NCBI RefSeq assembly: GCF_900290235.1
Contig: NZ_OLMK01000050.1
Location: 62,001 to 126,000, forward strand
Direction: 5' to 3'
From: Streptomyces sp. MA5143a
GTDB taxonomy: Bacteria; Actinomycetota; Actinomycetes; Streptomycetales; Streptomycetaceae
Length of the DNA stretch: 64,000 nucleotides
Positions 1 through 64,000 of this stretch are shown piece by piece. The position numbers and the translations under genes are program-made. The notes under the pieces are model-generated. The model made no database searches. It worked only from the letters and a program-made list of their open reading frames with translations, and had not been told where the DNA came from. Each line of letters opens with the position of its first letter. Within the stretch, counting starts at the first letter, position 1.

Positions 1-2
1 CC

Positions 3-1334
3 AAGATGGGTGTCGCGGCGGCGGGCACGGTCGCCGTCGCGGTCCTCATCGCCCTCACCATGGTCCCGGCGCTCCTCGGCTACGCGGGCGCCAAGGTCCG
101 CCCGACGGGGCACAAGGCCCGCTGGATGGGCGGCGGTCGTGCCGCGGGGAAGGCCGGGGGCACCGAGGGTGCGGAGAAGCCCAACATGGGGACGCGGTGG
201 GCCCGTTTCGTGGTCCACAGGCCGGTGATGGTGCTGCTCGTGGCGGTGATCGGCCTCGGCGCCGCCGCGATCCCGGCGAGCTCCCTCGAACTCGGCCTGC
301 CCGACGACGGCTCCCAGCCGACGTCCACCACCCAGCGCCGCGCCTACGACCTCCTCTCCGAGGGCTTCGGCCCCGGTTCCAACGGCCCGCTGATGGTCGT
401 GGTCGACGCGAAGTCCGCCGACGACCCGAAGGCCGCCGTCAAGCAGGTGTCCGACGAGGTCAAGGACATGAAGGGCGTCGTCACGGTCACCCCGGCGACG
501 TACAACAAGGCCGGTGACACCGCGATGATCACCGTGGTCACCGACTCCAAGCCGTCGTCCGTGGCGACCGAGGACGTGGTCCACGAGATCCGCGGCGCCG
601 GGCCGGCGATCAAGGCCGACTCCGACGCGAACGTCCTGGTCACCGGCGCGACGGCGATGAACATCGACGTCTCCCAGAAGCTCGACGACGCGCTCGTGCC
701 GTATCTGGTCCTGGTGGTCGGCCTCGCCTTCCTGCTGCTGATCGTGGTCTTCCGCTCGGTCCTCGTCCCACTGAAGGCGGCCCTCGGCTTCCTGCTCAGC
801 GTGATGGCGGCGCTCGGCGCGGTGGTCGCGGTCTTCCAGTGGGGCTGGCTGGCGGACGTGGTGGGCGTCGAGGAGACCGGCCCGGTCATGTCGATGATGC
901 CGATCTTCATGGTGGGCGTCGTCTTCGGTCTCGCCATGGACTACGAGGTCTTCCTGGTGACGCGGATGCGTGAGGCGTACGTCCACGGCGAGCGCCCCGG
1001 ACAGGCCGTGGTCACCGGCTTCCGGCACGGGGCGCGGGTGGTGACGGCCGCGGCGGTCATCATGATGGCGGTCTTCGCGGGCTTCATCGGCTCCAGTGAG
1101 TCGATGGTCAAGATGATCGGCTTCGGCCTCGCCGTCGCGGTCCTCTTCGACGCCTTCGTGGTCCGGATGGCCATCGTCCCGGCCGTCCTCGCCCTGCTCG
1201 GCGACAAGGCCTGGTGGCTGCCGAGGTGGCTGGACCGGGCGCTGCCCGACGTCGACGTCGAGGGCGAGGGCCTGCGCACGCACGGCGACGCCGCCGAGGG
1301 CACGGAGCGCGACGAGGAACTCGTGCGCGCCTGA
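3..1334 (+). CDS. MMPL/RND-family membrane transporter, C-terminal part
   Basis: The reading frame is already open at the window edge, so this is the 3' part of a larger gene (full MMPL proteins are about 700-1,000 residues). The visible 443 codons hold the end of the first membrane domain, an extracytoplasmic porter domain (about residues 80-235) and a second block of five or so membrane segments. The motif GLAMDYEVFLVTRMRE near residue 310 matches the conserved Asp-Tyr pair of MMPL/RND proton relays. The family exports lipids, peptides or drugs using the proton motive force; the substrate cannot be told from sequence. A 13-bp stem-loop follows the stop codon. Confidence 0.9.
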   Translation, partial: KMGVAAAGTVAVAVLIALTMVPALLGYAGAKVRPTGHKARWMGGGRAAGKAGGTEGAEKPNMGTRWARFVVHRPVMVLLVAVIGLGAAAIPASSLELGLPDDGSQPTSTTQRRAYDLLSEGFGPGSNGPLMVVVDAKSADDPKAAVKQVSDEVKDMKGVVTVTPATYNKAGDTAMITVVTDSKPSSVATEDVVHEIRGAGPAIKADSDANVLVTGATAMNIDVSQKLDDALVPYLVLVVGLAFLLLIVVFRSVLVPLKAALGFLLSVMAALGAVVAVFQWGWLADVVGVEETGPVMSMMPIFMVGVVFGLAMDYEVFLVTRMREAYVHGERPGQAVVTGFRHGARVVTAAAVIMMAVFAGFIGSSESMVKMIGFGLAVAVLFDAFVVRMAIVPAVLALLGDKAWWLPRWLDRALPDVDVEGEGLRTHGDAAEGTERDEELVRA

Positions 1335-1356
1335 CGCGCCGGCCTCCCCGTAGAAC

Positions 1357-1398
1357 CGGCCGGTGAGGGCCCACAGGGGCGGGGACCCTCACCGGCCG
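1357..1398 (+). terminator. Stem-loop terminator after the MMPL gene
   Basis: CGGCCGGTGAGGG (1357-1369) pairs perfectly with CCCTCACCGGCCG (1386-1398) across a 16-nt loop, 22 bases after the transporter stop. There is no clear U-tract, as is usual for Streptomyces terminators. Confidence 0.6.
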
Positions 1399-1499
1399 CA
1401 CGCACCAGGCGGGCGCGCCGGTGCGATAGAGGACAGGATCTGGCCTATATGGCTCCTAGCCTGGTCGTACCAGCCCACGCCGAGGCAACCGGAGCGATC

Positions 1500-2582
1500 A
1501 TGGACACGCAGGTCCGTCCCTTCCGTATCGACATCCCGCAGGCCGAACTGGACGACCTGAAGGACCGGTTGGCGCGCACGCGCTGGCCGCGACAGCTGCC
1601 GGGCGAGGGGGCCGACCGGGGAGTCCCCGTGGCGGAGGTCAGGGAACTGGCCGAGTACTGGCGCACGGCGTACGACTGGCGGACCCATGAACGCCGGCTC
1701 AACGCGTTCCCCCAGTACCTCACCGAGATCGACGGCCTCGACGTCCACTTCCTGCACGTCCGCTCGCCCCGGCCGGACGCCGTGCCGCTGCTGCTCTCCC
1801 ACGGCTGGCCCAACTCGGTCGTCGAGTTCACGCGCCTGATCGGCCCGCTCACCGAGCGAGGGTTCCATGTCGTCGCCCCCTCCGTCCCCGGGTTCGCCTT
1901 CTCCGAGGGGCCGCGCGAGACCGGCTTCGGCGTCGACCGGGTGGCCCGCATGTGGGCCGAGCTGATGAGCCGTCTCGGCTACGACCGCTACGGCACCCAG
2001 GGCGGCGACCTCGGCGCGTACCTGGCGCCCGCGGTGGCCCGCGTGGCCCCCGCGCACGTCATCGGCGTCCACATCAACGGCGGGTTCGGCTTCCCGACCG
2101 AGAAGGACCTGCCCGAACTGACCCCGGACGAGCGGGCGTTGTACGACATGGTCCAGCAGTGGTCGCAGGGCGGCGTCGACCACCACACCCTGCTCCGCCA
2201 CACCCCGCAGACCTTCGCGTACGGCTGGCACGACTCCCCGGTCGCCCAGCTCTCGTGGATGATGCAGAAGTTCCGGGACTTCGGCGTCCAGGGCATGGAC
2301 CGCGACCTGTTCCTCACCAACGTCACGCTCTACTGGCTGACCGGGACGTCCGGCACGTCGTCCTGGTTCATGTACGAGCGGGACGAGTTCACCTGGCCGG
2401 AGGGCCAACGGCAGGTGCCGACCGGTGTGTACTGCGGGCCGCCCGCCGTCCGCCGCCTCGCCGAGCGCGACAACCGGATCGTGCACTGGCCCGAGTCCAA
2501 CCCGGGCCACCACTTCGTGGGGATGGACGAACCGGAGGCCCTGGCCGCCGACATCCGCGCCTTCTTCGACAAGATGCTCTGA
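1500..2582 (+). CDS. Epoxide hydrolase (alpha/beta hydrolase with EHN domain)
   Basis: A 360-residue protein. The N-terminal epoxide-hydrolase domain (VRPFRIDIPQAELDDL onward, about residues 5-110) precedes an alpha/beta hydrolase fold. Visible signatures are the oxyanion motif SHGWPNS, the nucleophile elbow GGDLGAYL with the catalytic Asp, and a C-terminal GHHF with the catalytic His. The family opens epoxides to vicinal diols with water; it resembles microsomal/juvenile-hormone-type hydrolases and is expected to be cytosolic here. The frame is open from 1449, but I prefer ATG 1500 (MDTQVRPF) because a GGAG lies just upstream and the family N-terminus begins here. It stands alone between two unrelated genes. 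The natural substrate is unknown. Confidence 0.9.
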   Translation: MDTQVRPFRIDIPQAELDDLKDRLARTRWPRQLPGEGADRGVPVAEVRELAEYWRTAYDWRTHERRLNAFPQYLTEIDGLDVHFLHVRSPRPDAVPLLLSHGWPNSVVEFTRLIGPLTERGFHVVAPSVPGFAFSEGPRETGFGVDRVARMWAELMSRLGYDRYGTQGGDLGAYLAPAVARVAPAHVIGVHINGGFGFPTEKDLPELTPDERALYDMVQQWSQGGVDHHTLLRHTPQTFAYGWHDSPVAQLSWMMQKFRDFGVQGMDRDLFLTNVTLYWLTGTSGTSSWFMYERDEFTWPEGQRQVPTGVYCGPPAVRRLAERDNRIVHWPESNPGHHFVGMDEPEALAADIRAFFDKML

Positions 2583-2651
2583 ACACACCCGACGCCGGAC
2601 GGGCACGGCTGCGGACCGCTTTGGGGAACCCGAGAACGAGGAGGACGGCCG

Positions 2652-3161
2652 ATGGCCGAGGACAAGCGGGTGGGGCCGCCCCACTTCGGATCCGAGCGGG
2701 AGACGCTGAGGGCCTTCCTCGACTACCACCGCGCGACCCTCGCCATGAAGTGCGAGGGCCTCACCGACGCGGAGCTGCGGCAGCGGTCGATGCCGCCGTC
2801 CACGCTGTCGCTGCTCGCGCTGGTCCGCCACCTGGCCGAGGTGGAACGGGCCTGGTTCCGCCGGGTGTTCGAGGACAACGACGCGCCCATGGTCTGGTCG
2901 GACGAGATCGACTTCCAGGCCGCGTACGACGACAGCGCCTCGACACGGGCGGAGGCGTTCGCCGCGTGGGAGGCCGAGGTCGAGCACTCCCGCCGTATCG
3001 AGCTCGCGGCTCCCTCCCTCGACCTGACCGGCCGCCAGCCGCGCTGGGACGAGGAGGTCTCCCTGCGGATGGTCATGGTCCACGTCCTGCTGGAGTACGG
3101 CCGCCACAACGGCCACGCGGACCTCCTGCGGGAGGGGGTGGACGGGGCGGTCGGGGCGTGA
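2652..3161 (+). CDS. DinB-like / DUF664 four-helix protein
   Basis: A 169-residue protein with the pattern of the DinB/DUF664 superfamily: an early helix with LDYHRATLAMK, a histidine in LVRHLAEVERAWFRR, and a late histidine pair in LLEYGRHNGHADLLRE. These histidines form a metal-binding triad in relatives, several of which are mycothiol-dependent enzymes. No specific reaction can be assigned. The start has a good ribosome site (GAGGAC just before ATG). It lies 69 bp behind the epoxide hydrolase and could share its transcript. Confidence 0.8.
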   Translation: MAEDKRVGPPHFGSERETLRAFLDYHRATLAMKCEGLTDAELRQRSMPPSTLSLLALVRHLAEVERAWFRRVFEDNDAPMVWSDEIDFQAAYDDSASTRAEAFAAWEAEVEHSRRIELAAPSLDLTGRQPRWDEEVSLRMVMVHVLLEYGRHNGHADLLREGVDGAVGA

Positions 3162-3236
3162 CGGTCCCACCTAGGGGCGCCGCCGAGCAAGGAACTTGAA
3201 CTTTCCACAGGTTGGGCTCGTAGCATCGCGCGTGGC

Positions 3237-4142
3237 ATGACGGACGGAACAGAGAGCGCGCAGGCCCCCACCATGAGCGACACACCGCACAGCCACAGCC
3301 GCGGGCACGGTCACGGGCATGACCATGATGACGAGTTCGACCGAGGGCTCTCCTACGACCTGCCGGTGCTGGCGCGGCGGCGCATGATCCGGCTGCTGGC
3401 AGGGGCCAGCATGGTGCCGCTGGTGGCGGCCTGTTCCTCGGACGGGTCGGGCGGGACGTCGTCGGCGTCCTCGTCGTCGCCCTCCGGCTCGTCCGCGTCG
3501 TCCGCCGGCGCCGACTGCGAGACCATCCCGTCGGAGACGGCCGGCCCGTACCCCGGGGACGGCTCCAACGGGCCCGACGTCCTCAGGGAGAGCGGTGTCG
3601 TCCGCCGGGACATCACCAGGAGCATCGGCTCGGCGAACGGCGTCGCCGAGGGCGTACCGCTGACGGTGACCCTCACCGTCGTCGCCACGGACTCCGGGTG
3701 CGGGACGCCGAAGAAGGGCGCGGCCGTCTACCTCTGGCACTGCGACCGGGAGGGCCGCTACTCCCTCTACTCCGACGGCGTCACCGACGAGAACTACCTG
3801 CGCGGCGTGCAGGAGACCGACGCCAAGGGCCAGGTCACCTTCACATCGGTCTTCCCGGGCTGCTACACCGGCCGCTGGCCGCACATCCACTTCGAGGTGT
3901 ACGACAGCCTCGACGACGCCACCGCCGCGCAGGACAGCGTGGTCACGTCGCAGCTCGCGTTCCCCAAGGACGTCTGCGACACCGTCTACGCGACGGACGG
4001 CTACAGCCGGAGCGTCACCCACCTCGGCGAGCTCTCCCTGGAGACCGACGGCATCTTCAGCGACGGCTACGAGCGGCAGCTGGCCACCATGAAGGGCAGC
4101 GTGGAGAAGGGGTACACGGCGGCCCTCACGGTTCCTGTGTAG
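3237..4142 (+). CDS. Exported intradiol-dioxygenase-like lipoprotein with His-rich N-terminus
   Basis: The 301-residue protein starts with a histidine-rich stretch (HSHSRGHGHGHDHDD), followed by an RRR-containing export signal and a lipobox-like VAACSSD, then a Ser/Gly-rich linker. The C-terminal domain (about residues 100-290) has the intradiol ring-cleavage dioxygenase pattern: YLWHCDREGRYSLY and PGCYTGRWPHIHFEVY carry the tyrosines, arginine and HxH that bind Fe(III) in the family. The family normally cleaves catechols. This exported form is a recognised Streptomyces type, but its substrate is not known from sequence. ATG 3273 (MSDTPHSH) is an alternative start. A histidine tract ahead of a Tat-like lipoprotein signal is odd and could bind metal. 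Confidence 0.85.
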   Translation: MTDGTESAQAPTMSDTPHSHSRGHGHGHDHDDEFDRGLSYDLPVLARRRMIRLLAGASMVPLVAACSSDGSGGTSSASSSSPSGSSASSAGADCETIPSETAGPYPGDGSNGPDVLRESGVVRRDITRSIGSANGVAEGVPLTVTLTVVATDSGCGTPKKGAAVYLWHCDREGRYSLYSDGVTDENYLRGVQETDAKGQVTFTSVFPGCYTGRWPHIHFEVYDSLDDATAAQDSVVTSQLAFPKDVCDTVYATDGYSRSVTHLGELSLETDGIFSDGYERQLATMKGSVEKGYTAALTVPV

Positions 4143-4229
4143 CCGGGGCAGCGGGTGTGGCCCGTGTGGGGCGGGAGGTCCGTCCGGTCCGTCGGTCAGC
4201 GGCCGCGTCCGGGCGGCGGCCGCGGTCGG

Positions 4230-4597
4230 GTTGCTCCCGGCCCCGGCCCCTCCCGTGGTTCCCGGCGCCGGTCCCGCGCCCTGTCGGGCGGGCGGCGGTG
4301 TCGCCTGAGGTGTGGGGTTCGCCCGCAGGGCCCGGCGGTGGGTCTCCTCGGCGCCGCGGACCTCCGGGGACAGGGCGGAGCGGCGGGACAGTTCGCCGAG
4401 CAGACGGTCGGTGGCGTGCTCGTGGCGCGCGGCGGTCGCCGGGTTGGTGTCGCCCCGGGAGACGGCGGTGTGCCGTTCGGCCAGGGTGTGGGCGAGGAGG
4501 TCGACGACCTCGTTCCGCCGTGCCGGCGTCGAGGTCCAGGCCGTGGTCGGCGCCGTACGGGCGGTCGTCGTCGGAGACGTGGGCCGAGGGGGTGCTG
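4230..4597 (-). pseudogene. Decayed, frameshifted small reading frame behind the histidine phosphatase
   Basis: Read on the minus strand, codons from the phosphatase stop to about 4520 (HVSDDDRPYGADHGLDLD) and then, one frame over, from 4514 to about 4270 (NEVVDLLAHTLAERHTAV, DRLLGELSRRSALSPEVR) have nearly every third position G or C and a natural composition. No start codon precedes the first part, and the two parts are out of frame by one base near 4515-4520. This looks like a small gene that lost its start and took a frameshift. I do not recognise the family. It could also be a sequencing error in a small live gene. Confidence 0.4.
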
Positions 4598-4599
4598 GT

Positions 4600-5313
4600 T
4601 CAGGCGAGGTGCGTGGTGTCGCCCCACCGCACCGGACGCAGACGCCCGCCCGTGCCGGTCCATGACGAGACCGAGGCGTTGGGGACCGGCGGCAGGGTGT
4701 CGGGGGAGGGCGCGCCCAGGCCGGCCAGGACGAAGCGGAGGCTGACGACGATCGCGTCGTGTGCCACCAGCAGCACCCGCCGTCCGGGCGCGGCCCGGTC
4801 CAGTTCCGTCACGAAGTCCCGTACGCGCAGCGCGACATCGGCCATCGCCTCGCCGCCCGGCGGCCGGTACGCCCACTCGCCGAGCAGGGCCCGCCGTGCG
4901 GCCTCCTCGGGGGCGCGGGCCCGTAGCGCGCCCGGTGGGTGCAGTTCGAAGACGCCCATCTCCCGGTCCCTGAGCCGCTCGTCGACGAGCGGCTCAAGCG
5001 GTGTCACCCGGGGGTGCGCGGCCATGACCTGCCAGGTCTCCCGGGCCCGGGTGTAGGGCGAACAGACCACGAGGTCCGGCCCCGTCCCCTCGTCCAGCCC
5101 GGCGAGCCAGTCGCCCAGCGACCCGGCCTGTTCACGTCCCAGCGGAGACAGGGGGACGTCCGTGTCCCGTCCGGGGACCGGCAGTTCCGTGGAGCCGGTG
5201 CGCTCGGCCTCGGCGAAGGCGACGTTCGCGGTGCTCTGCCCGTGCCGTACCGCCCACAGCCCGCGGAGTGAACTGGGCGCCGTGATCCCGCCGTTGTGCA
5301 TCTCATCGGCCAT
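4600..5313 (-). CDS. Histidine phosphatase family protein (phosphoglycerate-mutase-like)
   Basis: A 237-residue protein with the histidine-phosphatase signature AVRHGQSTANV near the N-terminus (the phospho-accepting His in RHG), an acidic residue in RDREMGVFE and the second catalytic His in LLVAHDAIVVS. These residues form the phosphate pocket of the phosphoglycerate mutase / acid phosphatase superfamily. The substrate cannot be deduced; small sugar or nucleotide phosphates are typical. No signal peptide is present, so it should be cytosolic. It is transcribed in the same direction as the SsgA-like gene, which lies 32 bp upstream. Confidence 0.85.
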   Translation of the reverse strand: MADEMHNGGITAPSSLRGLWAVRHGQSTANVAFAEAERTGSTELPVPGRDTDVPLSPLGREQAGSLGDWLAGLDEGTGPDLVVCSPYTRARETWQVMAAHPRVTPLEPLVDERLRDREMGVFELHPPGALRARAPEEAARRALLGEWAYRPPGGEAMADVALRVRDFVTELDRAAPGRRVLLVAHDAIVVSLRFVLAGLGAPSPDTLPPVPNASVSSWTGTGGRLRPVRWGDTTHLA

Positions 5314-5345
5314 CCGGTCATTGTGCTCGACCGGGGCACCCTTGC

Positions 5346-5690
5346 TCAGTGCGCGACCGGCGTGGCCGTGTACGTGCGGCGGAGGAAGCGGATCAGGGCC
5401 TTCGTGTCGAACTGCATCACCGCGACCCCGTGGGCGGAGTGGAACTCCATGACGGCCTGGACCCGGCCGCAGGGCCAGATGCTGACGGGGCCGGCGGTCG
5501 CGGGGGTGCGCAGACCGCGTTCGAGGAGGTCACGGGGGAAGGTCCACTCGTGGGGGCCGGGCAGCCCCACGTGGACGGCGGTGGGGCCGCCGTCGGGGTC
5601 GTAGCGGAGGATCACGGGGACCGTATCCCGGTCCTCGGGGGAGTCCGTGACGACATGAGCCCGTGCGTACTGCTCGACGGTGACAGACAT
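5346..5690 (-). CDS. SsgA-like sporulation/cell-division protein (SALP)
   Basis: A 114-residue protein beginning MSVTVEQYARAHVV. The layout LRYDPDGGPTAVHVGL, EWTFPRDLLERGL, GDVRVWP-like GPVSIWPCGRVQAV and a late FLRRTYTATP is that of the SsgA-like family found only in morphologically complex actinomycetes. SALPs help place the septum or process the wall during sporulation. I cannot decide which of SsgA-G this is. The frame opens at 5765, but ATG 5690 has an ideal GAGGAG seven bases upstream, so it is chosen. Confidence 0.85.
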   Translation of the reverse strand: MSVTVEQYARAHVVTDSPEDRDTVPVILRYDPDGGPTAVHVGLPGPHEWTFPRDLLERGLRTPATAGPVSIWPCGRVQAVMEFHSAHGVAVMQFDTKALIRFLRRTYTATPVAH

Positions 5691-5846
5691 CGGGCGGCTC
5701 CTCACGCTGAGTGACCCAAGCAGAAGCTGTTGATCCGCTCTCCGTGCCTCTCCAATGTCGCACATTTTTCGCCATCCGCCCGAGGAGGGAGGTATCGGGC
5801 CGGGGCGGGGGTGGCGATCTGTTCGCTATTCGAAGTGAAGGCGCTC

Positions 5847-5877
5847 TTGCAAGACCCTCGCAATAAGGCCCTATCAT
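5847..5877 (+). promoter_or_regulatory. Nur-box-like operator overlapping the cbiM promoter
   Basis: TTGCAA (5847-5852), a 5-nt spacer, then TCGCAA (5858-5863) matches the published Streptomyces Nur box pattern tTGCaa-N5-ttGCAA. A plausible -10 hexamer TATCAT lies at 5872-5877, so the box would cover the -35 region. Nur is the nickel-responsive Fur-family repressor, which fits the nickel/cobalt importer genes starting at 5945. Confidence 0.6.
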
Positions 5878-5944
5878 CGTAAGGTTCCAGCCACGCGCAG
5901 CCGGATGCGATCGCCACCGGGCGATCCGGAGAGCGAGTCCTCGC

Positions 5945-7009
5945 ATGCATGTCCCCGACGGATTCATCAACGCCCCCGTCTCGGCGGTCGCCGGTGTCGT
6001 CGCCGCAGGTGCCGTCGCCGTCAGCCTGCGCGGCGCGCGCAGGGAGCTGGACGAGCGGACGGCGCCGCTCGCCGGACTGGTCGCCGCGTTCATCTTCGCC
6101 GTGCAGATGCTGAACTTCCCGGTCGCGGCCGGCACCAGCGGACATCTGCTGGGAGGCGCGCTCGCCGCGATACTCGTGGGCCCCTACACCGGGGTGCTGT
6201 GCGTGTCCGTGGTGCTCCTCATGCAGGGCATCCTCTTCGCCGACGGCGGCCTGACCGCGCTCGGCGTGAACATCACCATCATGGCCGTCGTCACCACCGT
6301 CGTGGCGTACGCCGTCTTCCGCGGGCTGGTCAAGGTCCTGCCGAGGAAGCGCCGCTCCGTGACCGTCTCCGCCTTCGTCGCCGCGCTCCTGTCGGTGTCG
6401 GCCGCGGCCGCCGCGTTCACCCTCGTCTACGCGATCGGCGGCACGACGGACGTGCCGCTCGGCTCCGTCCTGACGGCCATGGTCGGCGTGCACACCCTCA
6501 TCGGCATCGGCGAGGCCGCGATCACCGCCGCCACGGTCGGCGCCGTCATCGCCGTACGCCCCGACCTGGTGCACGGCGCCCGTGGGCTGACCGCGCCGCT
6601 GAAGCTCCGGGTGAACGGCGAGCTCGTCGACGCCCCCGCCGCCGGTCCCGCGCCCGTGCCGGTGGCCGCCCGGTCGCCCCGCAGGCTCATCCTCGCCGGG
6701 CTCGGCACCTCCCTCCTCCTCGCCGGTGTCGTCAGCTTCTACGCCTCCGCGAACCCGGACGGGCTGGAGAAGGTCGCCGCCGACAAGGGCATCGACGCCA
6801 AGGTCGAGGACCACGCCGCCGCCGACTCCCCGCTCGCCGACTACGGCGTCCAGGGCCTCACCGACGCCCGGCTCTCCGGCGGTCTCGCCGGTGTGATCGG
6901 CGTCGGCGTCACCGTCGTCGCGGGCACCGGGATCTTCTGGGCCGTGCGCAGGCGCCGGACCGGCGAGGCCGAGGCGACCTCCCCGTCCTCCGTGCCCGAG
7001 AGCGTCTGA
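5945..7009 (+). CDS. cbiM: Energy-coupling-factor nickel/cobalt transporter substrate component (CbiM-CbiN fusion)
   Basis: The 354-residue membrane protein starts MHVPDGFINAP, the conserved CbiM N-terminus whose His2 binds the metal. About seven hydrophobic segments follow, with the typical FPVAAGTSGHLLGG and HTLIGIGEA motifs. The C-terminal third (from about residue 240) is a CbiN-like module with ANPDGLEKVAADKG. CbiM and CbiN capture Ni2+ or Co2+ for the ECF importer. It is the first gene of a tight three-gene operon: cbiQ starts one base after the stop, and the ATPase overlaps cbiQ. The Nur-like box upstream favours nickel as the metal. Confidence 0.9.
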   Translation: MHVPDGFINAPVSAVAGVVAAGAVAVSLRGARRELDERTAPLAGLVAAFIFAVQMLNFPVAAGTSGHLLGGALAAILVGPYTGVLCVSVVLLMQGILFADGGLTALGVNITIMAVVTTVVAYAVFRGLVKVLPRKRRSVTVSAFVAALLSVSAAAAAFTLVYAIGGTTDVPLGSVLTAMVGVHTLIGIGEAAITAATVGAVIAVRPDLVHGARGLTAPLKLRVNGELVDAPAAGPAPVPVAARSPRRLILAGLGTSLLLAGVVSFYASANPDGLEKVAADKGIDAKVEDHAAADSPLADYGVQGLTDARLSGGLAGVIGVGVTVVAGTGIFWAVRRRRTGEAEATSPSSVPESV

Positions 7010-7010
7010 C

Positions 7011-7772
7011 ATGGGCGCCGGCCACGCCCACAAGCTCTACCGGCACGCGCACTCGCCGGTGCACGCCCTGCCGCCGCACACCAAACTCGCGGCCGTCCTC
7101 GCCTTCGTGGTCGTCGTCGTGTCGACCCCGCGCGAGGCGATGTGGGCGTTCGCGCTGTACGCCGTGCTCCTCGCCACGGTCGCGGGCGTCGCCCGGGTGC
7201 CCGCCGGGTTCCTGCTGCGGCGGCTGCTGATCGAGGTGCCGTTCGTCGCCTTCGCCCTGCTCATGCCGTTCGTGGCGCAGGGCGAACGGGTCGAGGTGCT
7301 CGGCCTGTCGCTGAGCGTCGGCGGACTGTGGGGCGCCTGGAACGTCCTCGCCAAGGGCACCCTCGGTGTCGCCGCGTCCGTCCTCCTCGCCGCCACCACC
7401 GAGCTGCGCGAACTCCTCCTCGGACTGCAACGCCTCAAGCTGCCGCCGCTGCTCGTCCAGATCGCGACCTTCATGATCCGCTACGGCGACGTCATCACCG
7501 ACGAGATGCGCCGGATGCGGATCGCCCGCGAGTCACGAGGCTTCGAGGCGAGCGGCGTCCGCCACTGGGGCGTCCTCGCCAAGTCCGCCGGGGCGCTGTT
7601 CATCCGCTCCTACGAACGCGGGGAACGCGTCCACCTCGCCATGATCAGCCGGGGCTACGCCGGCACCATGCCCGTCATCGACGAGGTGACCGCCTCGCGG
7701 GCACAGTGGTCGTACGCCTTCGCCCTCCCGTTCGCCGCGCTCGTCGTCTGTCTGCTGGGATGGACCCTGTGA
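7011..7772 (+). CDS. cbiQ: ECF transporter transmembrane protein CbiQ
   Basis: A 253-residue integral membrane protein of the CbiQ/T-component family. Near residue 180 it has MRRMRIARESRGF and near 210 ERGERVHLAMISRGY; these paired Ala-Arg-Gly type motifs couple the T component to the ATPase. It links the CbiMN substrate module to the ATP-hydrolysing subunit in the cytoplasmic membrane. The ATG follows the cbiM stop by one base, and the gene's end overlaps the next gene, so translation is coupled. Confidence 0.9.
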   Translation: MGAGHAHKLYRHAHSPVHALPPHTKLAAVLAFVVVVVSTPREAMWAFALYAVLLATVAGVARVPAGFLLRRLLIEVPFVAFALLMPFVAQGERVEVLGLSLSVGGLWGAWNVLAKGTLGVAASVLLAATTELRELLLGLQRLKLPPLLVQIATFMIRYGDVITDEMRRMRIARESRGFEASGVRHWGVLAKSAGALFIRSYERGERVHLAMISRGYAGTMPVIDEVTASRAQWSYAFALPFAALVVCLLGWTL

Positions 7773-8539
7773 CCGTGTCCAAGGAACCCGCACCCCCGTC
7801 CCTCGAAGTCGCCGGGCTCGCCTTCGCCTACCCCGACGGCCACCAGGCCCTCTTCGGCGTCGACTTCACCATCGGCCGGGGCGAACGGGTCGCTCTGCTC
7901 GGGCCGAACGGCGCCGGAAAGACCACCCTCGTCCTGCACCTCAACGGCATCCTCACCGGGGGCGCCGGCGCGGTCGCCGTCGCCGGACTGCCCGTCGGCA
8001 AGCAGCACATGGCGGAGATCCGGCGGAAGGTCGGCATCGTCTTCCAGGACCCCGACGACCAGCTGTTCATGCCGACCGTGCGGGAGGACGTCGCGTTCGG
8101 CCCGGCCGCCGCGGGGATGAAGGGCCCCGAACTGGAGGCCCGCGTCGACCGCGCGCTGGCCCGGGTGGGCATGGCCGAGTTCAAGGACCGGCCCCCGCAC
8201 CACCTCTCCTTCGGCCAGCGCCGCCGGGTCGCCGTCGCCACCGTGCTCGCCATGGAGCCGGAGATCCTCGTCCTCGACGAGCCGTCGTCCAACCTCGACC
8301 CCGCCTCGCGCCGCGAACTCGCCGACATCCTGCGCTCCTTGGACGTCACCGTCCTGATGGTCACCCACGACCTGCCGTACGCCCTGGAGCTGTGTCCGCG
8401 TTCGCTGGTGCTCAGCGAGGGCGTCATCGCGGCCGACGGACCCACCGGTGAACTCCTCGCGGACGACGACCTGATGCGGGCCCACCGCCTGGAGTTGCCG
8501 TTCGGCTTCGACCCGAGGTCGGTCGCCGCGGGGAGCTGA
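7760..8539 (+). CDS. cbiO: ECF nickel/cobalt transporter ATPase CbiO
   Basis: A 259-residue ABC ATPase. Walker A is GPNGAGKTTL, the Q-loop VFQDPDDQLFMP is of the type seen in CbiO/EcfA, the signature is HLSFGQRRRVA and Walker B is ILVLDEPSSNLDP, followed by a switch His in MVTHD. It powers the CbiMNQ importer. ATG 7760 lies inside the end of cbiQ. A GTG at 7769 in the same frame would give the common GTGA overlap and is an equally reasonable start. Confidence 0.9.
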   Translation: MDPVTVSKEPAPPSLEVAGLAFAYPDGHQALFGVDFTIGRGERVALLGPNGAGKTTLVLHLNGILTGGAGAVAVAGLPVGKQHMAEIRRKVGIVFQDPDDQLFMPTVREDVAFGPAAAGMKGPELEARVDRALARVGMAEFKDRPPHHLSFGQRRRVAVATVLAMEPEILVLDEPSSNLDPASRRELADILRSLDVTVLMVTHDLPYALELCPRSLVLSEGVIAADGPTGELLADDDLMRAHRLELPFGFDPRSVAAGS

Positions 8540-8544
8540 GGACA

Positions 8545-9027
8545 ATGGGGCGCGTGACGAATCAAGAGGACGCCGCGTGGCCCCGGTCGCTGCTCCTCGA
8601 CGAGCAGCTGTGCTTCGCGCTGTACGCGGCCCAGCGCGCGGTCACGGCCGCGTACCGCCCGCTGCTCGACGAACTCGGCCTCACCTACCCGCAGTACCTG
8701 GTCATGCTCTGTCTGTGGGAGCGGCGTGAGACCACGGTCAAGGAGCTGGCCGGCGCCCTGCGCCTGGACTACGGCACGGTCTCACCGCTGCTGAAGCGGC
8801 TGGAGGCGGCGGGTCTGCTGAGCCGGCGACGCTCCGCCCGCGACGAGCGCTCGGTCCACATCACGCTCACCGGGCGCGGCGAACAGCTCCGCGACCGGGC
8901 GGAGGCCGTCCCCGAGACGCTGGCCGCCGCCACGGGCCTGCGGGGCGGTGACGTGGCCCGCCTGCGGGAGGAACTCTGGGAGCTGACGGCACGGGCGGAG
9001 AGGTCGACGCGGACGACGGCCACCTGA
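8545..9027 (+). CDS. ohrR: MarR-family organic-peroxide sensor OhrR
   Basis: A 160-residue MarR protein. The N-terminal DEQLCFALYAAQRAVTAAYRPLL contains the reactive Cys23 of OhrR repressors, and the winged helix carries the LDYGTVSPLLKRLEAAGLL recognition region and basic wing SRRRSARDERSV. OhrR represses ohr until organic hydroperoxides oxidise the cysteine. The next gene is ohr in the same direction, which supports the assignment. GAGGAC sits directly before ATG 8545; GTG 8554 is also possible. Confidence 0.88.
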   Translation: MGRVTNQEDAAWPRSLLLDEQLCFALYAAQRAVTAAYRPLLDELGLTYPQYLVMLCLWERRETTVKELAGALRLDYGTVSPLLKRLEAAGLLSRRRSARDERSVHITLTGRGEQLRDRAEAVPETLAAATGLRGGDVARLREELWELTARAERSTRTTAT

Positions 9028-9047
9028 GGACAACCCGTTGTTACCGC

Positions 9048-9070
9048 CGGTTACTACCCCCTGGTAACCG
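9048..9070 (+). promoter_or_regulatory. Candidate OhrR operator in the ohrR-ohr spacer
   Basis: CGGTTAC (9048-9054) and GTAACCG (9064-9070) form a perfect 7-bp inverted repeat around 9 nt, in the 112-bp gap ahead of ohr. The classical OhrR site is AT-richer (TACAATT-like), so the assignment rests on position and symmetry only. Confidence 0.4.
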
Positions 9071-9139
9071 CTCTCACCTACCAGCCGGTACCTTGTGCAC
9101 GATGTACTTGTGCGCGCTTTTCCTGGGGGAGGCTCATTC

Positions 9140-9622
9140 ATGACCGACGGCGCCGCTGTCGAGACCCGCTCCGACACTCCTGCTCAGGACCGTCCGGACA
9201 CCCGTCCGGCGAAGATCATGTATGTGGCCGAGGCCACCGCGCACGGCGGCCGGGACGGCTACATCACCAGCCAGGACGGCCATATCGACCTGAGGGTCGC
9301 CATGCCCCCCGCGCTGGGCGGCGACGGCAACGGCACCAACCCCGAGCAGCTGTTCGCAGCCGGCTACAGCTCCTGCTTCCACAACGCGCTGGTCCTCGTC
9401 GGCCGCCGCGAGGGCTACGACCTCACCGGCTCCACGGTCGCCGCGAAGGTGGGCATCGGCCCCAACACGCAGCGCGGCTACGGCCTCGCCGTCGCCCTCA
9501 GCGTCTCCCTGCCCGTCCTCGACCAGGACATCGCGGCCAAGCTCGTGGACGCGGCCCACCAGGTCTGCCCCTACTCCAACGCCACCCGCGGCAACATCGA
9601 CGTGACGATCGTGCTGGGCTGA
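9140..9622 (+). CDS. ohr: Organic hydroperoxide resistance peroxidase Ohr
   Basis: A 160-residue OsmC/Ohr-family protein. The two catalytic cysteines are visible in GYSSCFHNAL and HQVCPYSNATRGNIDV, and the partner Arg/Glu region in TNPEQLFAAG. Ohr reduces organic and lipid hydroperoxides to alcohols using a dithiol reductant. The frame opens at 9095, but ATG 9140 has GGGGGAGG upstream and gives the family length, so it is preferred. Control by the adjacent ohrR is expected. Confidence 0.92.
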   Translation: MTDGAAVETRSDTPAQDRPDTRPAKIMYVAEATAHGGRDGYITSQDGHIDLRVAMPPALGGDGNGTNPEQLFAAGYSSCFHNALVLVGRREGYDLTGSTVAAKVGIGPNTQRGYGLAVALSVSLPVLDQDIAAKLVDAAHQVCPYSNATRGNIDVTIVLG

Positions 9623-9752
9623 GGCCCCAGGAGGCCCGGGCGACGTCACACACGGTGCCCACGGGCCCCGGCCGGAGGAATCACCGGCCGTGCGTGTACG
9701 TTGCACCCGTCGTCGTGGCGAGTGGGGCGAGTGAACGGAACGGAGCGCCGGC

Positions 9753-10922
9753 GTGGATGTGAACGGCACGGTCGCCGAGGGCTTCGAGCCGGTGCGGGAG
9801 GCGTTCCTCCGCAACTTCGAGGCGTTCGGGGAGAAGGGCGCGGCGGTCGTCGTGCACCAGCACGGCCGCAAGGTGGTCGACCTGTGGGCCGGCACCCGCG
9901 ACGTGGACGGTGACGAACCCTGGCAGCACGGCACCGCCCAGATCATGCGCTCGGCCACGAAGGGCGTCGCCGCCGCCGCGCTGCTGATGCTGGCCGAGCG
10001 CCGCGAGCTGGACCTGGACGCCCCGGTGGGCCGCTACTGGCCCGAGTTCAAGGCGCACGGCAAGGACGGCGTCCTCGTACGGCACGTCCTCAACCACCGG
10101 GCGGGCCTGCCCGTCCTCGACCGTCCCCTCATCCCCGCCGAGGCGCTGGACCCCCGCCGCGGCCCCGAGGCCGTCGCCGCGCAGGCCCCCGCCTGGGAGC
10201 CCGGCACCGCCCACGGCTACCACCCGCTGACGTACGGCTGGCTCCTCGACGAGCTGGTCCGGCGCGTGACGGGCCGGGGCGCCGGTGAGTGGATCGCGTC
10301 GGAGATCGCGGCGCCCCTCGGCCTCGACCTCTGGCTCGGTCTGCCCGACCCGGTGGCGGCCGAGGGCCGGGTGGGCCGTGCCGGGCGGCTGCCGTCGGCA
10401 CCCGAACCCAGCGGGGGACTGCGCGTCCGCGCGAAGCGGTCCGTCACCGCCGCCTACGACGACCCCGACTCCCTCACCCGACGCGCCTTCGCCGCGATCA
10501 CCCCGTTCCCCGACCAGAACGACCCCGCGTACCGCGCGACGGCGCTGCCCGCCACCAACGGCATCGCCACGGCGGACGCCCTCGCCCGCTTCTACGCCGC
10601 GCTGATCGGCGAGGTCGACGGCGTACGGCTGCTCGCCCCGGCCACGATGGAGGCGGCCCGCGCGGAGGAGTCGGCCGGCCCCGACCGCACCCTCGTCATC
10701 AACACCCGCTTCGGCCTCGGCTACATGCTGCACGGCACCGCGTCGCCGCTCCTCGGCCCCGGCTCCTTCGGCCACCCCGGCCGAGGCGGCCCCCTCGGCT
10801 TCGCCGACCCGGACACGGCCACGGCCTTCGCCTACATCACCAACGGCTACCGCAAAACAGTCACAGCGGACCCGAGGGCCCAGTCCTTGCTGAAGGCACT
10901 GAGGTCCGCACTGTCGCGATAG
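9753..10922 (+). CDS. Serine hydrolase of the beta-lactamase/esterase (class C-like) family
   Basis: A 389-residue protein with the SxxK motif in MRSATKGVAAAALL (about residue 68), a Tyr motif in HGYHPLTYGWLLDEL (about 158) and a late GHPGRGGPLGF in place of the KTG/HSG triad. This order is typical of cytosolic class C-like esterases (EstB type) rather than true beta-lactamases. There is no signal peptide. The start is GTG with GGAG seven bases upstream. Substrate unknown. A 420-bp gene-free stretch follows. Confidence 0.85.
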   Translation: MDVNGTVAEGFEPVREAFLRNFEAFGEKGAAVVVHQHGRKVVDLWAGTRDVDGDEPWQHGTAQIMRSATKGVAAAALLMLAERRELDLDAPVGRYWPEFKAHGKDGVLVRHVLNHRAGLPVLDRPLIPAEALDPRRGPEAVAAQAPAWEPGTAHGYHPLTYGWLLDELVRRVTGRGAGEWIASEIAAPLGLDLWLGLPDPVAAEGRVGRAGRLPSAPEPSGGLRVRAKRSVTAAYDDPDSLTRRAFAAITPFPDQNDPAYRATALPATNGIATADALARFYAALIGEVDGVRLLAPATMEAARAEESAGPDRTLVINTRFGLGYMLHGTASPLLGPGSFGHPGRGGPLGFADPDTATAFAYITNGYRKTVTADPRAQSLLKALRSALSR

Positions 10923-11344
10923 GGCGCGCGAAGCCGTGGCCAGGGGCGCGGGGCGGTGACATACGCGGCTCCGCCGCGTGGGCGCGAGAAACCACGACGG
11001 ACCCGGCGGCCGCCGACGGGCCGGCACCCCCGACCCACAAGGCGCCCCGGCCAAACCCAGCGGAGCGAAGGGGCAGCCGCCCGGACACCGAAGACGCCCC
11101 AGAACTCCCCCGCAGAATGCCCTGGCGCGCTCCGGTGAACCGGACGGCCGCCCTCCGTGAGCGGCGATCCCAGCATGCGCGACATCTCCCGCGCTGTCGT
11201 TCGCACCCAGTCCACAGTCGCTTGGCACCCCGTCCACGGCCGGACCGCGCGGCGGCGCCGTCGACACGGTGAACGGCCGCCCATGGCCGCCCGCGGTCGC
11301 GCGGGGCCGTGGGCGGCCGCCCGGTCACCAGGACGTGTCGCAGC
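10923..11344. repeat. Gene-free spacer with a degenerate copy of the dispersed palindromic repeat
   Basis: I see no convincing gene here. Positions 10940-11000 hold CAGGGGCGCGGGG and a following GCGAGAAACCACGACGG stretch that resemble a decayed copy of the repeat found intact near 18.6 and 33.2 kb. The remainder (11000-11340) is GC-rich with several short inverted repeats and no recognisable function. Confidence 0.4.
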
Positions 11345-11620
11345 TCAGAGGGCTATCGGGTGGGACGTCCTGCCCGACGCCTCGTCTATCTCGTCGTGCG
11401 CCTTGGTGAGCAGTTTCATGGCCAGCTCGTTGAGGGCCCGCGCGCCCGCTATCTCCTCGCCGACCCGTGGCTGATTGGAGTCGGTGTGGTGGCGGCTCGC
11501 GTACCCGTTGGCCCGGACCTCCTTGCCGTCGGGCAGCCGTACGAGCGCCGCCGCCCGCGTCTTCTGCTCGTCCTCCTGGAACTCCAGCTCGATGTGCCAT
11601 CCCACAGCGGTGTGCATCAT
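11345..11620 (-). CDS. DUF1876 domain-containing small protein
   Basis: A 91-residue protein (MMHTAVGWHIELEFQEDE... RLPDGKEVRANGYASRHH) matching the DUF1876 pattern common in actinomycetes. Its function is unknown. GGAGG lies eight bases before ATG 11620, which selects this start over the slightly longer frame. It is convergent with the serine hydrolase and follows the EamA gene on the same strand at 106 bp. Confidence 0.8.
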   Translation of the reverse strand: MMHTAVGWHIELEFQEDEQKTRAAALVRLPDGKEVRANGYASRHHTDSNQPRVGEEIAGARALNELAMKLLTKAHDEIDEASGRTSHPIAL

Positions 11621-11726
11621 GACGATCACCTCCGGAAACCCGCTCTTTCCAGAGTGCTCCTCCGGGCCCGCCGACGCACGGCCTGGCCTCGGCGCGGCCC
11701 GCGGCCCCCGCCCGCCCGTCAGGCCC

Positions 11727-12572
11727 CTACCCGGCCCGCAGCATCAACCCGATGCCGACCACCAGCAACCCGGCCGCCACGAGGCGCGGAGCACCGAACC
11801 GCTCCTTGAAGAACACCGCGCCGATCGCCGCCCCCACGATGATCGACGACTCCCGCAGCGCCGCGATCGGCGCCAGCTCGGCCTTCGTCTGGGCCCACAG
11901 GACCAGGCCGTACGCCACCACGGACAGCGCGGCGCCGAGCAGGCCGACGGCGGCGACCGGGCGCAGCAGCGCCACCGTCTCGCCGCGCCAGCGGTACACC
12001 GCGTACGCGGGGACGGCCAGGCCCTCCAGCGCCATCAGCCAGGCGATGTAGCCCATGGGGGACCCGGCGGCGCGTACGCCGAGGCCGTCGACGACCGTGT
12101 ACGCCGCGATCGCCAGGCCCGTGGCGAGCGCCGCGCCGATCGCGGCCCAGTGCGGCCGGGCCCCGCGCAGGCCCCACAGGGCGACCCCGGTCAGTCCGGC
12201 GCAGCTCAGCAGGATGCCGGCCGCGGCCCAGCCATCCGGCACCTCGTGGGCGAAGACGGCGGCGAGAACGGTGACGACGAGGGGCGCGGAGCCGCGGGCG
12301 ATGGGGTACGCCTGGCCGAAGTCGCCCAGCCGGAAGGACGTCATCAACAGCACGTAGTAGAAGAGGTGGATGACGGTCGAGGCGATGAGGTAGGGCCAGG
12401 CGGCGGGCTCGGGCAGGGGCACGAACGGTACGGCGGCGAAGCCGATGAGTGCGCCGCCGCCGGATATGAGGGTGAAACCGACGAGCTTGTCCGTGATGTT
12501 GTGGGCTATCGCGTTCCAACTGGCATGGGTGACCGCGGCGAGCAGCACCGCCGCGGTGACCAGCGGCGTCAT
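11727..12572 (-). CDS. EamA/DMT-family membrane transporter
   Basis: A 281-residue protein with ten hydrophobic segments in two halves, the layout of drug/metabolite transporters of the EamA family. The first half begins MTPLVTAAVLLAAVTHASWN, and the second repeats the fold from about residue 145. The substrate (metabolite, amino acid or drug) cannot be inferred. It is divergent from the DNase cassette, separated by a spacer of about 280 bp. Confidence 0.88.
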   Translation of the reverse strand: MTPLVTAAVLLAAVTHASWNAIAHNITDKLVGFTLISGGGALIGFAAVPFVPLPEPAAWPYLIASTVIHLFYYVLLMTSFRLGDFGQAYPIARGSAPLVVTVLAAVFAHEVPDGWAAAGILLSCAGLTGVALWGLRGARPHWAAIGAALATGLAIAAYTVVDGLGVRAAGSPMGYIAWLMALEGLAVPAYAVYRWRGETVALLRPVAAVGLLGAALSVVAYGLVLWAQTKAELAPIAALRESSIIVGAAIGAVFFKERFGAPRLVAAGLLVVGIGLMLRAG

Positions 12573-12849
12573 GGGGTCCCGTTCTGTGAGTCGGTGGGCA
12601 TGGCCGGCAGGCTAGCGCGACGCGGGTTCGGGCTGGGAGCGGGGAAGACCGAGCTTCCGCCGGCCATCAGCAAATACCGGCACGCCCGGCATACCGCCGG
12701 CGAAGCGCGTGGACTGATCACGTGGAGCGACTCAGTCAACTTGCCCTATAAGCATTGGTGTTGAGGGCGGCACGAATATAAGTTCTTCCTGACCATTCTT
12801 GATCGGCTTCACGTTCTGGGCGATGACGTGCAGCGAGCCGGGTGAGCCG
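12573..12849. other. Spacer between the EamA gene and the DNase cassette
   Basis: The plus-strand frame through 12650-12764 reads ELPPAISKYRHARHT and on to LPYKHWC stop, with rather natural composition but no start of its own, so it may be a gene remnant. A TTG at 12799 keeps the next gene's frame open but lacks a ribosome site. I find no clear promoter. Confidence 0.3.
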
Positions 12850-14007
12850 ATGATCGGTGGCTTCGCCACTTGGCGCAACGTACCGATCGTCTTCGATCAG
12901 GTCGACACCGCTTCGGCGACCGTACAGGCGGCCAACTACCTGCGTGTCAGCCCGAACACGTCGAGCAGTCCGCTGGCTCCCAACATCGAGATCGGCCTGT
13001 ACGCGGAGAAGACGGGGAAGACCACCCACACCTACGGGCCACGCTGGTCGGAGCTGACCACCAGTGGCGGTCGCATGACGGCCATCAAGGCCGGGGTCAA
13101 TCCGACCAAGCCGGACAAGCGCAATCACACCTATATGACCGCCCGTCAGGACTCCGGCAACCAGTGGGACGTGCTCTACGACTTCAACAAGGTCGGTTCC
13201 ACCACCAAACAGCTCAAGGTTGTCGGCGGGAGCACCAACCGCATCGACGTCGGCCTTGAGGTGACGGGGCCGAAATACGTCAACGTCCCCTCGATCGCGA
13301 ACCGCATGCAGTTCATGACGGGGAACAAAGTGTGGGAGCAGGTGGTGACAGGCAATGTGGCCAAGTCCGTGACGCTCCCCGCGTGCGGTACGAGCCACAA
13401 GCCGCCGAACTGCTTCACCACCAAGCTGACGGACAGCAGCAAGTTCGTCCAATGGACCGCGAGCAAGCCACGGCGGCAGGCCGCCGCAGTGGCCTCACCA
13501 GCCGCCGCACCCGCTGCCTCGACTCATGGCCCGGGCGTCGGCGTGCTCGGCCTGCCCGCCACGTTCAACGGCGTGGACCAGCAGGCTCTGCAAACCTGCC
13601 TGGAGAACGACCCCGACACCTGTTTGGCGACTGTGCCCGGCTTGTCGGATTGCGTGGTCACGGTACGGGTCTGCAACGCCGCCGCTCTCCCGTCGGGTGA
13701 GCCATCCGGCGACGCCGAAACAGGTGCTGACGTGTCGGCCGCCGACATACGGGCGCGAGCCGCAGCCTCCTTCGACGTCCCCAGCGACGCCCTCGCCGTC
13801 GAGCCACCCGCCTCGTCCGCTGCGCTGAGGGCTGGCCCGAACGCAGCCGACGGCAGCGTCGAAGGCACCTGGACGGTGTCCTCCGTCGGCTCCACCTCCG
13901 GCCTGGAGCACACCGACCGCCGCTTCGACGGGTTCACCGCCCTCTACTCCGCACACACCGGCGCACTGCTGGAGGCGTGCTGGGGCGACCTCTGCGATGC
14001 CTCCTGA
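12850..14007 (+). CDS. Cysteine-rich protein of unknown function, first gene of the DNase cassette
   Basis: About 385 residues from ATG 12850 (MIGGFATWRNVP); the frame is open from a TTG at 12799. The first half looks like beta-strands (LKVVGGSTNRIDVGLEVTG). The second half follows an Ala/Pro-rich linker and holds most of the eight or so cysteines (TCLENDPDTC, DCVVTVRVC, EACWGDLCDAS). An even number of cysteines suggests an extracellular protein, yet no signal peptide is encoded, so the 5' end may have been lost. It lies 54 bp upstream of the DNase gene. I do not recognise the family; a structural or delivery partner of the DNase is only a guess. Confidence 0.6.
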   Translation: MIGGFATWRNVPIVFDQVDTASATVQAANYLRVSPNTSSSPLAPNIEIGLYAEKTGKTTHTYGPRWSELTTSGGRMTAIKAGVNPTKPDKRNHTYMTARQDSGNQWDVLYDFNKVGSTTKQLKVVGGSTNRIDVGLEVTGPKYVNVPSIANRMQFMTGNKVWEQVVTGNVAKSVTLPACGTSHKPPNCFTTKLTDSSKFVQWTASKPRRQAAAVASPAAAPAASTHGPGVGVLGLPATFNGVDQQALQTCLENDPDTCLATVPGLSDCVVTVRVCNAAALPSGEPSGDAETGADVSAADIRARAAASFDVPSDALAVEPPASSAALRAGPNAADGSVEGTWTVSSVGSTSGLEHTDRRFDGFTALYSAHTGALLEACWGDLCDAS

Positions 14008-14061
14008 TCAGCGCATGCCGCAGATGCCCCGCCCTTCCTCACGCCAAGAAGGAGTCCAGCA

Positions 14062-15351
14062 GTGAACATAGGCACCGCACTCGTGCGTCTCGCCCGCTCC
14101 ACCGCCACCGCGGCGGCGTTGACACTACTCACCGCGGCCACCACAACCGCCACTCACGCTGACCCGGCCACTGACGATCCGGCTCCCGAGAGCACCGTGT
14201 TCGTCGACGCCGCCTCGCTTCCCTCCGATGAGCTGCGCAGCTTCGACCAGCTGATTCCGTATGCCACATACGCGCGATCCCACGGACCGAAGTCAGCATC
14301 GTCGCGGACGGCCGCCGACCGGGCGCCCGGTGACGAACGGGACCTGCGCCTGGAGTGCGCCGAGCAGGCAGCCAAAGCCAAGACTGCCACCGGCTGGATC
14401 AAGTCCCGCTTCGAAAGCTGTCAGAAGCGCCCCTTCGACCTCGTCCTGCGTGATGTCAGGGGTACGACCACACTCGGCCGCCTCCAGTTCGACCAGTGGG
14501 TCCTCGGCTTCGCCTACGACGGCAGCCGGCGAGTCGACTACGTAGCCAGCATCGAGAACATATGGGTCAATCCCATACCCACCGAAGATGCCAAGAAGTG
14601 GAGGCTCGGCCAGCATTTCCGCCACAGCATCAACGCATCCAACAGCGATGCGGACCCCAAGGTGACCGCGCCGCAGACCGAGGCTCGCGACGAATTGCTC
14701 GGCGGGTGGGACAGCCAGCCCCAGTGGACCCTCACCTACACATCCCCGGACAAGGGCGCCTTGTTCAAGGACGGCAACCAGCAACGCGTCTCTTCGACCG
14801 TCGCGATGGACCTGAGCGCCAGCTCCCCCAACGCCGCCCCCTACACCGACGGTGGCGGCGTCTACAACTCGAGCATCCGCTACGACTATGCCGGCCCTGT
14901 CGCGGGCAAGCACAAAGGCACCGTCTTCACCGAAGCCCGTGTGGAACTCGTGATGAGCCAGAAGGACCCGGCAGTCAACGAAAGCGCCCTGCACATCTAC
15001 GACGCTCTGAACCGCCCCGAGCGCACCTTCCCCTCCTGGGTCGGCAAGAGCGTCCCAGGAGTGAAGGAACCCCTGCACCGGTTGGTCGACAAGGAGAAGC
15101 AAAAGAAGAACCGCAAGCGCTCGATCGCGGAATGCGGGAAGGTATGGGGCGACTATTCGGGAACCGACCTTCAGTGTGACGAGTACCCCTTCGCTTCCAC
15201 GAAGGAAGGTTCCACCAAGGGTGACAACCGGTTCTCCGTCCGGCTGATCGACGGCGACGACAATGAGACGGGAGGCCGCAAGCTGGACGAGATGTACACC
15301 CTCAACCGGATCCTCGACGGCGACGCCTTCTACATGAAGATCACCAACTAG
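14062..15351 (+). CDS. Secreted protein with C-terminal NucA/NucB-type deoxyribonuclease domain
   Basis: The 429-residue protein opens with a basic n-region and hydrophobic core ending THADP, a signal peptide of about 33 residues. The C-terminal region (about 340-429) carries QCDEYPFASTKEG and a following Asn/Arg-containing stretch, the hallmark of NucA/NucB sporulation and competence nucleases and of related toxin domains. The long middle region is unassigned. It probably cuts DNA outside the cell. AAGGAG lies seven bases before the GTG start. The following small gene begins 18 bp downstream and may be an immunity factor. Confidence 0.75.
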   Translation: MNIGTALVRLARSTATAAALTLLTAATTTATHADPATDDPAPESTVFVDAASLPSDELRSFDQLIPYATYARSHGPKSASSRTAADRAPGDERDLRLECAEQAAKAKTATGWIKSRFESCQKRPFDLVLRDVRGTTTLGRLQFDQWVLGFAYDGSRRVDYVASIENIWVNPIPTEDAKKWRLGQHFRHSINASNSDADPKVTAPQTEARDELLGGWDSQPQWTLTYTSPDKGALFKDGNQQRVSSTVAMDLSASSPNAAPYTDGGGVYNSSIRYDYAGPVAGKHKGTVFTEARVELVMSQKDPAVNESALHIYDALNRPERTFPSWVGKSVPGVKEPLHRLVDKEKQKKNRKRSIAECGKVWGDYSGTDLQCDEYPFASTKEGSTKGDNRFSVRLIDGDDNETGGRKLDEMYTLNRILDGDAFYMKITN

Positions 15352-15369
15352 AAGAAGGGCAGCGGCAGT

Positions 15370-15897
15370 ATGGCGCTCCTGGTCGAATACAGCTGCAAGG
15401 CCACACCGGCCCGCCGCGTCGTTGAGGTCTACGACGCCGACGCTTACCTCAGCGACGACGGCGCCATGGCCGCTGCCCGCAGGCAGGTGGTGGCCGGCAA
15501 TGGCTACCACCTGTACATCCGCAGTCTGCAACCCGATATCGACGTCGAGGTCGCCATCCGCGTCTGGGACACCCCGCCGGGCCCGCCTGCCGATGCGGAA
15601 GGCCATGTCCCTGTGAGTATCGAGTCCGAAACCGGCGTCCTCGTCGTCAACCAACTCGAGTACGGCCCGGCAGGAGAAATGACTCTGCCCCGCCCCGGCG
15701 TCTACGAAGGCCAGGCCTGGTGGAGCGGACGCCAGGCGACCGCTGACTACTACGAGGAAAGCCTCGACCACCCTACGGACGACACCTTCGAAGACCACCT
15801 TGCCCAGGCCTGGAACAACTGCCCCGTCACCGAACGCTACGTCCTTGACCTCGCCTACAGCCGCGAACCCGAAGTCGTCGATGACGACGAGCTTTGA
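15370..15897 (+). CDS. Small acidic protein, candidate immunity partner of the NucA/NucB-type DNase
   Basis: A 175-residue acidic protein without a signal peptide, rich in Asp/Glu (VYDADAYLSDDGAM, ending EVVDDDEL). It starts 18 bp after the DNase stop. Its size, charge, cytosolic nature and position match those of immunity proteins paired with nuclease toxins. I recognise no named immunity family in it, so the role is inferred from context. Confidence 0.5.
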   Translation: MALLVEYSCKATPARRVVEVYDADAYLSDDGAMAAARRQVVAGNGYHLYIRSLQPDIDVEVAIRVWDTPPGPPADAEGHVPVSIESETGVLVVNQLEYGPAGEMTLPRPGVYEGQAWWSGRQATADYYEESLDHPTDDTFEDHLAQAWNNCPVTERYVLDLAYSREPEVVDDDEL

Positions 15898-16025
15898 GCT
15901 CACTACGGTTTGCCCCGCGATGGTGTTGGAGGCAACCCCGTCCGGAGCGTACGTGTGAGCACGGAAGGAACGCGCTCCAGTTCCTCGAGCTCCAGAAGGA
16001 CCGCCACCTAACCGCACCCCGAAAT

Positions 16026-16057
16026 CCGGTCCGGACACAGAGACGGCACTGGACCGG
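16026..16057 (+). promoter_or_regulatory. Inverted repeat ahead of the alpha/beta hydrolase
   Basis: CCGGTCC (16026-16032) and GGACCGG (16051-16057) form a perfect 7-bp inverted repeat around 18 nt, ending 28 bases before the start at 16086. It may be an operator or a stem in the leader; nothing else supports either. Confidence 0.25.
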
Positions 16058-16085
16058 AGTGATCGGGTTCCCTGACGATCGGGGT

Positions 16086-16751
16086 ATGACAGAGACTCCG
16101 CCGACATCGACCCACGCCTCCCGCGCCTTCCTCGTGCTGCACGGCTGGCAGAACCACCGCCCGGTCGGGCACTGGCAGTACTGGCTGGCCGACCGGCTCG
16201 CCGACCTGGGGCACGAGGTGGTGTACCCGCAACTGCCGGAGGCGGACGATCCGGATCTGGAGCGGTGGCTGGCGGAGCTGGACGCGCTGCTGGGGGAGTT
16301 GGCGGGCAGACGGGTCACCGTGGTGTGCCACAGCCTCGCCTGTCTGCTGTGGCTGCACGCCGTGGCCCGCGACGACGTCCTGTCCGGGCCGGTCGAGCGG
16401 GTCCTCCTCGTCGCGCCGCCGTCCGCGGAGGTCGCCCTGGAGAACCCGGAGATCGCCGAGTTCGCCCCGCCGCCGCTGACGCCGGAGCGGGTCGCTGCGG
16501 CCGCCGCGACCACCCGGGTCGTCGGCACCGACAACGACCCGTACTGCCCGCAGGGTGCGGCCGCCGCGTACGCCGCACCCCTGGGCCTGCCCGCCGACGT
16601 ACTGCCGGGCGAGGCCCACCTCAACCCCGACTCGGGCTACGGGCCCTGGCCGTCGATGCTCGACTGGTGCCTCGCTGCCTCCTCCGACGGGTACGAGGAG
16701 ATGGCGGTCCAGGACCGTTCCGCGCAACGGGCGGACGCGTCCGGGACCTGA
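16086..16751 (+). CDS. RBBP9/YdeN-like serine alpha/beta hydrolase
   Basis: A 221-residue protein with FLVLHGWQNHRPVGHWQYWL at the N-terminus, the nucleophile elbow VCHSLACLLW and the late GTDNDPYCP and GEAHLNPDSG supplying Asp and His. This is the layout of the RBBP9/YdeN family of small serine hydrolases of unsettled substrate. It is cytosolic. The longer frame from 15894 has no family-like residues before MTETPPTS, so ATG 16086 is used. It is convergent with the penicillin-binding protein gene, 10 bp away. Confidence 0.85.
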   Translation: MTETPPTSTHASRAFLVLHGWQNHRPVGHWQYWLADRLADLGHEVVYPQLPEADDPDLERWLAELDALLGELAGRRVTVVCHSLACLLWLHAVARDDVLSGPVERVLLVAPPSAEVALENPEIAEFAPPPLTPERVAAAAATTRVVGTDNDPYCPQGAAAAYAAPLGLPADVLPGEAHLNPDSGYGPWPSMLDWCLAASSDGYEEMAVQDRSAQRADASGT

Positions 16752-16761
16752 ACCGCCGCGC

Positions 16762-18498
16762 TCAGCGGCTGCCCGCCTTGAGGAGCGCCGCCACGATCGG
16801 GCCCGCGGACTCGCTGCCGTGGCCGCCCTCCTGGACGACACCGGCGGAGGCCAGGTCGCCCTTCCACGCGGTGAACCAGCCGTTGGGCTCCTTCTGGCCG
16901 TCGACCTCCGCCGAGCCGGTCTTCGCGCCGAAGTCGGGGCCGAGGCCCGCCATCGCCTCGGCCGCCGTACCCGCCGCGGCGGTGTACTGGAGGAGTTCGC
17001 GCAGCTGGGAGCGGACGCTCTCCGACATGGGCCGGGACGCCGTCGCGAGGGTGCGGCCGTCGACGGACGGGGCGACCAGGTAGGGCTGCTTGAAGACGCC
17101 CGTCTTGGCCGTCGACACCACGGACGCCATGTTCAGCGGGTTCATCCGCACCCCGCCCTGCCCGATGAGGGAGGCGGCCATCGGCGCGGCGCTCTGCACC
17201 GGCACCGCGCCGTCGAAGGTCGGCACACCGATCGCCCAGTTGTTCATGCCGAGGCCGAAGACCTGCTGGGCCTCCAGGGTCAGCGAGTTGTCGTCGAGCT
17301 TCTTCGCCTGCGAGATGAAAGCGGTGTTGCAGGAGCGGGCGAAGCTCGCCTTGAACGTCCCGCCGTTGATCTTGAACTTGTCGTCGTTCTGGAACTTCCA
17401 GCCGCCGTACGACGAGTACTTCGGGCACGGGTGGACCTTGTTCGCCGAGGCCAGGCCCTTGTCGATGAGGAGCGCGGACGACACGATCTTCATGGTGGAG
17501 CCGGGGGCGAGGGAGCCCTGGAAGGCCACGTTGAAGCCGTGGCCCGAGTTGGCGACGGCCAGGATTTCGCCGGTCGACGGGCGCATCACGACCACCGACG
17601 CCCGCTTCCTGGTGTTCACCTGCTGCTCGGCGGCGGCCTGGAGGGACGGGCTGAGGGTCGTCCTCACCTCGCCGGGCGTGCCCTCGCTCAGCTCCAGCAG
17701 CGTCTTGTCGGCGTTCTTCTTCTTGCCCTTCTCGGCCTTCGCGCGCACCACCCGCAGTTCGACGCCCGCCTTGCCGCCGGCCTTCTTGCCGAACTTCTCC
17801 CGCAGCCCGTCCAGGACCGTGCCCAGCGACGGGTACTTCTTCGCCGTCAGCTCGCCGCCGTCCCGGTCCAGGGCCTTCACCGGGGGCGTCCCTGCCTCAC
17901 CGGTGACCAGCCGGTCGCCCTCGCCGAGGTCCGGGTGGACGACGGACGGCCGCCAGTCGACGACCGGTTCACCGTCCTTCTCGGCCCGTACGACGGTCAG
18001 GGACGACGTGTACGACAGCGGCTTGTCCGTGCCCTTGTAGGACACCGTGCCCTTCACCGAGAAGGCGACGTCGTCGCCCGCGCGCTTGCCGCGGGTGAGG
18101 GTGACGTCCTTGACGTGGGCGTCCTGGGCGAAGCCGGTCAGCGCGGTGCGCGCCGCCGCGACATCGTCCGTGGCGGCGGCGGCCTTGGTGACGGAGCCCT
18201 TCTGCCAGGCGGTGAGGAAGGCGGTCGTGGCGGTGCGGACCTCGGCGGCGGACAGGGGGCCGGTCTTCACGGGCTTGGCGTCGCCGGCGGACGAGCGGTC
18301 CTCGGCGAACGCGCCGCCGCCGAACAAGGAGTACACGGCGAAGGCGCCGCCGCCGAGCGCGACGACCGCCGCGCCGGCCAGGACGGCGGGCCGCCGTGAC
18401 CTCGCCGGTGACTTCGCCGGGTCCGACGCCGTGTGCGTCGAGTCCGGCCGTGCCGGCTTTGCCGACTTCCGATCGTCGACACGCCTTCTCTTACCCAC
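16762..18498 (-). CDS. Penicillin-binding protein, MecA-like class B transpeptidase (paralogue A)
   Basis: A protein of about 578 residues with one N-terminal membrane anchor (PAVLAGAAVVALGGGAFAVY), an NTF2-like MecA_N domain (LSAAEVRTATTAFLTAWQKG) and a transpeptidase domain. The three active-site motifs are GSTMK near 333, SCN near 390 and KTGS near 524. It should cross-link peptidoglycan outside the membrane. I chose the GTG at 18498 (GKRRRVDD) because GGAAGG precedes it; the frame stays open to 18552. A similar protein lies immediately upstream, so the pair arose by duplication. Confidence 0.88.
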   Translation of the reverse strand: MGKRRRVDDRKSAKPARPDSTHTASDPAKSPARSRRPAVLAGAAVVALGGGAFAVYSLFGGGAFAEDRSSAGDAKPVKTGPLSAAEVRTATTAFLTAWQKGSVTKAAAATDDVAAARTALTGFAQDAHVKDVTLTRGKRAGDDVAFSVKGTVSYKGTDKPLSYTSSLTVVRAEKDGEPVVDWRPSVVHPDLGEGDRLVTGEAGTPPVKALDRDGGELTAKKYPSLGTVLDGLREKFGKKAGGKAGVELRVVRAKAEKGKKKNADKTLLELSEGTPGEVRTTLSPSLQAAAEQQVNTRKRASVVVMRPSTGEILAVANSGHGFNVAFQGSLAPGSTMKIVSSALLIDKGLASANKVHPCPKYSSYGGWKFQNDDKFKINGGTFKASFARSCNTAFISQAKKLDDNSLTLEAQQVFGLGMNNWAIGVPTFDGAVPVQSAAPMAASLIGQGGVRMNPLNMASVVSTAKTGVFKQPYLVAPSVDGRTLATASRPMSESVRSQLRELLQYTAAAGTAAEAMAGLGPDFGAKTGSAEVDGQKEPNGWFTAWKGDLASAGVVQEGGHGSESAGPIVAALLKAGSR

Positions 18499-18586
18499 GC
18501 TCCCGACCTTCCGCTGCGGTTGCCTCTCGTTGCGCACAACGAGGACCCCCACCCTAGAGCTTCGGGGGCGGGCGCCTCATAGCTCG

Positions 18587-18775
18587 GGGGTGCGTGTGGT
18601 CCTGGCGGGTGCGGGTGGGTGGGGGTTTCTCGCGCAGTTCCCCGCGCCCCTGAAAAGCGACCGGGGCTGCGCCCCGTGCTTTTCAGCTGAAGGGTGGGCC
18701 GCAGGCCCGACCCTTCAGGGGCGCGGGGAACTGCGCGAACGGCCCCCACGCACCCGCGCCCCGCGACGAGACCGC
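18587..18775. repeat. Palindromic intergenic repeat, two-armed copy between the PBP genes
   Basis: The arm CGCGCAGTTCCCCGCGCCCC at 18631-18650 recurs inverted at 18718-18737. Between them are two perfect hairpins, one with GAAAAGC/GCTTTTC arms around CGGGGC/GCCCCG (18652-18684) and one with AAGGGT/ACCCTT arms. The whole can fold into a branched cruciform. Related copies occur near 30.0, 33.3, 36.7, 38.8 and 55.5 kb. Confidence 0.75.
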
Positions 18776-18808
18776 ACCTCCCACGGCGCATCCCGGACCG
18801 CCGCTCCG

Positions 18809-20446
18809 TCAGCCGCCGGCCCGCAGCACATCCACCACGATCGGGCCCGCCGCCTCCCCGCCGCGGCCCCCCGCCTCCGCCATCGCCGCCGCGGCGACAC
18901 CGTCGCGGAAGCCGGTGAACCAACTGTCCGCCACGTCCTGCCCGTCGACCTCCGCGGAGCCGGTCTTCGCGCCGATGTCGCCGGTCAGGCCGGACATGAC
19001 ACGGGTGGCAGTGCCCTGCGGCGATGTCGCGGTGAGCTTCATCATCTGCTTGAGCTGCGCGGCGGTCGCGGGGGCCAGGCCCCGTGCCGTGGCCAGTTCA
19101 CGGTCGTCCAGGTCGGGCGACACCAGGTACGGCTGGCGGAACGTGCCGGTGATCGCGGTGGCCGTCACCGACGCCATGTTCAGCGGGTTCATCGTGACCT
19201 GGCCCTGCCCGATCGCGTTGGCCGCGCGGTCCGGCCCCACGGACTCCGGCACCGTGCCGTCCGTGGAGGTGATGCCCGTCTTCCAGTTGTCGTTGCCGAG
19301 GCCGAACCGCTCCCGCGCCTCCTTCGTCAGCGAGGCGTCGTTCATCGGGCCCTCGTCGATCAGCTTGATGAACGCCGTGTTGCAGGACCGCATGAACGCC
19401 TTGGCGAGCGTCGCGCCGGACGACTCGTCGGCCTTCATCCCCGGCAGGTTCTTGAAGGTCTGGCTCTGCCAGGTCGCGGTGTCGGGGCAGGGCGCGGGGC
19501 CGTTCATCGTGGCGACGCCGTTGTCGACGAGCGTGGCGGCGGTGAGGATCTTCATGGTGGAGCCGGGCGGTACCTCCCCCTCGAACGCCGCGTTGAAGGC
19601 GTCGTCGCGGTGGTTGGCGACGGCCAGCACCTCACCGGTGCCGGTCTTGACGGCGACCACGGACGACTCGGCGTACTTCTCGACGGCCTTCTCGGCGGCG
19701 GCCTGCACCTTCGCGCTGATCGTCGTCCGCAACTCGCCCGCCCTGCCCTTGGCTAGGGTCAGCAGGGGGGTGTCGGCGGCGTTGGTGGCGGTGTGCCGGA
19801 TCGCCAGCTCGATCCCGGGGGTGCCGCCCGCCTTGTCGCCGTAGCGTTCGCGCAGGGTGTCCAGGATCGGCCCGAGGGAGGGGTACTTCTCCTTCGTCAG
19901 GACGGCGCCGTCACGGTCCGTGGCCTTGATGGGCGGCGCCTCGGCCTCCCCGGTGTACAGCTCGTCGCCCTTCTTGAGGTCCGGGTGCACGACGGACGGC
20001 GCCCAGTCGACCAGGGCCCGCCCGGTGGTCTCGCCCCGCACCACGGTCAGCCGGCTCCTGTACGCGAGCTTCTCGGTCTTCCCCTTGTAGGACACCGTCG
20101 CCCGGACGGAGAACGGCACGGTCCGGCCGCCCGCCCCGGTCGGCTCGCCCGGCGTGATCCGCACGTCGCCGATCCGCGCGGCACCGGTGTACTCCCCGAG
20201 CAACCTCCCCGCGCCCACCGCGTCGTTGGTGTACGACGACGCCGTCTTCGCGTCGCCCTTCTCCCAGGCGGCGAAGAACTTCTCCGTGGTCTCCGCGACC
20301 TCGTCGGAACCCGGCGGCCCCGTCCGTCTCTCCGTGCCCGTCCCGCCGTTCAGCGAGTCGAAGAAGTGGTACGTCCCGTAGCCGGCGCCCCCCACCATCA
20401 CCACGAGCACTCCGCCGACTATGGCGACCTTGGCCCCCTTGCGCAT
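18809..20446 (-). CDS. Penicillin-binding protein, MecA-like class B transpeptidase (paralogue B)
   Basis: A 545-residue protein with membrane anchor VAIVGGVLVVMVGGAGYG, an NTF2-like domain (VAETTEKFFAAWEKGDAKTA) and a transpeptidase domain with GSTMK near 297, SCN near 354 and KTGS near 493. It shares layout and many segments with paralogue A downstream (for example YPSLG, MNPLNMASV, GAKTGSAEVDGQ). It is likely a periplasmic-face peptidoglycan cross-linking enzyme. ATG 20446 (MRKGAKVAIV) is preferred over the frame extending to 20674, because GGGGAGAGG lies just upstream. Confidence 0.9.
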   Translation of the reverse strand: MRKGAKVAIVGGVLVVMVGGAGYGTYHFFDSLNGGTGTERRTGPPGSDEVAETTEKFFAAWEKGDAKTASSYTNDAVGAGRLLGEYTGAARIGDVRITPGEPTGAGGRTVPFSVRATVSYKGKTEKLAYRSRLTVVRGETTGRALVDWAPSVVHPDLKKGDELYTGEAEAPPIKATDRDGAVLTKEKYPSLGPILDTLRERYGDKAGGTPGIELAIRHTATNAADTPLLTLAKGRAGELRTTISAKVQAAAEKAVEKYAESSVVAVKTGTGEVLAVANHRDDAFNAAFEGEVPPGSTMKILTAATLVDNGVATMNGPAPCPDTATWQSQTFKNLPGMKADESSGATLAKAFMRSCNTAFIKLIDEGPMNDASLTKEARERFGLGNDNWKTGITSTDGTVPESVGPDRAANAIGQGQVTMNPLNMASVTATAITGTFRQPYLVSPDLDDRELATARGLAPATAAQLKQMMKLTATSPQGTATRVMSGLTGDIGAKTGSAEVDGQDVADSWFTGFRDGVAAAAMAEAGGRGGEAAGPIVVDVLRAGG

Positions 20447-20471
20447 GACCTCTCCCCGTTCGTTCCCCGTG

Positions 20472-20513
20472 AGCGGTCCCGGTATCTGACCAGGACCGCT
20501 TTGAACATGTTCA
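20472..20513 (-). promoter_or_regulatory. Leader of PBP paralogue B: hairpin plus 12-bp palindrome
   Basis: TGAACATGTTCA at 20502-20513 is a perfect 12-bp palindrome. Next to it, AGCGGTCC (20472-20479) and GGACCGCT (20493-20500) form a perfect 8-bp inverted repeat with a 13-nt loop. Both sit within 70 bases of the PBP start on the minus strand. The palindrome resembles an operator half-buried in the promoter; the second repeat could be a leader hairpin. Confidence 0.45.
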
Positions 20514-20709
20514 GAAATCGCGTGCCGCGCCTCACTGTAAGCGTGCCGGGTGACGCATGGGACGGGTGTTCCCCGAATCGTTAGCCCCGGACGACTTTCC
20601 ACATACGCGAACGCCGATCGCGGTGCGGACCGGGGCCGCGTCGCCGGGATGCGACTCATGGGGCTGAAGTGCACGGTGGTACTGGGGGTGTCACTTGGAG
20701 GCGAGAGAC

Positions 20710-21120
20710 ATGCGTCGTTCGACCACTTGCGTGACCCTGGCCGCCTCGCTGGTCCTTGCGGGAGGCGCGGCCGTGGCGGTACCCCAGAGCCCTGACTCCC
20801 CGACGCGCACGACGGCGGCGCGCGCGGCGGCGCCCGAGAGGCCCGTCACGCACGGGGCCCAGGACGTCTGCAACTACACCATCCAGCGACCGACCCTGAG
20901 GGTCGGCTCGGTGGGCAACGCCGTCCGGCAGGCCCAGTGCTACCTGAACAATTCCATGACGGGCCGCAAGCTGGTCGAGGACGGGAACTTCGGATCCGTC
21001 ACCAACGCGGCGACGCGGCGGTTCCAGCAGTGCGCCGGCATCACCGTGGACGGCACCATCGGCGCCCAGACCTGGTCGTTCCTGGTCTTCTGGGCCAACT
21101 CCTGGCGCAACGTGTGCTGA
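20710..21120 (+). CDS. Secreted peptidoglycan-binding domain protein
   Basis: A 136-residue protein with a signal peptide (MRRSTTCVTLAASLVLAGGA to about residue 30) and one PG_binding_1 domain: LRVGSVGNAVRQAQCYLNN, GNFGSVTNAATRRFQQC and VDGTIGAQTW. Such domains anchor exported proteins to the cell wall. No catalytic domain is attached. GGAGG lies eight bases before ATG 20710. It is convergent with pmt in the ancestral arrangement; the mobile element now separates them. Confidence 0.88.
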   Translation: MRRSTTCVTLAASLVLAGGAAVAVPQSPDSPTRTTAARAAAPERPVTHGAQDVCNYTIQRPTLRVGSVGNAVRQAQCYLNNSMTGRKLVEDGNFGSVTNAATRRFQQCAGITVDGTIGAQTWSFLVFWANSWRNVC

Positions 21121-21173
21121 TCGGCACACGCCGAACCGCCGTGTGCCGGGCGTCGCGCCCCTACCGGCCCTAG

Positions 21174-21245
21174 ACCCAGGTGTCCAGCCACATCCGCGAC
21201 CGCCAGCCGTCGATCGGGATGGGCTGGCCGGTGTACAGGGGCCAG
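21174..21245. repeat. Left attachment-site repeat (72 bp, copy of the pmt 3' end)
   Basis: Identical over 72 bases to 27237-27308. On the minus strand it reads the Pmt C-terminus through LDTWV with a stop at 21170-21172, so this is the original chromosomal end of pmt. The first flanking difference is G at 21173 versus A at 27236. Confidence 0.92.
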
Positions 21246-22107
21246 CCCGTCGACCGCCTTCCGGGTGCGGCCCTCGCTGCTCGGCATGAGGTGCGTATAG
21301 GTGCGGAGCGTGAACCCCGGATCGCTGTGACCGAGGTACTGACTCAGGGCCCGGATGTTCTCGCCCGCGTCCAGCAGTACGGACGCGTAGAAGTGCCTGA
21401 GCGCGTGCATGCCATCCTCGGGGGCCGACGCGTACGGTTCGCCGCGCTCAGGCTTCGGGATGACTCCTGCGCTTGCTAGGGCGGGCTTCCAATAGCGAGC
21501 ATTGAAGTGGCTCACGCGGACGTGATTGCCTTCGAACCCACTGAACAGAAGCCGTTTCGTCACGAGCGGGCCGTCTGGCGTACGCCAGGGAAGTGTCACG
21601 TCGACCGGGGCGAACTCCTTGGAGTGGTCCCGCAGAGCGGTGGCCACGGCCTTCGGGAGGGGTACGTCACGAACCTTGCCGCCTTTCGGCAGGGCGAAGA
21701 CGTACTTCCCGCGAATGCGCTTGAGCTGGTGGCTGACGGTCAACCAGCCTCCCTCGTAGTTGAGTTCGTCAACCGACAGGCCGAAGATCTCGCCCTGTCG
21801 CAGACCGCATCCAGCTCCGGGGTCGACGGTGGCCCGGAAACGCAGCGGGAGGGCAAGCCCGTACACGGAAGACGCGCGCGGACGTCCACGGGACCACACG
21901 GGGCTTGCCAGGCTTCGGGAGCTGCACCGTGCGGGCCCGACAGGGATTCTTGCTGAGCAGCCCATCGTCGACCGCCGCACTGAGCGCAGCTGAGACGGTG
22001 CACGATGATGCGGCGGTGCGACTCGGCCGGCACGGTGTCTTCAAGCGCCGCAATCCAGGCCCGGATGTGTTCAGGCTTGAACGAGCCGAGTGGGCGCCTC
22101 CCGATGC
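21174..22107 (-). pseudogene. Tyrosine recombinase (integrase), frameshifted and 5'-truncated
   Basis: The catalytic domain reads cleanly: CGLRQGEIFGLSVDE (first Arg), GMHALRHFYASVLL (His-x-x-Arg), YLGHSDPGF (His) and LRTYTHLM (nucleophile Tyr). Upstream the protein continues in other frames: ALSAAVDDGLLSKNPCRA and, further up, FKPEHIRAWIAALEDTV and VPAESHRRIIVHRLS. Breaks lie near 21860 and near 22000, and everything before about 22107 is replaced by an IS110-like fragment. The gene runs into the att repeat, so its tail depends on what lies beyond: here the frame stays open to 20940. Probably inactive. Confidence 0.85.
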
Positions 22108-22807
22108 CGAGCCTTCGACTACGCCGACCACAAAGGCGCGCTCACCCTGCTCACCCGCCACCAGACCCCGGCAGCCATACGCCGCCACGGCCAAGCCCGC
22201 CTCACCGCCTGGCTCAAGGGACGAAAAGTCCGCAACCCCGACGCGGTCGCCGCCACAGCCCTGCAGGCCGCCGGAACTCAGCACGCCACACTGCCGGGCC
22301 AAGAGGTCGCCGCAGGCATCGTCGCGGACATCGCCACGCAGATCCTCGCCCTGGACGACCGGCTCAAGCACGTCGACGAGCAGATCCGGCGAACGTTCCG
22401 CACCCATCCCCAGGCCCACATCATCGAGTCCCTGCCGGGCATGGGCCCCATCCTGGGAGCTGAGTTCATCGTCACCGCCGGTGACCTGGGCGCCTACGCC
22501 GACGCAGGCCACCTCGCCTCCGCCGCCGGCCTCGTGCCCGTTCCCCGCGACTCCGGACGCCGCACCGGCAACCTCCACCGACCCAAGCGCTACAGCCGAC
22601 GCCTCCGCCGCGTCTTCTACCTGTCCGCCCAGACCAGCATCATCCGCGAAGGCCCCAACCGCGACTACTACCTGAAGAAGCGGAGCGAGCGCTGCAAACA
22701 CATCCAGGCCGTCATCGCCCTCGCCCGCCGACGGGTCGGTCCTATGGGCCCTCCTGCGCGACGGCAGGCCTTTCACCTTCCATCCACCCATCGCCCAAGC
22801 CGCTTAA
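22090..22807 (+). pseudogene. IS110-family transposase, truncated and frameshifted
   Basis: The C-terminal transposase_20 part is clear (SLPGMGPILGAEFIVTAGD, LASAAGLVPVPRDSGR, KHIQAVIALARRR). The N-terminal DEDD catalytic domain is missing; the readable part starts around FDYADHKGALTLL. A one-base frameshift near 22737 separates RRR from the true tail LWALLRDGRPFTFHPPIAQA, which ends at TAA 22805-22807. The IS5 element sits in this stop codon. The fragment abuts the truncated integrase. Confidence 0.8.
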
Positions 22808-22816
22808 GACGTCATC

Positions 22817-23613
22817 TCATTTGGCGAGCCTGCGGTAGCAGATGAGGGTGCAGGCGATGCTGGTGAAGGCGAGGAAGTGGTCGGCTTTGCGTTCGTAGCG
22901 ACGGTGGAGGCGGCGGCAGCCGGCGAGCCAAGCCATGGTGCGTTCGATGGTCCAGCGGTGGCGGCCCAGTCGCTGTGAGAGCTCGATCCCTTTGCGGGCG
23001 ATGCGGTGGGTGATGCCGCGTCCGCGTAACCATCGCCGCAGGTGGGGGTAGTCATAGCCCTTGTCCGCGTGGAGCTTGTCCGGCTTGCGGCGTCTGCGTC
23101 CGCGGCAGGAGCGGATCGGCGGTATGCCCTTGACCAAGGGGATTAAGGCTTGGCTGTCGTGCAGGTTCGCGCCCGAGATTCCGACGGATATGGGCAGACC
23201 GGTCCGCTCGGTGACCAGATGGATCTTCGAGCCGTACTTGCCCCGGTCCACAGGATTCGGACCTGTCAGTTCCCCCTTTTCAAGGCCCGCATGTTCACCG
23301 AGTCGATCGCGCAGCGGGTCCAGTCCAGCTCTCCGCGAGCGCCGAGCACCAGGCGGTGGAGCTTGGCCCACACCCGGGCCTTCGACCACTCGCTGAACCG
23401 CCGATGAGCCGTCGCCCCTGACAGCCCGAAAGATGCTGTCGGCAGTTGCTGCCACGTGCAGCCCGACGTGGCCACGAACACGATCGCCGCCAGCACCTCC
23501 CGGTCGCCATGACGACGCCGACCACCGCCCTGAGGCCGCGACGGCGCCTCCGGCACCACCCGCTGGGACAGCTCCCACAGCTCATCCGGCACCAGCCGCT
23601 CAACAATCCCCAT
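22817..23613 (-). CDS. IS5-family DDE transposase made by programmed frameshift
   Basis: Two overlapping frames make one protein. Frame A runs from ATG 23613 (MGIVERLVPDELWEL) to a stop at 23266. Frame B continues GELTGPNPVDRGKYGSKIHL to the stop at 22817. The switch lies at the minus-strand run AAAAGGGGG (23272-23280), a usual -1 slippage site in this group. The DDE residues are visible in CAIDSVNMRA, LHADKGYDYP and TIERTMAWL. It has all motifs and inverted repeats, so the element may still move. Its stop lies inside the left inverted repeat. Confidence 0.85.
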
Positions 23614-23625
23614 GACCTGTCCCGC

Positions 23626-24045
23626 CTACGACTCGCTCGAGCAGATGGCCTCAATCCAGGTCGCCTGGAGGTCACGGCAGACAAGGGTGAGGGTGCCGTA
23701 CCAACATGCGATTTCGTGGCTGCAGCCGTCCCTGTGCGGCAGGATCTCGTCGAGCATCACAGCCCCGAGGTCCGCTCCCCGGTCCTCGTCGGCGGGATCG
23801 ATGACGATGCCGGACACCCCCGCGTAGCGGATCAGCAGGTCCTGGTCGTGCTTCCAGCAGTTGTGCTGGAACTCGACCTCCATCTCCTCACCGCCGGCAC
23901 CCCGGACGGCCCGAAGCGTCAGATCCTTCACACATCGCCTGCTGCGGAAGTCGTAGTGGTCCGCGTCCGTGGCGAAAGCCCGGGCGCCTGACGGCAGGTC
24001 ACAGGAGATCGAGGGCAGGTGGCTCAGGTAGCGAGTCGGGTCCAA
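23626..24045 (-). CDS. Passenger protein of unknown function inside the IS5-family element
   Basis: A 139-residue frame from TTG 24045 (DPTRYLSHLPSIS) to a stop 12 bases ahead of the transposase start, so both are likely on one transcript. Coding-like sequence continues upstream in frame (KYINLDAQVGDLSGVL) to an ATT at 24093, just after an in-frame stop, so the true start may be there with a rare codon. It has Cys/His residues (CVKDLTLR, FQHNCWKHDQDLL) and an acidic middle. I recognise no family. Possible roles are transposition regulation or cargo. Confidence 0.5.
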   Translation of the reverse strand: MDPTRYLSHLPSISCDLPSGARAFATDADHYDFRSRRCVKDLTLRAVRGAGGEEMEVEFQHNCWKHDQDLLIRYAGVSGIVIDPADEDRGADLGAVMLDEILPHRDGCSHEIACWYGTLTLVCRDLQATWIEAICSSES

Positions 24046-24232
24046 GACCCCTGACAGGTCGCCGACCTGCGCATCGAGATTGATGTACTTAATCTACCTT
24101 CGCCCCCGCTCATGACTTCCCACTGGCCGTCGAATCGTCGCACAGACTCACCAAATGAGATGACGTCTAAACGGGCCAGCGCACCCCGCCAACCTGGCTA
24201 TAGCCTGCGACCACATCAGAAAGGCGGGTCCC

Positions 24233-24511
24233 GTGGGCTTCGACGCAGAACGATCAGCGCGCATCGCCGCCATGCAGGAAGCCGCCCGGCCCGTCTGGGA
24301 GACCACCGGCGACTCGGACGCACTCCAGCAGTTCCTCAAGGACAACGAGTGCCATGGAGTGGAAGCCGTGGCCGTGACCATGGGCCTGCTGAACTGCGAT
24401 CTTGCCGAAGCTCAACAAGCCTTCCTCAACGCCCCATGCCGCGACGCCGAACGCCGCTTCCACAACCACGCCATGGACCTACTTGAAGAGGCCGCCGACA
24501 CCGACGCCTGA
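24233..24511 (+). CDS. Small hypothetical protein in the mobile element
   Basis: A 92-residue, mostly helical, acidic protein (MGFDAERSARIAAMQEAARP, GLLNCDLAEAQQAFLNAP). It starts at GTG with AAAGGCGGG upstream and lies 65 bp right of the IS5 element. It has no signal peptide or known motif, and I do not recognise it. Confidence 0.5.
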   Translation: MGFDAERSARIAAMQEAARPVWETTGDSDALQQFLKDNECHGVEAVAVTMGLLNCDLAEAQQAFLNAPCRDAERRFHNHAMDLLEEAADTDA

Positions 24512-24757
24512 CAACACCCCCGGCCCGGCAGAGACCCTTGACTCGGTCATTGAGACTCCACCGACCTCACGATGTGATCGGCCGGCCTACGTAGATGTGA
24601 CCACTTCGTGTCTCAGGGCCACCATGCGAATGACCCCTTTCTTCTCATTCCTGCCCTCTGCGGGTGACTTCAGTTAATGACGCGGGTAGCACGGGATGTG
24701 GAGCTCTCAAGAGTCCGCTCCAGAACAGCGTTTGGCCGGAGTATGCAGGGAGGCCCT

Positions 24758-25198
24758 GTGTCAGCTAGCCACGAGAAATCTACGCTTGAAACCATCTTGC
24801 CTGGAGTGTGGGACCGGGAAGTAATCGACGGGCCGGAGCGGGAACTACAGCTGCTCTATTTCACTGCGGATGGCAACTGGAAACAGCAAAAGCAGGTGTC
24901 GGGTGCTGCAGGTAATTTTTTTGGGCAGCTCTTCGGGACCGAGAGGACCGGAAAATGGTTATTGCGCGGCACTGACAGTGATCCAGTTTTGCACATGAGG
25001 CTGCACGACTGGGATCTTGGTGTCGCCGGGCAGGTGTTTCTCCCGCTCAAGAAGACATGGGAGGCGCTGGAAAGGATCGACCCCATCCCATTTCATCGTT
25101 ACGAACTAGTCGAAATCACCGACAAGAATCACCTCGTGATGAAAGGGATCAACAGCATCCTTGATGGAGTCGAGAGATGGACTCGACGAATTACCTAG
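24758..25198 (+). CDS. Hypothetical protein with foreign codon usage
   Basis: About 146 residues from GTG 24758 (GGGAGG four bases upstream); the frame is open from ATG 24677. The sequence (TILPGVWDREVIDGPEREL, WKQQKQVSGAAGNFFGQLF, HLVMKGINSILDGVERW) suggests a small beta-barrel-like fold of unknown role. Codons such as AAA, TTA and TTT are far commoner than in the host genes, a sign of recent transfer with the element. Confidence 0.55.
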   Translation: MSASHEKSTLETILPGVWDREVIDGPERELQLLYFTADGNWKQQKQVSGAAGNFFGQLFGTERTGKWLLRGTDSDPVLHMRLHDWDLGVAGQVFLPLKKTWEALERIDPIPFHRYELVEITDKNHLVMKGINSILDGVERWTRRIT

Positions 25199-25845
25199 TG
25201 TCGACTTACCTGCTTTACACGCTGCGGCGCGGTGTCGGGCCGGTCACGTGTGACACATCGTGTGCCGACATCCGAACAATGACATCAGCGGTTGCAGATG
25301 CCAGCACTCTGGCGCTACCCAAGCCGCCCGACACAACTGGGCTGTGTTGAGCCGTGCGGCATTCAGATGCGACAAGGTCGGTCGACAGGGGTGTCGTCGT
25401 CGGATTCGACTGCGCGGCAGGACAGAGAAACAGCATGGCTGAGGCCTAGGAGTGCAGCGAGGCATGCGCGCGCCTGGTCAGGCGGCGCACCCACCGTCGT
25501 GGCTGACCGTCGTTGGCCGAGGTCCAGGCGGCCCGCATCGAAGGTGGCAGCCGTCGGACGGGTGTCTGCGGTGATCAGCTCTGGGCCGTCTCTAAGCCGT
25601 GCGAGGGCGCCCGAGGCCGACCAACGGCGACCGAGAGTGACAGACGACCCGCAGCGTGCAGCACCGAGAGCCCAGGTCAGGGCGCCCGGACCAAACGCGT
25701 TTCCGCCCAGGGGTGGCCGTACGGAAAGATGGGGTGTTTCTCGCCGTGACCGGGAGCTGCGGTGACTAGCCCATAGAGCGATTGTGGGCACTGCGCCGGC
25801 ACTGTACGTTCCCGCTCACGGATCTATATAGCTCAGGGGGCGGGG
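25199..25845. other. Gene-free 650-bp stretch in the mobile element
   Basis: Several open frames cross this stretch, but none has a good start with consistent third-position composition or a familiar motif. I see no tRNA, terminator or clear repeat. It may be decayed gene sequence. Confidence 0.3.
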
Positions 25846-26271
25846 ATGCCTGGATACGGCCGCGGGGACAGTGAATGGGAAGAGCTAGTACATGCCGGTC
25901 GTGGCTTTCTCGTCGAGCGAGCGAAGCTGGGCAGGCTCACCTCGTACACGGAGCTCAACGTGACTCTGGCCAGGCGAACCGGCTGCCGTCCCTTCGACTT
26001 CGAGCGTGCCGACGAACGGGCCGCGATGGGGCATCTGCTCGGACTGATCGTGGAACGAGACCAGGAGATGACCCCCTCAGACCCGCCTGTCATGCTCTCG
26101 GCCCTGGTGAACTACCTGGGAGCCAACGACGCTGGCTCTGGCTTCTATCAGTTGGCCAAGGAGCTTCAGCTTCTGCCCATGAGCGCGTCGGCCGATGAGA
26201 AATTCGGCTTCTGGGTCAAGCAAGTGAAACAGCTCTACGAACGCCATGGAGCTGGTCCAGCGGGGGCCTGA
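25846..26271 (+). CDS. Hypothetical actinobacterial protein
   Basis: A 141-residue protein (MPGYGRGDSEWEELVHAGRG, LTSYTELNVTLARRTGCRPF, MLSALVNYLGANDAGSGFY). Its well-formed codon usage, a GGGGGCGGGG ribosome site directly before ATG 25846 and the end-to-end helical pattern argue it is real. Similar proteins appear to occur widely in Streptomyces, but I know no function. It may be cargo of the element. Confidence 0.65.
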   Translation: MPGYGRGDSEWEELVHAGRGFLVERAKLGRLTSYTELNVTLARRTGCRPFDFERADERAAMGHLLGLIVERDQEMTPSDPPVMLSALVNYLGANDAGSGFYQLAKELQLLPMSASADEKFGFWVKQVKQLYERHGAGPAGA

Positions 26272-26449
26272 AATCAAGCACCTCGAGTGTCTAACTGCGT
26301 GACAACGCCGACAGACAGCGGCGGACAATCGGGCACACCTGCGGACCATCGCAGCATGTGAGAGGCACACAGCCCCATGGTCAGGCGTTCGCCCAAGTTG
26401 CTTTGGGACGAGGCAGTCATCACCCAAGGTTTGACCATCGTGCCGCCCC
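26272..26449. other. Spacer between the hypothetical gene and the broken Nudix gene
   Basis: No gene or clear signal found. Short frames exist on both strands without starts or motifs. Confidence 0.25.
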
Positions 26450-26879
26450 TCAAGCACCCCATGTCTCGGCGTGCTCCCGTAGGTAGTCGGCGAGTTCGGG
26501 CGGATGGAGTTCAAGCGCTCTCATGGCTGGCCCGTCCAACGCGACGCGCACCGGCGAGAAGTCGCCTACGTCGGGATCATCAAGCTCAGGGCCGCTACGG
26601 CGGTTGAGATCCATGTCCACCACGGCAGCGCGAAAGAAGTGCTGCACGACGGTGACCTTCCGGCTCAGTCAAGGTCAGAAATTCGCTTGCCGGGCCGATC
26701 GTGGCACCGATCTCTTCCCTCACCTCACGGCGCAAGGCTGCTTCGAAGTCGGCATCCTCAGCTTCGACGCCCCCACCGACAGTCGTGTAGTAGGAGGTGT
26801 GACCCGGCCATCCTCGGCGCGGGAACACCAGCTGACCACCATCGAGCAGAACCGCCCGGATGTTGTGACGGACCTTCAT
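26450..26879 (-). pseudogene. Nudix hydrolase, frameshifted
   Basis: From ATG 26879 the frame reads MKVRHNIRAVLLDGGQLVF and then most of the Nudix box: GGGVEAEDADFEAALRREVREEIG is the expected G-x5-E-x7-REVxEE pattern, given here only as spacing. Near 26660 the frame breaks; the natural continuation (VVQHFFRAAVVDMDLN to HAETWGA) lies one frame away and ends at 26450. The family cleaves nucleoside diphosphate derivatives. One indel has disabled it, or there is a sequencing error. Confidence 0.75.
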
Positions 26880-27184
26880 ACGCCCGACGGTAGTGCGCCC
26901 ACCCCGGCGAGGAGGCCCGAACCGCGCAGACGAGGAACGGGCATGCCCAGCGCACCACTGACGCACCAGAACGAGGGGGGGAACAGCGGGGAATCACGAG
27001 GAAGGCTGCTGAGCCCGGCAGGGCCGCGCACTCACCGTTCACCCAGGTCAGCGCCCAAGCCGCACCCAAACGCCCGCAGCTTCCCAAGCTGAGGGCTCAG
27101 GCACCGTCTGCCGGGCTGCATGCGCCGGGCCGTCTTCGGGCCGTCCGAGGGTGGCCAACGACGACCGCTAACGACCAACAACGA
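26880..27184. other. Spacer before the right attachment repeat
   Basis: No gene. At 27155-27186 the sequence repeats AACGACC-like words (CAACGACGACC, TAACGACC, CAACAACGACC), a possible set of integrase arm-type sites 50 bases from the att repeat. In the excised circle this stretch encodes the tail of the integrase. Confidence 0.35.
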
Positions 27185-27219
27185 CCACGAGGGCGCGGCA
27201 GGCTGCCGCGCCCTCGTGG
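27185..27219. terminator. Perfect 17-bp hairpin beside the right attachment site
   Basis: CCACGAGGGCGCGGCAG (27185-27201) and CTGCCGCGCCCTCGTGG (27203-27219) are perfect inverted copies. The hairpin stands just downstream of pmt on the minus strand and may terminate it. It came in with the element. Confidence 0.65.
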
Positions 27220-27232
27220 CATTTCTGCCCAG

Positions 27233-28972
27233 CTAAACCCAGGTGTCCAGCCACATCCGCGACCGCCAGCCGTCGATCGGGATGGGCTGGCCGGTGTACA
27301 GGGGCCAGAAGTAGATGAAGTTCCAGGTGATGAGGAGGACGAGGACGCCCGCCGCCGCGGCGCCGGCCACGCGTCGGCGTTCGGTGGCCGCCGCGGGGCC
27401 GAGGACGGCGCCGACGAGCATCGCCACGGCCAGGCACAGGAAGGGCAGGAAGACGACGGCGTAGAAGTAGAAGATCGTCCGTTCCTGGTACAGGAACCAC
27501 GGGAGGTACCCGGCGGCGATCCCGCAGGCGATGGCGCCGGCGCGCCAGTCGCGGCGGAACAGCCAGCGCCACAGGACGTAGAGGGTCGCGAAGGCGGCGG
27601 CCCACCACAGCAGCGGGGTGCCGAGGGCGAGGACCTCGCGGGCGCACTTCTCGACGGTGCCGGTCGGGCAGCCGTCCGTGCCGGGCGGCGGCGACTCGTA
27701 GAAGTACGAGACGGGCCGGCCGGCGATGATCCAGCTCCACGGGTTCGACTGGTACGTGTGCGGCGACGACAGGCCCACATGGAACTCGTAGACCGCGTGC
27801 TCGTAGTGCCACAGGCTGCGCAGCCAGTCCGGCAGCCAGGCGAACCAGCCGCCCTTGCCCTCGGTCGCCGCCCAGTTGCGGTAGTAGCCGCCGGTGCCGT
27901 CGTCCGGGGAGACGATCCAGCCGGTCCACGAGACCAGATAGGTGACGATCACCACCGGGACCGTCGACAGGAACGCCCAGCCCAGGTCGCGCTGGAGCGT
28001 CGCGATCAGCGGCTGACGGGCACCGGCGACCTTGCGCGCCGAGTGGTCCCACAGCACCGTCATGATCCCGAAGAACACCAGGAAGTACAGGGCGTTCCAC
28101 TTGGTGCCGAAGGCCAGACCGAGGCAGAGCCCCGCCAGCAGCCGGTACGGGCGCAGGCCCAGCCGGGTCGTCTCCGCGACGAGCGGGTGGGGCCGCACGA
28201 CCCCGTCGCCGTCCCGTGGCAGCGCCGCCGCCAGCCGTGCGCGTGCCTTGTCCCGGTCGATGACCAGACAGCCGAAGGCCGCCAGCACGAAGAACATCAG
28301 CACCTGGTCCAGCAGCGCCGTGCGGCTCATCACGAAGTGCAGTCCGTCCACCGCCATCAGCCCGCCCGCCAGGCAGCCCAGGAACGTCGAGCGGAAGATG
28401 CGGCGGCCGATCCGGCACAGCATCAGCACCGACAGCGTGCCGAGCACCGCCGTCATGAAGCGCCAGCCGAACGGGTTGAACCCGAACATCAGCTCGCCCA
28501 GCCCGATGACGTACTTGCCGACGGGCGGGTGCACCACATACGCCGGATCCGTGGGGATCGGCACGTTCCCGTTGTTTTGGAGGATCAGCTCATTCGCGTT
28601 CTTGGCCCAGTTGACCTCGTATCCGCGGTGGACGATCGCCCACGCGTCCTTGGCGTAGTACGTCTCGTCGAATATCACCGCCTTGGGGCTGCCCAGGTGC
28701 CAGAACCGCAGCAACCCCGCGACCAGCGTCACCAGCAGCGGACCGCCCCACGCCGACCAGCGCACCAGGCGCTCGGCGAGACCCTCGCCCACCCCGACCG
28801 AGGCCCAGAAACGCGGGCCGGGCCGGGTGTACGGGGGCACGAGCCGGGTGCTCACGTCGCTTCTGCGCGGCGCCGAGTAGCCGAAACGGCGCAGCCGCTG
28901 CTGCCACGACGGCCGCTGGTCTTCGGTGGCCTGGTCCTGCCGGGTGTCCGTGGAGGACGCGGTACTGGTCAC
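27233..28972 (-). CDS. pmt: Dolichyl/polyprenyl-phosphate-mannose--protein O-mannosyltransferase
   Basis: A 579-residue multi-spanning protein of the PMT family. The catalytic Asp-Glu motif is in VIFDETYYAKDAW in the first outer loop, followed by many membrane helices and HPPVGKYVIGLGE. The enzyme moves mannose from polyprenyl phosphate to Ser/Thr of exported proteins. In S. coelicolor Pmt is needed for phiC31 infection. GTG 28972 (MTSTASSTDTRQ) is the likely start. The last codons lie in the 72-bp att repeat: the element supplied this 3' end, with the same final residues LDTWV. It is divergent from rsmI. Confidence 0.92.
   Translation of the reverse strand: MTSTASSTDTRQDQATEDQRPSWQQRLRRFGYSAPRRSDVSTRLVPPYTRPGPRFWASVGVGEGLAERLVRWSAWGGPLLVTLVAGLLRFWHLGSPKAVIFDETYYAKDAWAIVHRGYEVNWAKNANELILQNNGNVPIPTDPAYVVHPPVGKYVIGLGELMFGFNPFGWRFMTAVLGTLSVLMLCRIGRRIFRSTFLGCLAGGLMAVDGLHFVMSRTALLDQVLMFFVLAAFGCLVIDRDKARARLAAALPRDGDGVVRPHPLVAETTRLGLRPYRLLAGLCLGLAFGTKWNALYFLVFFGIMTVLWDHSARKVAGARQPLIATLQRDLGWAFLSTVPVVIVTYLVSWTGWIVSPDDGTGGYYRNWAATEGKGGWFAWLPDWLRSLWHYEHAVYEFHVGLSSPHTYQSNPWSWIIAGRPVSYFYESPPPGTDGCPTGTVEKCAREVLALGTPLLWWAAAFATLYVLWRWLFRRDWRAGAIACGIAAGYLPWFLYQERTIFYFYAVVFLPFLCLAVAMLVGAVLGPAAATERRRVAGAAAAGVLVLLITWNFIYFWPLYTGQPIPIDGWRSRMWLDTWV
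27237..27308. repeat. Right attachment-site repeat (72 bp, functional pmt 3' end)
   Basis: A perfect copy of 21174-21245 that forms the present end of pmt, one base before its stop codon at 27233-27235. It was brought in by the element. Confidence 0.92.
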
Positions 28973-29080
28973 CGCGCCATCGTAGGGAACACCGCTGCGG
29001 GAGTCCCGTGCGTCGGGGATGTGGCCCCGTCGCCTCCCGCGCTTCGCCCGCCCGCCCGAGCGGCTGGGAGGATGAGGGGT

Positions 29081-29926
29081 GTGACAGGAATCCTTGTGTT
29101 GGCAGGTACTCCCATCGGCGACATCGCGGACGCCCCGCCCCGGCTGGCCGAGGAGCTGAGCGGTGCCGACGTGATCGCCGCCGAGGACACCCGGCGGCTG
29201 CGCCGGCTCACCCAGGCGCTGGGTGTGCAGCCGGGCGGCCGGATCGTGTCGTACTTCGAGGGCAACGAGGCGGCGCGCACCCCGGAGCTGGTCGAGGCGC
29301 TGGCCGGGGGCGCGCGGGTGCTGCTCGTCACGGACGCGGGGATGCCGTCGGTCTCCGACCCCGGGTACCGGCTGGTCGCGGCGGCCGTCGAGAAGGACAT
29401 CCGGGTCACCGCCGTCCCCGGCCCCTCCGCGGTGCTCACCGCGCTGGCTCTGTCCGGTCTGCCCGTCGACCGCTTCTGCTTCGAGGGCTTCCTGCCGCGC
29501 AAGGCGGGCGAGCGGCTCGGCCGGCTCCGCGAGGTCGCCGACGAGCGCCGCACCCTCGTCTACTTCGAGGCCCCCCACCGCCTCGACGCGACGCTCACCG
29601 CGATGGCCGAGGTCTTCGGCACGGGGCGCCGCGCCGCGGTCTGCCGTGAGCTGACCAAGACGTACGAGGAGATCAAGCGGGGCCCCCTCGGCGAGCTGGC
29701 CGCCTGGGCGGCGGAGGGGGTGCGCGGCGAGATCACGGTCGTGGTCGAGGGCGCGCCGGAGAAGGGGCCGGAGGAACTGGACGCGGCCGAGCTGGTCCGG
29801 AGGGTGCGGGTGCGCGAGGAGGCGGGGGAACGGCGCAAGGAGGCGATCGCCGCGGTGGCGGTGGAGGCGGGGGTGCCGAAGCGGGAGGTGTTCGACGCGG
29901 TCGTTGCGGCGAAGCGGGTGCCGTAG
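29081..29926 (+). CDS. rsmI: 16S rRNA (cytidine(1402)-2'-O)-methyltransferase
   Basis: A 281-residue member of the tetrapyrrole-methylase-fold SAM enzymes. GTPIGD, AAEDTRRLRRL, DAGMPSVSDPG and a late FEAPHRL are the RsmI motifs. It 2'-O-methylates C1402 in the 16S rRNA decoding centre. GTG 29081 is used because GGGAGG is nine bases upstream; ATG 29072 would overlap that site. It is divergent from pmt. Confidence 0.93.
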   Translation: MTGILVLAGTPIGDIADAPPRLAEELSGADVIAAEDTRRLRRLTQALGVQPGGRIVSYFEGNEAARTPELVEALAGGARVLLVTDAGMPSVSDPGYRLVAAAVEKDIRVTAVPGPSAVLTALALSGLPVDRFCFEGFLPRKAGERLGRLREVADERRTLVYFEAPHRLDATLTAMAEVFGTGRRAAVCRELTKTYEEIKRGPLGELAAWAAEGVRGEITVVVEGAPEKGPEELDAAELVRRVRVREEAGERRKEAIAAVAVEAGVPKREVFDAVVAAKRVP

Positions 29927-30240
29927 CGGTTGGCCGCCGTAGGGGTGCGGGTTCGTTGCCGGGTGCGGGTGGGTGGGGGCCGTTCGCGCAGTTCCCCGCG
30001 CCCCTGAAGGGTTGGGCCTGCGGCCCGCCCCTCATCAACCCGGCCGTACTCCGAGGGACCGCTCCCATGCCCCGGTAAAGCCACGCAAAGCGCAGGTCTC
30101 GGACGGAGGGGCTTCCCACAAGGGGAGGCCAAATCGGCTTCAACAGACGGCAGGTCGGGTGCATTCGGCCCCGCTCCGGGCGTCCACTGGTCGTGAGGGC
30201 ATACAAGGTCCTCACGGTCCAGCGGACAAAAGGAGCTGGC
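29927..30240. repeat. Spacer with a one-armed copy of the palindromic repeat
   Basis: TTCGCGCAGTTCCCCGCGCC begins at 29983, followed by a hairpin formed by GGGTTG/CAACCC around GGCC-rich sequence (30009-30042). The rest to 30240 holds the promoter region of the zinc-ribbon gene; no other gene is seen. Confidence 0.65.
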
Positions 30241-30675
30241 ATGACCGAGATCGCAGAGCGGGCCGTACTACGGAGCACCGCCACCGCTGTCGTTCACGAG
30301 TCGTATTCGTTCGCCTGCATGCGCTGCGGGCACGGCTGGGAGCAGTCGTACGAGATAGAGCACCACAACGACGCCCAGGGGCACGACTTCGTGATGTACG
30401 TGGCCGACGGTCATGTCGTGCCGTCGCCGCTGTCGCGGCCCACCTGCCAGAACTGCGACGGTCATGTCGTACGGATCATGCGCGCCGGCCAGGTCTCCTC
30501 GGTGCGGGACGCCGAGCGGCGCCGGACCGTCCCGAAGCCCCGCCCGGTCGCGACCCCGTCCGACGAGGCGGAGGCCGAGCGGACCGAGGCCCCGTCGGAT
30601 GAGACGCCGGCCGCCGAGCACCACCACTGGCACCTCTCCGACCTCCTGCACCCCTTCCACCGCAAGGCGAGCTGA
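30241..30675 (+). CDS. Zinc-ribbon-like small protein
   Basis: A 144-residue protein starting MTEIAERAVLRSTATAVV with AAAGGAG eight bases upstream. Two Cys-x2-Cys knuckles (FACMRCGHGWE and PTCQNCDGHV) about 45 residues apart should bind one zinc. The C-terminal half is a charged linker rich in Glu/Pro, then HHHWHLSDLLHPFHRK. Function unknown; conserved-looking Streptomyces hypothetical. Confidence 0.8.
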   Translation: MTEIAERAVLRSTATAVVHESYSFACMRCGHGWEQSYEIEHHNDAQGHDFVMYVADGHVVPSPLSRPTCQNCDGHVVRIMRAGQVSSVRDAERRRTVPKPRPVATPSDEAEAERTEAPSDETPAAEHHHWHLSDLLHPFHRKAS

Positions 30676-30729
30676 CCCCCGGCGAGCCTGCGCAAGGCGA
30701 GCCGTCCTCCCCCCGGCGAGCCTTGAGGA

Positions 30730-30766
30730 CATGCCCCGATCCTGCGATTCGTAGGATCGGGGCATG
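30730..30766 (+). promoter_or_regulatory. Hairpin enclosing the tatD ribosome site and start codon
   Basis: CATGCCCCGATCCT (30730-30743) pairs perfectly over 14 bp with AGGATCGGGGCATG (30753-30766), loop GCGATTCGT. The right arm contains both the GGATCGGGG ribosome-binding region and the ATG of tatD (30764-30766). As RNA it would hide the start. It could also act as a terminator for the gene before. Confidence 0.65.
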
Positions 30767-31666
30767 CCTTCGAACGACTCCGGCACCTCCTCCGCCAAGC
30801 AGGACAAGAACGCCGCGCCCCCGCTGCCCGCACCCCTGCGGGTGCCCGTCGCGGACTCGCACACCCATTTGGACATGCAGTCCGGCACCGTCGAGGAGGG
30901 CCTCGCGAAGGCCGCCTCCGTGGGGGTGACGACGGTCGTGCAGGTCGGCTGCGACCTCAAGGGGTCCCGGTGGGCCGCCGAGACGGCCGCCCGGTACGAC
31001 GCCGTCCACGCCACCGTCGCCCTCCACCCCAACGAGGCGCCGCGCATCGTGCACGGCGACCCCGACGGCTGGTCCCGGCAGGGGGCACGCGCCGCCGGCG
31101 GTGACACCGCCCTCGACGAGGCGCTCGCCGAGATCGACCGGCTGGCCGCGCTGCCGCAGGTCAAGGGCGTCGGCGAGACGGGGCTCGACTACTTCCGCAC
31201 CGGCCCGGAGGGCAAGGCGGCCCAGGAGCGGTCGTTCCGCGCGCACATCGAGATCGCCAAGCGGCACGGCAAGGCCCTGGTCATCCACGACCGCGACGCC
31301 CACGAGGACGTGCTGCGCGTCCTGAAGGAGGAGGGCGCGCCCGAGCGCACCGTCTTCCACTGCTACTCCGGCGACGCCGCCATGGCCGCGATCTGCGCGG
31401 AGCACGGCTACTTCATGTCCTTCGCCGGGAACATGACCTTCAAGAACGCGCAGCCGCTGCGCGACGCCCTCGCCGTCGCCCCCCTCGAACTCGTCCTCGT
31501 GGAGACCGACGCGCCGTTCCTGACGCCCGCGCCGTACCGCGGACGGCCCAACGCGCCGTATCTCGTTCCGATCACGGTCCGGGCGATGGCCGCGGTGCGC
31601 GGCATCGACGAGGACGCCCTGGCGACGGCGATCGCGGCGAACACGGCGAGGGCGTTCGATTACTGA
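30764..31666 (+). CDS. tatD: TatD-family metal-dependent DNase/hydrolase
   Basis: A 300-residue TIM-barrel amidohydrolase-type protein. Metal-binding motifs are DSHTHLD near residue 30, VGETGLDYF, VIHDRDAHED, FHCYSGD and ETDAPFLTP. TatD proteins are 3'-5' DNA exonucleases implicated in DNA repair; some act on other phosphoesters. The first 25 residues are a polar tail before the barrel. Its start codon lies in a strong hairpin, so translation may be conditional. Confidence 0.92.
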   Translation: MPSNDSGTSSAKQDKNAAPPLPAPLRVPVADSHTHLDMQSGTVEEGLAKAASVGVTTVVQVGCDLKGSRWAAETAARYDAVHATVALHPNEAPRIVHGDPDGWSRQGARAAGGDTALDEALAEIDRLAALPQVKGVGETGLDYFRTGPEGKAAQERSFRAHIEIAKRHGKALVIHDRDAHEDVLRVLKEEGAPERTVFHCYSGDAAMAAICAEHGYFMSFAGNMTFKNAQPLRDALAVAPLELVLVETDAPFLTPAPYRGRPNAPYLVPITVRAMAAVRGIDEDALATAIAANTARAFDY

Positions 31667-31748
31667 CGGATCACGCCCCGTCAGCCGTCCGGGGGACGCG
31701 AAAAGATGATGAGCGCCCCCGTGTCGCGACACTGTGTGACCGCGTTGC

Positions 31749-31777
31749 TTGGGAGGGTGACCGCGGTCCGCTAGGTT
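31749..31777 (+). promoter_or_regulatory. Housekeeping-type promoter of rpfB
   Basis: TTGGGA (31749-31754), 17-nt spacing, TAGGTT (31772-31777), 45 bases ahead of the GTG start. This fits an HrdB-like consensus (TTGACn / TAGAPyT-type). Confidence 0.5.
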
Positions 31778-31822
31778 CACGTCGCCCGACCCGGACCCGG
31801 ATCGCCTCTGGAGCGTGTCGTC

Positions 31823-33181
31823 GTGAGCAACGTGAAGTCCTCACCGCTGTCGCCGTACGAGACCTACGACACCCACCGGACGTACGACACCCCCGAGCCG
31901 CCGCGCCCGCACCCGCATGACGCCGAGACCCTGCCGTACGGCGCCGGGACCTTGCGGTACGGCGCCCACAGGGACACCTACCGCCCCGCCTACGAGGCCG
32001 GAGCGGACGCCGAGGCGGGCGGCCCGGCGGGGTCCGACGGCCGTGGCGGCTCCCGGCGGGCGGTGCGGCGCAGACGGGCCGCCGCCCGGCCGGGTGCGCT
32101 GCGGCGGCTGGTGCCGCAGGCCCTGGTGGTGGCGTTCCTCGCCGGCGGGACCTCCGCGTTCGTGGCGAAGGACAAGGCGATCGAGCTGACCGTCGACGGC
32201 AAGCCGCGCACCCTGCACACGTTCGCCGACGACGTCGCCGAACTCCTCGCCGACGAGGGCGTCGCCTTCGGCAGGCACGACGTCGTCGCCCCAGCCCCCG
32301 GCACCGCCCTCACCAGCGGCGACGAGGTCGCCGTGCACTACGGGCGGCCCGTCCGCCTCACTCTCGACGGCCACCGGCGCGAGGTGTGGACGACCGCCCG
32401 CACGGTCGACGGGGCGCTCCAGCAGCTCGGGGTGCGCGCGGAGGGCGCGTACGTCTCCACCTCGCGCTCCCAGCGGATCGGGCGCGCGGGCCTGGAGCTG
32501 GACGTCCGCACCGAGCGGACCGTCACCGTCATGGCGGACGGGCGGACGCGGACGATCCGCACCAACGCGGCGACGGTCGGGGAGGCCGTGGCGGAGGCCG
32601 GCGTCACCCTGCGCGGACAGGACACCACCTCCGTCCCGCCGACGGGCTTCCCCCGCGACGGGCAGACGGTGACCGTGCTGCGGGTGACCGGCTCGACGGA
32701 GGTGCGGGAGGAGCCGATCCCGTTCCGGGTGCGCCGCACGGAGGACCCCTCGCTCTTCCGGGGCACCGAGGTCGTCGAGCGGGCCGGCAGGCCGGGGACC
32801 CGGCGGGTCACGTACGGGCTCCGCACGGTCAACGGGGTCGCCCAGCGGCCCCGGCTGATGCGGACCGAGGTGGTGCGGGAGCCGCAGGACCGGCTCGTGA
32901 AGGTGGGGACGAAGCGGCTGCCGACGTCCGTGGCCGGGGCGGACGGGCTGAACTGGGCGGCGCTCGCGGCCTGCGAGTCGGGAGGCCGGCCGAACGCGGT
33001 GGACCCGTCCGGCACGTACGGGGGGCTCTACCAGTTCGACACGCGCACCTGGCAGAGCCTCGGGGGCCAGGGCCGCCCCCAGGACGCGTCGGCGGCGGAA
33101 CAGACGATGCGGGCGAAAAGGCTGTACGCGCAGCGGGGGGCGAGCCCGTGGCCCCATTGCGGGGCGCGGCTTCGGGGATGA
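31823..33181 (+). CDS. rpfB: Resuscitation-promoting factor, RpfB type
   Basis: A 452-residue exported protein: charged N-terminal tail, one membrane segment near residue 95 (LVPQALVVAFLAGGTSAFVA), three DUF348 ubiquitin-like repeats (starting IELTVDGKPRTLHTF, VRLTLDGHRREVWTT, TVTVMADGRTRTIRT), a G5 domain (about 285-365) and a C-terminal lysozyme-like Rpf domain. The catalytic Glu is in LAACESGGRPNAVDP, followed by YGGLYQFDTRTWQSLGG. Rpf enzymes cut peptidoglycan and stimulate spore germination and growth. GGAG lies ten bases before GTG 31823. rsmA and ispE follow after a palindromic repeat. Confidence 0.93.
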   Translation: MSNVKSSPLSPYETYDTHRTYDTPEPPRPHPHDAETLPYGAGTLRYGAHRDTYRPAYEAGADAEAGGPAGSDGRGGSRRAVRRRRAAARPGALRRLVPQALVVAFLAGGTSAFVAKDKAIELTVDGKPRTLHTFADDVAELLADEGVAFGRHDVVAPAPGTALTSGDEVAVHYGRPVRLTLDGHRREVWTTARTVDGALQQLGVRAEGAYVSTSRSQRIGRAGLELDVRTERTVTVMADGRTRTIRTNAATVGEAVAEAGVTLRGQDTTSVPPTGFPRDGQTVTVLRVTGSTEVREEPIPFRVRRTEDPSLFRGTEVVERAGRPGTRRVTYGLRTVNGVAQRPRLMRTEVVREPQDRLVKVGTKRLPTSVAGADGLNWAALAACESGGRPNAVDPSGTYGGLYQFDTRTWQSLGGQGRPQDASAAEQTMRAKRLYAQRGASPWPHCGARLRG

Positions 33182-33188
33182 GCGGGGC

Positions 33189-33414
33189 GGGCGCCTAGTG
33201 GCTCGGGCGTGCGGGTTCGTCGGCGGGTGCGGGTGGTTCGTGGTTTCTCGCGCAGTTCCCCGCGCCCCTGAAGGGAACGGGCCTGCGGCCCGCCCTTCAC
33301 GAAAAGCACGGGGCGCAGCCCCGGTCGCTTTTCACGGGCGCGGGGAACTGCGCGAACAACCCCCACCCACCCGCACCCGCCGACGAACCCGCACCCCCGA
33401 GCTATCAGGCGCCC
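33189..33414. repeat. Long palindromic intergenic repeat between rpfB and rsmA
   Basis: Nearly the whole spacer is one inverted repeat. GGGTTCGTCGGCGGGTGCGG on the left recurs inverted on the right near 33370-33390, and CGCGCAGTTCCCCGCGCCCC (33250-33269) recurs inverted at 33336-33355. The centre has two further hairpins (GGGCCTGCGGCCC and AAAAGC-CGGGGC-GCCCCG-GCTTTT). This is the most complete copy of the repeat in the window. Confidence 0.8.
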
Positions 33415-33435
33415 GCCCCCCGTACCCTGGTGCTC

Positions 33436-34356
33436 GTGAGCAGCCCCACCCCCGACGCCCTCCTGGGCCCCGCCGACGTCCGCGAACTCGCGGCAGCGCT
33501 CGGTGTGCGGCCCACCAAGCAGCGCGGCCAGAACTTCGTGATCGACGCGAACACGGTGCGCCGGATCGTGCGCACCGCGGACGTCCGCCCGGACGATGTC
33601 GTCGTGGAGGTGGGACCGGGCCTCGGCTCCCTGACGCTCGCGCTGCTGGAGGTCGCCGACCGGGTGACCGCCGTCGAGATCGACGACGTCCTCGCCGCCG
33701 CGCTCCCCGCGACGATCGCCGCCCGGATGCCGGCCCGCGCCGACCGTTTCGCCCTCGTGCACTCGGACGCGATGCACGTCGCCGAGCTGCCCGGCCCGGC
33801 GCCCACCGCTCTCGTCGCGAACCTCCCGTACAACGTCGCGGTCCCCGTGCTGCTGCACATGCTGGACGTGTTCCCGACGATCGAGCGCACCCTGGTGATG
33901 GTGCAGGCGGAGGTCGCCGACCGGCTCGCCGCCGGGCCCGGCTCGAAGGTGTACGGCGTCCCCTCGGTGAAGGCGAACTGGTACGCGGAGGTCAAGCGGG
34001 CCGGCGCGATCGGCCGGAACGTCTTCTGGCCGGCGCCGAACGTCGACAGTGGCCTCGTGTCGCTCGTCCGCCGCACCGAACCGATCAAGACGACCGCGAC
34101 GAAGGCCGAGGTCTTCGCCGTCGTCGACGCGGCGTTCGCCCAGCGGCGCAAGACGCTGCGCGCCGCCCTCGCCGGATGGGCGGGCTCCGCGGCCGCAGCC
34201 GAGGCCGCGCTCGTCGCCGCCGGTGTCTCCCCGCAGGCCCGCGGAGAGGCCCTGACCGTCGAGGAGTTCGCCGCTATCGCCGAGAACCGCGCCGACCCCG
34301 ACGCCGTCGACACCGCCCAGCACGCCCAGCGCACCGAGGAGTCCCGCCCGTCGTGA
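33436..34356 (+). CDS. rsmA: 16S rRNA (adenine(1518)-N6/adenine(1519)-N6)-dimethyltransferase
   Basis: A 306-residue KsgA/RsmA protein. [17 protein letters not shown] motif [17 protein letters not shown], acidic VTAVEID and catalytic [11 protein letters not shown] are all present. It dimethylates two adjacent adenines in 16S rRNA helix 45. GTG 33436 ([11 protein letters not shown]) is the natural start; GTG 33430 is possible. Its TGA overlaps the start of ispE by four bases, so translation is coupled. Confidence 0.94.
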
Positions 34357-35255
34357 GCGTCACCGTCCGCGTGCCCGCCAAGGTCAACGTCCAGCTCGCG
34401 GTCGGCGGCGCCCGCCCCGACGGGTTCCACGACCTGGCCAACGTCTTCCTCGCCGTCGGGCTGTACGACGAGGTCACCGCCACCCCCGCCGACGAACTGA
34501 CCGTCACCTGCGAGGGACCCGGCGCCGACCAGGTCCCGCTGGACCGCACCAACCTCGCCGCACGGGCCGCGCTCGCCCTCGCCGCCCGCCACGGGATCGA
34601 CCCGGCCGTGCGGCTGCACATCGCCAAGGACATCCCCGTCGCGGGCGGCATGGCCGGCGGCAGCGCGGACGCCGCGGGCGCGCTCGTCGCGTGCGACGCG
34701 CTGTGGGGGACCGGCGCCTCCCGCGCCGAACTCCTCGACATCTGCGCCGAGTTGGGCAGCGACGTGCCGTTCAGCCTGGTGGGCGGGGCGGCGCTCGGCA
34801 CCGGGCGCGGCGAGCGGCTGAGGCCGCTGGAGGTGGGCGGCGGCTTCCACTGGGTCTTCGCGGTCGCGGACGGCGGGCTCTCCACCCCGGCCGTGTACCG
34901 GGAGTTCGACCGCCTCCACGAGAACGACGAGGTGCCCGAGCCCGTTGCCTCCCAGGTACTGCTCGACGCGCTCGCCAAGGGCGACGTCGACGCCCTCGCG
35001 GCGTTCCTGCCCGGGGCCAACGACCTCCAGCCCGCCGCCCTCTCCCTGTTCCCGAAGCTGGCCGACACCCTCGCCGCGGGCCGGGCCGCCGGGGCGCTCG
35101 CCGCGCTCGTCTCCGGCTCCGGGCCGACCACGGCCTTCCTCGCCCGCGACGCCGCCTCGGCGCACACCGTCGCCGAGGGGCTCCGCGCCGCCGGTGCGTG
35201 CGAGGCGGCCCGGGTGGCCGCCTCCCCGGCGCCAGGCGCGACGATCCTCCCGTAG
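34353..35255 (+). CDS. ispE: 4-diphosphocytidyl-2-C-methyl-D-erythritol kinase
   Basis: A 300-residue GHMP kinase: [23 protein letters not shown] at the N-terminus, ATP loop [17 protein letters not shown], and C-terminal [11 protein letters not shown]. It phosphorylates CDP-methylerythritol in the MEP isoprenoid pathway. GTG 34353 overlaps the rsmA stop (GTGA). Confidence 0.94.
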
Positions 35256-35353
35256 CGTGCGGGCTCCCACGGGGGCCCAACCGCACATACTCAGAACCGA
35301 CTTGAGTACCTGAGCGCTGCCCGCCGCCCGGGGGGCCGCGCGACCGTACTCCC

Positions 35354-36709
35354 ATGACTGCCAGCGTCAGCGCGAGCGCACTCGCCGCCGCCACCCCCTC
35401 CAGCCGTGACCGGTACGTCGATCTGCTGCGGGTCGCCTCGCTCGGCACGGTCGTCCTCGGCCACTGGCTGATGGCGGCCGTGACGACGGGCGGCGACGGC
35501 CGCGTGGAAGTGGGCAACCTCCTCGCCGTCGAGCCGCGGCTGCAGATCCTCACCTGGGCGTTGCAGATCATGCCGGTCTTCTTCTTCGTCGGCGGCTTCT
35601 CCCACGCCCTCTCCTACCGTTCCCTGCGCCGCCAGGACCCGGCAGCCGCCTCCGTCTACCCGGCCTTCCTCCGCGCCCGCCTCCAGCGGTTGCTGCGGCC
35701 CACCATGGTGTTCATCGGGGTGTGGGGCGCCGCCGCCGTCCTCCTGCACCTCGGCGGACAGGGCGGCGGGCTGCTCGACGTGGCGCTGCGACTGGTGGCG
35801 CAGCCGCTGTGGTTCATCGGGATCTACCTGGCGATGGTGGCGTTCACCCCGCCGCTGCTGAGGCTGCACGAAAGGTACGGCTGGGGCGCGGTCGGCGGGC
35901 TGGTCGCGGCGGCCGCCGCCGTGGACGTACTGCGCTTCGCGCTCGGTGTGCCGTACGTCGAGTTCCTGAACTTCGCCTTCGTCTGGCTCGCGATCCACCA
36001 GCTCGGGTTCCTGCGCGCCGACGGCATGCTGACGCGGCCGTACCTGCTCGCCGGGGCGGGCCTCGCGGGGGCCGCGCTGCTGGTGGCGTACGGGCCGTAT
36101 CCGCTGTCGATGGTCGGGATGCCCGGCGAGAAGGTGTCGAACATGGCGCCGCCGACCTTCGCGCTGCTGTGCCACGGGGTGTGGCTGGTCGGCGCGGTGG
36201 AATGGGTGCGGGGGCCGGTCACGCGGTGGTTGGAGAGGCCGAAGGTGTGGCGGGCGGTCGTGGCGGCCAACGGCATCTCGATGACGGCGTTCCTGTGGCA
36301 CCTGACCGCGATGCTCGGCGTGTACGGGGTGCTGCTCGCCCTCGACACGTCTCTGCCGGCCCCGGCGACCGGTGCCTGGTGGGCCCAGCTGCCCCTGCGG
36401 CTCGCCGCGGCGGCCGTCCTGACGGCCGTGCTCGTGGCCGCGTTCCGGGGCTTCGAACGGCCCGCGGCCCGCGGCGGGCAGGATCGCCCCGCCGGGCCGG
36501 CGACGCGTGCCGGGTACGCGGGGATCGCCGCGGCTCTCGGCGTGGCCCTCTGCCTGTTCGGCGTCCTCGGGCTGTCGATGGTCGGCTTCGGCGGACTCTT
36601 CGAGGGGCGGACGGCCCTGCTGATCGCCGTCCAGGTGACGGCCCCGGTGGCGGTGGGGATGACCCTCGCGGGGTGGCTCCTGGTGGAGCGGGTGGGCCGG
36701 GGTGCCTAG
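35354..36709 (+). CDS. Acyltransferase 3 family membrane protein
   Basis: A 451-residue integral membrane protein with about ten helices. The N-terminal RDRYVDLLRVASLGTVVLGHW carries the Arg/His pattern of the acyltransferase-3 (OafA/NolL-like) family. Such enzymes O-acetylate or acylate cell-surface or secondary metabolites. Substrate unknown. It follows ispE by 98 bp in the same direction. Confidence 0.85.
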   Translation: MTASVSASALAAATPSSRDRYVDLLRVASLGTVVLGHWLMAAVTTGGDGRVEVGNLLAVEPRLQILTWALQIMPVFFFVGGFSHALSYRSLRRQDPAAASVYPAFLRARLQRLLRPTMVFIGVWGAAAVLLHLGGQGGGLLDVALRLVAQPLWFIGIYLAMVAFTPPLLRLHERYGWGAVGGLVAAAAAVDVLRFALGVPYVEFLNFAFVWLAIHQLGFLRADGMLTRPYLLAGAGLAGAALLVAYGPYPLSMVGMPGEKVSNMAPPTFALLCHGVWLVGAVEWVRGPVTRWLERPKVWRAVVAANGISMTAFLWHLTAMLGVYGVLLALDTSLPAPATGAWWAQLPLRLAAAAVLTAVLVAAFRGFERPAARGGQDRPAGPATRAGYAGIAAALGVALCLFGVLGLSMVGFGGLFEGRTALLIAVQVTAPVAVGMTLAGWLLVERVGRGA

Positions 36710-36711
36710 TA

Positions 36712-36812
36712 GCTCGGGGGTGCGTGTGGTTGTGGCGGGTGCGGGTTCGTTGTGGGTTCTCGCGCGACCAGCCCCCACTCACCCGCATCCGCCGACCTCA
36801 CCCGTCCCCCGG
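36712..36812. repeat. Degenerate palindromic repeat after the acyltransferase gene
   Basis: AGCTCGGGGGTGCGTGTGGT, also seen near 18.6 kb, begins the left side; TTCTCGCGCGACC replaces the usual core and CCCCCACTCACCCGCATCCG closes the right arm. This is a copy that lost its centre. Confidence 0.55.
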
Positions 36813-36895
36813 CAGGGGCCGGGCGAGCGTCCCGTCACGGCCGGCGCGGCCGCCGACTACCCTGGAGGGTCGATCGTCCCCGTGGCAGGAGAGTA

Positions 36896-38713
36896 ATGGC
36901 CGTCAACCTGGTCAATGTCGAGAACGTCAGCAAGGTGTACGGCACCCGCGCCCTGCTCGACGGGGTCTCGCTCGGCGTCTCCGAAGGGGACCGGATCGGA
37001 GTCGTGGGACGGAACGGGGACGGCAAGACCACCCTCATCCGGATGCTCGCCAAGCTGGAGGAGGCCGACACCGGGCGGATCACCCACTCCGGCGGCCTCC
37101 ACCTCGGCGTGCTCACCCAGCACGACTCCCTCGACCCGACCGCCACCGTCCGGCACGAGGTCATCCGGGACATGGCGGACCACGAGTGGGCGGGCAACGC
37201 CAAGATCAGGGACGTCCTCACCGGGCTGTTCGGCGGCCTCGACCTGCCCGGCTTCCCGCAGGGCCTCGACACCGTCATCGGCCCGCTCTCCGGCGGCGAG
37301 CGGCGCCGTATCGCGCTCGCCAAGCTGCTCATCGAGGAGCAGGACCTGATCGTCCTGGACGAGCCGACGAACCACCTGGACGTCGAGGGCATCTCCTGGC
37401 TCGCGGGCCACCTGCGGGAGCGGCGCTCCGCGCTGGTCTGCGTCACCCACGACCGCTGGTTCCTCGACCAGGTGTGCACCCGCATGTGGGACGTGCAGAA
37501 GGGCTCGGTCTACGAGTACGAGGGCGGCTACTCCGACTACGTCTTCGCGCGGGCCGAGCGGGAGCGGATCGCCGCGACCGAGGAGGTCAAGCGGCAGAAC
37601 CTCGTCCGCAAGGAGCTGGCCTGGCTGCGGCGCGGCGCCCCCGCCCGTACGTCGAAGCCCCGCTTCCGCGTCGAGGCGGCCAACGAGCTGATCGCGGACG
37701 TACCGCCGCCGCGTGACACCAGCGAGCTGATGAAGTTCGCGTCGACCCGGCTGGGCAAGACCGTCTTCGACCTGGAGAACGTCACGGTGCAGGCCGGGCC
37801 GAAGGTGCTGCTGAAGCATCTGACCTGGCAGCTCGGCCCCGGCGACCGTATCGGCCTCGTCGGCGTCAACGGCGCCGGCAAGACCTCCCTGCTGCGGGCC
37901 ATGGCGGACGCCGCCCGCAGCGAGGGCGAGAAGCAGCCGGTCGCCGGACGCGTCGTCACCGGCAAGACCGTCAAGCTCGCCTACCTCTCCCAGGAGGTCG
38001 CCGAGCTCGACCCCGAGTGGCGGGTGCTCCAGGCCGTGCAGCAGGTCCGCGACCGTGTCGACCTCGGCAAGGGACGCGAGATGACGGCGGGGCAGCTCTG
38101 CGAGACCTTCGGGTTCAACAAGGAGAAGCAGTGGACGCCGGTCGGCGACCTCAGCGGCGGTGAGCGGCGGCGGCTCCAGCTGCTGCGGCTGCTGATGGAC
38201 GAGCCGAACGTCCTGTTCCTCGACGAGCCCACCAACGACCTCGACATCGAGACCCTCACCCAGCTGGAGGACCTCCTCGACGGCTGGCCCGGCTCGATGA
38301 TCGTCATTTCCCACGACCGGTTCTTCATCGAGCGGACGACGGACCGGGTGTTCGCTCTGCTGGGTGACGGCGCGCTGCGGATGCTGCCGCGTGGCATCGA
38401 CGAGTACCTGGAGCGGCGCCACGCCATGGAGGAGGCCGCGGCGGCGGCCTCGCCGGTCGCCGCCAAGGCCACCGCCTCGGCCTCCGAGAAGACCGTGTCC
38501 GCGGCGGACGCGCGCGCCGCGAAGAAGGAACTCCAGAAGATCGAAAGGCAGTTGGACAAGCTCTCCCAGCGGGAGACGAAGCTGCACGCGCAGATCGCCG
38601 ACAACGCCACGGACTTCGCGAAGGTGGCCGAACTCGACGCGGAACTGCGGGCGTTGGCGGGGGAGAAGGACGAGCTGGAGATGCGGTGGCTTGAACTCGC
38701 GGAGGACGCGTAG
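36896..38713 (+). CDS. ABC-F family ATPase (ribosome-associated or antibiotic protection)
   Basis: A 605-residue soluble protein with two ABC domains and no membrane segments. Walker A motifs are GRNGDGKTTL and GVNGAGKTSL; signatures are LSGGERRRIALAKLL and LSGGERRRLQLLRLL; Walker B motifs end LDEPTNHLD and LDEPTNDLD. The linker between the domains is charged (about residues 215-285), and the C-terminus (about 530-600) is a coiled coil as in Uup. ABC-F proteins act on the ribosomal E site; some give drug resistance. Start ATG 36896 with GGAGAG upstream. Confidence 0.9.
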   Translation: MAVNLVNVENVSKVYGTRALLDGVSLGVSEGDRIGVVGRNGDGKTTLIRMLAKLEEADTGRITHSGGLHLGVLTQHDSLDPTATVRHEVIRDMADHEWAGNAKIRDVLTGLFGGLDLPGFPQGLDTVIGPLSGGERRRIALAKLLIEEQDLIVLDEPTNHLDVEGISWLAGHLRERRSALVCVTHDRWFLDQVCTRMWDVQKGSVYEYEGGYSDYVFARAERERIAATEEVKRQNLVRKELAWLRRGAPARTSKPRFRVEAANELIADVPPPRDTSELMKFASTRLGKTVFDLENVTVQAGPKVLLKHLTWQLGPGDRIGLVGVNGAGKTSLLRAMADAARSEGEKQPVAGRVVTGKTVKLAYLSQEVAELDPEWRVLQAVQQVRDRVDLGKGREMTAGQLCETFGFNKEKQWTPVGDLSGGERRRLQLLRLLMDEPNVLFLDEPTNDLDIETLTQLEDLLDGWPGSMIVISHDRFFIERTTDRVFALLGDGALRMLPRGIDEYLERRHAMEEAAAAASPVAAKATASASEKTVSAADARAAKKELQKIERQLDKLSQRETKLHAQIADNATDFAKVAELDAELRALAGEKDELEMRWLELAEDA

Positions 38714-39072
38714 CGGTTGTCGATGCGGGCCCTCGCCGTGGGGGCCGCTGTGCGACGCCGGGTGCCGGTCGTGGGCGGCTGATCGCGCAGTTCCCCGCGC
38801 CCCTTCAAGGCGCTGTCGGCGCCCGGTGTTCTCCCGTCCTCCGGGTGCCTCTGAAGCCTTGCGGGACAAGGGGCGTGCGTCCCGTGAAGGGGGCGTGAAG
38901 GAGCGTAACGGAGGCATTACGGGGCGGTTCTTCCTTGGGAACAGGGGAGCGACCGGCCCCGTGCCTGGTCGTGTCGCAGTGATAGAAAGAGTCGACCGAC
39001 AACAGTCTGGGAAGCGACACCACGCGTGACGACGGGTGGCTCGAAAGCAGCGAAACAGGGGGAATCGCGCTG
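38714..39072. repeat. Spacer with single-arm repeat and promoter of the propeller genes
   Basis: GATCGCGCAGTTCCCCGCGC at 38781-38800 is a single arm of the dispersed repeat. The remainder has no gene. A GTCGTGTCGCAGTGATAGAA stretch near 38970 may hold a promoter, with AGGGGG before the start at 39073. Confidence 0.5.
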
Positions 39073-40827
39073 ATGACTCAGCCACCCGACCAGCCGTCTC
39101 TGGGCGGCTTCGGAGCTCCGCAGAACCCCGGACCGCAGCAGCCCTACGGCTATCCGCAGACGCCTCCGCCGCAGGGCCCGCCCGCGCCGACTCCCGGCTA
39201 CGGCTACCCGCAGCAACCGCCCGCGCAGTCGGGTCCGTACACCCAGCAGCCCGGCCCGTACGCGCAGCAGCCGGGGCCCTACACCCCGCCGCCGCAGCCC
39301 GGTTACGGCTATCCGCAGGGGCAGTTCCCGGGCGGGCCCACCCCGCCGTCGGGCGGCGGCTCCAAGAACCCGTTCAAGGGCAAGCCGGCCCTGGCTGTCG
39401 GCGCGGCGGTGGCCGCGCTCCTCGTGATCGGCGGCACTGTGTTCGCGGTGACGAGCCTCGGTGACGACGGCGGCAAGAAGGAGCCGGTCGCCAAGGAGAG
39501 CGCGAGCAAGGGCACCGACGACCCCAAGGCGTCCTCCTCCCCGTCCGCGCCCGTCAACCCGGGCGACGGCAGCGGGGGCGGCGGCGAGGACCTCGACATC
39601 TCCGACCTCAACGAGGCCCGCAAGGCCGGCGAGGCGAAGGTGCTCTGGTACAAGAGCGCGCCCGACGCGCCCGGTTCGGGTGCGGACGCCCCCGGCCTGT
39701 GGGTCACCGACAAGGTCGCCGTGAAGGCCGCGTACAAGCAGCTGTTCGCGTTCGACGTCGAGAGCGGCGACCCCGCCTGGGACCCCATCGAGTTCAAGGG
39801 CAAGATCTGCACGGTCACCCCGCAGCCGACCGCCGACGGCCACATCGTGGTCGCCTCCAAGCGCGGCAGCAGCAACGACTCCGAGTGCGACCAGCTCCAG
39901 CAGATCGACCTGAACACCGGGAAGACGGGCTGGACCGCCGAGCTGGAGAAGGGCGCCCTGTTCGACAGCAACATCAGCGTCGGCCTGTCCGTCATCGGTG
40001 ACACGCTCATGGTGGGCCGCTCGCAGTCCGGCACCGCGTACGACGTCGACACCGGCAAGAAGCTCTGGGACAAGAAGGAGTACGGCCAGTCCTGCTACCC
40101 GGGCGGGTTCGCGGGCGGAGCGCGGCTGGTCGCCGTCTCCTCCTGCGCGGTCGGCTCCGAGGACAAGGCACACGACGAGGTCCAGGAACTCGACCCGAAG
40201 ACCGGCAAGGCCAAGTGGACGCGGAAGATCCCCAAGGGCTGGCGGGTCGACCACGTGTACTCGCTGAACCCGCTCGTCCTCTACCTCACCAACGAGGAAG
40301 AGAAGAAGTGGAACATCTCCGCCTTCGAGGCCGACGGTTCCACCCGCTCGCAGCTCGACATCAAGGGCTCCATCAAGCCCGACTGCGACACCGGGATCAT
40401 CTCCCGCAACCTCCAGGGCTGCTCCGGTATCGCCGCCGACGCCGACACGCTCTACCTGCCGACCGAGGCGAAGGACGACGCGAACGAGATCGTCGCGGTC
40501 AACCTGTCCACCGGCAAGGAGAAGTGGCGGGTCACGTCCCCGGCCGACGCGGCCATGTCGGCCGTGCGGATCGAGAACTCCAAGCTGATCGCGTACGTCA
40601 AGCCGACGCACGAGGGCGACGGCGGCCAGATCGTGTCGTTCCCCACGACGGGCTCCAGGCCCAAGGTGACGAAGCTCCTGCAGATGCCGGGCAGTGCCGC
40701 GAAGATCGAGAGCTCCTTCTACGCGAAGGCCATCGCCTACGTGGACGGGCGCTTCTACATCTCCACCACCCGGCTGCTGGGCGTGGGCGAGTCGAAGGAG
40801 AAGTTGATGATGGCCTACGGCAACTGA
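39073..40827 (+). CDS. Membrane-anchored PQQ-type beta-propeller protein, paralogue 1
   Basis: 584 residues. The first 95 are Pro/Gln/Gly/Tyr-rich (YGYPQ repeats) and cytosolic, a single helix follows (ALAVGAAVAALLVIGGTVFAV), then an Asp/Ser linker and an extracytoplasmic domain of PQQ-like propeller repeats (FAFDVESGDPAWDP, IDLNTGKTGWTAE, YDVDTGKKLWDK, VNLSTGKEKWRV). It lacks an enzyme motif, so it is probably a scaffold, as in AfsK-like or wall-associated relatives. Paralogue 2 starts 78 bp downstream, so this is a tandem duplication. Confidence 0.85.
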   Translation: MTQPPDQPSLGGFGAPQNPGPQQPYGYPQTPPPQGPPAPTPGYGYPQQPPAQSGPYTQQPGPYAQQPGPYTPPPQPGYGYPQGQFPGGPTPPSGGGSKNPFKGKPALAVGAAVAALLVIGGTVFAVTSLGDDGGKKEPVAKESASKGTDDPKASSSPSAPVNPGDGSGGGGEDLDISDLNEARKAGEAKVLWYKSAPDAPGSGADAPGLWVTDKVAVKAAYKQLFAFDVESGDPAWDPIEFKGKICTVTPQPTADGHIVVASKRGSSNDSECDQLQQIDLNTGKTGWTAELEKGALFDSNISVGLSVIGDTLMVGRSQSGTAYDVDTGKKLWDKKEYGQSCYPGGFAGGARLVAVSSCAVGSEDKAHDEVQELDPKTGKAKWTRKIPKGWRVDHVYSLNPLVLYLTNEEEKKWNISAFEADGSTRSQLDIKGSIKPDCDTGIISRNLQGCSGIAADADTLYLPTEAKDDANEIVAVNLSTGKEKWRVTSPADAAMSAVRIENSKLIAYVKPTHEGDGGQIVSFPTTGSRPKVTKLLQMPGSAAKIESSFYAKAIAYVDGRFYISTTRLLGVGESKEKLMMAYGN

Positions 40828-40905
40828 GCCGGGGACCGGTGTCCCGGTCGACCCTCCCCTCGTCCCTCACCCGCCTTCCACCATCCGCCCCGAGGAATTC
40901 ACGTC

Positions 40906-42873
40906 ATGACGCAGCCGCCGCCCCCGCCGAACCAGCCGCCGGGCCCGCCCCCGAACCAGCCGCCGCAGCCCCCGGCCCAGCCCCCGCAGGACACCCCGCC
41001 GCAGGGCGGCTTCGGCGCGCCGACACCCCCGCCGGCCGGTGGTTTCGGCGCCCCGACGCCCCCGCCGCAGGGCCCGCCGCCCGCGCAGGGCGCCGGCTAC
41101 GGATACCCCCAGCAGACCCCGCCCGCGGGCCCGCCGCAGACGCCCCCGCCCGCGCAGGGCCCGGGCTACGGCTACCCGCAGACGCCCCCGCCGCAGCCCG
41201 GCTACGGCTACCCGGGCCAGCCCGGTCAGCCGGGACAGCCGGGCCCGTACGGTCAGCCGCAGCCCGGCCCGTACGGTCAGCAGCCCTACGGCCAGCCCGG
41301 TCAGCAGCCCTATGGCCAGCCCGGTCAGCCGTACGGCTACCAGCAGCCGACCATGGCGATGCAGCCGCACGCCCCCGGCGGCAAGAAGAAGGTCAACTCC
41401 ACGGCGATCATCATCACCGCGGCGGTCGCGGCCATCGCCCTCATCGTCGGCGGCGGCGTCTTCTACGCCACCTCCAAGGGCGGCGACGACGACAAGAAGA
41501 ACACCGCCAGCTCCGAGGGGACGACCGGCGGCAAGGACGACCCGAAGGGCACCGACGGCGGCACCTCGTCGTCCGGCGGCTCGTCGTCCGGCGGTGTGGA
41601 GATCCCGGCCGAGGCACAGGAGAAGGCGCCCTCCAACTCCAGCGCCAAGGTCCTCTTCCAGGTGCCGGCGCACGAGATCAAGGACAAGGGCCAGATCGAC
41701 AGCGTCAAGGGATCCTGGCTCACCGACAAGACGTACGCCAAGGCCGGCCTGAACAAGATCGTCGGCTATGAGCCGGACAGCGGCAAGGCCAAGTGGACGC
41801 TGGACCTGCCGGGCCAGACCTGCGCGAGCTCCCGTGAGATCACCACGGAGGGGATCTCCGTGGTGATCACCGAGGAGGCCAAGCGCAGCAAGGCGGACGA
41901 GCGTCCGGCGTGCACCCAGGTCATCGCGTTCAACGTCGACACCGGCAAGGAGATCTGGACGAAGACCGCCGACGTCAGCGGCAGCAAGGTGCCGTTCGGC
42001 GAGGTCACCATCTCCGGTACGACGGTCGCCGCGGCCGGCGGCTACTCCGGTGGCGCGGCCTTCGACGTCAACTCCGGCAAGGTGCTGTGGTCGCCGAAGG
42101 CCGGCGAGTGCACGGACGAGGGCTACGCGGGCGGCGCCCAGCTGGTCGCGGTCCGCAAGTGCGGCGACTACGGCGAGGAGACCTTCGAAATCCAGCTGCT
42201 CGACCCGAAGTCGGGCAGCGTCAAGTGGACGTACAAGGTGCCCTCGGGCATCGACCGCGCCAAGATCATCTCCACCAAGCCGGTGGTGTTCGGCGTGGTG
42301 ACCGGCAGCGACGTGCCGCTGACCGGCACCAGCGACATCTTCTCGCTGGACGACAAGGGCAAGCTGCGCGCCAAGATCTCCGTCCCGGACAAGAAGTACA
42401 ACTACGACTGCCCGGTCCGCGGCGTCTGGTCCTGCAAGGGCATCTACGTCGGCAATGACAAGGTGTACATGCCGACCGAGAACCACGACGGCACCGGCTC
42501 CTACAGCCGGACCAACGAGATCGTCTCCTTCTCGCTGGCCACGGGGAAGTCCACGAGCGACCGGGTGGACGCGGGTGACGACTACGAGCTGTTCCCGATC
42601 CGCATGGACGGCCCGAACATCATCGCCTTCAAGGACGGCCCGTACGACAAGGGCGCCCAGGTCGTCTCCATCGACGGCAAGACGCTGAAGCAGACCACCC
42701 TCATCGAGACCCCGTCGTCCGAGTCGGTCCTCCGTGCGATCAGCGCGATGGTGCCGACGCTGAGCGAGATGCTCTACACCGACGGACGGTTCTTCATCGG
42801 CAAGGACCTGGTCAGCAAGCCCTACGACAAGGACGAAAAGGAGTACACGGCGCTCGGCTTCGGGGCGAAGTAA
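40906..42873 (+). CDS. Membrane-anchored PQQ-type beta-propeller protein, paralogue 2
   Basis: 655 residues with the same plan as the gene before it: about 160 Pro/Gln/Gly/Tyr-rich residues (GYGYPQ, GQPGQQPYG repeats), one membrane helix (STAIIITAAVAAIALIVGG), a Ser/Gly-rich linker and a propeller (YEPDSGKAKWTLDL, FNVDTGKEIWTK, FDVNSGKVLWSP, LLDPKSGSVKWTY). Cysteine positions in the propeller are shared, which suggests disulfides outside the cell. ATG 40906 follows GAGG. Function unknown. A strong terminator follows. Confidence 0.85.
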   Translation: MTQPPPPPNQPPGPPPNQPPQPPAQPPQDTPPQGGFGAPTPPPAGGFGAPTPPPQGPPPAQGAGYGYPQQTPPAGPPQTPPPAQGPGYGYPQTPPPQPGYGYPGQPGQPGQPGPYGQPQPGPYGQQPYGQPGQQPYGQPGQPYGYQQPTMAMQPHAPGGKKKVNSTAIIITAAVAAIALIVGGGVFYATSKGGDDDKKNTASSEGTTGGKDDPKGTDGGTSSSGGSSSGGVEIPAEAQEKAPSNSSAKVLFQVPAHEIKDKGQIDSVKGSWLTDKTYAKAGLNKIVGYEPDSGKAKWTLDLPGQTCASSREITTEGISVVITEEAKRSKADERPACTQVIAFNVDTGKEIWTKTADVSGSKVPFGEVTISGTTVAAAGGYSGGAAFDVNSGKVLWSPKAGECTDEGYAGGAQLVAVRKCGDYGEETFEIQLLDPKSGSVKWTYKVPSGIDRAKIISTKPVVFGVVTGSDVPLTGTSDIFSLDDKGKLRAKISVPDKKYNYDCPVRGVWSCKGIYVGNDKVYMPTENHDGTGSYSRTNEIVSFSLATGKSTSDRVDAGDDYELFPIRMDGPNIIAFKDGPYDKGAQVVSIDGKTLKQTTLIETPSSESVLRAISAMVPTLSEMLYTDGRFFIGKDLVSKPYDKDEKEYTALGFGAK

Positions 42874-42900
42874 CCCCACGCGCCCCCTGGGTCCCGCGCG

Positions 42901-42932
42901 ACGGCCCCGCCCCTGGTCAGGGGCGGGGCCGT
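42901..42932 (+). terminator. Terminator after the propeller gene pair
   Basis: ACGGCCCCGCCCCTG (42901-42915) and CAGGGGCGGGGCCGT (42918-42932) form a perfect 15-bp stem with a minimal loop, 28 bases after the stop. Confidence 0.75.
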
Positions 42933-43131
42933 GCACGTATCCCCCATCACTCCCGAATGGGAGGGATGTCGGTAATCCGGGGCACTTCTCTCGGGTAGGG
43001 GGAGCGCAACGTCGAACAAGCGTGTAGCTTCCGGGGGCATGAGAGCGGGGGAGCAGACGGCGGAGTCGGGGGGCTTCTGTCCGTGAGGCCCGGTGGGCGG
43101 CCATAGTTGGCAACCATTGGGGGACTGGGGG

Positions 43132-43839
43132 GTGGCTGGCTCGATGGGAGTGCGGCTCATGGTGGTCGACGACCACCGACTGCTCGCCGAGGCGCTGGCC
43201 TCGGCGTTGAAGCTGCGGGGGCACCGGGTGCTCGCCGCGGCGGCACCCGCCGCGGGCGCGGCGGAACTGGTGATCACACGGGCACCCGAGGTGTGCCTGC
43301 TCGGCACGGCGACACCCGCCGAGCCGGGGATCTTCGACCCGGTGGTCAGGATCAAGCGGGAACGACCGCAGGTGGCGGTACTGGTGCTCGGCCCGGTGCC
43401 CAACCCGCGCGGCATAGCCGCCGCGTTCGCCGCGGGCGCGTCCGGCTACGTACGGCACGACGAACGCATAGAGGGCGTGGAGCGGGCCATCATGAAGGCC
43501 CGCGCGGGAGAGGCGGCGGTGGCACCGCAACTGCTCCAGAGCGCGTTCAGCGAACTGCTGAACCCGGCGGCCCAGCCGGACGACGAGGGCCAGCGCCTGC
43601 TCCGGATGCTGACCCCGCGCGAGGTGGAGGTCCTGGTCCGCGTCGCGGAGGGCGAGGACACGAGGCTGATCGCGGCAGGCATGGGCATCGCCCCGTCGAC
43701 GGCCCGCACCCACGTCCAACGGGTCCTGATGAAACTGGGCGTGGGTTCACGACTGGAGGCAGCGGCCCTGGCGGCCCGAACGGGGTTGCTGGACCGGGCG
43801 GGGCCGGTGGCGCAGGGGGTGGCGGGGGTGGAGGAGTAG
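43132..43839 (+). CDS. LuxR/NarL-type regulator with atypical receiver domain
   Basis: About 235 residues: an N-terminal receiver-like domain (MVVDDHRLLAEALASALKLRG) and a C-terminal LuxR helix-turn-helix (LTPREVEVLVRVAEGEDTRLI, STARTHVQRVLMKLGV). The usual phospho-accepting Asp position reads VCLLGTATP, without an Asp, so phosphorylation by a kinase is unlikely. No kinase gene is adjacent. It is probably an orphan regulator responding to something other than phosphate transfer. GTG 43132 is preferred; ATG 43144 is possible. Confidence 0.85.
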   Translation: MAGSMGVRLMVVDDHRLLAEALASALKLRGHRVLAAAAPAAGAAELVITRAPEVCLLGTATPAEPGIFDPVVRIKRERPQVAVLVLGPVPNPRGIAAAFAAGASGYVRHDERIEGVERAIMKARAGEAAVAPQLLQSAFSELLNPAAQPDDEGQRLLRMLTPREVEVLVRVAEGEDTRLIAAGMGIAPSTARTHVQRVLMKLGVGSRLEAAALAARTGLLDRAGPVAQGVAGVEE

Positions 43840-43898
43840 GCAGCCGGCCGGCGGGTCCGTCCGACAGGAGGATGCCGGGCCGACGGCTACGGCTACGG

Positions 43899-45107
43899 CT
43901 ACGTACGATCCCTGTGGCCCTCGCCCTCCTGCCGCTGCGGCTGGACGCAGACCGCGTGGTCCACCAGATCGGTGATGGCGTGGATCTGCCGGGTGGCGGT
44001 CGTCTCGTCGGCGGGTCGGCTGTGCACGGCGACGGTGATGGATACCCGGCCGTCGGCGGTGGTCGCGGGCCATGCCAGATAGCCGAAGCCGCTCCCGCTG
44101 TGCCCCCAGTAGCCGCCGCCGCAGGTCAGCGGCGTCCAGGCCAGCCCCAGCCCGTACCGGGAGCCCGGTACCTCGCCGGGGGTGTCGGGCACGGCGACCG
44201 AGCGCCGCATCTCGGCGAGCTGGGCGGGGGTGAGGAGCCGGCCGCCGAGGAGCGCCGAGAAGAAGCGGTTGGTGTCGGCGGCCGTACTGATGAGCGACCC
44301 GTCGGCGTCCCCGTCGAAGGGGAGGTAGGCGAGGCTGGTGTCGGTGAGGGAACCGGGGCTTGCGCCTGATGCCGACCCGCCCCCCGTTTCCGCCGCCTCG
44401 AACTGCTGGTAGTTCCGCGCGTGGGGCCGGGGCAGCCGGGGGTCGTCGCCCGGCGCGTACGTCCGGGTGAGCCGCAGCGGACGCAGGATCCGCTCCTCGA
44501 CCTCCTTGTCCCAGCTCCGGCCGGTGACCGCCTCGATCACCATCCCGGCGAGGATGTAGTTGGTGTTGGAGTACTCCCAACGGGTGCCCGGCGCGAAGAC
44601 GGGCGGATGCGTCATGGCGAAGGCGACGCGCTGCCGGGAGCTGTGCGTGGTGGAGCGGTGCTTGAGGTATCCGGCGGCGCTCATGTCCGGGAGGACGTCC
44701 GCGATGTAGTCCGGCAGTCCGCTGGTGTGCTGGAGCAGCTGGCGGACGGTGACGCGCCGCCCGTCGTTGCCGTTGCCGCGCACGAGGCCCGGAAGCCACC
44801 GGTCCACGGAGTCCTCCAGGGACAGCCGCCCCTCCCCGACGAGCTGGAGGACGACTGTCGCGACGTACGTCTTGGTGGTGCTGCCGATCCGGATGTACTC
44901 GGAGGGCGGTACGGGAGCCGAGGTCGTGAGCTCCCCCACGCCACTCCGGGCGGTCCGTGCGCCACGGGGCGAGTCCACCCGGACGGACACCCCGGTGACA
45001 CCACTGTCGCGTACGGCGTCGGCGTCACGCTGCAAGGGGTCGCGCGCGGCGCCGGCGTGGGCGGGGGAGAGGGTGCCGAGAAGGGCGAGGACGAGGAGGC
45101 CGGTCAC
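43899..45107 (-). CDS. Secreted serine hydrolase / D-Ala-D-Ala carboxypeptidase-like (S12), damaged 5' end
   Basis: About 402 residues. The motifs are SxxK in RIGSTTKTYVA, YxN in WEYSNTNYILAG and HSG in WGHSGSGFGY, all as in S12 beta-lactamase-fold peptidases. The hydrophobic core and cleavage region of a signal peptide are present (GLLVLALLGTLSPAHA), but the only near start is GTG 45107, directly at the core, with no basic residues or ribosome site. The positive stretch CTRRAGAA that would precede it runs into an opposing gene fragment. The gene probably lost its 5' end and promoter in a deletion. Confidence 0.75.
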   Translation of the reverse strand: MTGLLVLALLGTLSPAHAGAARDPLQRDADAVRDSGVTGVSVRVDSPRGARTARSGVGELTTSAPVPPSEYIRIGSTTKTYVATVVLQLVGEGRLSLEDSVDRWLPGLVRGNGNDGRRVTVRQLLQHTSGLPDYIADVLPDMSAAGYLKHRSTTHSSRQRVAFAMTHPPVFAPGTRWEYSNTNYILAGMVIEAVTGRSWDKEVEERILRPLRLTRTYAPGDDPRLPRPHARNYQQFEAAETGGGSASGASPGSLTDTSLAYLPFDGDADGSLISTAADTNRFFSALLGGRLLTPAQLAEMRRSVAVPDTPGEVPGSRYGLGLAWTPLTCGGGYWGHSGSGFGYLAWPATTADGRVSITVAVHSRPADETTATRQIHAITDLVDHAVCVQPQRQEGEGHRDRT

Positions 45108-45121
45108 GGCGGCGCCGGCGC

Positions 45122-45424
45122 GCCGGGTACACCGCCGAACTCCTCGCCACCGAGCTGATCGCCAACGCCGTGCTGCACACCAAGGGCCCCGCGGCCCTGC
45201 GCGTGCGCTGGACGGGCGGCGCGCTGTGGATCGGCGCGTGGGACGCGGATCCGGAGCCCCCCGGCCCGCCCGGCAGCCCCGGAGGGCCGCACGCCGAGGC
45301 CGGCCGGGGCCTCGCCCTCGTGCGCGCCCGCGCGAACACCTGGGGCTGGCAACCGTCGTCCCGGTTCGGGCAGTCGGGCAAATACGTGTGGTGCGAACTG
45401 CCCTGTGACCTGGCTGCCGCGTGA
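45122..45424 (+). pseudogene. RsbW-like ATP-binding (anti-sigma) protein, 5'-truncated
   Basis: The frame GYTAELLATELIANAVLHT, then RGLALVRARANTWGW and a C-terminal GKYVWCELP, is the middle and end of a HATPase_c anti-sigma factor-like protein: the N-box ELIANAVLH and the G-box region RGLALV are visible. The first 40 or so residues are missing; the frame dissolves at about 45120, where the opposing serine hydrolase also loses its start. GTG 45170 could start a remnant peptide, but it would lack the N box. Confidence 0.65.
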
Positions 45425-45459
45425 CTCGTTGATCATCCGAACGAAAGGAGGGAGAGCCG

Positions 45460-46395
45460 ATGGTCAGCTCGTCGCACGAGGCGTTGCACCGGATCTTCCA
45501 GAAGGACCCCGGGTTACTCACCCGCACCCTGCAAACCGTGCTGCACGTGCCCTTCCCCGAGCCTCGCGAGTTCGCCGCCATGAACGTCGACCTCACGGAG
45601 ATCGAGCCGGTCGAGCGGCGCGTCGACACGCTGCTGAGGGCGGAGACCGACGAGGGGACGTATCTCCTGGTCGTCGAGTCGCAGGGCAAGAAGGACGAGG
45701 ACAAGAGGCGCAGTTGGCCGTACTACCTCAGCTACCTGTACGCAAAGTACCGGTGCGACCCGGTACTCATCGTGATCACGCAGAGCGCCGCGACGGCCCG
45801 CTGGGCGGGAGAGCCCATCCATCTGGGCGTGCGCGGCTGCCCCTCGCTGACGGTGCGACCCCTGGTGCTGGGCCCGGACAACGTACCGGTTATCGCAGAC
45901 GCGTGGACGGCCAAGCAGGACCCGGCTCTCGCGGCGCTCTCGGCGATGACACATGGCAGGGGCGTCCAGGCTGCCGCCATACTGGAATCCCTGGTGGCCG
46001 GCCTGAAGAGCCTTGACGCGGACAGCGCCGCGGTCTTCGTGCAGTTCGTCGACTCATGCCTGGTGGATCCCCAGGCGCTCAAGCTGTGGAGGGACTTGAT
46101 GACGCAGATGCAGTACTTCTGGCGACACCCGCTGGCTGAGCAGACGCGGGAGGAAGGCCGGGAGGAAGGCCGGGAGGAAGGCCGGGAGGAAGGCCGGATG
46201 GAGGCCCGCGCCGAGATGGTCCTCCAGATCCTCGAGTGGCGGGGCATCCCGGTACCGGACACGGTCCGCGAGCGGGTCAACTCCTGCACGGACCGGACGC
46301 AGCTCACGAACTGGGGGGAGCGAGCCCTCCATGTGGCCGAGGCGGAGGACCTGTTCCGTGCCAGCGGCCCGGCGTCCGGCGAATTCCGCGTCTGA
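45460..46395 (+). CDS. Rpn-like PD-(D/E)xK nuclease/transposase-related protein
   Basis: A 311-residue protein of a type abundant in Streptomyces. The N-terminal region (about residues 50-110: LLRAETDEGTYLLVVESQGK then YLSYLYAKY) looks like the PD-(D/E)xK core of Rpn/YhgA-like recombination-promoting nucleases. Near residue 230 it has a repeated REEG tetrapeptide, a charged helix. AAAGGAGGG lies eight bases before the ATG. A role in DNA transactions is likely from the family; its target is unknown. Confidence 0.75.
   Translation: MVSSSHEALHRIFQKDPGLLTRTLQTVLHVPFPEPREFAAMNVDLTEIEPVERRVDTLLRAETDEGTYLLVVESQGKKDEDKRRSWPYYLSYLYAKYRCDPVLIVITQSAATARWAGEPIHLGVRGCPSLTVRPLVLGPDNVPVIADAWTAKQDPALAALSAMTHGRGVQAAAILESLVAGLKSLDADSAAVFVQFVDSCLVDPQALKLWRDLMTQMQYFWRHPLAEQTREEGREEGREEGREEGRMEARAEMVLQILEWRGIPVPDTVRERVNSCTDRTQLTNWGERALHVAEAEDLFRASGPASGEFRV
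46147..46194 (+). repeat. 12-bp tandem repeat in the Rpn-like gene
   Basis: Four perfect copies of CGGGAGGAAGGC in a row, with a fifth degenerate copy following, encode the REEG repeats. As a multiple of 3 it can expand or shrink without breaking the frame. Confidence 0.9.
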
Positions 46396-46444
46396 GAGCA
46401 CTAGGTCCCGGAGCCGCATGTGCTCCCGCCCGGTCACTCGGCGG

Positions 46445-46879
46445 TCACCCGAGGGCATCCCCCGGCGGCAGCGCTTCGCCCTCCTCCGCCGACCGAATCG
46501 GCCGCAGCCACAGCCACGTCAGGAAGAACACCCCCAGCGCGAGCATGCCGAGGACCGTCCACAGGTTGATGTTGACGCCCTCCGCCTTGTCGATCTCGGC
46601 GTCGGACGCGGTGAAGTCCGCGAGGGTGACGATGACGCCGTAGACCACGAAGAAGCCGCCGATGATGCGGCGGATGTCGAAGAGGCGGATGTCGAAGAGT
46701 CGGGCCGCGGTGGCGGACCTGCCCTCCAGTTCGGTGACCTCGCGCCGCACGTCGTGCTCGGAGTACCCGGAGCGGACGGCGTGATCGGGGTGTTTCCGCC
46801 CGCGGTGCCCGCGGTGCCCGCCGTGCTCGGCGTCCTCGTGGCGCCCGGAGTGCTCAGGAGGCCCGGGGAAGCCGGACAC
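46445..46879 (-). CDS. Small two-helix membrane protein
   Basis: About 144 residues from GTG 46879 (GGAGG nine bases upstream). The N-terminal 60 residues are polar and His-rich (HSGRHEDAEHGGHRGHRG), followed by RRIIGGFFVVYGVIVTLADF and WTVLGMLALGVFFLTWLW membrane segments. It directly follows the symporter fragment with close spacing, an arrangement suggesting it once formed an operon with the symporter. No function known. Confidence 0.7.
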   Translation of the reverse strand: MSGFPGPPEHSGRHEDAEHGGHRGHRGRKHPDHAVRSGYSEHDVRREVTELEGRSATAARLFDIRLFDIRRIIGGFFVVYGVIVTLADFTASDAEIDKAEGVNINLWTVLGMLALGVFFLTWLWLRPIRSAEEGEALPPGDALG

Positions 46880-46899
46880 CGGTGTCGGTCCTCCGGTCG

Positions 46900-47152
46900 T
46901 CAGAACGAGCACGGGATGTAGCAGGCGGCGGCCAGCACGACCACGCCCCAGCCGAGCAGCGCCGGCCGACGGTACCACGCGTCGCCACCCTCCGCGGGCG
47001 GCTCCTCCATACCGGGCGAGCGCGTGCCGTACACCAGCCCCTGGAGCTCCTCCTCCGGCTTCGGCGCGGTGAAGAGGGACACCGCGACCATCACCACCGC
47101 GCCCGCCACGAACCCAGCGAGCAGCCCCAGCCCGGCGGCGGGATACCGCATG
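46900..47152 (-). pseudogene. Sodium:solute symporter, C-terminal fragment
   Basis: The 83 residues from ATG 47152 include a membrane helix (GLLAGFVAGAVVMVAVSLFT) followed by KPEEELQGLVYGTRSP, a hallmark of the last part of SSS-family symporters, and a final helix. The remaining 450 or so residues are missing upstream, where unrelated sequence leads into the gal promoter. A deletion removed most of the gene. Confidence 0.7.
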
Positions 47153-47239
47153 CGCGGCTCACTTCGGTCGGCGACGACGGATGGGTGACGGCAGCGGGGC
47201 AGGGGGGACACGGAGGCGGGTGACACCAGTGGCGCCACC

Positions 47240-47372
47240 GGTTGGTGTTCTGGTGATCTTTGTTTAATTGTGATGGTGACGAGCCTGGGGACTTGTGCTT
47301 TGATGTGTTCGGTTCTGTTTGGTGAGCTCGATGTCGTGATGGCTTGATCGCTTGATCGCTCGATTGCGGGTA
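47240..47372 (+). promoter_or_regulatory. gal operon control region (galP1-like) with repeated hexamers
   Basis: The spacer is unusually T-rich and repeats TGAT-type hexamers: GGTGAT, TGTGAT, GGTGAC, TTTGAT, CGTGAT, then CTTGATCG twice in tandem followed by CTCGATTG (about 47343-47370). A complex operator of direct hexamer repeats is known for the glucose-sensitive, galactose-dependent galP1 promoter of Streptomyces. It lies right before galT. Confidence 0.6.
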
Positions 47373-47389
47373 CGGATGGGGAGTCCGGC

Positions 47390-48451
47390 GTGAAGAAGAC
47401 CTCGACCCGGCTGGCCGACGGTCGTGAGCTGATCTACTACGACCTGCGCGACGACACCGTGCGCGACGCGGTGGACAAGCGACCCCTGGAGCGCACCGTC
47501 ACCACTTCGGAGGTGCGCAGGGACCCGCTGCTCGGCGACTCCGTCGCGATCGCCTCGCACCGGCAGGGCCGCACCTACCACCCGCCGGCCGACGAATGCC
47601 CCCTGTGCCCCTCCCAGGGCGACCGGCTCAGCGAGATCCCCGACTCCTCGTACGACGTCGTCGTGTTCGAGAACCGCTTCCCGTCACTGGCCGGCGACTC
47701 CGGCCGCTGCGAGGTCGTCTGCTTCACCTCGGACCACAACGCGGCCTTCGCCGACCTCACCGAGGAGCAGGCCCGCCTCGTCCTGGACGCCTGGACCGAC
47801 CGCACCGCGGAGCTGTCGCATCTCCCCTCCGTCGAACAGGTCTTCTGCTTCGAGAACCGGGGCGCGGAGATCGGCGTGACCCTCGGCCACCCCCACGGGC
47901 AGATCTACGCCTACCCCTTCACCACCCCCCGCACCGCCCTGATGCTGCGCTCACTCGCCGCCCACAAGGACGCCACCGGCGGGGAGAACCTCTTCGACGC
48001 CGTACTGGAGAGCGAACTCGCCGGCGACCGGATCGTCCTGGAGACCGAGCACTGGGTGGCGTTCGTGCCGTACGCGGCGCACTGGCCGTACGAGATCCAC
48101 CTCTACCCCCGCCGCCGTGTGCCGGACCTTCTGGCGCTCGACGAGGACGCGCGTGCAGAGTTTTCCCAGGTTTATCTGGAACTCTTGAGGCGCTTCGACC
48201 GGATCTTCGGCGAAGGTGAACCGCCCACGCCGTACATCGCCGCCTGGCACCAGGCACCGTTCGGCGCGCTGGAGGAGTTCGAGGGCGTCAACCGCGACGA
48301 CTTCGCGCTCCACCTCGAGCTTTTCACCATCCGCCGCACCTCCGGCAAGCTGAAATTCCTCGCGGGTTCCGAATCCGGCATGAACGTGTTCATCAACGAC
48401 GTGCCGCCGGAGCGCGCGGCCGAGCGACTGCGAGAGGTAGCGAGTTCATGA
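47390..48451 (+). CDS. galT: Galactose-1-phosphate uridylyltransferase
   Basis: A 353-residue HIT-superfamily enzyme. The zinc-binding [11 protein letters not shown] and the active site [12 protein letters not shown] (nucleophilic second His) are visible. It exchanges UDP between glucose-1-P and galactose-1-P in the Leloir pathway. GTG 47390 follows GGGGAG. It is the first gene of galT-galE-galK; its stop overlaps the galE ATG. Confidence 0.95.
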
Positions 48452-49410
48452 GCGGCAAGTACCTGGTCACGGGCGGCGCGGGTTACGTCGGCAGCGTGGT
48501 CGCCCAGCATCTGCTGGAGGCGGGCCACGAGGTCGTCGTCCTCGACAACCTGTCCACGGGCTTTCGCGAGGGCGTACCGGCGGGCGCGTCCTTCGTCGAG
48601 GGCGACATCCGGGACGCCGCGAAGTGGCTGGACGCGTCCTTCGACGCGGTCCTCCACTTCGCCGCGTTCTCCCAGGTCGGCGAGTCCGCCGTGAAGCCCG
48701 AGAAGTACTGGGACAACAACGTCGGCGGCACCATGGCGCTGCTCGGCGCGATGCGCGAGGCGGGCGTGCGCAAGCTTGTCTTCTCGTCGACGGCCGCCAC
48801 GTACGGCGAGCCCGAGACCACCCCGATCGTGGAGTCCGCGCCGACCCGCCCGACCAGCCCCTACGGCGCCTCCAAGCTCGCCGTCGACCACATGATCACC
48901 GGCGAGGCGGCCGCCCACGGCCTGGGCGCGGTGTCCCTGCGCTACTTCAACGTGGCCGGCGCCTACGGCTCCTGCGGCGAGCGCCACGACCCCGAGTCCC
49001 ACCTGATCCCGCTGGTCCTCCAGGTCGCGCAGGGCCGCCGCGAGGCGATCTCCGTCTTCGGCGACGACTACCCGACGCCCGACGGCACCTGCGTCCGCGA
49101 CTACATCCATGTCGCGGACCTCGCCGAGGCGCATCTGTTGGCGCTGGACGCCGCGGTGGCCGGCGAGCACCTCATCTGCAACCTGGGCAACGGCAACGGC
49201 TTCTCCGTCCGCGAGGTCATCGAGACGGTCCGCAAGGTCACCGGTCACCCCATCCCCGAGGTCGTCGCCCCCCGCCGCGCCGGCGACCCGGCGATCCTGG
49301 TCGCCTCCGCGGCCACGGCCCGCGACCGCCTCGGCTGGAACCCGTCCCGGGCGGACCTCGCGGGGATCGTGGCGGACGCGTGGGAGTTCGCGCGGCGACA
49401 GGCCGGATGA
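48448..49410 (+). CDS. galE: UDP-glucose 4-epimerase
   Basis: A 320-residue short-chain dehydrogenase-type epimerase: NAD loop [15 protein letters not shown], catalytic Ser in FSSTAATYG and YGASK catalytic pair, late [15 protein letters not shown]. It interconverts UDP-glucose and UDP-galactose. Its ATG overlaps galT's TGA. A repeat-rich 200-bp spacer separates it from galK. Confidence 0.95.
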
Positions 49411-49446
49411 GGCCTGCCCTCGGCCGTGCACCGGTGAGGGTGTCGA

Positions 49447-49560
49447 CCGGTGAGTGCGCCGGCCGGGGTGGGTGTGGGCCGGTGAGTGTGCCGGCCGGGG
49501 TGGGTGTGGGCCGGGGTGCCGGTCGGTAGGTTCGGCCGGTGTCGCGGTCGGTAGGTTCGG
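49447..49560 (+). repeat. Minisatellite between galE and galK
   Basis: Two tandem copies of a 32-bp unit (49447-49478 and 49479-49510, one difference) starting CCGGTGAGTG, then CGGTCGGTAGGTTCGG at 49520-49535 and again at 49545-49560 (25-bp period), then TCGGATCGT twice. No gene. It lies within the gal transcript. Confidence 0.85.
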
Positions 49561-49612
49561 TCGGATCGTTCGGATCGTCGGCCGGTGGGCAAGGAAAGGT
49601 CAGGGTCAGGGC

Positions 49613-50848
49613 ATGAGCGAGGCCGTAGAGGGCGAGGCCGTGGAGGTCGGAGCCGTGGACGCCGGGTCCGTCGAGTCCGGGGCCGTCGAGTCCGGGGCCG
49701 AGGTCGCTGTCGCCGAGCGGTTCGAGGAGCTGTACGGGACGGCGCCGGAGGGGGTGTGGGCGGCTCCGGGCCGGGTCAACCTGATCGGCGAGCACACCGA
49801 CTACAACGACGGCTTCGTCATGCCCTTCGCCCTCCCGCACACCACCGTCGCCGCGGTCTCCCGCCGCACGGACGGCGTCCTGCGCCTGCACTCCTCCGAC
49901 GTGGACGGCGGTGTGGTCGAGCTGACGCTGGACGGGCTGGCCCCCGAGTCGGACCGCGACTGGACGGCGTACCCGGCGGGCGTCGTCTGGGCTCTGCGCG
50001 AGGCCGGCCACGCGGTGACCGGCGCGGACGTGCACCTGACGTCGACGGTCCCGACCGGCGCCGGCCTCTCCTCGTCGGCCGCGCTGGAGGTCGTGGTGGC
50101 CCTGGCCCTCAACGACCTCTTCGACCTCGGCCTGAAGGGCTGGCAGCTGGCCCGCCTCTGCCAGCGCGCGGAGAACGTCTACGTGGGCGCGCCCACCGGC
50201 ATCATGGACCAGACGGCGTCGGCGTGCTGCGAGCAGGGCCACGCCCTGTTCCTCGACACCCGTGACCTCTCCCAGAAGCAGATCCCCTTCGACCTGGCGG
50301 CCCAGGGCATGCAGCTGCTGGTCGTCGACACCCAGGTCAAGCACTCCCACAGCGAGGGCGAGTACGGCAAGCGCCGCGCGGGCTGCGAGAAGGGCGCGGC
50401 CCTGCTGGGCGTGGACGCCCTGCGGGACGTGGCGTACGACGACCTCGACGCGGCGCTGGAGCGCCTCGGCGACGAGGAGGAGGTGCGCCGCCTGGTCCGC
50501 CACATCGTGACGGAGAACCACCGGGTCGAGCAGGTGGTCGCCCTGCTGGAGGCGGGCGGGACACGGGCGATCGGCCCCGTCCTGATCGAGGGCCACGCGT
50601 CACTGCGCGACGACTTCCGCATCTCGTGCCCCGAGCTGGACCTGGTCGTCGACACGGCGATCGCGTCGGGCGCGCTGGGCGCGAGGATGACGGGCGGCGG
50701 CTTCGGCGGCTCGGCGATCGTCCTGGTCGAGTCGGCGGACGCGGACACGGTCACGAAGGCGATCCAGGAGGCGTTCGCCGCGGCGGACTTCACGGCACCG
50801 AGGGTGTTCGTCGCGGTGCCGTCGGCGGGGGCACGGCGGGTGTCCTGA
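49613..50848 (+). CDS. galK: Galactokinase
   Basis: A 411-residue GHMP kinase. Galactose motif GRVNLIGEHTDYNDGFVMP, ATP loop TGAGLSSSAALEV and C-terminal MTGGGFGGSAIVL are present. It phosphorylates galactose. The N-terminus has about 30 extra residues rich in Val, Glu, Gly and Ala (VESGAVESGAEVAVAERF) encoded by a 15-bp tandem repeat (49670-49699), which most galactokinases lack. ATG 49613 has AGGGTCAGGG upstream. Confidence 0.95.
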   Translation: MSEAVEGEAVEVGAVDAGSVESGAVESGAEVAVAERFEELYGTAPEGVWAAPGRVNLIGEHTDYNDGFVMPFALPHTTVAAVSRRTDGVLRLHSSDVDGGVVELTLDGLAPESDRDWTAYPAGVVWALREAGHAVTGADVHLTSTVPTGAGLSSSAALEVVVALALNDLFDLGLKGWQLARLCQRAENVYVGAPTGIMDQTASACCEQGHALFLDTRDLSQKQIPFDLAAQGMQLLVVDTQVKHSHSEGEYGKRRAGCEKGAALLGVDALRDVAYDDLDAALERLGDEEEVRRLVRHIVTENHRVEQVVALLEAGGTRAIGPVLIEGHASLRDDFRISCPELDLVVDTAIASGALGARMTGGGFGGSAIVLVESADADTVTKAIQEAFAAADFTAPRVFVAVPSAGARRVS

Positions 50849-51088
50849 CCCAGACCCCCCTGGGCGACCTCTGTGGGCCGCGCCCAGCCGACGACGTACC
50901 GCTTCACGTACACCGTCGGAGGGGCGCGGCCCAAGCATGAGGTTCCCGCACGCATGAGGTTCCCGCACGCATGAGGTTCCCGCACGCATGCGCTTCCCGC
51001 GCATATACCGAGGGAGTCGTGCCCTGCGCACCCGAGGGGGTCCGAGCCGCGCTGCTCGGTCTCAGAAGAGCAGTGGGAGGTCACCCGG
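50849..51088. repeat. Spacer with 17-bp tandem repeats after galK
   Basis: CATGAGGTTCCCGCACG occurs three times in perfect tandem at 50936-50986, with a fourth, degenerate copy to 51003. There is no gene. GGGAGG at 51075-51080 serves the small gene that follows. Confidence 0.85.
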
Positions 51089-51304
51089 GTGGGGGATCCG
51101 CCGCGGCTTGCGATCTTGGGGGAGTACAAGCGGGGCCCGGACAGGACTGTCTCCCGCCACTGGACGATCGAACGCGGGGACAGTGGCCGTCTCGAAGCGA
51201 CGGAGGCCTTCCGCTTCGACGGGGCAGAGCTGCGGGACCCTCTGCGCGACGCCGTCCTCGAGTCAGGATGGGCCTGGCGCGGGGTGATATTCGGGAGGTT
51301 GTGA
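51089..51304 (+). CDS. Small hypothetical protein
   Basis: A 71-residue frame (MGDPPRLAILGEYKRGPDRT, RLEATEAFRFDGAELRDPL) from GTG 51089 with GGGAGG eight bases upstream and third positions mainly G or C. It has no known motif and could be the remains of a larger gene. Confidence 0.45.
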   Translation: MGDPPRLAILGEYKRGPDRTVSRHWTIERGDSGRLEATEAFRFDGAELRDPLRDAVLESGWAWRGVIFGRL

Positions 51305-51453
51305 CCAGTGAGGGCAGAGTCTGCCGGGGCATGGGCTTGTGGTCGCTGTATGACTGAGTGCGCGATCAGCGCAGCGACCATGGACGTGTGACGGCGCTGC
51401 TCGTCTCGCCCCAAGTGACAGCGGATCTCCCTGCGGCAGCCGGCACTCCTGCC
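51305..51453. other. Spacer between the small gene and the GNAT gene
   Basis: No gene or distinct signal seen in this short convergent gap. Confidence 0.25.
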
Positions 51454-51897
51454 TCACCCCAACCGCTTGGTCAACGTGTACTCCGTAACCCCCGGCGGAT
51501 AGTCCGGGATCACGCACACCACCTCGTAGCCCAGCTTCTGGTAGAAGGCGGGGGCCTGGAAGTCCCAGGTTTCCAGGCGGGAGGCCCGGCAGCCGCGGTC
51601 GGTGTGGGCCGTGCGTTCGGCCTCCCTCAGGAGGTGGGAACCCAGGCCCGAGCCTCGGGTGTTCTCGTCGACCCACAGGTACGTGACGTGCAGCCAGGTC
51701 GCCCAGGTGTGGCCCACCAGGCCGCCCCTGAGGGTGCCCGCGGCGTCGAGGGCCCAGATGTGCAGGGGCGTCTCCCGTTCGTCGGGGGTGCCGCGCAGCT
51801 CGCGCAGGACCGGTGAGGCCGCCGTGTTGGTGGCCCGCAGCCGGGAACGCAGCAATTGGGCTCGTTCTCTGTCGACTTCTGTCTCGATCCGAAACAT
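51454..51897 (-). CDS. GNAT-family N-acetyltransferase
   Basis: A 147-residue protein with the acetyl-CoA loop ENTRGSGLGSHLLREAER and the beta-strand/helix sequence THVTYLWVDE before it, then LETWDFQAPAFYQKLGYEVV, the GNAT motif B. It acetylates an unknown amine. ATG 51897 (MFRIETEVDRERAQ) is the likely start; frame opens 39 bases before. It is divergent from the LuxR-type regulator. Confidence 0.85.
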   Translation of the reverse strand: MFRIETEVDRERAQLLRSRLRATNTAASPVLRELRGTPDERETPLHIWALDAAGTLRGGLVGHTWATWLHVTYLWVDENTRGSGLGSHLLREAERTAHTDRGCRASRLETWDFQAPAFYQKLGYEVVCVIPDYPPGVTEYTLTKRLG

Positions 51898-52159
51898 GCG
51901 GCACACCATAAACGCGTTGGCCAACCAGTTCTGCAAATTACCTTCCGCTCCTGCCCCCCGGCCTTACCCTGATGAACAGCGCCGGTGGGGGCCGGTGCTG
52001 ATCAGGGGGCGAGACAAGTCGGGTACGACGCCCGGAGTGGGGGTAGCGGTTCAGCACGGCGGCGGCCGTGCGGCTGCGGCGCCCCGTCCCAGGTGTAAAC
52101 CGGGGAACATGCCGGGCGCCGTACCCGCGCCGGTCGTCCCCCGACCAGTGGGGGTTTCA

Positions 52160-53014
52160 GTGGTTCGCATCCGAGTCCTGGTCGTCGACGACCACCGCAT
52201 CTTCGCCGAGTCGCTCGCCGCGGCCCTCGCCGCCGAGCCCGACGTCGACGTGTCCGCGGCCGGCAGTGGCCCGGCCGCGCTGCGCTGCCTGGATCGCGCG
52301 GCGGCGGAAGGGCGCAAGTTCGACGTGCTGCTCGTCGACGCCGATCTGGGCGGGCACGGTCAGTCGCCCGCCCTGCGCTCCGGCCACCTCCCCGGAGGGG
52401 CCGCGTACGCCTCCGGGGTGCCGACGGGGGCCGGGCGCGGGCCCGTCGCCGCCGTCTCCGGGCCGGTGCCCGTGCAGGACACCGGCGAGGACGGCCTCGT
52501 CGACGGCATATCCCTCGTCGCCGGTGTGCGGACGGGGCAGCCGACCGTACGGACCGTCGTGCTCGCCGAGAAGGACGACCCGCGTCGGGCGGCGCTCGCC
52601 CTCCAGGCGGGGGCCTCCGGGTGGGTCGCCAAGGACTGCTCGCTCTCCCGGCTGCTCACCGTCATCCGCGGAGTGCTGCGCGACGAGACGCATCTGCCGC
52701 CCGCCCTTCTCACCGGCGTGCTCCGCGAACTGACCGCCGCCCGCAAGCACCGCACGGAGAGTGAGCGGCTCGTCGAGTCCCTCACGCCGCGTGAGCGGGA
52801 AGTGCTTCGGTGCATGGTGGCGGGCCTGGGGCGCAAAGCCGTCGCCGAGCGCCTGTTCCTGTCGCCCCACACCGTCCGCACCCATATGCAGAACGTCCTC
52901 GGCAAGCTGGGCGTCCACAGCACCCTCGCCGCCGTCGCGCTCGCCCGCCGGGCCGGCGTCGGGCCCGTCGACCTAGCCGGGGATGTTGTCGAACGGGGCG
53001 GTCAACTGGCGTAG
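52160..53014 (+). CDS. LuxR/NarL-type response regulator
   Basis: A 284-residue protein: receiver-like domain starting VRIRVLVVDDHRIFAESL with an Asp at LLVDADLGG, an insertion of about 50 Gly/Pro-rich residues (about 70-120) in the middle of the receiver, a late GASGWVAKDCSLSRLL and a LuxR helix-turn-helix (LTPREREVLRCMVAGLG, TVRTHMQNVLGKLGV). No kinase is adjacent. GTG 52160 has GGGGG upstream. Its last 42 bases overlap the convergent tamR gene. Confidence 0.85.
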   Translation: MVRIRVLVVDDHRIFAESLAAALAAEPDVDVSAAGSGPAALRCLDRAAAEGRKFDVLLVDADLGGHGQSPALRSGHLPGGAAYASGVPTGAGRGPVAAVSGPVPVQDTGEDGLVDGISLVAGVRTGQPTVRTVVLAEKDDPRRAALALQAGASGWVAKDCSLSRLLTVIRGVLRDETHLPPALLTGVLRELTAARKHRTESERLVESLTPREREVLRCMVAGLGRKAVAERLFLSPHTVRTHMQNVLGKLGVHSTLAAVALARRAGVGPVDLAGDVVERGGQLA

Positions 53015-53470
53015 CAGCCCGGCCAGTTCACCTCGCTGGGCCCGTGACAGCTCGGCCAGGATCGCTCGTTCCTGGTCGAGGAGTCCGGCGAGCGCCTGGT
53101 CCGCCCGGTCCCGGCCCTCGTCCGTCAGTCGCACGAGCACGCCCCTACGGTCACTGGGGTCCGGCAACCGCTCTACCAGCCCCTTCTTCGCGAGGCGGTC
53201 GATGCGGTTCGTCATCGTGCCGGAGGTCACGAGCGTCTGCGTCAGGAGTTGGCCGGGGGAGAGCTGATACGGCGTACCCGCGCGCCGCAGCGCCGTCAGG
53301 ACATCGAACTCCCACGGCTCCAACTGGTGCTCGGCGAACGCCAGCCTGCGCGCACGGTCCAGATGCCGGGCCAGTCTGCTCACCCGGCTGAGTACTTCAA
53401 GCGGCTCCACGTCGAGGTCGGGGCGCTCCCGGCGCCACGCTGCGACCAGCCGATCGACCTCGTCCTCCAT
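52973..53470 (-). CDS. tamR: MarR-family repressor TamR
   Basis: A 165-residue MarR protein: an extended N-terminal helix (VDRLVAAWRRERPDLDVEPL) typical of the urate/TamR subgroup, and winged helix QLLTQTLVTSGTMTNRIDRL with wing PDPSDRRGVLVRLT. It is divergent from a trans-aconitate methyltransferase gene, as in S. coelicolor, where TamR represses tam and releases DNA on binding citrate or trans-aconitate. Two matching operators lie between the genes. Confidence 0.85.
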   Translation of the reverse strand: MEDEVDRLVAAWRRERPDLDVEPLEVLSRVSRLARHLDRARRLAFAEHQLEPWEFDVLTALRRAGTPYQLSPGQLLTQTLVTSGTMTNRIDRLAKKGLVERLPDPSDRRGVLVRLTDEGRDRADQALAGLLDQERAILAELSRAQRGELAGLLRQLTAPFDNIPG

Positions 53471-53505
53471 GGCGATCAGTGTAGTGGTTGTGTCGATGTG
53501 AAGTC

Positions 53506-53549
53506 TCTTGGCATCAAGAGGGTTGTCATCAAGTTTCTTGACGTCGAGA
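53506..53549. promoter_or_regulatory. Two TamR operators in the tamR-tam intergenic region
   Basis: TCTTGGCATCAAGA (53506-53519; the palindrome extends to 53505-53520 as CTCTTG...CAAGAG) and TCTTGACGTCGAGA (53536-53549, one mismatch from symmetry) fit one consensus TCTTGACATCAAGA. Centres are 30 bp apart, three DNA turns. Confidence 0.7.
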
Positions 53550-53610
53550 TACCTTCCGTACGAGAGTTGGAGTGTCCGGCCTTGAGGACCTACGAGGAGG
53601 TAGCCCGACC

Positions 53611-54432
53611 ATGCCCCCCACCGCCCCCACCTGGGACCCCCAGCAGTACCTGCGCCACGCCGGCCACCGTGCCCGCGCCTTCGTCGACCTGCTCGCCCAT
53701 GTGCCCGAGCCGCCCGGCGGCGACCGGCCCCGCATCGCCGACCTCGGCTGCGGCCCCGGCAACGTCACGCGGCTGCTCGCCGACCGCTGGCCCGGCGCCC
53801 GCATCACCGGGTACGACAACTCGCCCGAGATGCTCGACAAGGCACACGTCGACCACGAGGGGCCCACGTCCGGCGGCGGCCGCGTCGACTTCGCCGCCGC
53901 CGACCTCCGTACCTGGGCGCCCGCGGAGCCGTACGACCTGATCGCCAGCAACGCGACCTTCCAGTGGGTGCCCGGCCATCTCGACCGCTTCCCGGTCTGG
54001 GTGGACGCCCTCGTGCCGGGTGGCACCTTCGCCTTCCAGGTGCCCGGCAACTTCGACTCGCCCAGCCACCGCCTCATGCGGGAACTCGCCCGGTCCGAGC
54101 GGTGGCGGGACCGGCTCGGCGACACCCTCCGCCACGACGACGCCGTCCACACGCCCGCCGCGTACCTGGCCGCGCTCGCCGACCTCGGCTGCGAGGTCGA
54201 CGCCTGGGAGACGACGTACGTCCACCTCCTCCAGGGTGAGGACGCCGTGCTCGACTGGGTCACCGGGACGGGACTGCGGCCGATCCTCACGGAACTCGGC
54301 GACGACGCCGGCCCCTTCGTCGCCGAGTACCGCACCGCGCTCCGCGAGGCCTACCCGGCCACCCCTCACGGCACGGCCTTCCCCTTCCGCCGCATCTTCG
54401 TCGTCGCCCGGAAGCCGGGGGGTGAGGGGTAG
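53611..54432 (+). CDS. tam: Trans-aconitate 2-methyltransferase
   Basis: A 273-residue SAM methyltransferase: WDPQQYLRHAGHRARAFVDLL at the N-terminus, SAM motif IADLGCGPGNVTRLLADRWP, YDNSPEML and SNATFQWVPGH, which are typical of Tam. It methylates trans-aconitate, an aconitase inhibitor that builds up under oxidative stress. GAGGAGG lies nine bases before the ATG. Controlled by divergent tamR. Confidence 0.92.
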   Translation: MPPTAPTWDPQQYLRHAGHRARAFVDLLAHVPEPPGGDRPRIADLGCGPGNVTRLLADRWPGARITGYDNSPEMLDKAHVDHEGPTSGGGRVDFAAADLRTWAPAEPYDLIASNATFQWVPGHLDRFPVWVDALVPGGTFAFQVPGNFDSPSHRLMRELARSERWRDRLGDTLRHDDAVHTPAAYLAALADLGCEVDAWETTYVHLLQGEDAVLDWVTGTGLRPILTELGDDAGPFVAEYRTALREAYPATPHGTAFPFRRIFVVARKPGGEG

Positions 54433-54506
54433 CGCAGGGCCCGCCCCGCACCGGCAGGGCCTGCCCCCACCCCGGCTCCGCCCCGGTCCTCCGTACCCTT
54501 ACCGCT

Positions 54507-55415
54507 GTGGAGGACGAGATCCTGGACGCCGATGTCGCCGATGTCGTAGACCTCGCCGACGTGCCGCAGCCGCGGCCGCAGTCGCTCGTGCTGGCCTTCT
54601 TCGGCAACCACGTGCTCGACCGCGACGAGGGCGACCTCGGGGTGTACTCGGGGAGCATCATCGACGTCCTCGGACGCGTCGGCACCGGCGAGCAGGCGGT
54701 CCGGTCGACGCTGACGCGGATGGTGAACCGGGGACTGCTGCTCCGGCAGCGCGAAGGGCGGAAGATGTTCTTCGGCCTCACCCCGCACGCGAACGCCATC
54801 CTGCGCGACGGGGGACAGCGCATCTGGCGCGACGGCGCCGTCAACGAGGACTGGGACGGCACCTGGACCCTCCTCGGCTTCTCCCTCCCCGAGTCCTGGC
54901 AACGGCAACGCCACGATCTGCGCTCCCGGCTCACCTGGTCCGGGTTCGGGGCGCTCTACAGCGGTCTGTGGATCGCGCCGGGGCGCGTCGACGTACGGGG
55001 GATCGTGTCGGAGCTGGGGCTCGACGCCCATGTGAAGGTGTTCCACGCCCGCGCCGACGACTTCACCGACATCGGGCTGATGATCCGCGAGAGCTGGGAC
55101 CTGGAGGCCCTCGCCGCGCGGTACGTCGCGTTCGACAGGCGCTGGACCAGCGCGGACCTGGCCGCCGCCGACCCCGTCGCCGCGCGGCTGCGGCTGGTCG
55201 CCGAGTGGCTGCGGATCATCCGGACCGACCCCCGGCTGCCCGTCCGGCACCTTCCGGAGGCGTGGCCCGCGCGGCAGGCCCAGGAGACGTTCCGGCGTAT
55301 CGCGGAACAGACGGAGGGGCCTGCCGGGCGGATGGCGGGAGAGGTGTTGGAGACGACTCCGCTGCGCTCGGCCTCAACGGCGCAGCTGCGCTCGGCCTCG
55401 ACGGAAACGCCGTAG
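54507..55415 (+). CDS. PaaX-family transcriptional regulator
   Basis: A 302-residue protein with the PaaX layout: N-terminal winged helix (PQSLVLAFFGNHVLDRDE, GTGEQAVRSTLTRMVNRGLL), a middle WDGTWTLLGFSLPESWQR, and a C-terminal helical domain. PaaX represses phenylacetate catabolism in bacteria that have it, but no paa genes are nearby, so the target is open. The C-terminus repeats LRSAST twice. GTG 54507 has no obvious ribosome site and may be leaderless. Confidence 0.85.
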   Translation: MEDEILDADVADVVDLADVPQPRPQSLVLAFFGNHVLDRDEGDLGVYSGSIIDVLGRVGTGEQAVRSTLTRMVNRGLLLRQREGRKMFFGLTPHANAILRDGGQRIWRDGAVNEDWDGTWTLLGFSLPESWQRQRHDLRSRLTWSGFGALYSGLWIAPGRVDVRGIVSELGLDAHVKVFHARADDFTDIGLMIRESWDLEALAARYVAFDRRWTSADLAAADPVAARLRLVAEWLRIIRTDPRLPVRHLPEAWPARQAQETFRRIAEQTEGPAGRMAGEVLETTPLRSASTAQLRSASTETP

Positions 55416-55593
55416 CCCGTCCGCGGACCGGCCGGCACGAGCCGCTGCCGTCGCCCAAGGGGGTGGCGTGTGCGGTCTCTCGCGGGTGCGGGTTCGTCGT
55501 GGTTTGTCGCGCAGTTCCCCGCGCCCCTGGGGACGGCGGTGTTCCCGTGGCTCTGAGGGAACCGCAGCTGTCCGCGCCCCTCGGGGCCCAGCC
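55416..55593. repeat. Spacer with one-armed palindromic repeat
   Basis: GTCGCGCAGTTCCCCGCGCC starts at 55506 and continues CCTGGGG. It lies between two convergent genes. No gene. Confidence 0.65.
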
Positions 55594-56271
55594 TCAGCTC
55601 TTTCGGTGGCCGATCAGGCGGGGCTTCTGTTCCAGGCCGTCCAGGCCGTGCCACGACAGGTTGACCAGGTGTGCGGCCACCTCCGCCTTTTTCGGGCGGC
55701 GGACGTCCAGCCACCACTGGCCGGTCAGGGCGACCATGCCGACCAGGGCCTGGGCGTACAGCGGGGCGAGTTTGGGGTCGAAGCCACGGCTCTTGAACTC
55801 GCGGCCCAGGATGTCCTCCACCTGGGTGGCGATGTCGGAGATCAGCGAGGCGAAGGAGCCCGTCGACTGGGGGATCGGGGAGTCGCGGACCAGGATGCGG
55901 AAACCGTCCGTGTACTCCTCGATGTAGTCCAGGAGCGCGAAGGCCGCCTGCTCCAGCAGCTCACGAGGATGGCCGGCGGTGAGGGAGCTGGTGACCATGT
56001 CCAGCAGGCGCCGCATCTCCCGGTCCACCACCACCGCGTACAGGCCCTCCTTGCCGCCGAAGTGCTCGTACACCACCGGCTTGGAGACCCCCGCCTTCGC
56101 GGCGATCTCCTCCACCGACGTGCCCTCGAAGCCCTTCGCGGCGAAGAGGGTGCGGCCGATCTCCAGCAGTTGCTGACGGCGTTCGGCGCCCGTCATCCGG
56201 GTGCGGCGAGCACGCCGCGGCTTCTCATTGCTCGGGGTGCTGCTGGAGTCGGTCGCCACGGCGTCAATCAT
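55594..56271 (-). CDS. TetR-family regulator co-transcribed with the desaturase
   Basis: A 225-residue TetR protein: helix-turn-helix RRQQLLEIGRTLFAAKGFEG with TSVEEIAAKAGVSKPVVYEHF, then a ligand-binding helical domain. Its ATG overlaps the stop of the acyl-lipid desaturase (ATGA). It likely senses acyl-CoA or fatty acids and controls this operon, in analogy with DesT-like regulators. Confidence 0.85.
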   Translation of the reverse strand: MIDAVATDSSSTPSNEKPRRARRTRMTGAERRQQLLEIGRTLFAAKGFEGTSVEEIAAKAGVSKPVVYEHFGGKEGLYAVVVDREMRRLLDMVTSSLTAGHPRELLEQAAFALLDYIEEYTDGFRILVRDSPIPQSTGSFASLISDIATQVEDILGREFKSRGFDPKLAPLYAQALVGMVALTGQWWLDVRRPKKAEVAAHLVNLSWHGLDGLEQKPRLIGHRKS

Positions 56272-57296
56272 GCCGCCTCGGCGGGCGCCTTCCGGTGCTC
56301 GGAGCCGTCCTCACCCGTGATACGCCTGGAATCGATACGCGAGCGTGACGGCCAGCGCACGTCGTAGGCCCACCCCAGCTGTTCGAACCACCGGATCAGG
56401 CGGGCGGAGGAGTCCAGCTGGCCCCGTTCGACGCCGTGGCGGGCCGAGGTCGGGTCGGCGTGGTGCAGGTTGTGCCAGGACTCGCCGCAGGACAGGACCG
56501 CCAGCCACCACACGTTGCCCGAGCGGTCACGGGACTTGAAGGGGCGCTTGCCGACCGCGTGGCAGATCGAGTTGATCGACCACGTCACATGGTGCAGCAG
56601 CGCCACCCGGACGAGGGAGCCCCAGAAGAACCCCGTGAACGCGCCCCACCAGGACATCGTCACGAGGCCCCCGATCAGCGCGGGCAGCGCGAGGGAGATC
56701 ATCGTCCACAGGATGAACTGGCGCGAGATCGTCCGCAGCGTCCGGTCCTTGATCAGGTCCGGGGCGTACTTGTCCTGCGGGGTCTGCTCCTCGTCGAACA
56801 TCCAGCCGATGTGGGCCCACCACAGGCCCTTCATCAGCGCCGGAACCGTCTCCCCGTAGCGCCACGGCGAGTGGGGGTCGCCCTCGGCGTCGGAGAACTT
56901 GTGATGCTTGCGGTGGTCGGCCACCCAGCGCACCAGCGGGCCCTCCACGGCCATCGACCCGGCGATCGCCAGCGCGATCTTCAGCGGGCGTTTGGCCTTG
57001 AACGAACCGTGCGTGAAGTGCCGGTGGAAGCCGATCGTGATCCCGTGGCAGCCCAGGTAGTAGAAGAACACCAGCAGAGCGAGGTCCAGCCAGCTCACCC
57101 CCCAGCCCCAGGCCAGTGGCACCGCCGCGAGCACCGCCAGGAACGGCACGGTGATGAAGAGGAGCAGCGTGATCTGTTCGATCGACCGCTTCTGCTCGCC
57201 GCCCAGCGTCGCCGAGACGGCGGGGGAGCCGGGCGCGGAACCCGGGGAGTCGTTCGCCTCCGGGGCGTCTTCGATCACATCGGAACTCGTGGTCAT
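56268..57296 (-). CDS. Acyl-CoA/acyl-lipid delta-9-type fatty acid desaturase
   Basis: A 342-residue membrane di-iron desaturase. The three histidine boxes are HRHFTH near residue 91, VADHRKHH near 125 and SWHNLHH near 284, with four membrane segments between. It introduces a double bond into acyl chains using O2 and electrons. It is the first gene of an operon with a TetR regulator. A cluster of TACGG-type half-sites lies upstream. Confidence 0.92.
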   Translation of the reverse strand: MTTSSDVIEDAPEANDSPGSAPGSPAVSATLGGEQKRSIEQITLLLFITVPFLAVLAAVPLAWGWGVSWLDLALLVFFYYLGCHGITIGFHRHFTHGSFKAKRPLKIALAIAGSMAVEGPLVRWVADHRKHHKFSDAEGDPHSPWRYGETVPALMKGLWWAHIGWMFDEEQTPQDKYAPDLIKDRTLRTISRQFILWTMISLALPALIGGLVTMSWWGAFTGFFWGSLVRVALLHHVTWSINSICHAVGKRPFKSRDRSGNVWWLAVLSCGESWHNLHHADPTSARHGVERGQLDSSARLIRWFEQLGWAYDVRWPSRSRIDSRRITGEDGSEHRKAPAEAA

Positions 57297-57363
57297 GGGT
57301 CCCCTAGGGGGTCGAGGGTGGAGAGAGGGGGGAGTGCCTGTCGAAACAGGCTGCGCGGGCCGC

Positions 57364-57408
57364 CTTACGGCATTCCCTACGGTTCCGTAACCTACGGCAT
57401 CGTAAGTA
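57364..57408. promoter_or_regulatory. Candidate TetR operator cluster upstream of the desaturase
   Basis: TACGGTTCCGTA at 57379-57390 is symmetric (5-bp arms, TT centre), flanked on both sides by TACGGCAT words (57367-57374 and 57394-57401) and a closing ATCGTAAG. The cluster sits about 70-110 bp before the desaturase start and is a good candidate for autoregulation. Confidence 0.5.
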
Positions 57409-57720
57409 TGTCAGCGCGTCGCCCGGCGGCAAGAGCCCATCCGCCTCGCGTCCCGGCATCCAGGGGACATCTACCGCCACCGCGCCCAAAACGGGGGCTT
57501 CCGACGGCCCGCATCTGGCACTCAGTGCCGTCAATCGGACACCTGGCGGCCTGCGCGTGACACCGGCCACCTATCCTGGTGTCGGTCGGACAGCGCGGTC
57601 CGCTCTGATTCCTGCCCGGAAGCCAAGCCCACCAAGCGGCGCCTGCACCTCCTCGAGTCGCTGGGCCGGCCGTCCGGGTTCCCTCCCAGACGAGCTTCAA
57701 CACTGCAAGGAGCCGCACCT
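57409..57720. promoter_or_regulatory. ppc upstream region
   Basis: About 310 bp between the divergent desaturase and ppc genes. It holds an inverted repeat GACACC/GGTGTC at 57559-57583 and AAGGAG before the ppc GTG. No gene. Confidence 0.35.
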
Positions 57721-60462
<2,742 letters not shown>

Positions 60463-60476
60463 CCCGGACACGGAAG

Positions 60477-60516
60477 AACGGTGCCCCCGTGGTCCTACGA
60501 CCACGGGGGCACCGTT
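60477..60516 (+). terminator. Perfect 18-bp terminator after ppc
   Basis: AACGGTGCCCCCGTGGTC (60477-60494), loop CTAC, then the exact inverse to 60516, followed by TGTGTGTG. It starts 15 bases after the stop. Confidence 0.85.
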
Positions 60517-60581
60517 GTGTGTGCTCAGGGTTGTGTTCGGTCAGGGGGACGGCCTCAGCGCGCGCTCCCGGGCGGACGGCC

Positions 60582-61106
60582 TCACAGGGCCACCCACGCC
60601 GCCGTGATCAGTGCGAGCCCCGCACCGCCCAGTACCCACGCCGAGCGACGCATCCGCAGCCCGCCCGCCACGACCACCGAGGACAGCAGCAGCGCGCCAC
60701 CCAGCGGCACCCACGCGTGCAGCAGGCCCGCCGGGCCCGTCCGCACCACATCACTGCTGCCCGGCTTCACGACGACCGAGTACGTCTCCCCCGTCCTCAC
60801 CGCCACCGAGTGCTCGATGCTCACCCGCTGCCGCGCCGTCGACCCCGCCGACACCGGCTCGTACGGCCCCCAGCAGATCGTCCCCTCACACCGGGACACC
60901 GTCATCGTCCCCTGCTCGCGCCCCTTGCTCAGCATCACGTGCTGGGCGCAGCCCCAGGAACCCCACACCCCGGCGACGAGGATCACCAACGCGACGACAC
61001 CCATCGCCGCGAGCCGCCCATAGCGCAACGCGCTCGACGTACCACCCTTGCGCGGCAGCGCTCGGGCGCGCCGCGAACGGGAAGCGGAGGCATGGCTGGC
61101 GGGCAT
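60582..61106 (-). CDS. DUF3592-like membrane protein
   Basis: About 174 residues with an N-terminal membrane helix (RLAAMGVVALVILVAGVWG), an outer domain with two cysteines (TVSRCEGTICWGPYEP) and two C-terminal helices (WVPLGGALLLSSVVVAGG, SAWVLGGAGLALITAAW). The sequence fits a small exported-domain protein of unknown role. Start codon uncertain: ATG 61106 is chosen, ATG 61130 also possible. Confidence 0.6.
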   Translation of the reverse strand: MPASHASASRSRRARALPRKGGTSSALRYGRLAAMGVVALVILVAGVWGSWGCAQHVMLSKGREQGTMTVSRCEGTICWGPYEPVSAGSTARQRVSIEHSVAVRTGETYSVVVKPGSSDVVRTGPAGLLHAWVPLGGALLLSSVVVAGGLRMRRSAWVLGGAGLALITAAWVAL

Positions 61107-61209
61107 GGCCGGGATCATTGGCCATGGCACCGCGGTCGGTCAACTCCCGCAGGCCAACCGGGACAAGGAGGCAATCATGACTTGTCCTGATCCCTCCCGA
61201 GATGACCCC

Positions 61210-61845
61210 TCAGGAGTTGTACGTCCCCTGTGCCCGCTCCAGCCCCTCGATCACCAGACACTCCACCGCGTCCGCCGCCCGGTCCACGAAGTAGTCCAAC
61301 TCCTTGCGCTCCGCCGACGCGAAGTCCTTCAGCACGAAGTCCGCGACCGGCATCCGACCCGGCGGCCGACCGATCCCGAACCGCGCCCGGTGGTAGTCCG
61401 ACCCCATCGCCTTCGTCATCGACTTCAGCCCGTTGTGACCGTTGTCACCACCGCCCAGCTTCAGCCGCAGCGTCCCGTAGTCGATGTCCAGCTCGTCATG
61501 GACGGCCACGATGTTGCCCACCGGCACCTTGTAGAAGTCCCGCAGCGCGTTCACCGGACCACCGGACAGATTCATGAACGACATCGGCTTCACCAGGATC
61601 ACCCGCCGGCTCTCCCCCAGTGCCTTAAGGGCCTGGGAGGTACCCCCATGCCCCGGCGGCCCGATCCGCCCCTCCACGACCTGCGCCTGCGCCTTCCCGG
61701 CCCGCTTGAACCTCCCCCCGATCCGCTCGGCCAGCAGATCCACCACCATGAAACCGACATTGTGCCGATTCATGGCGTACTCGGGCCCGGGATTCCCCAA
61801 CCCGGCGATCAACCAGGGGGCAGCGGGATCGGTCGTCACGTCCAT
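61210..61845 (-). CDS. pth: Peptidyl-tRNA hydrolase
   Basis: A 211-residue Pth: [21 protein letters not shown] contains Asn and catalytic His, [10 protein letters not shown] and HDELD the others, and the C-terminal FGIGRPPG region is present. It recycles peptidyl-tRNA that drops off the ribosome. The middle loop carries an extra stretch, [12 protein letters not shown], between PPGH and SRRVILVKP, which is encoded by a palindromic DNA segment. GGAATGGAG precedes ATG 61845. It follows rplY on the same strand. Confidence 0.94.
61611..61652 (-). repeat. Palindromic in-frame insertion within pth
   Basis: CCCAGTGCCTTAAGGGCCTGGG with flanking TCCC/GGGA-type arms is a near-perfect inverted repeat at 61616-61637, bounded by GGTACCCCC. 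It encodes the extra loop residues of Pth without breaking the frame. Confidence 0.55.
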
Positions 61846-61933
61846 GTCTCCATTCCTACGCGAACCAGCCGCCGCTCCCGCAAGGGAGACGGCGGCTGGA
61901 TCAAGACTCGCTGTACCGCTGTCGCAGTACGGC

Positions 61934-62527
61934 TCAGGCCTCGGCGACCTCTTCGCCCTCGGCGCCCTCCTCCGAGGGCTCCTCCGCCTGCGCGGCCAGA
62001 ACCTGGAGGACCACCGCGTCCTCCTCGACCGCCAGGGAGACACCCTTCGGCAGCGCGATGTCCTTCGCCAGGACGGACGCACCCGCCTCAAGACCCTCGA
62101 CCGAGACGCTGACCGACTCGGGGATGTGCGTGGCCTCGGCCTCGACCGGCAGCGCGTTCAGAACGTGCTCCAGCAGGTTGCCACCCGCCGCCAGCTCACC
62201 CTCGGTGTGCACGGGGATCTCGACGTTGACCTTCTCGCCCTTCTTCACGAGCAGCAGGTCGACGTGCTCCAGGAAACCCTTGATCGGGTCACGCTGCACG
62301 GACTTCGGGATCGCCAGCTCGGAGGTCTTGCCGTCGATGTCCAGCGAGATCAGGACGTTCGGCGTACGCAGCGCCAGCAGCAGGTCGTGGCCCGGCAGCG
62401 TCAGGTGCAGCGGGTCGGAACCGTGACCGTACAGAACACCGGGAACCTTGGAGTCACGACGGATACGACGGGCGGCACCCTTGCCGAACTCGGTACGCGT
62501 CGACGCGGTGAGCTTCACCTCGGACAT
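61934..62527 (-). CDS. rplY: 50S ribosomal protein L25/general stress protein Ctc
   Basis: A 197-residue protein of the long, two-domain TL5/CTC form: L25-like 5S rRNA-binding domain ([22 protein letters not shown]) and a C-terminal beta domain ending in an acidic tail ([16 protein letters not shown]). It binds 5S rRNA. GAGGAGTG precedes the ATG. It lies between prs and pth in the same direction. Confidence 0.93.
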
Positions 62528-62634
62528 GATCACTCCTCGTAGAGATAGCAACGGACGTGGTCACCCGGCCACGAACGGCCTGCTACGAAGAGCGCGTCGA
62601 TAACGGACCGCCGAACCCGCGCACAGAACGCGGA

Positions 62635-62684
62635 CGGCCTCCCTCGCCGAGCAACTTCAGCAGTCTACTCGGCAAGGGAGGCCG
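62635..62684 (-). terminator. Stem-loop between prs and rplY
   Basis: CGGCCTCCCTCGCCGAG (62635-62651) and CTCGGCAAGGGAGGCCG (62668-62684) pair over 17 bp with one G-U, loop of 16. On the minus strand it follows prs and precedes rplY, so it may end prs or attenuate read-through into rplY. Confidence 0.65.
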
Positions 62685-62742
62685 CACCCAAAACGATCTC
62701 TACACGACCGCTCGGCGATCCCTACCGCTCGTCGAACAGGCC

Positions 62743-63717
62743 CTACTGCTCGTCGAACAGGCTCGTCACCGAACCGTCCTCGAACACCTCACGCACCGCG
62801 TTCGCGATCGTCGGCGCGATCGACAGCACCGTGATCTTGTCCAGCTCCAGCTCGCTCGGCGTCGGCAGCGAGTTGGTGAACACGAACTCACTGACCTTCG
62901 AGTTCTTCAACCGATCGGCGGCCGGACCCGACAGCACACCGTGCGTCGCCGTCACGATGACGTCCTCCGCGCCGTGCGCGAACAACGCGTCCGCCGCGGC
63001 GCAGATCGTGCCACCCGTGTCGATCATGTCGTCCACGAGGACACAGATACGGCCCTTGACCTCACCCACGACCTCATGGACCGTGACCTGGTTCGCCACG
63101 TCCTTGTCACGCCGCTTGTGCACGATCGCCAGCGGCGCGCCCAGCCGGTCGCACCAACGGTCCGCCACCCGCACACGACCCGCGTCCGGGGACACCACCG
63201 TCAGCTTGCTCCGGTCCACCTTCGCGCCCACGTAGTCCGCCAGCAGCGGCAGCGCGAACAGGTGGTCCACCGGACCGTCGAAGAAGCCCTGGATCTGGTC
63301 CGTGTGCAGATCGACCGCCAGGATCCGGTCCGCGCCCGCCGTCTTCATCAGGTCCGCGATCAGACGCGCCGAGATCGGTTCACGACCACGGTGCTTCTTG
63401 TCCTGCCGCGCGTAACCGTAGAACGGCACGATCACCGTGATGGAGCGGGCCGACGCGCGCTTCAGGGCGTCGATCATGATCAACTGCTCCATGATCCACT
63501 TATTGATCGGAGCCGTGTGGCTCTGGATCAGAAAGCAGTCCGCACCACGCGCCGACTCCTGGTACCGCACATAGATCTCGCCATTGGCGAAGTCGAAGGC
63601 CTTCGTCGGGACGACCCCGACACCCAACTGCTGGGCGACCTCCTCGGCAAGCTCGGGGTGGGCGCGGCCGGAGAAGAACATCATCTTCTTCTCGCCGGTC
63701 GTCTTGATCCCGGTCAC
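62743..63717 (-). CDS. prs: Ribose-phosphate diphosphokinase (PRPP synthetase)
   Basis: A 324-residue class I PRPP synthetase. SGRAHPELAEEVAQQLG at the N-terminus, DKKHRGREPISARLIADL, the KRRDK flexible loop, and the PRPP-binding signature CVLVDDMIDTGGT are visible. It makes PRPP for nucleotides, His and Trp. GAGGAG precedes GTG 63717. It lies downstream of glmU as in other actinomycetes. Confidence 0.95.
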   Translation of the reverse strand: MTGIKTTGEKKMMFFSGRAHPELAEEVAQQLGVGVVPTKAFDFANGEIYVRYQESARGADCFLIQSHTAPINKWIMEQLIMIDALKRASARSITVIVPFYGYARQDKKHRGREPISARLIADLMKTAGADRILAVDLHTDQIQGFFDGPVDHLFALPLLADYVGAKVDRSKLTVVSPDAGRVRVADRWCDRLGAPLAIVHKRRDKDVANQVTVHEVVGEVKGRICVLVDDMIDTGGTICAAADALFAHGAEDVIVTATHGVLSGPAADRLKNSKVSEFVFTNSLPTPSELELDKITVLSIAPTIANAVREVFEDGSVTSLFDEQ

Positions 63718-63823
63718 AGCACTGTCTCCTCAGAGGTGTCACAGCTGGGCATGGATGACCGCTCAGCTGGGGTGCGGGTGTGCACTTATCACGGTACGCC
63801 GTCCCCGACGCACCCGTTTCCGG

Positions 63824-64000
63824 TCAGCTTTCGCTTTCCGCCTCCCGAGCAGCCGCCTCGGCCGCCTTCGCCGACGGACTCCCCGGACGCTTACGAGCCA
63901 CCCAACCCTCGATATTCCGCTGCTGGCCACGGGCCACGGCCAGCGAACCGGGCGGCACATCCTTCGTGATCACGGACCCGGCGGCGGTGTACGCACCGTC
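63824..64000 (-). CDS. glmU: Bifunctional GlmU, C-terminal end (partial)
   Basis: The last 58 residues run off the window edge: [20 protein letters not shown] and [14 protein letters not shown] are the end of the left-handed beta-helix acetyltransferase domain of GlmU, followed by an Ala/Glu tail. GlmU makes UDP-GlcNAc for peptidoglycan. The following gene on this strand is prs. Confidence 0.9.

What the first reader, a model, noticed from the sequence alone, without database searches (positions are those of the whole stretch)
21174..27308. Mobile element inserted in the 3' end of pmt, with exact 72-bp repeats that restore the gene
The repeats are identical over 72 bases. Both encode the last residues of Pmt with a stop right after. 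Tyrosine integrases commonly use tRNA genes; here the target is a protein-glycosylation gene that phage phiC31 needs for infection. A decayed element guarding or altering that locus is unusual. Inside are IS nests, unknown small genes and less GC-biased sequence.
Basis: partly seen in the sequence, partly recalled or inferred. Interest (0 to 1): 0.75.

Follow-up and report, generated by a model that had tools for sequence, protein, structure and literature searches.

The report
Decayed AICE at 3' end of pmt
The segment is the fossil of a small conjugative element that inserted into the last codons of a Streptomyces protein-mannosylation gene and put back those codons plus a stop and a hairpin; it is one case of a recurrent, largely already described kind of insertion, not a device that alters the gene.

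Summary
In detail: 21170-21245 and 27233-27308 match at 75/76 positions (72 exact), and both encode the Pmt C-terminus plus a stop. It is the remnant of an actinomycete integrative and conjugative element (AICE). A close relative (G139) has the locus without it. In 393 Streptomyces genomes, 25 carry an integrase at least 69% identical to that of the S. scabiei 87.22 pmt element; 24 lie by a Pmt-tail repeat, one is off-target. These integrases form an exact clade (support 0.99). Relatives carry Int, Prim-Pol, FtsK/Tra and GntR. An off-target insertion in a sulfatase gene places the crossover at CTAC, so the pmt-proximal tail, stop and a covarying hairpin come from the element. In the window, Int is truncated and frameshifted, and a 129-bp deletion removed the distal crossover core, so it cannot excise. 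Pmt is unaltered; nothing supports 'guarding'. Choufa et al. 2022 (PMC9513070) show AICE decay at a 'phospholipid carrier-dependent glycosyltransferase', probably this site. New member of a known kind. Modest additions: clade-to-site mapping, crossover map, covarying hairpin, and tail copies alike within genomes (3.9% vs 22.5% between).

The parts
27233..29578 (-). pmt, protein O-mannosyltransferase (ORF open from 29578; the true start is further in). Its 3' 76 nt is the pmt-proximal, element-supplied tail
   Evidence: PF16192, PF02366; NF058602 Pmt model at 289 bits, below its curated cut-off of 800; neighbours TP_methylase, TatD, Rpf-like
27233..27308 (-). pmt-proximal repeat copy, element-derived, encodes the last residues and TAG
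   Evidence: its 3' flank TAGCTGGGCAG is the element type shared with other elements
27311..27314 (-). crossover region CTAC (GTAG on the + strand) inferred from the off-target insertion in G252
   Evidence: the int-side junction is element type up to CTAC and target type after it; the other junction is the reverse
27185..27219 (-). hairpin about 15 nt after the pmt stop, brought by the element; terminator-like (function inferred)
   Evidence: (z -5.4), 69: 13 of 16 pairs have two-sided changes over 18 genomes
27126..27184 (.). conserved element end: repeated GTCGTT-type and GACGGCCC-type motifs, probable integrase arm sites (inferred)
   Evidence: end conserved in 19 of the 20 fetched loci; motif pairs seen at both ends of intact elements
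21170..21245 (-). distal repeat copy, host-derived, with native 3' flank TAGGGCC
   Evidence: same flank as the empty site in G139 (L016)
21122..21148 (.). native inverted repeat between pmt and the convergent gene, now beyond the distal copy (position read from the sequence)
21246..22105 (-). integrase pseudogene: N-terminus cut near 22106, internal frameshift, C-terminus and about 129 bp lost next to the distal copy
   Evidence: 92.5% nt identity to S. scabiei 87.22
22090..22845 (+). IS110-type transposase fragment (ORF limits)
   Evidence: PF02371
22808..24167 (-). IS5-type insertion sequence with inverted ends 22799-22832 / 24143-24176; transposase in two frames, plus an ORF 23626-24045
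24233..26271 (+). small ORFs 24233-24511, 24677-25198 and 25846-26271 without family hits; the last recurs in other genomes (76-93% aa identity), some of those stretches holding a tRNA gene
26595..26966 (-). NUDIX remnant, a common AICE cargo type
   Evidence: PF00293; NUDIX genes are frequent on AICEs (PMC3218068)

Best explanation
This is the remnant of an AICE that integrated by its tyrosine integrase into the 3' end of pmt. Shown by sequence: the crossover lies at or next to CTAC, upstream of the repeated tail; after integration the pmt-proximal tail, the stop and the following hairpin come from the element, while the original tail and its native flank are pushed to the far end next to int. 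Pmt is therefore kept whole. In this genome the element has died: int is truncated and frameshifted, no replication or transfer gene was found, transposases have landed in it, and a deletion of about 129 bp took out the crossover core and one arm on the distal side, so it cannot be excised. Inferred: the hairpin ends pmt transcription and shields the element; the repeated motifs at both ends are integrase arm sites.
For: Empty site in close relative G139 (pmt 98%, flank 97%). Eighteen fetched insertions at the same place with a 71-94% identical integrase beside the distal copy. 25 such integrases in 393 genomes; by inspection 23 on a contig with a pmt-type repeat, a 24th (G023) beside a Pmt-tail repeat, the 25th off-target. 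Exact clade, support 0.988. AICE modules in L041 and an 18.4-kb circular record NZ_CP107792 with a 75% identical integrase, FtsK, Prim-Pol, NUDIX and the pmt tail. Off-target crossover map. Covarying hairpin. Truncation and deletion of int.
Against: No transfer or replication gene remains in the window, so its own membership rests on int, ends and site. The interior does not match the intact elements except at the ends and int, and two short modules, so part of it may come from other elements. The crossover is mapped from a single off-target event. The two tails should differ if the element came from another species, yet are 75/76 identical; this needs homogenisation or a close donor. Termination by the hairpin is not tested.
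Confidence: 0.95

Rival explanations
1. It is a decayed prophage rather than an AICE.
For: The integrase has remote relatives in actinophages (best about 27-30% identity).
Against: No phage record matches the stretch 21100-24800; the related elements are 9-23 kb and the one scanned by family models (L041) carries Prim-Pol and FtsK/Tra.
Confidence: 0.02
2. The repeat is a plain segmental duplication of the pmt 3' end made by the transposases inside.
For: Transposase genes lie between the copies.
Against: The same repeat arrangement occurs in many genomes with an integrase of one clade beside it; a transposase like those of the window was found in only one of the 20 fetched loci.
Confidence: 0.01
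3. The stretch is a composite: ends of several elements accreted at pmt, then decayed.
For: Interior modules near 25431-25745, 26284-26411 and 26951-27096 recur in scattered places of other genomes, in two cases inside pmt elements (L044, L045) and once beside a dead integrase of this family. S. scabiei has three repeats in tandem, a few others three.
Against: No third Pmt tail inside the window.
Confidence: 0.4
4. The insertion changes Pmt and so phage phiC31 sensitivity.
For: Pmt and Ppm1 were identified as required for phiC31 infection in S. coelicolor (PMC5882110).
Against: The restored tail is identical in protein sequence to the displaced one; no clear defence gene found.
Confidence: 0.03

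Closest known systems
AICE06 and its decayed forms in Streptomyces S1D4-23 and relatives (Choufa et al. 2022, PMC9513070, Fig. 4)
   Same: Empty site, intact AICE, and remnants with truncated integrase between two direct repeats, inserted in a 'phospholipid carrier-dependent glycosyltransferase' gene
   Different: Whether their gene is this pmt was not verified here (name only); they describe one population; no crossover map or integrase clade for this site was seen in the passages read
AICEs with pSLS-subfamily integrases (Ghinet et al. 2011, PMC3218068)
   Same: Reported as the AICE integrase subfamily that does not use tRNA genes
   Different: pSLS itself could not be compared here; membership untested
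Prophage e14 / phage 21 in E. coli icd (recalled, not tested)
   Same: Element brings a replacement 3' end of a protein-coding gene
   Different: Lambdoid prophages, a different host gene, unrelated element
PAISt in Streptomyces turgidiscabies (PMC4057263, abstract)
   Same: Streptomyces integrative element using the 3' end of a protein-coding gene (bacA)
   Different: 8-bp palindromic site and a large, different element

Membership tests
AICE | integrase next to one of two att repeats | tested here: met
   remnant of a tyrosine integrase beside the distal copy; open in 18 relatives
AICE | replication protein (RepSA, RepAM or Prim-Pol) | tested here: not met
   none found in the window; Prim-Pol in relative L041. 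The window holds a remnant, not a working AICE
AICE | FtsK/SpoIIIE-type Tra | tested here: not met
   none found in the window; present in L041 and NZ_CP107792
pmt-targeting integrase clade | Int in the clade and Pmt-tail repeat beside it | tested here: met
   exact clade with the window fragment inside, support 0.988
pSLS integrase subfamily (Ghinet 2011) | clusters with pSLS integrase | not tested
   pSLS was not among the plasmid hits listed
Prophage | phage structural genes | tested here: inconclusive
   no match of 21100-24800 in phage records; interior ORFs without family hits

The most novel reading that the evidence does not exclude
An integrase family in Streptomyces whose clades each use the 3' end of a different conserved protein-coding gene (pmt; by adjacency also glutamine synthetases, phosphoglycerate mutase, perhaps others), carrying a repair cassette of tail codons, stop and hairpin; and, after integration, the two tails in a genome become alike, so that the borrowed tail takes on the host's sequence through heteroduplex repair or gene conversion.
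Probability: 0.35. Interest if true: 0.5.

Novelty: new member of a known kind. Interest (0 to 1): 0.33.

Why it matters
It turns a one-off oddity into an instance of a mapped system: one integrase clade, one site, a crossover position, and a natural off-target event. That makes the site a candidate defined attB in many Streptomyces (a pmt-type match was found in 362 of 393 genomes) and gives a case for asking how elements keep a host gene intact when they land in it. It also removes a suggested link to phage resistance.

Tried and rejected
Rfam over 20500-28000: no match. tRNA genes in the window: none, so the site is not a recognisable tRNA. I first took the interior modules for arms of tRNA-targeted elements; no tRNA was found within the short stretches around their relatives, and they were left as recurrent element-end modules. 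Phage DNA match: none. Tail history: correlation of tail distance with host pmt versus integrase was weak and the pairs are not independent (partial 0.37 vs 0.13); kept as suggestive only. In one search my script mislabelled the copies and gave no result; one search replaces it. A first translation of the S. scabiei integrase used wrong coordinates, corrected. A PADLOC scan of interior ORFs and some cargo of L041 gave only weak hits.

Full report
Observation. The window holds two copies of a 76-nt sequence, 21170-21245 and 27233-27308, with one mismatch and 72 nt exact. Both code for the last residues of Pmt and a TAG stop. They are the only copies found in the host genome, G000. The gene is a protein O-mannosyltransferase by Pfam (PF16192, PF02366); the NCBI Pmt model matches at 289 bits, below its cut-off of 800. 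The neighbourhood (TP_methylase, TatD, Rpf-like) agrees with the pmt locus of actinobacteria from general knowledge.

What is between the copies. Next to the distal copy is a tyrosine integrase remnant (PF00589), then an IS110-type fragment, an IS5-type insertion sequence with inverted ends, small ORFs without family hits and a NUDIX remnant. GC falls to 60-63% over 24-27 kb against 70-75% in most flanking bins.

Not a core region. G139, a close relative by flank (97%) and pmt (98%), has pmt next to the flanking gene with no element; only a short MITE-like insert lies between them. Its 3' flank TAGGGCC equals the flank of the window's distal copy, while the proximal copy has the flank TAGCTGGGCAG that other elements carry. 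So the distal copy keeps the native side and the proximal copy the element side.

A recurrent insertion. A pmt-type match to the 76-nt repeat was found in 362 of 393 Streptomyces genomes, and a number have two copies 9-23 kb apart, a few three. I fetched 20 such stretches. Eighteen carry an open integrase of 71-94% identity to the window fragment; a 19th, L044, holds part of one because my stretch ended inside it. In the genus search the 25 best integrases are 69-100% identical to that of S. scabiei 87.22, then identity drops to 66%. Comparing positions by eye, 23 of the 25 share a contig with a pmt-type repeat; G023 has a Pmt tail beside int; G252 is the exception treated below. In a tree of 89 integrases the pmt group, with the window fragment, is an exact clade with support 0.988. 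Integrases outside it lie next to other genes, by eye the 3' ends of glutamine synthetases, phosphoglycerate mutase and others; I did not test whether those gene ends are duplicated.

What kind of element. L041, an intact relative, has Int, Prim-Pol, FtsK/SpoIIIE and a GntR regulator. A record deposited as an 18.4-kb circular plasmid (NZ_CP107792, Streptomyces sp. NBC_00562) has a 75% identical integrase, FtsK, Prim-Pol, HD, NUDIX, XRE and GntR genes and a Pmt tail; it may be an excised form. These are the modules that define AICEs (PMC3218068).

Where the exchange happens. In G252 an element of this clade sits in a sulfatase gene. One junction reads sulfatase up to CTAC and then the Pmt tail; the other reads element up to CTAC and then sulfatase. 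The exchange is therefore at or beside CTAC (27311-27314 in the window), upstream of the whole repeated tail. Pmt's own tail in G252 carries the element-type flank and hairpin of an older remnant, so the first-choice site may have been occupied (inference). It follows that on-target the proximal tail, stop and what follows are the element's.

The hairpin. About fifteen nt after the stop lies a hairpin (27185-27219) that folds far better than shuffles (z -5.4). Over 18 genomes 13 of its 16 pairs show changes on both sides, 43 such cells against 17 in shuffles and at most 16 in slid controls. For that count I left out three of the 21 proximal flanks whose hairpin was weak by eye (L042, L052, L056), so it describes the elements with a clear hairpin. 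A role as terminator is inferred. A native inverted repeat remains at 21122-21148, beyond the distal copy.

Decay here. Compared with S. scabiei the window int lacks its N-terminal part (cut near 22106 by the IS110 fragment), has a frameshift, and lost its C-terminus with about 129 bp that held the crossover core and one arm. With no core on that side, no integrase of this kind should be able to excise it (inference).

The two tails. Over 19 genomes the proximal and distal tails differ by 3.9% within a genome and 22.5% between genomes (10,000 shuffles, none as low). An element from another species should bring a foreign tail, as the G252 off-target copy seems to. Either donors are mostly close relatives or tails are made alike after insertion. 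Tail distance follows host pmt somewhat more than int (partial 0.37 vs 0.13), but pairs are not independent. In G139 the empty-site tail differs from the window's at 6 of 76 positions although pmt differs by about 2%, which fits conversion. I hold this as suggestive.

Relation to the literature. Ghinet et al. 2011 report that AICEs mostly use tRNA genes except the pSLS integrase subfamily (PMC3218068). Choufa et al. 2022 report 14 of 51 insertions in protein-coding genes and show decay at a phospholipid carrier-dependent glycosyltransferase, with empty site, intact AICE06 and remnants between direct repeats (PMC9513070). That is very probably this site, but only the gene name links them. Pmt and Ppm1 were identified as required for phage phiC31 infection (PMC5882110); nothing here connects the element with that.

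Verdict. It is a new member of a known kind.

Noticed in passing
window 25431-25745, 26284-26411, 26951-27096: Three non-coding modules that recur at about 70-85% identity in scattered places of many Streptomyces genomes, often together and sometimes near dead elements; no Rfam match.
   Followed up: partly
L178, L179 (G252 C1): A sulfatase gene split by a pmt-type element so that its first part is fused to the Pmt tail.
   Followed up: yes
L016 (G139), just downstream of pmt: A short sequence with long inverted ends (GGGCCCTTCTGATGGATCTCC...) sits right after the pmt stop, MITE-like.
   Followed up: no
L040 14210-14285: In S. scabiei 87.22 a middle repeat copy shows tandem accretion; it encodes a changed Pmt tail (ATWV for DTWV).
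   Followed up: partly
window 25846-26271: An ORF without family hits whose relatives (76-93%) lie in five other genomes, three of the fetched stretches also holding a tRNA gene.
   Followed up: partly
L094-L149: Related integrases (54-66%) lie beside other conserved genes, e.g. the 3' ends of glutamine synthetases and phosphoglycerate mutase.
   Followed up: partly
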